IMG/VR virus record: IMGVR_UViG_3300032245_001150
Coordinates: 1-27,294 of that record
Strand: one strand, 5' to 3'
Source of the DNA: a virus
DNA: 27,294 nt
Shown here: in pieces, positions 1 to 27,294 of the stretch
Layout: every line of letters begins with the position of its first letter
Position numbering within the stretch: the first letter of the stretch is position 1
The notes under the pieces: generated by a model
The model's input: only the letters and a program-made list of their open reading frames with translations
Told to the model about the DNA's origin: nothing
Databases searched by the model: none
Position numbers and translations under genes: made by a program

Positions 1-73
1 CGGCCGATATGATTACAGCGACGATCGTGAGGATATTTACCCAGATGATTTTAGATTGATACCATGGTTTCAT
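1..73 (-). CDS. Holin-like protein, N-terminal fragment cut by the window edge
   Basis: The start codon at 71-73 and the first 24 codons duplicate the beginning of the complete gene at 27065-27244. It is partial only because the circular molecule was opened here; it is not a second gene. The ribosome-binding site AGGAG lies just upstream, in the end of the XhlA-like gene. Confidence 0.9.
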   Translation of the reverse strand, partial: MKPWYQSKIIWVNILTIVAVIISA

Positions 74-123
74 CGTTATACTCCTATAAAATACTTCAAG
101 ATAATTGGTATTACAAACGCACA
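1..123. repeat. Terminal direct repeat, left copy
   Basis: These 123 bases are identical to 27172-27294. The repeat interrupts a coding gene (the holin-like gene 27065-27244), and reading across the junction joins the late operon without a break. This fits a circular or circularly permuted genome whose assembly overlaps itself better than a dedicated terminal repeat. Confidence 0.97.
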
Positions 124-282
124 TAACGCTATTGCTCCATAGAGCCTATTAATGTGTTTCTCGTGTTCCGCAATCTGCCCCTCAATAACTTCAAATCGTA
201 CGGTGTTCTCCTCCAATCGCTTGATTATATACTTGATATCCTTTGATATTTCCGCAATCGATACTTCAAGGCTTGGCGTCAT
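76..282 (-). CDS. XhlA-like lysis membrane protein (coiled coil plus one TM)
   Basis: A 68-residue protein. Residues about 5-46 form a charged, heptad-rich helix (SIAEISKDIKYIIKRLEENT region) and residues about 47-66 form one hydrophobic membrane segment ending near the C-terminus. This is the layout of XhlA/haemolysin-type proteins, which work with a holin and an amidase in phages of Gram-positive bacteria. It overlaps the amidase gene by 17 bp upstream, and its stop lies 2 bp before the holin-like start, so the three form one lysis cassette. The family assignment rests on size, topology and context rather than on a diagnostic motif. Confidence 0.75.
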   Translation of the reverse strand: MTPSLEVSIAEISKDIKYIIKRLEENTVRFEVIEGQIAEHEKHINRLYGAIALCAFVIPIILKYFIGV

Positions 283-820
283 TACGCACCTGCAATTCTA
301 TAATCTTAGATCGGAATGCATTCATATTAATCATCCGGCCGGGACACGTCTTGGGGCTCGGCACCTCTCGGTGCCCAATAACATTTTTTGCCGTTGCAGT
401 AATCCCTCGCCAATCGAGGAGTGATAACACGGTGTTTGTAATCCGCTCCTCGAGGGAGGCCGGCCACGGAGCGAGATCGTAATTGCCCACTACCTCGATA
501 CCCCACGCCCACGAGTTGGCACTACCTGCGTGAATACCTCGCACATTCATCGGAGTCATTTGCCAAATACCATCATCGTCTGTATTTGGCGATCCGGCCG
601 CAATGAATAAGTGCGGCCCACGATCCCAACACAAGCGTTGTTCATAGTATCGTGCGATTGACTCGATAGAGCGACGGCCTCGCCACTGCTCGATTGTTGG
701 CGCCCACGTATGATGGATTACGATACCTCGAGCCCAATGTGCGATATTGGGATTATATCCATCGAGGTAGTAATTGAATTCTTTATCAGTACTCCACTGA
801 CGGACATCTTTTATAAACAA
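266..820 (-). CDS. N-acetylmuramoyl-L-alanine amidase endolysin (Amidase_2/PGRP fold)
   Basis: Endolysin that would cut the bond between muramic acid and L-alanine in peptidoglycan. It shows the Amidase_2 zinc site: the HH pair at residues 36-37 (GIVIHHTWA), H150 (IGHREVP) and C159 (KTCPG), plus GIEVVGNYD around 107-115. It is 184 residues long, a single catalytic domain with no recognisable wall-binding domain and no signal peptide, so export would need the adjacent holin-like proteins. The start is TTG at 820, placed 5 nt after GGAGG; no in-frame ATG precedes the catalytic domain. It is the first gene of the late unit, just after a terminator and a possible promoter. Confidence 0.93.
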   Translation of the reverse strand: MFIKDVRQWSTDKEFNYYLDGYNPNIAHWARGIVIHHTWAPTIEQWRGRRSIESIARYYEQRLCWDRGPHLFIAAGSPNTDDDGIWQMTPMNVRGIHAGSANSWAWGIEVVGNYDLAPWPASLEERITNTVLSLLDWRGITATAKNVIGHREVPSPKTCPGRMINMNAFRSKIIELQVRNDAKP

Positions 821-846
821 ATGAGCCTCCGTATAATCCTATTTAA

Positions 847-875
847 ATTATACAGAGGCCGTCAATACAAAACAA
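847..875 (-). promoter_or_regulatory. Possible late promoter before the lysis cassette
   Basis: On the minus strand TTGTTT (870-875) is followed by a 17-nt spacer and a perfect TATAAT (847-852). The -35 box matches the consensus at only 3 of 6 bases and overlaps the U-tract of the preceding terminator. It sits where a late promoter would be expected, about 25-30 bp before the amidase start. A nearby TTGACG (861-866) lies too close to this -10 box to pair with it. Confidence 0.45.
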
Positions 876-919
876 TCCCCTCGGATACTTCTGCTATCAC
901 CTAGCATATCCGAGGGGAT
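866..919 (-). terminator. Intrinsic terminator ending the early unit (after dcd)
   Basis: A 13-bp perfect stem (875-887 with 907-919, ATCCCCTCGGATA) has a 19-nt loop that can itself fold (TGCT/AGCA). On the minus strand it is followed by TTGTTTTGT. It lies about 40 bp after the dCTP deaminase stop and just before the lysis cassette, so it separates early from late transcription. Confidence 0.85.
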
Positions 920-956
920 CATTACCGCCAGCAACGACAAGAATGATTATAAATCA

Positions 957-1508
957 TCATTCAACTTTTGGCAATGTAATCCCTACCTGTTTTTGATATT
1001 TGCCACCCTTGTCCGCATAGCTGGTATCCGGATGAGATCCCTCAAAAAATAGCACCTGCGCTATACCCTCATTGGCGTACACTCGGATCGGGAGGGGAGC
1101 CGTATTTGATAACTCGATTGTCACGTGGCCCTCCCATCCCGGCTCGAGGGGAGTACAGTTGACAATGAGGCCGCACCTCGCATATGTAGATTTGCCGAGC
1201 ACTACTGCGAGCACATTGCGAGGTATTCTAAAATACTCTACAGAGCGACACAGTACAAACTCCCCTGCCGGTATTTTTATGCTATCGGCCGTAATGCCAT
1301 CAAGGAGCTCGTACAAGTTTTTTTTCTTGGGATCGATAACACGTGCTTTATCCCCTCGGAATATTTGCCACTCTGGTGCTACTCGCATATCATACCCAAA
1401 TGATGTCACTCCATAGGAGATTACTCCGGAGCGCACTTGCGACATCTCAGCTCCCTCAATCATCCCGGCCTCGATGCGGCTCCGGATCTCCCTATCATTT
1501 AAGATCAT
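957..1508 (-). CDS. dcd: dCTP deaminase
   Basis: Converts dCTP to dUTP, the first step from deoxycytidine nucleotides toward dTTP. The 183-residue product is the usual length for Dcd. It shows SFGYDMRV (36-43), GKSTYARCG (105-113) with the substrate-site Ser/Arg, and EPGWEGHVTIELS (122-134), whose Glu at about 132 aligns with the catalytic E138 of E. coli Dcd. It also has the C-terminal KGGKYQKQVGITLP motif. I place the start at ATG 1508, 5 nt after GGAGG and matching the usual M-x-L-x-D start; ATGs at 1511 and 1520 are also in frame. It is the last gene of the early unit. No dUTPase or thymidylate synthase is seen, so the host must complete the pathway unless this enzyme is bifunctional. Confidence 0.93.
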   Translation of the reverse strand: MILNDREIRSRIEAGMIEGAEMSQVRSGVISYGVTSFGYDMRVAPEWQIFRGDKARVIDPKKKNLYELLDGITADSIKIPAGEFVLCRSVEYFRIPRNVLAVVLGKSTYARCGLIVNCTPLEPGWEGHVTIELSNTAPLPIRVYANEGIAQVLFFEGSHPDTSYADKGGKYQKQVGITLPKVE

Positions 1509-1510
1509 CA

Positions 1511-1879
1511 TTACCTCCATACAGCTCTGCTGTCATCATCGATTACAATCCATTTATCCCAACACGGTTGGGATGCAGACCAATGACGCCACCCTTTGCC
1601 ATTATTCCATAAACGGATAAATGCATTGTACTGCGATTGTGGCGTATCCTCCTCTGCGTGGCTCCGGCCCACTAGCCACTCATACGTGCGGTCATTAAAC
1701 TGCCACGCTCCTCCATCCATCGTTGCACTGCGAGCCGTAAAATCATAGGTGCCATAATTATATGCATCCCCACTCTCGCACGTAGCAATCGCCATTGCCT
1801 CCCGTGTAACGTAGATTCGGTCTGTATGGCATACGCCACCGTGGCAGATGAGCGCCAAAAATACCTCGAGTAAAATCAT
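1511..1879 (-). CDS. Rpf/lysozyme-like muralytic protein with a short hydrophobic N-terminus
   Basis: A 122-residue protein with a resuscitation-promoting-factor-like lysozyme fold: IATCESG (31-37) carries the likely catalytic Glu at 35, followed by GGAWQFNDRTYEWL (56-69) and GWRHWSASQPCW (96-107), which echo the Rpf core and its C-terminal Trp-rich end. Residues 1-17 (MILLEVFLALICHGGVC) look like a signal peptide or anchor, possibly a lipoprotein-like end. The start at 1879 gives an ATGA overlap with the nuclease gene upstream; a longer reading from 1963 would run far into that gene. Unusually, this wall enzyme sits in the early replication unit, not with the amidase or the tail genes. The family assignment is from motif memory. 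Confidence 0.7.
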   Translation of the reverse strand: MILLEVFLALICHGGVCHTDRIYVTREAMAIATCESGDAYNYGTYDFTARSATMDGGAWQFNDRTYEWLVGRSHAEEDTPQSQYNAFIRLWNNGKGWRHWSASQPCWDKWIVIDDDSRAVWR

Positions 1880-2166
1880 ACGGCCTCTTGTATTCCGAGG
1901 ATAATCATAGCCTCCTCGAGTGACGTTACAATGTTGACATTCCCTCGCCACGCTCCGTGCCACTCATCCTGTCGGCTCTTTGTTCCGGCCTTGGTGTATC
2001 CTCCCGGAGTTTTAAACTCAAATAGATAATTGCGGCCTCGATACCCAACAAGCACATCCGGACATCCGGAGCCGACATCAGCGAGATCCTGAACAGTGGC
2101 ACCTAACGAAATAAGCACCGCAACAATACTATTATGGATCTTATCCCGGTTTGCTCTGCGCCTCAT
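1876..2166 (-). CDS. VRR-NUC domain nuclease
   Basis: A small 96-residue single-domain nuclease of the PD-(D/E)XK superfamily. It shows GCPDVLVGYRGRNYLFEFK (about 34-52): the Asp of PD, then E and K of E-F-K form the metal-binding active site. Stand-alone VRR-NUC proteins are common in phage replication modules and are thought to act on branched DNA. Its start overlaps the stop of the zinc-finger gene by ATGA, and its own stop overlaps the next start in the same way, so translation is coupled. Its place downstream of the primase-helicase and the putative origin suggests a role in replication or recombination. Confidence 0.88.
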   Translation of the reverse strand: MRRRANRDKIHNSIVAVLISLGATVQDLADVGSGCPDVLVGYRGRNYLFEFKTPGGYTKAGTKSRQDEWHGAWRGNVNIVTSLEEAMIILGIQEAV

Positions 2167-2588
2167 TTTTTAGCCTCCTCGATGTCAAGATATGCCAGCT
2201 GTAATTGGAGCGCTCGCATGTCATCGGCTCGGATGCGAGCGGTCCACCATACCGCAATTAATTTCGCAAAATCATCCCCTCGCTCTACAGTGCGCCCAAT
2301 CCGCTGTTTGAATTTTTCCATTAGCTCATTGCGCTTCAGCCATGACATTGGTGCGGATAACTCTGCGGCCGCAGTGAGTACAATCATAAATCGCTCCTCG
2401 AGATCGGGAGTGACAAGCCTCCCCCAATTCCGATTGAGTTGCTCAGACTCCCGGGATAATTCCGATAAAAGGAGCGCTTTGGGCTTATCATGACATCCTA
2501 TACATAATTGCGGATACGATCGATGGTAATTGACGGCTCCCCTACAGACAAGGCACTCGGTAATTTTAGTCACTTCAGTAATTGGCAT
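2163..2588 (-). CDS. Unknown protein with an N-terminal four-Cys zinc finger
   Basis: A 141-residue protein. Residues about 12-35 hold CLVC and CIGC pairs separated by about 16 residues, a probable treble-clef or ribbon zinc site. The rest is helical and rich in charged residues, with no motif I recognise. The start at 2588 is chosen because AGGGAGGAT lies just upstream; an ATG at 2618 has no such site. It follows the probable origin and precedes the VRR-NUC gene, so a role at the replication origin (loader or initiator accessory) is possible but only by context. Confidence 0.75.
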   Translation of the reverse strand: MPITEVTKITECLVCRGAVNYHRSYPQLCIGCHDKPKALLLSELSRESEQLNRNWGRLVTPDLEERFMIVLTAAAELSAPMSWLKRNELMEKFKQRIGRTVERGDDFAKLIAVWWTARIRADDMRALQLQLAYLDIEEAKK

Positions 2589-2647
2589 ATATCCTCCCTC
2601 TTTTTTTATATCGCACATGGCTCGGTATAATTCCCCTATTTTTCAAT

Positions 2648-2752
2648 AGTACGTTAGTACGTTAGTACCTGTTTTTAGGGATAACTTTCTATAGTGATTT
2701 TTTACTATAGGAGTTTACCTCAAAATACGATACTAACGCACTAACCTACTAT
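2648..2752. other. Probable replication origin: inverted 8-bp iterons around an AT-rich core
   Basis: Left block (2648-2670): AGTACGTT twice in tandem plus a partial unit. Right block (2732-2752): ACTAACGC, ACTAACCT and a partial ACTA. The blocks are reverse complements of one another with an 8-bp period (consensus ACTAACGT). Between them lies AT-rich DNA holding a 7-bp hairpin, CTATAGT (2689-2695) with ACTATAG (2704-2710). The locus is the 167-bp gap directly downstream of the primase-helicase gene, a common place for phage origins. No gene reads across it. Confidence 0.6.
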
Positions 2753-2755
2753 CAA

Positions 2756-5068
2756 TTATTGCATCGGGATCTCTCGGATATACTCCCTATCGGATTGCGG
2801 AGCCGTAAAATCATCAATGGATACCTCATCCTTGCGGAGGCCAATCCCAATGAGGCTCGAGGCTTGCGCTCCTCCAAGTGTTACGGTCCACCGAGTAGTG
2901 AGCTGGCGTGTCAGCCAACGTTGGCTCTTATACTCCGCAGATTTATCTCCCTCATCCTGTGCCCACTCCCTCCACGCTAAATACATGGCATTTTTCGGAG
3001 CACTCCGGCCGGGAGATACTTCACAGCGATCGGTAATAAATCGAGCCACTGCATCCTCCTCCCCTCGATACTCCGTGGTGGCTCGGTCCACTGCCTTGCA
3101 GGAGCCAAGGCCGATTTTATACCACATGATAGATCCCTCTATCATCCATCGCAAAATACCCTCTCGATGTGCGTAAAATTCTGCCTCGATAACTCTGCTG
3201 TCACGCTGTTTATTTTTGGGGATTGTTTCAGTAAATGGCAGGATCCGGAGTCTGCGCCAAATGCCATCATCGGTGCCCGATATCCGAGGTTTATGATTGC
3301 CGGATATCCAGAGATGGTGCTGGGGAGTAAATTCAAATACGCTCTTATACATATCTCGAGTAGCAATCCGATCTCCTCCGGTAATACTTTTAATGAGTGA
3401 CTCATTCATACGCCTCCCCTCTGGCATCTCTTGAGCCACCGCAATTCTGCGGCCGGGGAGCCGTGCCATATACGGACTCGCTCCCTCTCCTTTACCTCCT
3501 GCGACATCGAGGAGCGCTTCAATGCTTGTCGTGGTAGCATACTCCCCTGTAATCATTGCAAGCATATTCATAAATGTTGATTTGCCATTTTTCCCGTTGC
3601 CATATGCGAAAAATAAACAGTGCTCATCTGTACGGCCGGTCATGCTATACCCCACGGCTCTTTTGATGTATTGCGACAGCTCGAGATCTCCTCCGGTAAT
3701 TATCTGCATAAATTGCTCGATGATATTCTTATCGGCACTCGGATTATAGGGGATGTCAATAATCTTGCTAAAATACCACGTGCGATCGTGGGGAGTAATC
3801 GCACCGGTTTGTAGATTACATATGCCATTGGCAAGATTAATATAGTCAGCGTGGCAATCAAATCGGCTCGATGATACTACCAAATACGGCTGGGCGCTCT
3901 CGATCATCGCATTAATCCGTGCGACGGTTTGCGAGCGGAGCGCCCACTTTGCTAGCTCATTATCGAGTGCCTCGTTTTTGATAGCACTTTTATACATATC
4001 GATAATCACTGCGTGAGCGAGCCTCCGGATTGCGGTAATGTCCACACGCTCCCAATAACGCTCATTCCATATCATCCATTGTTGCCACTCGGATATATAG
4101 CAGACTCGCTCATTCAGCTGGTCAACAAACCGGTGGCCATTACCGAGATCCGTAAAATGGTAGGTGAGTGGTATCGTTACTGTCGGGATGTCATCGGTAT
4201 ATAAGTTTCCGGTAATAGGGGATTGTTGCGGCCGGGAGGATATTTGCAGAGGCTGTGTCATTCCGAGCTCAATTCCCCACTCGATTGCTTTGCGCTCTTT
4301 GCGCTCCTCCCCTCGATCGGGAGGGAGTGCATCATAAATTAAATCGATTGCGCTTGGTATCGATATCGGTGCGCCACCATAGGAGCTCATTGCCGCAATC
4401 GCTCCACCGAGGAGCCGACCGGCTCGGAGCCTCATAATGTGGCGCTCCCCAACGATTGCGTTGCTCATCATTTTGATTGCGACATCTCGCCACATCTCAA
4501 ATTGCCGGAGCGCTCGAGCGTTTGAAATACTTGCATCCGGCACCATAGGAGCATGATGATTTATCGTGCTCTCACCTCCGGTATAATCCGTGATAATCTC
4601 GGATACTGCGGCCTCAATATTGCCGATTTTTTCATAATCGTCAATGATATCTCCCGTAAATGTAAAATACCTCGAGGTATAATAAATTTCGATTTTAACA
4701 CCATTGACGGTGCGCTTAAAACCATTCCCCTTGGTATTACTCCATCCGAGGATATGAATACCGCTCTTGCTCGGTGACACCTCGGTATAACTATCAGCGA
4801 GGCCGACAATGTGCCTCGCATAGGGATTGGTCTTGTCGGCAATGACATCATCGATATCGATACCAATGAGGCCGTCACCATTAAACACAATCCCGATCCC
4901 TACCACGTGAGGGAATTTTTGTACTGCGTATAGCGCACATTGATAGTCTGCCCACGTAGCTCTATCAGTACTCGAGGCCGCACGGCCATTGACCGGATTA
5001 ATCGGCACCTTGTCGGCAGAGTAGCATACCCAACGTGACTCGGTTTTTAATTGCTCGAGTGTTTTCAT
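2756..5068 (-). CDS. Primase-helicase (AEP-type primase, D5_N, P4-type SF3 helicase)
   Basis: A 770-residue replicative protein. The N-terminal primase-polymerase-like domain has GIDIDD (69-74, metal ligands), SPSKSGIH (98-105) and RYFTFTG (133-139). The middle region (about 280-460) fits D5_N. The C-terminal helicase has Walker A GNGKNGKST (490-498), Walker B RIAVAQEMPEG (541-551), sensor ISGNHKP (588-594) and arginine finger GIWRRL (602-607). It would unwind the origin and prime DNA synthesis; no phage DNA polymerase is present, so the host supplies one. Its start overlaps the stop of the RHH gene (ATGA), and the putative iteron origin follows its stop. Domain order and motifs are clear; the primer-synthesis role is inferred from the family. 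Confidence 0.93.
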   Translation of the reverse strand: MKTLEQLKTESRWVCYSADKVPINPVNGRAASSTDRATWADYQCALYAVQKFPHVVGIGIVFNGDGLIGIDIDDVIADKTNPYARHIVGLADSYTEVSPSKSGIHILGWSNTKGNGFKRTVNGVKIEIYYTSRYFTFTGDIIDDYEKIGNIEAAVSEIITDYTGGESTINHHAPMVPDASISNARALRQFEMWRDVAIKMMSNAIVGERHIMRLRAGRLLGGAIAAMSSYGGAPISIPSAIDLIYDALPPDRGEERKERKAIEWGIELGMTQPLQISSRPQQSPITGNLYTDDIPTVTIPLTYHFTDLGNGHRFVDQLNERVCYISEWQQWMIWNERYWERVDITAIRRLAHAVIIDMYKSAIKNEALDNELAKWALRSQTVARINAMIESAQPYLVVSSSRFDCHADYINLANGICNLQTGAITPHDRTWYFSKIIDIPYNPSADKNIIEQFMQIITGGDLELSQYIKRAVGYSMTGRTDEHCLFFAYGNGKNGKSTFMNMLAMITGEYATTTSIEALLDVAGGKGEGASPYMARLPGRRIAVAQEMPEGRRMNESLIKSITGGDRIATRDMYKSVFEFTPQHHLWISGNHKPRISGTDDGIWRRLRILPFTETIPKNKQRDSRVIEAEFYAHREGILRWMIEGSIMWYKIGLGSCKAVDRATTEYRGEEDAVARFITDRCEVSPGRSAPKNAMYLAWREWAQDEGDKSAEYKSQRWLTRQLTTRWTVTLGGAQASSLIGIGLRKDEVSIDDFTAPQSDREYIREIPMQ

Positions 5069-5301
5069 GTCTGCGGATCCTCCCGGTATTTTTTAGTACC
5101 ACGCTCGAGGAGCGTAATAATAATCGCATTACGGCTCATCTGCTTACTGTCTGCCATTTTTCCGAGTGCACGCAGAATACGCTCCGGAGCTCTGACGTTA
5201 AATAAAATTGTTGGCGTTGGTGCTGGCTCATCCTTGCGACGTTTGCCCACGGTATCCTCCTCAAGTAAATACGGTATATTCATTATACCATGATGTATCA
5301 T
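5065..5301 (-). CDS. Ribbon-helix-helix DNA-binding protein (Arc/CopG type)
   Basis: A 78-residue protein. The segment FNVRAPERILRALGKMADS is followed by KQMSRNAIIITLLERG: a β-strand and two helices, as in ribbon-helix-helix dimers that bind direct repeats or palindromes. A basic, proline-rich linker precedes it. The start at 5301 overlaps the upstream TAA by one base (TAATG) and has GGAG 7 nt upstream; an internal ATG at 5283 has no ribosome-binding site. It lies between the HTH-array gene and the primase gene, so it may regulate or serve the adjacent origin. Confidence 0.75.
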   Translation of the reverse strand: MIHHGIMNIPYLLEEDTVGKRRKDEPAPTPTILFNVRAPERILRALGKMADSKQMSRNAIIITLLERGTKKYREDPQT

Positions 5302-6035
5302 TATTTCACTCCGGTCTTTTTGCGGATATTCCATATGTAAGCCGGAGTGGTATTCCATTTTTTCGCAATGTCAATATCTCGCAAATCGATATTTTTAATG
5401 TCATCCATAAACAGTGGTTGTTTCTTTAAGTGTTGCCGGTTGTATTTTTTTCTGCGGAGCCCACACTTTATCCTCCATAGAGATATATACGATGCTGTTA
5501 CTCCCCACCGATCCGCAAGGATACCATCACGATACTCGAGGTTTTTTATATCCTCGATGAACAGCGGATTGCTGGCCAGATATTTCAGCGCTCGATTAAT
5601 TCCGAGCTCCCTCCGGACATTAGTAACAAATTGCGGAGTAGTATTATACCGGGATGCGAGCCGTTTATTACTTTTGTCATTCCGCACGGCCGCAATAAAT
5701 TCCTCATTATCCCGTAAATACTCGCTCCCAATTTTCAGTTTCTTGCGGAGGATCGCAATCGTTGTCGGATTGATATCATACTTTGCCTGAAACTCCTTGA
5801 CCGATAACTGATATAAATCAAATACCATATCCGTATTATCGAGCCACTTCCCTGTTGAGAAATAGCCTCGAGGATAGGGAGTGTAATTATACGGCAATCC
5901 GTATTGTTTGCGGAGCAGAGCCGCATGACCATACGTCACGTAGAATTTATCAGCAATCTCTTGTGTTTTCAATTCCCTGTTTAGGATCGCAATCCTAAAA
6001 TTAATATTTTCCATAATTCCCTTGGGATAATTCAT
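5301..6035 (-). CDS. Protein of five tandem helix-turn-helix repeats, function unknown
   Basis: A 244-residue protein built of five related units at about 11-47, 67-103, 110-146, 156-193 and 206-243. Each has a helix, a short x-L/I-A-x-(K/R)-(Y/W) helix, a turn (NTTP, GVTA or DINP) and a recognition-type helix ending R-(K/R)-x-x-G-(L/I/V). Examples are LASRYNTTPQFVTNVRRELG and IAKKWNTTPAYIWNIRKKTG. Units 4 and 5 are closest to each other. The protein is basic and has no other domain. It starts 6 nt after AGGAGG and directly after an intrinsic terminator, so it may have its own regulation. It may bind an extended or repeated DNA site, such as the iterons at 2648-2752, but that is inference. 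Confidence 0.8.
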   Translation of the reverse strand: MNYPKGIMENINFRIAILNRELKTQEIADKFYVTYGHAALLRKQYGLPYNYTPYPRGYFSTGKWLDNTDMVFDLYQLSVKEFQAKYDINPTTIAILRKKLKIGSEYLRDNEEFIAAVRNDKSNKRLASRYNTTPQFVTNVRRELGINRALKYLASNPLFIEDIKNLEYRDGILADRWGVTASYISLWRIKCGLRRKKYNRQHLKKQPLFMDDIKNIDLRDIDIAKKWNTTPAYIWNIRKKTGVK

Positions 6036-6048
6036 ACGGATCCTCCTG

Positions 6049-6089
6049 AAAATAAAGGAGGGAGGATCGCATTAATACAATCCTCCCTC
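6049..6089 (-). terminator. Intrinsic terminator after the SSB-like gene
   Basis: A perfect 10-bp stem (6058-6067 with 6080-6089, GAGGGAGGAT) with a 12-nt loop is followed on the minus strand by CTTTATTTT. It lies 12 bp after the SSB-like stop and 14 bp before the HTH-array start codon, so the replication genes downstream are partly uncoupled from the early promoter. Confidence 0.85.
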
Positions 6090-6101
6090 GAGTAGCGTTA
6101 A

Positions 6102-6896
6102 TTAAAAAATGCTGTCATCATCGGATTGCGGTGCGGCCGGAGGAGCTTGCGTTGTTTTCTCTTGCGTTACTCCCTCGCTCGATCGCTTTGCTTTTTGCCA
6201 CTCTGCCGTATCATCATATAATGCGAGGCCGATCCGCAAGAGATCCTCCCCAACCCAGAGTGATTTTAATCCCTCCCGACCGGCCGGAATTGTTCCGAGT
6301 GTTGGTGGCGTAACGTGCGAGCCGTATCCGGTATCCGTAAATACCGGCCTCCCCTTTGCGTCACTTGGTGCGGTGATAGGGATCCAAAAGGCCCACGGAG
6401 GCACCGTGCCATTTTTCCAAGATTTTTGCGCCTCCTTTATGACGGCCTCGTTGAATTTATCAATAATCCCTACTGCCTTGCCGGTCACCGCTTTGCCGGT
6501 CAATCCCTTAATTACCCACGTGACCGGCTCTGCGTATCCCTCGATATAGCAGAGTACCTCCGTGTATATTTTCATACTCGCATTTGCTTTATAGTGCTCC
6601 TGCCATGTTTTGAGCCGGAGGCCGTCTGTCGTTGTTTCGATGTACGCTTGCGAGCGCTTGCGGATGACCGCAATTTTAAGTGCGCTTGCCACGTATCCCG
6701 GTTCATCCACGTGACGCTCTACAGAGGCCCACGGAGCGCCCAGCTCCTGATTGTTAACCTCTGCGGCCTTGATGTAAAATTCACCATGTGTCATTGCGGC
6801 CTTGACTCCATTACGCCAATACATCCGAGGGAATTCATTACTGTTGTCAGCGGTATCCGGCTGATAATTGAAGTTTGAAATATTGTCAAATGACAT
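6102..6896 (-). CDS. Single-stranded DNA-binding-like protein
   Basis: A 264-residue protein. Its last residues, QSDDDSIF, form an acidic tail ending in Phe, as in bacterial SSB (DDDIPF) and T7 gp2.5-like proteins, preceded by a flexible Gln/Pro/Thr-rich linker (about 240-255). The body is rich in β-strand and aromatic residues (WAFWIPITAP, TWVIKGLTGKAVTGKA). The start follows AAGGAG by 7 nt. Its placement before the primase-helicase fits a replication role. I recognise no exact family; the call rests on the tail, size and context. Confidence 0.65.
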   Translation of the reverse strand: MSFDNISNFNYQPDTADNSNEFPRMYWRNGVKAAMTHGEFYIKAAEVNNQELGAPWASVERHVDEPGYVASALKIAVIRKRSQAYIETTTDGLRLKTWQEHYKANASMKIYTEVLCYIEGYAEPVTWVIKGLTGKAVTGKAVGIIDKFNEAVIKEAQKSWKNGTVPPWAFWIPITAPSDAKGRPVFTDTGYGSHVTPPTLGTIPAGREGLKSLWVGEDLLRIGLALYDDTAEWQKAKRSSEGVTQEKTTQAPPAAPQSDDDSIF

Positions 6897-6897
6897 T

Positions 6898-7107
6898 CTA
6901 TTGCTCCTTGCTTGTCGCTCGAGTACTCTGCTCGAGATGCATAATTGCTCTGCGGATTACTTCACTCGTTGAAATACGATACCCCTTGTTCATCTCGGTC
7001 AATCGCTCTTGGAGGAGGCTCAGCGTATCCGAGGCCTCCGGTGTCATCACGATTGTCAGCTGGCTCGATCCGGTGTTGGTGTTCCGAATTAATCGGTTGT
7101 TGGTCAT
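6898..7107 (-). CDS. Small ribbon-helix-helix-type regulator
   Basis: A 69-residue protein. QLTIVMTPEASDTLSLLQER provides a β-strand and first helix, and YRISTSEVIRRAIMHLEQS gives the second helix with the (S/T)-x-S-E-(V/I)-(I/L)-R-x-A pattern typical of CopG/MetJ-like proteins. The start overlaps the previous stop by ATGA and follows GGGGAGGGA. It is the second RHH gene of the early unit. It could act at the paired GGGTGAGTTT sites in the control region (10261-10281), though nothing in the sequence ties it to them directly. Confidence 0.72.
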   Translation of the reverse strand: MTNNRLIRNTNTGSSQLTIVMTPEASDTLSLLQERLTEMNKGYRISTSEVIRRAIMHLEQSTRATSKEQ

Positions 7108-7310
7108 AATCCCTCCCCTTGCTGTTTGCGGAGCTCTGCGGAAATAATCGATTGCATCTCAATCATAGCCTCGTGGACGGTTTTGACGGTAATACACTCC
7201 TCGTGTTTGGTACGCTCATTATAGGAGCGCACCTCGATCATATCGGCCGTAATGCGAGTGATGGTAACGTGTTGCTCCCCAACGGTGCGCTGTGCGATAT
7301 AGTACGGCAC
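7104..7310 (-). CDS. Small unknown early protein (GTG start)
   Basis: A 68-residue protein with a β-rich N-terminal half (IAQRTVGEQHVTITRITADM) and a helical C-terminal half. I recognise no family. I place the start at GTG 7310: its G is shared with the TAG stop of the small membrane-protein gene (TAGTG), and GAGGGG lies 7 nt upstream. An in-frame ATG at 7349 would overlap that gene by 40 bp and has no ribosome-binding site. It overlaps the next gene by ATGA. Confidence 0.7.
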   Translation of the reverse strand: MPYYIAQRTVGEQHVTITRITADMIEVRSYNERTKHEECITVKTVHEAMIEMQSIISAELRKQQGEGL

Positions 7311-7489
7311 TATTTTTCCCCTCTCATATACTCTATTGCCGCATCCCATCCGGAGCGGAATTCCTCCAGCATCATCTCGTGGTGCCAGCTGGCAATTTTG
7401 CGCTCATACCAATAAATGCACTGCGTAATAATTATTGCGGCTCCGCTGATAATAATCATCACTCCGATTGCTACTGCGATTGTTGACAT
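7310..7489 (-). CDS. Small membrane protein, 59 residues
   Basis: Translation from ATG 7489 to TAG 7310 gives 59 residues. Residues 3-24 are strongly hydrophobic (TIAVAIGVMIIISGAAIIIT), followed by a basic and aromatic stretch and an amphipathic charged tail, which predicts a single-pass protein with the C-terminus in the cytoplasm. AAGGAT lies upstream, and the start is 2 bp from the TAA of the preceding gene. It fills the only gap in an otherwise tightly packed gene run. The function is unknown; superinfection exclusion or an early membrane effect is possible. Confidence 0.78.
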   Translation of the reverse strand: MSTIAVAIGVMIIISGAAIIITQCIYWYERKIASWHHEMMLEEFRSGWDAAIEYMRGEK

Positions 7490-7490
7490 A

Positions 7491-7802
7491 TTATTTATCC
7501 TTTATAATCCGGAGCGATGCTTTGCGAGCAGACTCCTTGCGAGCCTCGGATAATTTTTTTGCCGTATGAATATCACCATCACGGAGGCTCTCAGTAATAA
7601 TCGCATCGATTGCCTTGGTATCATAGGAGTGTGATACGCTTGCTGGTGTAATCGATGCACCTCCGAGGCCTCGGATCTTTACTGCACCAGACTCCGCAAT
7701 AATCTCCTCGATCCGTTTGCGGAGCTCGCTCTGCATGTGTTCGTGGGCCTCGATCTCGGATTGCATGTCAAAATAATCCTGTAGTAATTTCTCGATAGTC
7801 AT
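7491..7802 (-). CDS. Unknown early protein with coiled-coil N-terminus
   Basis: A 103-residue protein. Residues 1-37 form a charged helix (LLQDYFDMQSEIEAHEHMQS) ending in RKRIEEIIAESG. This is followed by a β-like segment, IRGLGGASITPASVSHSYD, and a basic helical C-terminus. The layout recalls Gp157-like phage proteins (coiled coil, then a short β core), but the similarity is general and I do not assign that family. It overlaps the upstream gene by ATGA (7799-7802). Confidence 0.7.
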   Translation of the reverse strand: MTIEKLLQDYFDMQSEIEAHEHMQSELRKRIEEIIAESGAVKIRGLGGASITPASVSHSYDTKAIDAIITESLRDGDIHTAKKLSEARKESARKASLRIIKDK

Positions 7803-8110
7803 ATCTTCACCTCAACTGCTTCACTATAGCGCTTAAATATCACGGCCACGGAATTGCGGTATTTGCCAATCATCTCCTCGATAGAGCTCGGTTTGTTTTC
7901 GATTGCGTTGAATATCGTAATCGCATAAATTGAAATACCATCCTCGAGGGGAAAATTTTCCGGATTGCTAGCGTTGTCCATTTTCCCCACTACCTGCCAC
8001 GTATTATTCCCCACCGAGGTATAGAAAAATGCAATCCGTAATGGATATCCCGGGATCATAAATACATCAGTAATCTGTGTCTTATGTAATCGAGCGAAAT
8101 TAATTCCCAT
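7799..8110 (-). CDS. Unknown early protein
   Basis: A 103-residue protein with alternating β-like segments (VFMIPGYPLRIAFFYTSVG, TWQVVGKMD) and a helical C-terminus (SSIEEMIGKYRNSVAVIFKR). I see no recognised motif. The start at ATG 8110 is chosen because AAGGAG lies about 8 nt upstream; a longer reading from 8200 would overlap the neighbouring 59-residue gene in another frame. Its stop overlaps the next start by ATGA. Confidence 0.72.
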   Translation of the reverse strand: MGINFARLHKTQITDVFMIPGYPLRIAFFYTSVGNNTWQVVGKMDNASNPENFPLEDGISIYAITIFNAIENKPSSIEEMIGKYRNSVAVIFKRYSEAVEVKI

Positions 8111-8114
8111 AATG

Positions 8115-8294
8115 TTACTCCTTATTGCCGTCAAGATACGTATTGAGTGCGTGCAAGATGTCATCCATTGATTGTTGTAATCGTGCGGCCTCCCGGTCAT
8201 CCCCTCGGTGCTTGGCTCGCTCGCAGAGGTATTGAGCGATTACGATTGCAGTAACTGCGGTTTTAATCGGATCCCTGTAGCGTGATAATTTCAT
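8115..8294 (-). CDS. Small unknown early protein, 59 residues
   Basis: Translation from ATG 8294 to TAA 8115 gives a helical protein starting MKLSRYRDPIKTAV. A mildly hydrophobic helix (about 11-24) is followed by a charged helix (RAKHRGDDREAARLQQ). The start carries the shared leader (copy A) with AAAGGAGCAACG, which is the strongest evidence that this short frame is a real gene. I recognise no family. Confidence 0.82.
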   Translation of the reverse strand: MKLSRYRDPIKTAVTAIVIAQYLCERAKHRGDDREAARLQQSMDDILHALNTYLDGNKE

Positions 8295-8350
8295 TGCCGT
8301 TGCTCCTTTATATCGAGGCCGATCCCTATGACCGGCCGTGCGACCGTATA
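8293..8350 (-). repeat. Repeated stem-loop leader, copy A
   Basis: On the transcript side, GGCCGGUC (8330-8337) pairs with GAUCGGCC (8317-8324) around the loop AUAGG. The sequence then runs CUCGAUAUAAAGGAGCAACGG to the ATG at 8294. The stem is identical in all four copies while the loop changes. One pair is G·U, which forms in the mRNA but would be a C-A mismatch in the opposite strand. Confidence 0.85.
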
Positions 8351-8354
8351 AATA

Positions 8355-8789
8355 TTATTTCGTCCAATATCGGAATGTGCGTGAATCAGTAGAATATTGC
8401 TCCGGATCGAGTGCCGCAATAATAAAACTCTCGAGTTCCTCGCTCGCACATCCTGCATAGATCCGAGCGCTATATACTTGCTGTTCGATGTCGTTTGCCT
8501 CCATCATTAGCGCAAATAATCGGTGTACCTCATTCCATAGATTTGGCATTGAGATCCCGGTGCTCTCATATTTAACCAGCTCCGATTTTGTTAACTCATA
8601 TACGGCCTCAAGTGCCTTTGCGTCACATCCTCCATTAGCAGATTTAAAATCCTCGAGCCGTTGCTGTTTTATCTTCCATACTCCCTGCGCTCCCTTTAGT
8701 GCCTCCTCGAGTAATGCGATCTTTGCCACTACTCCCTCCGGAGTGAATTCTTGGCATCCGAGCCGTTGCTGTGTCGTGCGATCTTCCAT
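8355..8789 (-). CDS. Unknown early protein (leader-associated)
   Basis: A 144-residue, mainly helical, acidic protein. Residues about 18-55 form a long charged helix (VVAKIALLEEALKGAQGVWK), probably a coiled coil. Two Cys occur in separate places (GGCDAK, YAGCASEE), too far apart for an obvious zinc site. No family is recognised. It is preceded by leader copy B and lies between two other leader-associated genes of unrelated sequence, which suggests an exchangeable cassette. Confidence 0.72.
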   Translation of the reverse strand: MEDRTTQQRLGCQEFTPEGVVAKIALLEEALKGAQGVWKIKQQRLEDFKSANGGCDAKALEAVYELTKSELVKYESTGISMPNLWNEVHRLFALMMEANDIEQQVYSARIYAGCASEELESFIIAALDPEQYSTDSRTFRYWTK

Positions 8790-8840
8790 TGTCGTTGCTC
8801 CTTTATATCGAGGCCGATCCTTGTGACCGGCCTTGCGACC
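8787..8840 (-). repeat. Repeated stem-loop leader, copy B
   Basis: GGCCGGUC (8825-8832) pairs with GAUCGGCC (8812-8819) around the loop ACAAG, followed by the common AUAUAAAGGAGCAACGACA leading to ATG 8789. It is almost identical to copy C over about 50 bp, although the genes that follow are unrelated. Confidence 0.87.
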
Positions 8841-8852
8841 AATTAATAAATC

Positions 8853-9512
8853 CTACTCGGTAATGTCAGGGATTGCGGCCCACCACGGGAGCGACATCTG
8901 ACAAAGTTTTGCATATACCGGTGATAGCATAGCCTCAGCAAAAGAGCTAAAATTAATCGTAATTGATTTATCCATATAAAAACATGATATATCTGCTTTT
9001 ATAGAGATTGCGGTATATGGCTCTGGGATTACAAGAGCCCAGCTAATTTTTGGTGCCTCTCCTGTATGTCGCATAAAATCATGGCATAACGTAACAAGCT
9101 CCCAAGTTTCAGTATAAATCCATGCATTACTAATGGTGTACTCCTCGAGTGCTTGCATAGTAAATAGATAAAGATTTGTAATTGCGTCACCTTCTCCCTC
9201 GATGATTTTATCAGTACGATATCGATAAATTGCATTAATAATCTCATCCATCGATACCGTAATTAATAAATCCTCTTGAGTGCACATATTATAGAGATAA
9301 TCGATATAATCATTTAAGCTCTCGAGCGTACCATTAGCATTATCGAGCCAGCTCCGATATTGTACTGAGCTAATCATCGGGAGCTCTGCGGGATCCTCCT
9401 CCATCGTAAATGCACGGACTGCAGTAGTAATTTGTTGATTTTTTAAAATCTTATTACAGCTGACATTGAATGATTTTTCGAGTACCTTGCTGATAGTTGA
9501 TTTACGTGCCAT
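8853..9512 (-). CDS. Unknown early protein, AT-rich gene
   Basis: A 219-residue acidic protein. It has a helical N-terminus with a basic start (MARKSTISKVLEKSF), a helical middle part (about 50-150) and a β-rich C-terminal third with Trp/Pro motifs (ISWALVIPEPYTAISIKAD, LPWWAAIPD). I recognise no family. The gene looks more AT-rich than its neighbours and has few of the GGCC/CTCGAG words common elsewhere, a sign of recent acquisition. Leader copy C lies directly upstream. Confidence 0.72.
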   Translation of the reverse strand: MARKSTISKVLEKSFNVSCNKILKNQQITTAVRAFTMEEDPAELPMISSVQYRSWLDNANGTLESLNDYIDYLYNMCTQEDLLITVSMDEIINAIYRYRTDKIIEGEGDAITNLYLFTMQALEEYTISNAWIYTETWELVTLCHDFMRHTGEAPKISWALVIPEPYTAISIKADISCFYMDKSITINFSSFAEAMLSPVYAKLCQMSLPWWAAIPDITE

Positions 9513-9567
9513 TGTCGTTGCTCCTTTATATCGAGGCCGATCCTTGTGACCGGCCGTGCGACCGTAT
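9510..9567 (-). repeat. Repeated stem-loop leader, copy C
   Basis: GGCCGGUC (9548-9555) pairs with GAUCGGCC (9535-9542) around the loop ACAAG. The common ribosome-binding segment AAAGGAGCAACGACA follows, then ATG 9512. The conserved GGUCGCACGGCC upstream of the stem is shared with copy A. Confidence 0.87.
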
Positions 9568-9573
9568 AGATAA

Positions 9574-9867
9574 TTAAGCTAGCTTGCATTCCTCGCATTG
9601 GCAGATAGATCCGAAATACTGATGGATGATACCGTCATCGTTGTCATAGTCATCATCGTTACTATCATCGTCACCAAAAGAAAATTCTACCAATTCCATA
9701 AACCGAGCCAGAGCCTCCTCATACGATTTTGACGTGGTCATGAGCTCAGGTACTCGTGCGGCATTGACCGGATCTCCTGCGCTCCGGAGCGCTTGTTGTA
9801 CCGCACCTGCGATCGCAAATATGTTGCCATCGAGGTTTATTGCGTTAATCGTTGGTTTGCTTGTCAT
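9574..9867 (-). CDS. Small acidic phage protein (N-DGN-FA-I type)
   Basis: A 97-residue protein. Residues 5-60 (INLDGNIFAIAGAVQQALRS ... YEEALARFMELVEF) match a small early protein I have seen in many tailed phages, with a (N/D)-x-D-G-N-x-F-x-I-x-G core; its function is unknown. A very acidic Asp/Asn tract (about 65-78) follows, then a C-terminal CQCEEC cysteine cluster that could bind metal. The acidic tract could mimic DNA. Leader copy D precedes the start at 9867. Confidence 0.75.
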   Translation of the reverse strand: MTSKPTINAINLDGNIFAIAGAVQQALRSAGDPVNAARVPELMTTSKSYEEALARFMELVEFSFGDDDSNDDDYDNDDGIIHQYFGSICQCEECKLA

Positions 9868-9915
9868 TATCGTTGCTCCTTTATATCGAGGCCGATCCGG
9901 ATGACCGGCCTCGCT
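9865..9915 (-). repeat. Repeated stem-loop leader, copy D
   Basis: GGCCGGUC (9903-9910) pairs with GAUCGGCC (9890-9897) around the loop AUCCG, followed by AUAUAAAGGAGCAACGAUA and ATG 9867. A shortened relative, only the AGGAGCAACGACA part without the stem, precedes the first early gene (10170-10188). Confidence 0.85.
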
Positions 9916-9926
9916 GATTACTTATA

Positions 9927-10172
9927 CTATCGATTGTTATCCCGTGGTACCATTTGGCCGTCATCTGTCATCATGTATATGACCGATTCTTTTTGGCGCT
10001 TTGCGGACTCGGATGAGATCTCCTCGGTGCGCTTTGCGGCCTCTGCTGCGGCCTCTGCTTTGAGTTTCTTATTCCGAGCTCGTGTTATCATTTTCTTATC
10101 GTATGTTGATAACTCGTGGTGTACCCAAATCCCTAATTCCTCGATGTGGCGATACGTTTTGTGAAAGCTCAT
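9927..10172 (-). CDS. First gene of the early unit, small charged protein
   Basis: An 81-residue protein with a strongly charged, Ala/Lys/Glu-rich middle helix (about 28-62, KKLKAEAAAEAAKRTEEISS), probably a coiled coil, and a short polar tail. No family is recognised. It is the first gene after the strong early promoter, with TATAGGAGCAACGACA before its ATG, so it should be among the earliest and most strongly made proteins. Host take-over is a reasonable but unproven role. Confidence 0.75.
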   Translation of the reverse strand: MSFHKTYRHIEELGIWVHHELSTYDKKMITRARNKKLKAEAAAEAAKRTEEISSESAKRQKESVIYMMTDDGQMVPRDNNR

Positions 10173-10211
10173 TGTCGTTGCTCCTATAAATACTCTTATC
10201 TAACCTCCCTT

Positions 10212-10240
10212 ATTATATGATATATTACGTATCTTGTAAA
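10212..10240 (-). promoter_or_regulatory. Strong σ70-type early promoter
   Basis: On the minus strand TTTACA (10235-10240), a 17-nt spacer and TATAAT (10212-10217) match the consensus at 11 of 12 positions with ideal spacing. It lies about 40 bp before the first early gene. A second TATAAT on the same strand (10246-10251) has no good -35 box. Confidence 0.88.
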
Positions 10241-10259
10241 GTACTATTATACGCAATTT

Positions 10260-10281
10260 GGGGTGAGTTTTGGGTGAGTTT
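10260..10281. promoter_or_regulatory. Tandem operator-like repeat between divergent promoters
   Basis: GGGTGAGTTT occurs twice, at 10261-10270 and 10272-10281, an 11-bp period or about one helical turn. The second copy overlaps the -35 box of the plus-strand promoter, and both lie just upstream of the early promoter. This is a natural site for a dimeric regulator such as one of the two RHH proteins; which protein binds cannot be read from the sequence. Confidence 0.6.
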
Positions 10282-10308
10282 GACAGCAATTTTAATATCG
10301 TTTATACT
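10280..10308 (+). promoter_or_regulatory. Strong σ70-type promoter on the strand opposite all genes
   Basis: TTGACA (10280-10285), a 17-nt spacer and TATACT (10303-10308) match the consensus at 11 of 12 positions. It is divergent from the early promoter, about 40 bp away. No plus-strand gene follows; the transcript would meet the terminator hairpin at 10374-10424 after about 110 nt. Confidence 0.8.
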
Positions 10309-10314
10309 CGAGGC

Positions 10315-10424
10315 AAGCTTGCAATCGTTTGTGATATCTGTGCCATCACTCGGATTACAAAGCTGAATAACGTACAGCAATCCTCCCGTATGTATCGATT
10401 AAATACGGGAGGATTACTGTTTTA
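10315..10424 (+). ncRNA. Predicted small structured RNA of about 110 nt
   Basis: It starts about 7 nt after the -10 box and ends at an intrinsic terminator. The 5' part can fold into one long interrupted hairpin: AGCTT (10316-10320) with AAGCT (10360-10364), GCAATC (10321-10326) with GATTAC (10353-10358, one mismatch), and GTGAT (10331-10335) with ATCAC (10345-10349) around a 9-nt loop. The 3' part is the terminator stem with TTTT. No credible reading frame lies inside. I recognise no known RNA family. Its terminator stem contains CCUCCC, complementary to Shine-Dalgarno sequences, so pairing with mRNAs is possible. If RNA polymerase reads through, the transcript is antisense to the end of the late unit. 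Confidence 0.6.
10374..10424 (+). terminator. Terminator hairpin, probably used from both sides
   Basis: Stem 10374-10391 with 10403-10420 and an 11-nt loop. On the plus strand there is one C-A mismatch and the stem is followed by TTTT (10420-10423), which ends the small RNA. On the minus strand the mismatch becomes a U·G pair, so all 18 pairs form, but only the weak tract ACGTTATT follows; there it would close the late unit after the gene ending at 10443. Confidence 0.75.
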
Positions 10425-10442
10425 TAAATCTATAGAATTATC

Positions 10443-10760
10443 TTATTGCGGAGGATCCGGCCAATCCGCATATCCCCAGCCAGCAATTTCGACTAGCTCC
10501 GGAAAATTGCGGAGCTCCTGCCGATACGCTCGCCACTGCATTACATCCGGACTCGATAGTGGTACATCAGGGAGTTGCGTCCAATCGGATGCCAGCAGTT
10601 TATTATCACGCTCGAGCCGCAGTGCGTCCATTGCCTGCGCTAATGTATAGGGTGCCTCGAGTACCTCGCTCCCGGCCGGAGGCTCGAGGTATTGATTGCC
10701 AAATTCATCATAGAATGATATCGAAATTTCATCCGGATTATAAATTTTAAAAATAATCAT
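10443..10760 (-). CDS. Tail-fibre assembly/chaperone-like protein
   Basis: A 105-residue protein. Residues about 45-90 (LRLERDNKLLASDWTQLPDV, then PLSSP and WRAYRQELRNFPE) match the R-x-x-x-L-x-x-(S/T)-D-W-T-Q-x-P-D ... A-W-x-x-Y-R-Q-x-L-R motif found in many small proteins encoded after tail fibres (tail fibre assembly/XkdW/DUF4376 group). Its N-terminal β part fits a fibre-tip or chaperone segment. It is the last late gene, directly after the C1q-like fibre gene with a 4-bp overlap, and precedes the terminator hairpin. Confidence 0.72.
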   Translation of the reverse strand: MIIFKIYNPDEISISFYDEFGNQYLEPPAGSEVLEAPYTLAQAMDALRLERDNKLLASDWTQLPDVPLSSPDVMQWRAYRQELRNFPELVEIAGWGYADWPDPPQ

Positions 10761-11206
10761 GGTGTTGATCCGGTCATTTGTACTATATCAATTCTCACGT
10801 TTGCCGACAGCGTAACATTTGCCGAGGGTATAACTGTCACGGTCAATGTTGCTCCCTCTAGCAGATAATACATTGCAGTAGCCACTGTTGTAGGAGCTCT
10901 CACCAGGCTAACAGTAAATAAATTGCCACCGGATACCAATGTAAAAAAATTAATCTGATTTGTGTTCACTGTTCCAAATAGAAAAAAACTATAATATCCA
11001 TCTGTGGGGATCGTGATAGTTGTGCCAGACCATGAAAAATTGCGGTTGCGAGTTTCAGTCTGCCACGTAATTGTTGTACCGACCGTGGTGATCGCCAGCG
11101 TGGCCGATCGAGTTAATGTCAGGCATGCACTCGGTGTTTCTACTCGAGCGAGGGTGTCCACTTTATTGCGAGTATTAATATAATCAGGGAGTAACAAGTT
11201 TGACAT
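10757..11206 (-). CDS. C1q/TNF-like β-sandwich tail protein, probable receptor-binding tip
   Basis: A 149-residue, Thr/Ser/Asn-rich, almost all-β protein. The segment TTITIPTDGYYSFFLFGTVN is the characteristic G-x-Y-x-(F/V) strand of C1q/TNF-like trimers, and the last strand (ANVRIDIVQMTG) fits the end of that fold. Residues 1-30 are a short linker that may attach it to the tail. GGAGGGG precedes the ATG, and the gene overlaps the baseplate protein gene by 23 bp. A trimeric host-binding tip or a fibre decoration is likely; exact binding cannot be read from the sequence. Confidence 0.7.
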   Translation of the reverse strand: MSNLLLPDYINTRNKVDTLARVETPSACLTLTRSATLAITTVGTTITWQTETRNRNFSWSGTTITIPTDGYYSFFLFGTVNTNQINFFTLVSGGNLFTVSLVRAPTTVATAMYYLLEGATLTVTVIPSANVTLSANVRIDIVQMTGSTP

Positions 11207-12269
11207 TTATCCCCTCCGCTCCCTCTTTTGATAATGTAATCGTAACACCCTGCACCTTCTGCGTGACGTTACTCGATCCATTATATAGAGTAATGAGATC
11301 CCCAAGAAAATAATCACGGCCGTATTTATACGCTCCATTTTGAAGTACTGTAGTATCAAATCGGCTCCGCTCCCGCTCCGCAAGCGCAAGTGCCACATCG
11401 CCAAGTTGGTTATACTCGGATGTATTTTTTTGCGAGCGAGCGTCCACCCATACTTCACGCAGATTTAAGTTAGTGGGGAGCGAGGCCGGCCGTGCGATTA
11501 TTGTGCGAGCACTCGCCTCCCCTTGACCGGCAACAATCGCCGCAGTAGGATTAATTATCCTATCATCATATACAATAATTTTCCCGATTGTTCCCGTCAG
11601 TAATGATAGGTAAATCGAGGCCGTGCGATCCGCTCCCATCTGCCCCGTATACCATATTAGCGCCCACGTGGCCGGAGCTGTATAATTAATCGCAAAATCT
11701 CCTCCTCCATCGAGTGCTATTTTCTGGCAGACATCGAGGAGGTTTTGCCCACTACAAGATAGTGATAGAGAATTTCCGGATCCGCTCGATGTCGCTGATG
11801 TCGCTCCGGTCAATCGGCCGTCAATAATCCGGCCGTTTGCGACCGTCGCTGACGGTCCAAGATTGAAATTATAGAGCGTGGTGATAATAGTTTCCGCAAC
11901 GATACTCGAGAATTGCGACCGGTTTGATATTCCCGATTTATACGCTACTACTCGATCCGCAAGGAGGATATTGAAATTCACCGCAGTGATTTGAATTACG
12001 GTGATCGCCTCATATGTTGTAGTAGTGCTCCGGATAATTCCCGCAAACTCTCGATAGCTCGCAATCGAGTTTTGAATATCACTCCGATATACCTCGAGGA
12101 TATTTCCATTAATCATATAGGAGGCCGCAGGGGAGCTCGCAGATAATTCAAAGCGACTTAAATCGATGCCATTGACGACACGGGAGATTGACAGAGAAAT
12201 ATAGTCAATGACCGTCGCTTGTAATACTCCGGAGGAGTCATAGATTTGCAGTATGTATTGCGGTGCCAT
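11184..12269 (-). CDS. ReqiPepy6 Gp37-like baseplate/tail protein
   Basis: A 361-residue protein. It has the opening β layout of the family: YILQIYDSSGVLQATVIDYI, SLSISRVVNGIDLSRFELSA, an ILEVYRSD strand and an F-A-G-I-I-R-S strand. The later D-x-R-S-Q-K-N-T-S-E-Y and R-S-R-F-D-T-T segments and the C-terminal V-Q-G-V-T-I-T-L also fit. These proteins sit after Dit in phages of Actinobacteria, Firmicutes and similar hosts and form the tail tip in place of a Tal protein. Identification is from overall pattern and position. Confidence 0.7.
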   Translation of the reverse strand: MAPQYILQIYDSSGVLQATVIDYISLSISRVVNGIDLSRFELSASSPAASYMINGNILEVYRSDIQNSIASYREFAGIIRSTTTTYEAITVIQITAVNFNILLADRVVAYKSGISNRSQFSSIVAETIITTLYNFNLGPSATVANGRIIDGRLTGATSATSSGSGNSLSLSCSGQNLLDVCQKIALDGGGDFAINYTAPATWALIWYTGQMGADRTASIYLSLLTGTIGKIIVYDDRIINPTAAIVAGQGEASARTIIARPASLPTNLNLREVWVDARSQKNTSEYNQLGDVALALAERERSRFDTTVLQNGAYKYGRDYFLGDLITLYNGSSNVTQKVQGVTITLSKEGAEGINVKLVTP

Positions 12270-12272
12270 AAT

Positions 12273-13196
12273 TTACACAATTCTATATACACGGAGTAAT
12301 GTCTTGGATACCGTGCGAGTTGTTCCGGAATTTTGATAAAATTGCGGATAAATATCCATCGTTGTGGTACTACGCAATGATGTTGTCATACTCATAAGAC
12401 CAGCAGAAAATGAAAATATTGCGGCTGATATGGAATACTCATTTGTTATTGTGCCACTTGTATCACCAGCAATCCCAATGGTGCGACTCCCCGTAGTGTT
12501 CGTATCCCACTGACATGATAAATACGCAATATAGTGACCGGCAGGTACTGTAATTTTACTCCCTGTTGCATCGAGCCTCATTGACCCGTCAGCAGAATTT
12601 TCATATGTTGACGGACCAAAATTTGTTGCAGTGAGATTGGGGATGTTCGCAGCTCCGGAGGTATAGTGTTGCGCAAATTGCGTATTTGCGGTGCCACGAA
12701 TTTTTGCAGTCTGATCATATGCTGGCACTAAATTATTAAAACTCCCGGCCGATACATTTATCGTGCCAAGTAATAAATAATTAGCTCCTCCGATAGCGCT
12801 CTGAATAGTTGATAGTTGTGCGGCCGTCACAAGTGCGGCTCGAGTGGTAGCATTAGCAATCGTTGTGGTACCTGCTCCATTTGCTGATACCGTCAGCGAG
12901 GCTCCGGATGTATTTGCGATAATTAAAATGTAATACGATGTAGTGCCGAGGCCGGAGCTCGATATTGTGACCGATCCATTTGACTCATAAAAATACCCAT
13001 TAATAACTGCGGCTCCATCTGCGATTGTTAGCACGCTCGAGGTATTTGACATTATCAAGTAAGATCCGGTCAAAAGAATACCATTGCCAATCGTGTTTTT
13101 TTCCATCGATGTCATACGTGCAGTATCATACGCACTCGAGCCGTCAGTGCTTGCGACACCGGTTGCCCATCCGAGAGATCGCTCTGTTGATGCCAT
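12273..13196 (-). CDS. Tail fibre with C-terminal C1q-like domain
   Basis: A 307-residue protein of low complexity (Ser, Thr, Ala, Gly, Asn). The N-terminus (MASTERSLGWATGVAS, then SMEKNTIGNGIL) fits a virion-attachment module, as in fibres where the next β region carries ILTGSYLIMSN and INGYFYESNG. The C-terminal part (about 200-307) has KITVPAGHYIAYLSCQW and ends KTLLRVYRIV, a C1q-like trimer fold. It is probably the host-contact fibre. It lies between the Dit-like and Gp37-like genes and has AAAGGAGCG before its ATG. Confidence 0.72.
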   Translation of the reverse strand: MASTERSLGWATGVASTDGSSAYDTARMTSMEKNTIGNGILLTGSYLIMSNTSSVLTIADGAAVINGYFYESNGSVTISSSGLGTTSYYILIIANTSGASLTVSANGAGTTTIANATTRAALVTAAQLSTIQSAIGGANYLLLGTINVSAGSFNNLVPAYDQTAKIRGTANTQFAQHYTSGAANIPNLTATNFGPSTYENSADGSMRLDATGSKITVPAGHYIAYLSCQWDTNTTGSRTIGIAGDTSGTITNEYSISAAIFSFSAGLMSMTTSLRSTTTMDIYPQFYQNSGTTRTVSKTLLRVYRIV

Positions 13197-13208
13197 AATT
13201 GCGCTCCT

Positions 13209-14105
13209 TTAAATTCCAATATATCTATCAAAATACGTGAGGCTGACTGCGGATGTACTCGATGTTGTGGTGCCGGTCACCGTGATTGTATTGACACCTC
13301 CCTGCACACTTGGGGAGGGATCAATACTAAATGTGGCGAGATTACTCGAGCTCGATACTGCCGATATCCGATTGACGTTGGTATCATCAAATACGGTCTT
13401 ATATCCATAGAGCAGATTAAATGTCCAAAACCTCCCGGCCGGAATGACTCCCGGTATATTTATCAGCTCCCCTGTTGACGTGTTCGTGATAATAAAATTT
13501 GTAATTGGGCCTGTTGCGGTAATGACGGGATACGTCTGCCAATTCCCATTATAGGTGAATGTGACCGCACCACTGAGTGCGGAGGCTCCATATGTCACCG
13601 GATATATCCGAGGAATTGGCGTTGGGGTGCCAGCAATGACGCTCGATAAATTAATAATATTTTCAGTTGGATTGTACCATGTAGGATCCTCGCAACGGAG
13701 CTGGATGATACTCCGGAGTGCGTATCCGATTTTGGCATCCGTATCAAATGCGAGGCCACCGAGTACTTTGCAATTAATCGAGCGAGTAAAATAATCCGTG
13801 GCAATCGTAAGTATACCGATCTCATTTGACGGAGTGAAAATTGATAACAGCCGAGCTCGAGCGCTATATAAATCATCGATAGAGCGAGTATCGATAAATA
13901 GTGGCAACTGCATAATCCTCGGATCGAGTCGAAAATCGAGATCCGTATCACCCTGCTGTAGTGGGCCTCTTTGCGTTATTCTATGCAGGGGTGCCATGCC
14001 AAAACCTTGGTCACCGAGATATAAAATATCATTATCGATTACACTATCATATCCATTGAGGTTATACGTGGATCCTCCGATCGTGTAGGTAATAGAGAAT
14101 GACAT
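13209..14105 (-). CDS. Distal tail (Dit)-like protein
   Basis: A 298-residue protein in the position directly after the tape measure. The N-terminal half has the siphovirus distal-tail pattern: a β entry (ITYTIGGSTYNLNG), GFGMAPLHRITQRGPLQQGD, LPLFIDTRSIDDLYSARARL and the RSIIQLRCEDPTWYNP junction. The C-terminal half is β-rich (PVTYGASALSGAVTFTYNGN), like the galectin/carbohydrate-module part of longer Dit proteins. It would form the hexameric ring joining tail tube and baseplate. AGGAGGCGT precedes the ATG; its stop is 12 bp before the fibre start. Confidence 0.78.
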   Translation of the reverse strand: MSFSITYTIGGSTYNLNGYDSVIDNDILYLGDQGFGMAPLHRITQRGPLQQGDTDLDFRLDPRIMQLPLFIDTRSIDDLYSARARLLSIFTPSNEIGILTIATDYFTRSINCKVLGGLAFDTDAKIGYALRSIIQLRCEDPTWYNPTENIINLSSVIAGTPTPIPRIYPVTYGASALSGAVTFTYNGNWQTYPVITATGPITNFIITNTSTGELINIPGVIPAGRFWTFNLLYGYKTVFDDTNVNRISAVSSSSNLATFSIDPSPSVQGGVNTITVTGTTTSSTSAVSLTYFDRYIGI

Positions 14106-15847
14106 TATACGCCTCCTGATAATAACTGCATAGCTCGGATATCGCTCGCAATCGTACTCTCGGATTGCGCTGTTTGATAGGAGGCCGATAAATAATAATT
14201 TTGGATAGTCTGCGTTGTTGCGGCTCCGGCAACAGCACTCGATCCTCGGATATCCGGGATCCCGGACATAATACCTGCGGCCAATCCCTGCGCAATCGGC
14301 CGGCCGATTGTTTCTGCCATCACTTTACTTGGGCTCGCAATACCAAGCAATTTCTTCAGCCACGATACCGCTCCGGACACAAGGCCACTAAAGGTATCGT
14401 ATAGTTTTTGTTTCATTGACTCAACTCCGGCAATGATACCTCCGACAATCTGGCTCCCGAGCGTTGTTGCGGCCGTAATGATTTTATTTACCGAGGTTAT
14501 AATCAGGCTGATCGTTGTCGACCACCATGTGGCGATGTCGCTCTGTAGCTTGCCACTAAATACATAATTTATTGCGTTGTATAAATTCATAAAACCGGTA
14601 ATAACATCGGCAACATATTGAAGTATAAGAGGAAATATAAACTTAATGACCGGCACAAGGATTTGGATAAATATGCCAGCAACATTAATAATTGCTTTTG
14701 CGATATTTCCAAGATATTCCCCAATCGGTGCCATGCTCGAGGAGGCCTCCTCGATCCCTCCAAAAGTTTCGTTAAATAGCGCACCAAGTGGTGCGAGCTC
14801 CGCTCCGGCCTCTAGGAGTACTGCGGTAAATTGCTCCCAAATCGGTTTGACGATATTCCAGAATAACATCACCTGCACCATGATGCCATTAAATACATCT
14901 TCAATAATCTCCCCCATCGAGGAGGCTCCGGACTCGAGGGAGGAAAATGCATTTATGAGCGCAGGCCAATCGACAGTTTCGATAAAACTGACAAACTGAT
15001 CGACAACATCGGTAATAATCGGGATTAAATAATCCTGCGCATATCCGACAAATTGCGAGATGACCGGGAGGAGCGATTCACCGAGTGTCTGCTTGACATT
15101 GTTTAACTGCTCTGCGAGGATAATCTGTTGGCCGGCAAACGTCTGCGTTGCCATTGCGGCCGATCCGCCAAACTCGATTGCGAGCTCATTTAAAATTAAT
15201 TTCTGCGCTCCGGCAATATCTCCGGTCTCAGTCATTGATTTTATTAGCTCTTTTTGTTCATCCGTAAATGCAACACCGGAGCGTGATAGCGCAGACATCC
15301 CGGCAATAGGATCGTTAAGCGCTTTGCCAACCTGCATCGAGGCTGATTTGAGATCCATTCCAAGCGCTTGCGACATGTCCAAAATCGCTTGCGTGGCACC
15401 ACCAAAATTCTCCCCTCGAATCTGCGTAAATGTTGCAAGTATATTCTCTGCGCCCAAAATGGCATCATCAGAAAATAATGAGGCTCCCGATCCGGCTGAT
15501 AGATCGCTTGCCATTTTTCCGAGTTGCTCGGCAGTATATCCTGCGGCCGCACCGGTTGACGCAACAACGGCCTCCGTCTGCGTAATGACCGCATTCCAAT
15601 CGGAGGCCTCGGATATCGAGGAGATAAAAAAATCACTCACGGCCGACAGCGCACCGCCAGCGAGCTTGATTGCCGCACCGCCAATAGCCTCAAATGCACC
15701 CGTGGCAATCGAGGATAATCCACTGAATTTTGAGCCAGCAGAGCCGACAGATTTGCCAACACCCTCTACAGATGAGGTGACATTTTCCGCAACTTTGCTG
15801 ACATCATCCTCACCTTTAAATCTAATTACAACAGTTTCTTCTGCCAC
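14105..15847 (-). CDS. Tape measure protein
   Basis: A 580-residue protein, short for this class; at about 0.15 nm per residue it predicts a tail near 85-90 nm. The N-terminus is Ala/Ser/Gly-rich and helical (VSKVAENVTSSVEGVGKSVG). A conserved region (about 100-220, LSAGSGASLFSDDAILGAEN, AILDMSQALGMDLKSASMQV, GVAFTDEQKELIKSM) is typical of small tape measures. Hydrophobic helices (about 370-440, IFIQILVPVIKFIFPLILQY) may enter the host membrane. The start is GTG at 15847, sharing its G with the TAG of the upstream tail-assembly ORF (TAGTG). The C-terminus includes WLKKLLGIASPSKVM, a recurrent motif in tape measures. Confidence 0.92.
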   Translation of the reverse strand: MAEETVVIRFKGEDDVSKVAENVTSSVEGVGKSVGSAGSKFSGLSSIATGAFEAIGGAAIKLAGGALSAVSDFFISSISEASDWNAVITQTEAVVASTGAAAGYTAEQLGKMASDLSAGSGASLFSDDAILGAENILATFTQIRGENFGGATQAILDMSQALGMDLKSASMQVGKALNDPIAGMSALSRSGVAFTDEQKELIKSMTETGDIAGAQKLILNELAIEFGGSAAMATQTFAGQQIILAEQLNNVKQTLGESLLPVISQFVGYAQDYLIPIITDVVDQFVSFIETVDWPALINAFSSLESGASSMGEIIEDVFNGIMVQVMLFWNIVKPIWEQFTAVLLEAGAELAPLGALFNETFGGIEEASSSMAPIGEYLGNIAKAIINVAGIFIQILVPVIKFIFPLILQYVADVITGFMNLYNAINYVFSGKLQSDIATWWSTTISLIITSVNKIITAATTLGSQIVGGIIAGVESMKQKLYDTFSGLVSGAVSWLKKLLGIASPSKVMAETIGRPIAQGLAAGIMSGIPDIRGSSAVAGAATTQTIQNYYLSASYQTAQSESTIASDIRAMQLLSGGV

Positions 15848-16026
15848 TATTTTTTTCCCCTACTCCGCACCTCGGCCTCAATTCCCATCAGCTCGAGATG
15901 CACCTGAATTGTGTGCCAAGGTGGCAAGAGGCTCGGTGGGCAGTGGTAGACATCTCTACAGAGTACTAGCTCAATATACTCGATCGGAGCTGGAGCGGAT
16001 GTCCACAAGTGCGCTCGCAACTCCAT
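15847..16026 (-). CDS. Second tail-assembly chaperone ORF (gpT-like position), 59 residues
   Basis: Translation from ATG 16026 to TAG 15847 gives 59 residues (starts MELRAHLWTSAPAPIEYIEL; Trp/Pro-rich CPPSLLPPWHTIQVH; basic end). It sits between the first tail-assembly ORF and the tape measure and is in the -1 frame relative to the first ORF, exactly as in the G/GT pairs of siphoviruses. The -1 frame is open only from 16041, and the 12-nt window before the upstream TGA has no classical slippery heptamer, so separate or coupled start at its own ATG is also possible. The ribosome-binding site is weak (CTGAAG, too close). Confidence 0.72.
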   Translation of the reverse strand: MELRAHLWTSAPAPIEYIELVLCRDVYHCPPSLLPPWHTIQVHLELMGIEAEVRSRGKK

Positions 16027-16028
16027 CT

Positions 16029-16256
16029 TCAGTTTGATAAATCATTACCTGCAAAGCGCTCCATCAGTTTTTGCATAATGATTTTAAAATGTGCGGCCGG
16101 GAGCTCCTCAACAGAGCCACCTCCCTCGAGGATTACACAGCGATCGAGGATTGGCAGAATACTCTCGAGATCCATATTATTGCCATTTTTCGCAAGTTTT
16201 TGAATTGTGATCATATCCCGGATCGTGAAATTATCCGGATCGATATTATATAGCAT
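16029..16256 (-). CDS. First tail-assembly chaperone (gpG-like)
   Basis: A 75-residue, mainly helical protein (FTIRDMITIQKLAKNGNNMD, LESILPILDRCVIL, AAHFKIIMQKLMERFAG), the size and helical content of small tail-assembly chaperones that coat the tape measure before tube polymerisation. It lies between the tail tube protein and the tape measure, the canonical site. AGGAG precedes the ATG. It is followed by a -1-frame ORF (15847-16026). Confidence 0.78.
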   Translation of the reverse strand: MLYNIDPDNFTIRDMITIQKLAKNGNNMDLESILPILDRCVILEGGGSVEELPAAHFKIIMQKLMERFAGNDLSN

Positions 16257-16283
16257 CTCTCTATACTCCTATATAGACATCAT

Positions 16284-16322
16284 AAAAAATAGTGGTGGCC
16301 GATGTCATAGAGCCACCACTAT
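16284..16322 (-). terminator. Intrinsic terminator after the tail-tube gene
   Basis: A perfect 11-bp GC-rich stem (16289-16299 with 16312-16322, ATAGTGGTGGC) and a 12-nt loop are followed on the minus strand by UUUUUU. It begins 6 bp after the tail-tube stop. It should let the tube protein be made in much greater amounts than the tape measure and baseplate genes downstream. Confidence 0.9.
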
Positions 16323-16327
16323 AGCAA

Positions 16328-16789
16328 TTACGTATTTGCGGTGTAGGTAATTCCCGGAGCTCGCAAGGTAAATGACACCATGACCGGTCCAGCAGAGCTC
16401 GCATCCACCGGAGGATAATCGAATGATGTAATATATCCTACTGTTTTTGTTTCATACTGATCCGCTCCGGATGTCGATCCGGCCGGGAGCCATTTGATTT
16501 GCGTAGCGTCACCATCCTCGAAAATTTTGCGAACAATTAAAAATGGCTCGGTTGTGATCTCGGTATATAGGATGTTGACCGTCACCTCAACAGGCTCTTG
16601 CTTGCCAATCGTAATAATCGCATGTGCACCGGTAAATGTGTACGCCTCCCCATTTGTGACCGTCGCAGTCACCGCATCGATGCTCTGCGAGGCTCCGCTG
16701 ATATCAACATAGGCAGGAGTGCCAAGATTCGCATCCCAGATAAATACCGTTGCGACGGCTCCGCTGATAGCTCCGGTTGTTTGTGGCAT
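16328..16789 (-). CDS. Major tail (tube) protein
   Basis: A 153-residue β-rich protein in the usual place between the tail-completion gene and the tail-assembly chaperones. It has features of the phage tail tube family: ATVFIWDANLGTPAYVDISG, a V-E-V-T-V-N-I-L-Y strand, a K-T-V-G-Y-I-T-S-F-D-Y-P-P segment and the closing V-M-V-S-F-T-L-R-A-P-G-I-T-Y strand. It would form the hexameric rings of the tail tube. It has a good ribosome-binding site (TAGGAG) and a strong terminator after it, consistent with high expression. Confidence 0.82.
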   Translation of the reverse strand: MPQTTGAISGAVATVFIWDANLGTPAYVDISGASQSIDAVTATVTNGEAYTFTGAHAIITIGKQEPVEVTVNILYTEITTEPFLIVRKIFEDGDATQIKWLPAGSTSGADQYETKTVGYITSFDYPPVDASSAGPVMVSFTLRAPGITYTANT

Positions 16790-16799
16790 AATAAAACTC

Positions 16800-17240
16800 C
16801 TATTGAATAATATCGCTAATCGTAAGAATTGCGGTCACCGCATCATAATATTTTCCTGATGCCTGCGGCCACTCGAGGATACTCGAGCGCACGGAGGCCT
16901 CGGATAGTGACCACGTGGGGGATGTTAATGTGCGGAGCGCAGAGTGGTAATTCTGCAGATACGCCTCGATGGTTGTCGCAATGTCAGCGAGGCCGATCCC
17001 CATTGCGGCCGGCCGGAGGAGCGCAATATCTGATACCGTCCACTGCGTTGTCATGACATGACCGGAGCCACCGAGTGTCGAGATCCGAGTGCGACCGCTC
17101 GCAAATCCGATTGGATTAATAATCCGGATCGGGATGTCTGCGATGTCAATCGTATCTTTTAAGCTTGTCGTGTAAATAATCGATGATACTCCGGTCACCG
17201 ACATTCCCTCTATCGAGGATAAAATATTTGCGAGGCTCAT
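16800..17240 (-). CDS. Tail terminator/completion protein (by position)
   Basis: A 146-residue α/β protein (ILSSIEGMSVTGVSSIIYTT, GHVMTTQWTVSDIALLRPAA, TTIEAYLQNYHSALRTLTSP). I do not recognise a diagnostic motif. Size, fold pattern and position, after the head-tail connector and before the tail tube gene, are those of tail terminators, which cap the tube and join it to the neck. GGAGGAG precedes the ATG, and the preceding stop shares bases with it. Confidence 0.65.
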   Translation of the reverse strand: MSLANILSSIEGMSVTGVSSIIYTTSLKDTIDIADIPIRIINPIGFASGRTRISTLGGSGHVMTTQWTVSDIALLRPAAMGIGLADIATTIEAYLQNYHSALRTLTSPTWSLSEASVRSSILEWPQASGKYYDAVTAILTISDIIQ

Positions 17241-17842
17241 TATAATCTCCTCCGGTATGCTTGCAAAATCATTGTAGCATCGGTGGGGATTTTAGGAGCC
17301 GCAAGGATAACACCATCAGCGGACATGATTGCTCGATCCGTGTCCGGTGTTCCCTCTCGTTGTCGATAGAGGTATGATGCGATCCGGAGTGTGGCCGCAA
17401 TAACCTCTGCCGGAGGTGTTAGGGAGTAAGCCCACTTGGCTGATACCGCAACTGCCGCATCCGGACTCCCGGTGAATGTCCATACGTATGAGGTATTGGA
17501 TTTGATGCGGATTGCGTATCCGGGGGTGACGTTAAGTGGTAGTGTGACAATCGCAATTAATGGAATAGTATTCCCGTCACCATTAGTGATGCTGGCGAGC
17601 TCGAGGATGTCAAAACCAAACGTATATAATGTGCGGCCATCATCTGCAAGCTGGCCTCCTAATTTTTCATTAATTGGCGTAAAATATTTTGTTGTGGCCG
17701 ATCCGATCCACTCAAATACTCTGTTCGTATATCCCTCTACAATAGACTGCGCTCGAGTACACGCTAATGCGAGTTGCGCATCATCTGCGGAGGAGGTAAT
17801 TGCCATATATGATTTGAGATCGCTTGCAGTAATATATGCCAT
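17240..17842 (-). CDS. Head-tail connector (HK97 gp6-like)
   Basis: A 200-residue protein. The N-terminus (ITASDLKSYMAITSSADDAQ, then LALACTRAQSIVEGYTNRVF) is the classic start of gp6-like connectors: L-x-x-x-L-x-I-(T/S)-x-x-x-D-D ... A-x-x-x-I-E-x-Y-T-x-R. A β-rich middle insertion (about 45-140) follows, then the C-terminal helices P-A-E-V-I-A-A-T-L-R-I-A-S-Y-L-Y-R-Q-R. It forms the 12-mer ring under the portal. It follows the small capsid-proximal gene with a one-base overlap. Confidence 0.85.
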   Translation of the reverse strand: MAYITASDLKSYMAITSSADDAQLALACTRAQSIVEGYTNRVFEWIGSATTKYFTPINEKLGGQLADDGRTLYTFGFDILELASITNGDGNTIPLIAIVTLPLNVTPGYAIRIKSNTSYVWTFTGSPDAAVAVSAKWAYSLTPPAEVIAATLRIASYLYRQREGTPDTDRAIMSADGVILAAPKIPTDATMILQAYRRRL

Positions 17843-18042
17843 TATAAAACTCGCTTTGGTATTTTTTTAATCGGCTCGGTTTTGGGATTACTCTCGATTG
17901 GTGCATCAATCCGGATCGCACGGCCTCGCTGAATTAATCCCTCCGCAATATCATCCGGGATCTCAATAACCTCATTTGGCGCAATCGATACCATCCGCAC
18001 GCCAATGAGGAGCGAGGTAGCATTGTAGAATTTTACTCGCAT
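17842..18042 (-). CDS. Small capsid-proximal protein, possible connector or decoration
   Basis: A 66-residue protein with a short β core (VKFYNATSLLIGVRMVSIAP, then NEVIEIPDD) followed by a short helix (AEGLIQRGRAIRI) and a basic Pro/Lys tail. The pattern resembles the small V-x-F ... G-x-x-(V/I)-x-(V/I)-(P/D) ... A-x-x-L-(I/V)-x-x-G-x-A proteins encoded next to capsid genes, whose role is not firmly known. I place the start at ATG 18042, 8 nt after GGAG; a GTG at 18051 is too close to the same site. Confidence 0.72.
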   Translation of the reverse strand: MRVKFYNATSLLIGVRMVSIAPNEVIEIPDDIAEGLIQRGRAIRIDAPIESNPKTEPIKKIPKRVL

Positions 18043-18062
18043 CAGTATCACTCCTATCGATA

Positions 18063-18092
18063 GAGCCGCAGAGGTATTATGCTCTGCGGCTC
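18063..18092 (-). other. Stable hairpin between capsid and downstream genes
   Basis: A perfect 11-bp GC-rich stem (18063-18073 with 18082-18092, GAGCCGCAGAG) with an 8-nt loop, 11 bp after the capsid stop and shortly before the next ribosome-binding site. No U-tract follows on either strand, so it is not a standard terminator. It may protect the capsid mRNA 3' end, mark an RNase processing site or cause partial termination. Confidence 0.75.
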
Positions 18093-18102
18093 CTCGAGTT
18101 AA

Positions 18103-19668
18103 TTATGAGGCCGGATGAACACCGTAAACAAAGGCCTCTGGCTGGGTAACGTCACCACCCCAGCGAGCGTTGACAAAAATTGCGGTCTGATAATTGGCTT
18201 GATAGAGGTAGGGATTGCGGGAAATTTCGAGGCCTAAATTTTCCACAAATGCATAATACATAAAGTTGCCAAAAATGATACTCTTGGCACTTGCCGCCAT
18301 TGCCGCAATTTTATCCGATACCGCAACAGGGTGACCGTATAGCTCCGACATGCTACCACCGGGAGTGGGCGCAAAGCTGAAGAAATTTCCCTGCAACGTG
18401 CGGATTGCCGCCAAGGTGAGATTGCGCATAATCCATCCGGTAGCTCCGGCCTCATTGTACCAAGCTGGGAGTTTGTGTGCGAGGTTAATGACATCCCCAG
18501 CATCGACACCAGCGACGGCCGCAAGAGTTTCCGACACCGTTGCTCGAGCAAGGATGCCATACGGCTGGCTTGACCCGGTGCCTGTGATAATATAGTTGTT
18601 GATATTCCGAGCGTATGCACGTGCAATTTCTTCTTGCAGGAATTGCTCGAGGTTTGCGGCCTGATCCCGGAGGAGCTCATTTGAGATCTTAAATGCTAAT
18701 GACTGATTATACACAGTAATAGTTTTAGTGTTGGCAAATGTGGGCTCATCGAAATTGGCGCTCCCGGACTCCGCAACAATTGCAAAATCGGACTTCTCAT
18801 CCTGCGCAGGGATATCGATTTGGCGACGTGACGTGGTCAACTTCATAAAGTTGAATTTTGAGAGCAGTGATAACTCATCACGACGGCCGATGATTTTATC
18901 ATAAAAATCCTTGGGCACAAGGTAGCCACCATTATCGTTAGTACCCTCGACAAGCGTTGCCTTTGCGGCAATGTCATCACCGGTGCGCACCCAATGCTTA
19001 AGCGCTTGCATAGGTTCATCACTAAAACCTCGAGTGGTGAGCGTCTTGGTGCTTGGTGCGGCAATTACGCCACCGGATACAGGCTCCCCTGCCAACTCTT
19101 GAATTGCGGCCTTGACGGCCTCTTTGATATCTGACACGGTAAAATCTCCATCACTAGAATTTGAATTAATATCGTTATTCCCAACCGGATTACTATCAGC
19201 AGAGCTCGATTGTAATCCCTCCGTGGTCTTCACTTCTGCATTAGTGCGTGGCTCGGCTGGTGTTGGCGTCAATGAGATCTCGCCAATTATCCACCGTTTA
19301 AGCTCCCCATCATTCCGCACAACTAAATGTGATAGCGCTCCGGTGCTTAATCCGAGTGCGCCAGACTTCACCAATTTCATGACCTCATCAGCATACTTAT
19401 GTCTGCGGTCAATCTCAATTTCGACATCAATCCCCTCGATGTCAGGCACCCACGATTTTACGGTGCCCACCTGCGAGCGGAGCGATCCAAGTGCGTGATC
19501 ATAGTATACAGGGAGGCCGATAAAACTGCGAGTGTTTCCGAGATCCGTCTGCGGAGTAAATGCATCATTGGCGAGATCCCGGCCACCATATACAATACCC
19601 TTGCCGGATAACGTATACTTGCCAATCATCTTCACCGCTGTTGGTTTACTTTTAACTTCCAATTTCAT
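18103..19668 (-). CDS. Prohead protease - major capsid protein fusion (HK97 type)
   Basis: A 521-residue fusion. Residues about 10-145 are an S78 prohead protease with the catalytic His in LPVYYDHALG (about 52-61) and the Ser in LGLSTGALSH. A Ser/Asn-rich linker and a short helical delta-like segment follow (about 146-215). The HK97-fold capsid occupies about 216-521: GGYLVPKDFYDKIIGRRDEL, SRRQIDIPAQDEKSDFAIVA, FKISNELLRD, RNINNYIITGTGSSQPYGIL and VARWGGDV-like ends (FVNARWGGDVTQPEAFV). The protease would assemble with the shell and cut itself free. The start at 19668 overlaps the upstream gene by 17 bp; GGAGG lies 1 nt from this ATG but 7 nt from the TTG at codon 3, so the true start may be TTG 19662. 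Confidence 0.93.
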   Translation of the reverse strand: MKLEVKSKPTAVKMIGKYTLSGKGIVYGGRDLANDAFTPQTDLGNTRSFIGLPVYYDHALGSLRSQVGTVKSWVPDIEGIDVEIEIDRRHKYADEVMKLVKSGALGLSTGALSHLVVRNDGELKRWIIGEISLTPTPAEPRTNAEVKTTEGLQSSSADSNPVGNNDINSNSSDGDFTVSDIKEAVKAAIQELAGEPVSGGVIAAPSTKTLTTRGFSDEPMQALKHWVRTGDDIAAKATLVEGTNDNGGYLVPKDFYDKIIGRRDELSLLSKFNFMKLTTSRRQIDIPAQDEKSDFAIVAESGSANFDEPTFANTKTITVYNQSLAFKISNELLRDQAANLEQFLQEEIARAYARNINNYIITGTGSSQPYGILARATVSETLAAVAGVDAGDVINLAHKLPAWYNEAGATGWIMRNLTLAAIRTLQGNFFSFAPTPGGSMSELYGHPVAVSDKIAAMAASAKSIIFGNFMYYAFVENLGLEISRNPYLYQANYQTAIFVNARWGGDVTQPEAFVYGVHPAS

Positions 19669-20827
19669 TCCTCCCCATCAGCCAGCGAGCGTAATTTTTC
19701 ACATCCGCTGTTACCTCTAGTATACCTGATGCGTCAATATGTTTATTTTCTAGCTCGGATAACCACGAGGCCGGTAGTGCAGAATAAAACTCCGATCCTT
19801 TACGCTTTGCGAGCGTAATCAATCGAGTTTTAAAATCCTCAAATGATACCGGCCCACGATATCTGCCCCAACTCGATACTGCGGCCGGAATATCATCAGG
19901 AGTAATTACCGGAAAATTTCTTGACTCCGGAATTACAAAATCACTTGCTGGCATATCCGCACGCTCTTTATCCGTCGCATTACGGTCACTTAATGCCATT
20001 ACTTCAATCCCCTCGATGGTTTCACTCTCATCCTCAATCATCGGCTCGAGTGCATATTTTACAAGAATATTTTCCGGGATAATCCATAATTTACAAATCC
20101 CCTCCGGATTAATATTCCCTGATACGATCTCGCACATTCCGGTATCCGGTTTATAAAACACGCAGTTATGGCACATAATCCCCTGATCATCATACGGACT
20201 CTCAGGAGCGTAATGTGCGCCACTCTCACTAATCCCTTGCGACCATTGACCGAGATCGAGCGCAATCGATTGGTACTGCGCCACCATCTCCTCCTGTCGG
20301 CTTGATAGGCCGGGAGGAGTTAATTGCTTCACCTCTGCCGCACTCATATCCGAGATCGGAGTAGTGCTCGCATCGTAATTATCATCAGCACCATCATCAC
20401 CGAGCTCGGATAATGTTGAAATAATTTTTGTTGCCATTTTCCGAGTGCTCCGGATTAAATTCATGTCGGCCTCACTGTGACGTCTGCTTGCTTTATTTTC
20501 CATCTCATCCTCCTGCGCTATAATCCCTCTTGCCCATGTCCACCCCTCATCCCCTCCCCAGCCGTGCCACGCTTGCCACCCTTTACCTCGATCGGCCCAC
20601 GTGCTCCCCTCTTTATCAATTTCATGTCGAGAAAAATATGCAACCATTCTGCGGATGGTTTCAACTCGAATCGGCTCCCGATTTGCAAGTTGCCTTGCTC
20701 GAGCGAGGCCGATTGCGGTCATCCCTCTTTGGCTCGGAGGTTTGCTCTCTCTGACATCGAGTGCGAGCCTCGCATTACGTGCGACATCTCGAGGAGCAAT
20801 ATAGGTGCTGTTCTCTGCTTTAATCAT
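19652..20827 (-). CDS. Multi-domain virion-associated protein, function unknown
   Basis: A 391-residue protein of three parts. (1) Residues about 10-102, IAPRDVARNARLALDVRESK ... RRMVAYFSRHEIDK ... WGGDEGWTWA, are a module I have seen in many phage structural and portal-linked proteins, role unknown. (2) C219, C222, C232 and C245 (CHNCVFYKPDTGMC, GICKLW) form a C-x2-C-x9-C-x12-C cluster resembling the small HiPIP-like Fe-S or zinc motif of phage head proteins. (3) Residues about 275-345, MPASDFVIPESRNFPVITPD ..., resemble a DUF6582-like module. It lies between the gp10-like gene and the capsid, where a scaffold or head accessory is expected. Both ends overlap neighbours (ATGA at the start, 17 bp at the end). 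Confidence 0.75.
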   Translation of the reverse strand: MIKAENSTYIAPRDVARNARLALDVRESKPPSQRGMTAIGLARARQLANREPIRVETIRRMVAYFSRHEIDKEGSTWADRGKGWQAWHGWGGDEGWTWARGIIAQEDEMENKASRRHSEADMNLIRSTRKMATKIISTLSELGDDGADDNYDASTTPISDMSAAEVKQLTPPGLSSRQEEMVAQYQSIALDLGQWSQGISESGAHYAPESPYDDQGIMCHNCVFYKPDTGMCEIVSGNINPEGICKLWIIPENILVKYALEPMIEDESETIEGIEVMALSDRNATDKERADMPASDFVIPESRNFPVITPDDIPAAVSSWGRYRGPVSFEDFKTRLITLAKRKGSEFYSALPASWLSELENKHIDASGILEVTADVKNYARWLMGRNEIGS

Positions 20828-21291
20828 AAATCTAATCCTTTAAATGTATCCTCGACAATCGATTGTAGGGATCCCGATTTATGAATTTTATCGGCCGCAT
20901 CAATCGCTGTCGTCCACCTCCCTTTATGGATGTCTGCTTGCTGGTCACCTACCACGTAGGGAGCGTAACTCGCTGATGACGTTAATACGGCCGTATCCTG
21001 CTGTAAATCTACTCGATACGATCTATTCAACGTCTGGCTCCCGTGCAATTTACTTCCACGGCCTCGCACATATGGCACCGTAATTTTTCCCTGCCGGATA
21101 TTTGCCATAACAAATTTGCGCTGTTTATCGGTCTTGAACTTCATAGAGCCAGCGCTTGGTGGCCGTGGTTTATCGTTGCTTAATTCATTCTGCACCTCTA
21201 CTGCATACGCTAGCGTGATTGTGCGAGTAGCATCGAGGATTGCTCCAACGGTAATACGGCCGATAATCTCGATCTCGATTGAGTAATTCAT
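20824..21291 (-). CDS. gp10-like neck/minor head protein
   Basis: A 155-residue protein. The middle segment, KFVMANIRQGKITVPYVRGR, GSKLHGSQTLNRSYRVD, then YAPYVVGDQQADIHKGRW, matches the R-x-x-P-Y-x-R-(T/G) ... L-x-x-S-W/Y ... Y-A-x-Y-V pattern of HK97 gp10-like tail-completion proteins. It is unusual in lying between portal-MuF and capsid rather than after the connector. It has ATGA overlaps with both neighbours. Confidence 0.68.
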   Translation of the reverse strand: MNYSIEIEIIGRITVGAILDATRTITLAYAVEVQNELSNDKPRPPSAGSMKFKTDKQRKFVMANIRQGKITVPYVRGRGSKLHGSQTLNRSYRVDLQQDTAVLTSSASYAPYVVGDQQADIHKGRWTTAIDAADKIHKSGSLQSIVEDTFKGLDL

Positions 21292-23321
21292 TCACGCACC
21301 CTCCGCAGAGTAGTATCACATCGGCACCGCACGTGGGCCGGTGGACCGCTCGGATACTCCGCAAGCCAAACATCTTCACCCTTGTTGTTTAATGGTACGC
21401 AAATCGGACAGACTAGCTCATCCGCATCCGTATTCCAAATCCGTTCATACAGTAATCCTTTGGATGCCAAATACGTTTGATACTCGATGGTGGCTTGGCT
21501 TGCGGCTCGAGTAATTTCAGTAATCGCAATCGCTCGAGCTCGAGATTTGTCAAAGGCCGGCCGGAGGGAGGCAATAACATTATCGATAGTCATCCCGGGA
21601 GTAGTGCGGTATTGCGCTATGATTTTGCTCAATAAATTTTGCGTTGTCGCATCGAGGCCGGTGTTAAATTGTGGCATATAATCAGCGAGCCAATCGAGTA
21701 CCACACCATCAGCATTATCCTGCGGTAATGAGAATTGCGTGCCGAGCCGATCGATCCGGTTTGCCATTACTCGAGTCAGCTCCTCCGTGACGGCAGGAGC
21801 GACAACGTCACGCAAGGAGGGATCCGGCTGTTTGCCCTGTACGATTTGCCGAGCCCATACCTCACCACGTTTTTGTAATTGCGGAGCGATCTTGTCAAAT
21901 AGTCTGCGCTCATCATCGGTCAAATCGTCAACTGCTTTGACATCGGAAATAATCTCGATGACCTCATTGATACTGATACCATCATAGAGCCGAGCCGATA
22001 CCGATTTGATACTATCATCATCAATGAGGGATGTACTAAAATCACAGCGAGGAGTGCGGCCACTCTTTATCCTGCGTTCAATTTTTTTTTGATATAAATG
22101 CCATTCCGCATCAATATCGATAGATCGTGTTGATGCATTTGGCATAATTCCGGTAGGGAGATCATTGACAATTTCCGAGACCGGAATACTCGTGCCACTT
22201 CCCTCCGGGAGCGGAGGTGTCTGCGGTATAACCTCATTAGCAGGTGGGCCGATTGCCTCATCAATATAATCGTATCCGAGGATAGTCATTGCGCCACGGA
22301 GCGGTACACCTGCGTCAACTAGGAGCTTAAGCGATCCCGCTCTTGCGGCCTCATCCGCTTGCATTACGTCCAATTTTTCTGGCTCAAACGCAATCGAGTA
22401 TCCGAGCGTACTAAATAATTGATTATTTAAAATATGCTCATATACTCCTAATCGAGGTATGATAGTTTCACGCCAGAATGATTGCCGATCCGAGTCTGCC
22501 GTTGCGTAATTTGCCGCAGAGGCCTCAAGCATCGTGCGAGGCACTCCGAGTGTCATCGCAATCGAGGTAATTACTCGCTCCTGTAGCTCCGGTAGCATCA
22601 TCGTGTTTATATCCGGAGTCAATTTCATCATTTTCATGTCCGGAGCTCTTACAAATAGCGCTCGGAATGAATTCATAATACCGGAGATCCGTTGCCCAAA
22701 CTCTCCTTGAAACCGCTTGAATTCCGTATCCTCCATATCAACAGGCAGATTCATAATGGTGACCGGCTGTGCGCCTCCCTCGAAAAATGCACTCGCAAAT
22801 CGCTCGAGGTAATGCGATAATTGCGCACTCTGTAGTGCGACTCGAGCAGGAGCCAATCCCGGCCCAATGTCATCGGTCATTGACGGCTCACGCCAATATA
22901 CTACCTGATCGATATTCCATACAGCCGAGTTTGACTGCATGGTTTGCGTGAACGTTACTCCCGCAAACGGATCTCCCGGCCGTGATTTGGTTATATCAAA
23001 ATTTACGGATATCGTTGTTGGATTAAGTGGCATAAAACCGGTCAGCACATTTTTGTCGACAATCCGAAGCCAGAATGCGGCACCTGTTAGCAGGAGCGCT
23101 CGCTCAGTCTGATTAATGAGGGAGGATAATGATTGACGCCACGGCCAATCGATTATTTCACCGTTGCGCTTAAGCGTATATGGTACCGATCCGATTGCGT
23201 CACAACGCAAATTGACCGCTCGGTATAACATCGGTACCGATGCGTATGCATCGAGTGTACCATTTAAGCGCTCACCAGAGCGCAGTTTATCAACCCACCC
23301 GGGAATTGCATCGATTGCCAT
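21288..23321 (-). CDS. Portal protein fused to a MuF head-morphogenesis domain
   Basis: A 677-residue fusion. Residues about 1-380 are an HK97-family portal: YRAVNLRCDAIGSVPYTLKR, VVYWREPSMTDDIGPGLAPA, RVITSIAMTLGVPRTMLEAS and an F-W-R-E-T-I-I-P-R segment. After a linker and helical region, about 590-677 are the MuF domain: AITEITRAASQATIEYQTYL, NTDADELVCPICVPL and PPAHVRCRCDTTLRRV, with CxxC and CRC cysteines. It forms the DNA-entry vertex and carries the MuF part into the head. The start at 23321 overlaps the terminase stop (TAATG) and has GGGGGTGGG upstream; the TTG at 23336 is less likely. Fusions of these two are less common than adjacent genes. Confidence 0.92.
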   Translation of the reverse strand: MAIDAIPGWVDKLRSGERLNGTLDAYASVPMLYRAVNLRCDAIGSVPYTLKRNGEIIDWPWRQSLSSLINQTERALLLTGAAFWLRIVDKNVLTGFMPLNPTTISVNFDITKSRPGDPFAGVTFTQTMQSNSAVWNIDQVVYWREPSMTDDIGPGLAPARVALQSAQLSHYLERFASAFFEGGAQPVTIMNLPVDMEDTEFKRFQGEFGQRISGIMNSFRALFVRAPDMKMMKLTPDINTMMLPELQERVITSIAMTLGVPRTMLEASAANYATADSDRQSFWRETIIPRLGVYEHILNNQLFSTLGYSIAFEPEKLDVMQADEAARAGSLKLLVDAGVPLRGAMTILGYDYIDEAIGPPANEVIPQTPPLPEGSGTSIPVSEIVNDLPTGIMPNASTRSIDIDAEWHLYQKKIERRIKSGRTPRCDFSTSLIDDDSIKSVSARLYDGISINEVIEIISDVKAVDDLTDDERRLFDKIAPQLQKRGEVWARQIVQGKQPDPSLRDVVAPAVTEELTRVMANRIDRLGTQFSLPQDNADGVVLDWLADYMPQFNTGLDATTQNLLSKIIAQYRTTPGMTIDNVIASLRPAFDKSRARAIAITEITRAASQATIEYQTYLASKGLLYERIWNTDADELVCPICVPLNNKGEDVWLAEYPSGPPAHVRCRCDTTLRRVRE

Positions 23322-24544
23322 TACGCCCACCCCCAATCTATTTTTGGTTTGCTAATCATCATGACCGCACCGCTTGCGGCGTCAACATAGTCATCGTGAT
23401 CCCCTCGAGGGAATGTGGTCACCTCATCAATAAACGGCCGCACCCAATTCCCTCTTATAATTTTCACGGCTCCGGCCTCCGCTCGTGCGGCCCACGGCAT
23501 TGCTCGTGACTGCTTGTCTTTATCCACTCGGATCCCTCGCAGAGTAATTGCGGATAACTCCGGTGCTCTGCGTAAATCCTGTACTGCGGCGAGGCCGTGA
23601 AGCGCCTCCTCAATACCAACGATCGTATCACTCTGCTCTGCAAGCATCGTCTGAATGATAATTTTACGGACATCCGGCCACTCTGCTTTGATGCGGATCC
23701 CTCCATCCAAGTATATATTACCATCAGCACCAAGACCAGCCCTAATTGAGGCAGTATAATCGGCGCTTGTTTTTGTTGATGTCGCAAGATCCCAATATCG
23801 ATGCCATTTAATCCCGGGAGGAGCTTTGTCGATTACTGCAAACCATTGGCCCCTAAACATCGTGTCAATCGGATCGATAAATTCTCCCTCGATCTCCTGC
23901 AGATACATCTCGGATGTCATGCTGTTTTTAAGTGTCTCAATATAATGAGTAGGCACAAATGGATTGTCTTCTGTTCTGCTATGAATAATCGAGTACTCAT
24001 TTATATCGGATGTAAATAATCGATACATCCAATTTTTCCCTCGTGGCGTGCTAGTAATCCACGCACGGCCGGGAGATTTGCGCAGTGTCGCAATCGCTGT
24101 TGGCCATGTATCGGCAGTCATTTGCCGAGCCTCATCGAGCCAGAGCCAGCCGACATTAGCACCACGGATACTATCAGGATCATCGGAGGAGCGAAAATAT
24201 ATCGTGCGATTACCGAGCAACCGGAGCTCTTTATCATTCTTATTCCATGACAACGCTATACCGGAGCGAGCGACAAACTCGAGGATTGTTTTCATCGCTC
24301 CAAGTTTAAGCATAGGGTATGATGGTGCGATTATAATCCCGGTTGAATTCTCTGGCTGTCGGAGCGCCTCGATCGCTCCTGCATGTGTTTTGCCGGAGCC
24401 ACGGCCTCCGACAAATAAACGGTATCGGTGCTCATCCCTCCAGAATGAGGTTTGCGGTTTGGTCTGTTGCTTGTGTGTTATCAGAATCGGTTGGGAGGGT
24501 GAGATCGATAATATAGTTTGTTGGAGCACTGCTTGTTGTGACAT
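23321..24544 (-). CDS. terL: Terminase large subunit
   Basis: DNA-packaging motor, 407 residues. The ATPase has Walker A GGRGSGKT (46-53), an adenine/Q-like segment APSYPMLKLGAM (73-84), Walker B VGWLWLDEA (131-139) and coupling motif ITSTPRG (163-169). The RNase H-like nuclease has RYWDLA (249-254), GIEEALHG (310-317) and HDDYVDA (383-389), with D252, E312 or E313 and D385/D388 as likely metal ligands. The start at 24544 lies within the small subunit gene (113-bp overlap); no later in-frame ATG precedes Walker A, and the ribosome-binding site is weak (CGGGAT), so it may be coupled to TerS translation. Confidence 0.95.
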   Translation of the reverse strand: MSQQAVLQQTILSISPSQPILITHKQQTKPQTSFWRDEHRYRLFVGGRGSGKTHAGAIEALRQPENSTGIIIAPSYPMLKLGAMKTILEFVARSGIALSWNKNDKELRLLGNRTIYFRSSDDPDSIRGANVGWLWLDEARQMTADTWPTAIATLRKSPGRAWITSTPRGKNWMYRLFTSDINEYSIIHSRTEDNPFVPTHYIETLKNSMTSEMYLQEIEGEFIDPIDTMFRGQWFAVIDKAPPGIKWHRYWDLATSTKTSADYTASIRAGLGADGNIYLDGGIRIKAEWPDVRKIIIQTMLAEQSDTIVGIEEALHGLAAVQDLRRAPELSAITLRGIRVDKDKQSRAMPWAARAEAGAVKIIRGNWVRPFIDEVTTFPRGDHDDYVDAASGAVMMISKPKIDWGWA

Positions 24545-24866
24545 TATAATTATCCCGGTATATATGAGGCCGTGCGCCTTTGGCTAAAAACATTAGCAAA
24601 TTGTCGGATCCCGCAAATCCTCTGCGCTTGATCTCGAGGATGATTAAATCAATCCCGATCTCTCGAGCCTCATCACATCGCTCCCTAAATACCTCATCAC
24701 TCGCATACAATCGCTTGACGGTCACATACGATACCTCTGCCATCTTTGCCGATACTGCCCACTGTCCGGTTTGCTCAAAGGCCTTTAAGAATGTCGGGAT
24801 CCAGATAGCTGGCTCTTTACTCAGTTGCTCCATCGAGGCCGGAGGAGCTTGTTTTTTTCTTGGCAT
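24432..24866 (-). CDS. terS: Terminase small subunit
   Basis: A 144-residue protein. Residues about 25-62 (FLKAFEQTGQWAVSAKMAEV ... TVKRLYASDEVF) form the N-terminal helix-turn-helix of TerS. A helical oligomerisation region follows (EAREIGIDLIILEIKRRGFA, SDNLLMFLAKGARPHIYRDN), then a flexible Thr/Asp-rich tail. It would recognise the pac or cos site and load TerL. The start at 24866 has GGAG 5 nt upstream; the GTG at 24872 is a weaker choice. The C-terminal 37 codons overlap the TerL reading frame. Confidence 0.88.
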   Translation of the reverse strand: MPRKKQAPPASMEQLSKEPAIWIPTFLKAFEQTGQWAVSAKMAEVSYVTVKRLYASDEVFRERCDEAREIGIDLIILEIKRRGFAGSDNLLMFLAKGARPHIYRDNYNVTTSSAPTNYIIDLTLPTDSDNTQATDQTANLILEG

Positions 24867-24868
24867 AG

Positions 24869-25528
24869 TCACTCCATTTTTTCGATTACCCAGCCACAGA
24901 ATTCACCCATTTGAAAAAACTTCACGGGAGCTCCCGGGAGGATATCCGGATTAATTGGGCGCTGATATCCTGATAGTGAAATTTCTTTTTTGATGATATC
25001 CTCCGGTGACGCTCCCTGCATCAACTTCCAATCCATCGGGAGCCGTCGCAGACAGGTGCCGATGTATCCGGCCGGAGTGATAATTTTATCGATAATTACA
25101 AGCGCTCCTCCGGCCTTGCATTTACTATAAAGATTTGCTAAAAACTCCCTGCGCTCATTAATCGGTAAAAACATAATTGTCAGCATACAGACCGCAAAAT
25201 CATATTCTTGATAATCATAGTCAACTGCGTTGCATACAATCGGGATCCCGGGTGCGTCATACTTTAGCATCATATCGGCGCTGTTATCAATCGCAACTAA
25301 ATGAATATTGCGAGCCTCGATAATCGATGCGAGCGATCTCCCGATATTGCCGGTGCTCGCTCCGATATCATACATGATGCCATCCTGCGGGATGTAGTGA
25401 CGGCCGATGTGCGCAACAGCGTGCGTTGCGAGATCGTACCACGGGAGTTGCTCCCTCACATGAGAGTCAAAGTTGTTCGCAATCTCGGTGCTCTTAAACG
25501 TCCATTGGCTCGGAATTTTCATGTTCAT
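24869..25528 (-). CDS. CmoA-like class I SAM-dependent methyltransferase
   Basis: A 219-residue methyltransferase. Motif I is YDIGASTGNIG (about 54-64), motif II LVAIDNSADMM (about 77-87), then VCMLTIMFLPINERREFL and the post-core AGGALVIIDKI. The DNS-(A/P)-x-M, L-x-P-x-E-R and G-G-A-L-V-(L/I)-x-x-K signatures are those of the CmoA family, which makes carboxy-SAM for tRNA wobble modification. Here it could modify tRNA, a nucleotide or another small substrate. It overlaps the C5-methyltransferase gene by ATGA and lies immediately before TerS. The family is fairly sure; the substrate is not known. Confidence 0.82.
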   Translation of the reverse strand: MNMKIPSQWTFKSTEIANNFDSHVREQLPWYDLATHAVAHIGRHYIPQDGIMYDIGASTGNIGRSLASIIEARNIHLVAIDNSADMMLKYDAPGIPIVCNAVDYDYQEYDFAVCMLTIMFLPINERREFLANLYSKCKAGGALVIIDKIITPAGYIGTCLRRLPMDWKLMQGASPEDIIKKEISLSGYQRPINPDILPGAPVKFFQMGEFCGWVIEKME

Positions 25529-26568
25529 ATATTTATCCTCGATAGTATATAGTCATCGATGGTACGTGCGATTTGTTTCATCATGACCGGAGGCACAGCC
25601 CTTGCGATCCGCTCCACCTGTTGGATATAACTCCCAGTAATAATAAAATCATCCGGGAATGAGCTTAATCGCTTAAGCTCGGATATAGAGAAATTACGGC
25701 ACTGTGTTGGATGCACAACCGTTGCGAGCGCAAAGCTGTTAATTTTTGTCGTAATCGTTGGGCACGGGAGCTCCGGGATTGGGCGCTTAAGCGAAAAATA
25801 TTTATCACTCGTGCTCCCTATTTTCATCTTATGCCATTCTTTACCGGTCGCAAACGCAGATATATCCATATCCGGATGCTCATCTGATAAATCAATCGCA
25901 TCGTTTATTGAGTAGAAATAATCAAACGGATCCGGATGTATTGGCGCAATATTAATATCCTCCCGAACACCAATAAAAATAGTACGCTGACGTGCTTGCG
26001 GTACACCGAGCCACTGCGAGTTAAGGAGCTTGCAAGATACTCGATATCCGGCCGATTTGAGCGCTGATAAAATATCTAAAAAATATCCCTTTGCCGATCC
26101 TTTGACAAGGCCGGATACATTTTCCGCAACAAATACCTTTGGCTGAATTTCCGTAATTAATCGCACATACTCATAAAATAAATCATCAGTGCGCTGTACC
26201 GTATCCGAGTATTTTTTCACCTTGCCCCACGCATCCTCCCGTTTGCCGGCCGTACTGAAACTTGCGCAGGGAGGGGAGCCGTCAAACAAATCTAATTCAC
26301 CCGGCCTCATATTAATTGCCTCGAGGATATCGCTCCCGGATACCGTGCGTATATCTCGAGTATCAAGGATTGTATCAGGATGATTGATTTTATAAACCTC
26401 TTGGGCCGCAGGTATAAACTCATTAGCCCAAAGCACTTTATACCCAGCCATCTTGTATCCGAGGCTCGAGCCTCCGCATCCGGAAAATGTTGAAATAACA
26501 TTGTATCCGTTGTGCGGCAGTTTTTTAATCTCCTCCATCGAGGGGATTATATAGGGAGGTTTGGTCAT
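25525..26568 (-). CDS. DNA (cytosine-5) methyltransferase
   Basis: A 347-residue C5-MTase. Motif I STFSGCGGSS (26-35), motif IV DGSPPCASFS (96-105) with catalytic Cys101, motif VI VAENV (147-151), motif VIII QARQR (191-195), a short target-recognition region (about 205-265), and motifs IX-X (SISELKRLSSFPDDF ... ARAVPP). No matching restriction endonuclease is nearby, so it is a solitary MTase, likely protecting the phage or marking its DNA. The start at 26568 makes an ATGA overlap with the ParB-like gene; an ATG at 26586 lies inside that gene. The recognition sequence is not readable from the protein; CTCGAG, strongly over-represented here, is a candidate. Confidence 0.94.
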   Translation of the reverse strand: MTKPPYIIPSMEEIKKLPHNGYNVISTFSGCGGSSLGYKMAGYKVLWANEFIPAAQEVYKINHPDTILDTRDIRTVSGSDILEAINMRPGELDLFDGSPPCASFSTAGKREDAWGKVKKYSDTVQRTDDLFYEYVRLITEIQPKVFVAENVSGLVKGSAKGYFLDILSALKSAGYRVSCKLLNSQWLGVPQARQRTIFIGVREDINIAPIHPDPFDYFYSINDAIDLSDEHPDMDISAFATGKEWHKMKIGSTSDKYFSLKRPIPELPCPTITTKINSFALATVVHPTQCRNFSISELKRLSSFPDDFIITGSYIQQVERIARAVPPVMMKQIARTIDDYILSRINI

Positions 26569-27068
26569 GATGATTTGCCAGACCACTTATATCCGCACTT
26601 GGGGCACTTGTGCTCTGTATCGATATCCTCATCAAACTCCGGAAAATCTTCAACAGGGATTGGCATCTTTATCGTATCATTGAGATCCGATAAAATTTTA
26701 TCAAGATCGTATCCAAGGCCGGATAAATACTCACTGCCAAAATCTACCTGCAAAATGTCATTATCCCAAATACCTGCCATCCCCTCCGGAGCGTTGTCGA
26801 TAATAATAAATCGCTTGCGTTGCTCCTCTGTAATCCCTCGAGCTACTCGCACCCACGTATCAGGGAGCTCCGTGTACCCTAATTTTTTGCAAGCCGTATA
26901 GCGCTGATTACCTCCGATGATTATATTTTTTTCATCGATGATAATCGGCCGTAATTCCATAAAGAGCGGATCACGATCGATAGAGGTGCATAGCATGTCC
27001 AACGCTTGTGGCGTAATTTTACGAGGATTTGATTTGTTCGGTTTTAATTGACCGATCGGGATACTCAT
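26565..27068 (-). CDS. ParB/Srx-domain protein with C-terminal zinc finger half-site
   Basis: A 167-residue protein. Residues about 1-90 are a ParB-N/Srx domain: IGQLKPNKSNPRKIT, LRPIIIDEKNIIIGGNQRYT (the G-G-N-Q-R nucleotide/phosphate motif) and ELPDTWVRV. A helical part follows, then HKCPKCGYKWSG near the C-terminus, one CxxC knuckle that may bind zinc with the nearby His or as a dimer. Such genes are frequently paired with phage DNA methyltransferases and terminases; some have nicking or CTPase activity. It overlaps both neighbours by ATGA and so belongs to one translation-coupled set with the methyltransferases. Confidence 0.85.
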   Translation of the reverse strand: MSIPIGQLKPNKSNPRKITPQALDMLCTSIDRDPLFMELRPIIIDEKNIIIGGNQRYTACKKLGYTELPDTWVRVARGITEEQRKRFIIIDNAPEGMAGIWDNDILQVDFGSEYLSGLGYDLDKILSDLNDTIKMPIPVEDFPEFDEDIDTEHKCPKCGYKWSGKSS

Positions 27069-27244
27069 AGATTAATACCTTTATTCGTAATAACTCGCAA
27101 CACGACATTTACGATTGCGAGGCCTGTTGTCAAATAGGGTGCGACAGACTCGAGCTCCGGGAGTGGTAGCACGGCCGATATGATTACAGCGACGATCGTG
27201 AGGATATTTACCCAGATGATTTTAGATTGATACCATGGTTTCAT
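27065..27244 (-). CDS. Small holin-like membrane protein, 59 residues
   Basis: Translation from ATG 27244 to TGA 27065 gives 59 residues. The N-terminus is MKPWYQSKIIWVNILTIVAV, with a K-P-W-(Y/W)-x-S-K-x-(I/T)-W-x-N start that I know from small phage membrane proteins. The first hydrophobic helix is about 9-27; a second weaker one is about 37-52 (YLTTGLAIVNVVLRV). The layout, two short helices with a basic C-terminus and a place next to XhlA and amidase, fits a class II holin. AGGAG precedes the ATG, and the stop overlaps the ParB-like start by ATGA. The contig ends cut this gene, so it is complete only at the right end. Confidence 0.82.
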   Translation of the reverse strand: MKPWYQSKIIWVNILTIVAVIISAVLPLPELESVAPYLTTGLAIVNVVLRVITNKGINL

Positions 27245-27294
27245 CGTTATACTCCTATAAAATACTTCAAGATAATTGGTATTACAAACGCACA
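27172..27294. repeat. Terminal direct repeat, right copy
   Basis: Exact second copy of bases 1-123. It holds the first 24 codons of the holin-like gene, its ribosome-binding site and the 3' end of the XhlA-like gene. The unique genome length is therefore about 27,171 bp. Confidence 0.97.

Follow-up and report, generated by a model that had tools for sequence, protein, structure and literature searches.

Most of the regulatory RNAs known from phages were found in a small number of cultured ones (lambda, P22, P1 and P4). In Gram-positive bacteria, small RNAs with C-rich loops, such as RsaE, are host-encoded, and the loop is complementary to the Shine-Dalgarno regions of several mRNAs. The c4 RNA of phages P1 and P7, as described in PMC12197685 (citing Citron and Schuster 1990), has hairpin loops complementary to a ribosome-binding site and blocks translation. 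Lambda OOP, a short RNA from the opposite strand, has a promoter and a terminator of its own and lies beside the early region (PMC12197685; PMC3985674), and lambda pO affects replication through transcription (PMC3985674). Sar RNA of P22 is a short phage antisense RNA that lowers translation of a phage gene (PMC12197685). The predicted phage RNA described here is conserved and structured, has no Rfam match and is common to many uncultivated small-genome phages.

The late/early gap and its predicted RNA

The window, which is the whole stretch of DNA analyzed here, is a complete IMG/VR virus record of 27,294 nt. The exact 123-bp repeat at its ends (1–123 and 27172–27294) makes it most likely the complete circular genome of an uncultivated phage, 27,171 bp long. 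Three related contigs (G011, G018 and G044) have an overlap of the same length, so the end repeat probably arose in the assembly of a circular or permuted genome. The recognizable genes include those for lysis, dCTP deaminase, a D5/P4-type primase-helicase, early proteins of unknown function, a ParB-like protein, methyltransferase, portal-MuF, capsid and tail. A C-5 cytosine DNA methylase gene and a second methyltransferase-like gene (25525–26586 and 24869–25528) lie upstream of the terminase genes. No tRNA or tmRNA was found in the window, and no repressor or integrase was recognized among the scanned proteins of these small phage genomes. A terminase search of bacterial genomes for the host gave matches of only 28%, two of them in Chloroflexi bins.

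Positions 10173–10442 form the largest gap in the window that looks truly non-coding, and they lie between the last late gene and the first early gene (Table 1). Promoter sites of 11/12 quality number four in the genome, both strands counted (shuffles average 0.63, with a maximum of 2), and two of these four are a back-to-back pair in the gap (+ strand at 10280, − strand at 10240). The gap also holds a short-repeat array whose self-match at lag 11 is 0.48, a value reached in 0 of 2000 shuffles. The same 11-bp period is found upstream of the RNA start in the other lineages with an opposite-strand RNA, and the repeat sequence differs by lineage. The array could be a binding array for a regulator or a replication initiator, or it could be curved DNA.

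The RNA start is assumed to lie 7 nt past the −10 element. In the terminal hairpin (10374–10420), 17 of 18 pairs are Watson-Crick, with a folding energy of −25.4 kcal/mol and z of −7.7; the genome has no second hairpin of this quality, and 5 shuffles gave 0. This hairpin probably also ends the late − strand transcripts. With its TTTT it has the make-up of an intrinsic terminator in the window, the U-run being poor in clade A (defined below). The whole RNA (10315–10428) folds at −37.2 (z of −5.3), mostly owing to the terminal hairpin. We rejected the possibility that the RNA is translated, since it has no start preceded by a Shine-Dalgarno sequence and the relatives have completely different hairpin sequences. 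When the window and five relatives were scanned against Rfam, no family reached gathering score, and a nucleotide search of GenBank phages found no DNA similar to the window.

An earlier note on this DNA had claimed a near-consensus + strand promoter, a strong hairpin with TTTT about 66 nt downstream of the predicted start, no open reading frame fitting the RNA, and all recognizable genes on the opposite strand. These claims hold in the window. The promoter coordinates are right and the 11/12 promoter is kept in relatives, as would be expected of a free-standing phage sRNA gene with its own promoter; the hairpin follows after about 60 nt and is the only one of its quality in the genome; no reading frame has a start signal; and every recognizable gene is on the − strand. 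The further claim that the first half of the RNA folds alone stands in part. As a single sequence its fold is weak (z of −0.7), whereas comparison supports it through the closing stem (p 0.03), which recurs in relatives.

Table 1. Positions of the features of the gap and of the neighboring early region in the window
Feature	Coordinates	Strand	Remarks
Shared early leader copy	8292–8354	−	63-nt repeat
Shared early leader copy	8787–8849	−	63-nt repeat
Shared early leader copy	9510–9572	−	63-nt repeat
Shared early leader copy, AACGAUA-AUG	9865–9927	−	complementary to AUCGUU (6 nt) of the RNA
First early gene with leader GGAGCAACGACA-ATG	9927–10184	−	gene start at 10172
Divergent early promoter, TTTACA-17-TATAAT	10212–10240	−	11/12; predicted to drive the early genes starting at 10172
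Short-repeat array, 11-bp period (CGCAATTTGGG / GTGAGTTTTGG / GTGAGTTTGAC / AGCAATTTTAA)	10250–10308	.	extends into the sRNA promoter
sRNA promoter, TTGACA (10280–10285), 17 nt, TATACT (10303–10308)	10280–10308	+	11/12 consensus
Predicted small RNA, about 110 nt	10315–10424	+	promoter, hairpin; covariance-model match 10311–10425
5′ stem-loop domain SL1, closed by AGCUU/AAGCU	10315–10364	+	closing stem p 0.03; recurs in relatives
Single-stranded linker GAAUAAC, conserved as (A)AAUAAC	10365–10371	+	
Terminal hairpin (18 bp, one mismatch) and TTTT, intrinsic-terminator-like	10374–10424	+	stem covaries in relatives
Last late gene, tail fibre assembly / tail assembly chaperone	10443–10760	−	PF16778 6e-15; phrog_4912

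Conservation of the RNA in relatives

Relatives were taken from IMG/VR by protein searches with the terminase, a minor tail protein alignment and a primase alignment. The searches gave many related contigs, and the junction of late tail genes and early genes is readable where contigs reach it. Gene starts in relatives were called mechanically, and the contigs, being related, do not count as independent. We use the name clade A for the roughly 15 contigs that are relatives of G004. On their opposite strand they have TTGACA-17-TGCTATAAT or a near version of it, a conserved segment of about 60 nt and a long hairpin. At the position of the sRNA promoter, relatives show TTGACA-17-(TGC)TATAAT. G046, G047, G048–G050, G051 and G052 have an opposite-strand start and hairpin at the same position in the gap.

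Relatives preserve the terminal hairpin despite changes in its sequence, and 8 of 15 pairs show two-sided changes. In the window, clade A, G004, G047 and G051 the base of the 5′ stem-loop closes directly before the linker (A)AAUAAC, and this arrangement, taken as a mark of the family, places the window within it. Closing-stem pairing exceeds that of shuffles in the window (p 0.030), L092 of clade A (0.036), G047 (0.018) and G046 (0.024), and the excess is less clear in G051 and G053; p-values near 0.03 are weak because several tests were run. A covariance model built from clade A and G046/G047, with the window left out, matches the window + strand at 10311–10425 over its full length (1–110) with 22.5 bits and an E-value of 0.0024 in 338 kb. 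It gives no further match elsewhere in the window. The same model matches at full length on the coding strand of L163 (G053). L190, L193, L195, L198, L204, L212 and L222 also have a promoter (TTGGCA ... TGATACAAT), a stem-loop and a hairpin in this gap, there on the coding strand; these RNAs were assigned by position and layout, not by the covariance model. A classical U-run follows the hairpin in several of this group, and most clade A RNAs have none.

Some relatives show additional features in this region. In L086–L103 of clade A, the end of the late gene (105 aa) has a coding-strand −10-like TGATATACT at the stop codon. It would give rise to a second RNA, convergent with the first, that stops at the same hairpin and includes a CUCCUUC segment. 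The opposite-strand RNA of L168 (G049) and L169 (G050) contains GAAAGGAGGUGAUG, a perfect Shine-Dalgarno and not an anti-Shine-Dalgarno sequence.

The promoter, 5′ stem-loop, linker, covarying hairpin and model match, with no Rfam family, make it very probable that the window holds a true small-RNA gene belonging to a new phage family. The earlier note had named covarying stems in related phages as a way to check its prediction; in the relatives the stems are conserved or covary, in the same late/early gap. Its idea of a free-standing small RNA with own promoter and terminator thus gains support from the conservation of promoter, stems and position.

Shared early leaders and loop complementarity

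In every lineage, copies of a common leader precede early genes. GGAGCAACGACA-ATG, or a version of it differing by one base, is found at five genes of the window, at four of them inside a 63-nt repeat. This repeat consists of a small hairpin GGCCGGTCACAAGGATCGGCC and the leader AAAGGAGCAACGACA, with the end AAAGGAGCAACG(G/A)CA-ATG; the gene at 10172 is preceded by this leader end too. The repeat looks like a copied expression cassette, of which clade A and L193 have their own versions. In L086–L101 the gene behind the conserved first early leader varies among close contigs (MKFQ.., MNID.., MQHP..), as if the first-early-gene slot were swapped by recombination in the leader.

Long loop-leader matches are found in three lineages. 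The loop of G047 matches an early Shine-Dalgarno region over 11 nt perfectly (AGUUCCUUUCG:CGAAAGGAACU, p 0.003) and another early Shine-Dalgarno region over 10 nt, and both are the best matches in the 27-kb contig. The early leader of L193 is CAGAAAGGAAACGACC-ATG, and the L193 loop gives a perfect 10-nt match before three early genes (GUUUCCUUUC:GAAAGGAAAC, p 0.02). In L195 loop and leader both differ from those of L193 and still match perfectly, over 11 nt (CGGUGCCUUUC:GAAAGGCACCG). In an own-versus-cross permutation over seven lineages, foreign leaders lower the match (p 0.003). The SL1 loop of clade A is U(A/G)UCGCUUUG, and the loop UCGCUUU faces AAAGCGA before several early ATGs. Positional conservation, covariation, the model match and these three long loop-leader matches are the stronger points of this sequence-based analysis.

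Other results weigh against the pairing or limit it. Within clade A, L087 and L088 have a broken loop seed and a retained leader, which counts against pairing, and for most contigs of this clade the per-genome pairing test gives no significant result. Part of the loop-leader signal is a generic anti-Shine-Dalgarno core (CCUUUC). The first own-versus-cross test, which used wobble helices, showed no specificity, and the window's own pairing was weaker than foreign pairing. Gapped duplex energies of the RNA with all window starts were uninformative. In the window the longest match of the RNA to an early leader is 6 nt (AUCGUU, gene starting at 9867), with p 0.63 when all starts are considered, and the RNA fold leaves UCGUU partly paired. 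Since this match is no better than chance, the target in the window is unproven. Over the whole window, the best complementarity to the RNA is 11 nt inside the primase gene, also about chance (about 0.3 expected, by estimate).

Proposed mode of action and comparison with known systems

The gap may be a two-way control region. The divergent − strand promoter would start the early genes, and the + strand promoter would make an untranslated RNA of about 110 nt ending at the hairpin beyond the last late gene. SL1 would serve as an antisense loop pairing with the Shine-Dalgarno/spacer region of the leader shared by the early genes. This pairing would block early-gene translation, and the early genes would be turned down as the RNA accumulates. 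The comparison supports conservation of promoter, stem-loop, linker and hairpin as well as loop-leader matches in relatives; transcription, termination, repression and timing are what we infer from them. We tentatively adopt, as a quite possible reading for the window RNA, a c4-like antisense mechanism in which the stem-loop pairs with Shine-Dalgarno regions common to several early genes. More doubtful is its extension to the family, in which an RNA on either strand of the late/early gap would repress several early genes via the copied leader, loop and leader co-evolving to give a lineage-specific early shut-off. If the pairing is true, it would be a simple RNA-only early-to-late switch, with one RNA acting on several early genes via a copied leader, and the loop-leader matches supply exact sequence pairs.

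The RNA may be real and act otherwise, on host mRNAs, on a host RNA-binding protein or as a decoy, which we consider unlikely. The window loops match no early leader, some loops bear the generic anti-Shine-Dalgarno core and could meet host mRNAs, and the AAUAAC linker, with two A-R-N triplets conserved across lineages, could be an Hfq-like contact. However, in three lineages it is the phage's own early leaders that give the best seed matches. Among the roles proposed in the earlier note, a base-pairing RNA is favored and a decoy less so, the likely targets in relatives being the phage's own early genes; regulation of the divergent promoter is possible. Also improbable in our judgment is a cis element, in which transcription itself matters: the promoter would fire beside an origin of replication or oppose read-through from the late genes, and the RNA would be a by-product. 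Back-to-back promoters around the 11-bp repeat array in AT-rich DNA, the primase-helicase gene and the lambda pO precedent (PMC3985674) would fit such a role. In 5 of 7 genomes the detrended GC-skew minimum falls downstream of the gap, at a distance of no more than about 3 kb, which is only suggestive of an origin. A purely cis role is at odds with the conserved or covarying stems and linker of the RNA itself, and opposing transcription is not a constant feature since the RNA is on the coding strand in some lineages. That placement (L163/G053, L190, L193 and L195) weakens the antisense brake on the late unit that the earlier note had also suggested, and an RNA gene found on either strand favors a product acting in trans.

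We give very little weight to the hairpin being a bidirectional late terminator only, with the + promoter a relic or a weak spurious start. The better U-tract of clade A (GUUAUUUAG) is indeed on the late-gene side, and single-sequence folding of SL1 in the window is not significant. In the window and L127, however, the T-run is on the sRNA side, and a near-perfect promoter kept in many diverged contigs together with a conserved SL1 layout is unexpected of a relic.

Resemblance of the antisense RNA proposed here to the C-rich-loop sRNAs is limited to the CCUUUC loops of relatives, the window RNA having no such loop. Sar is encoded opposite its target and the window RNA is not. As with lambda OOP/pO, the window RNA is short and opposite-strand, has its own promoter and terminator and adjoins the early region. 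OOP overlaps the end of cII and is thereby antisense to it, whereas the window RNA overlaps no early gene; it lies at 10315–10424 inside the gap, between the early start at 10172 and the late end at 10443. With c4 of P1 and P7 it shares being a small phage RNA with a loop directed against a ribosome-binding site, proposed here from matches in relatives; the likeness is in mode of action, and no sequence kinship is claimed. While c4 is processed out of its own operon's leader, has a single target (ant) and serves immunity, members of the window RNA family are read from a separate promoter, in most cases on the opposite strand, and in relatives they probably act on several early genes.
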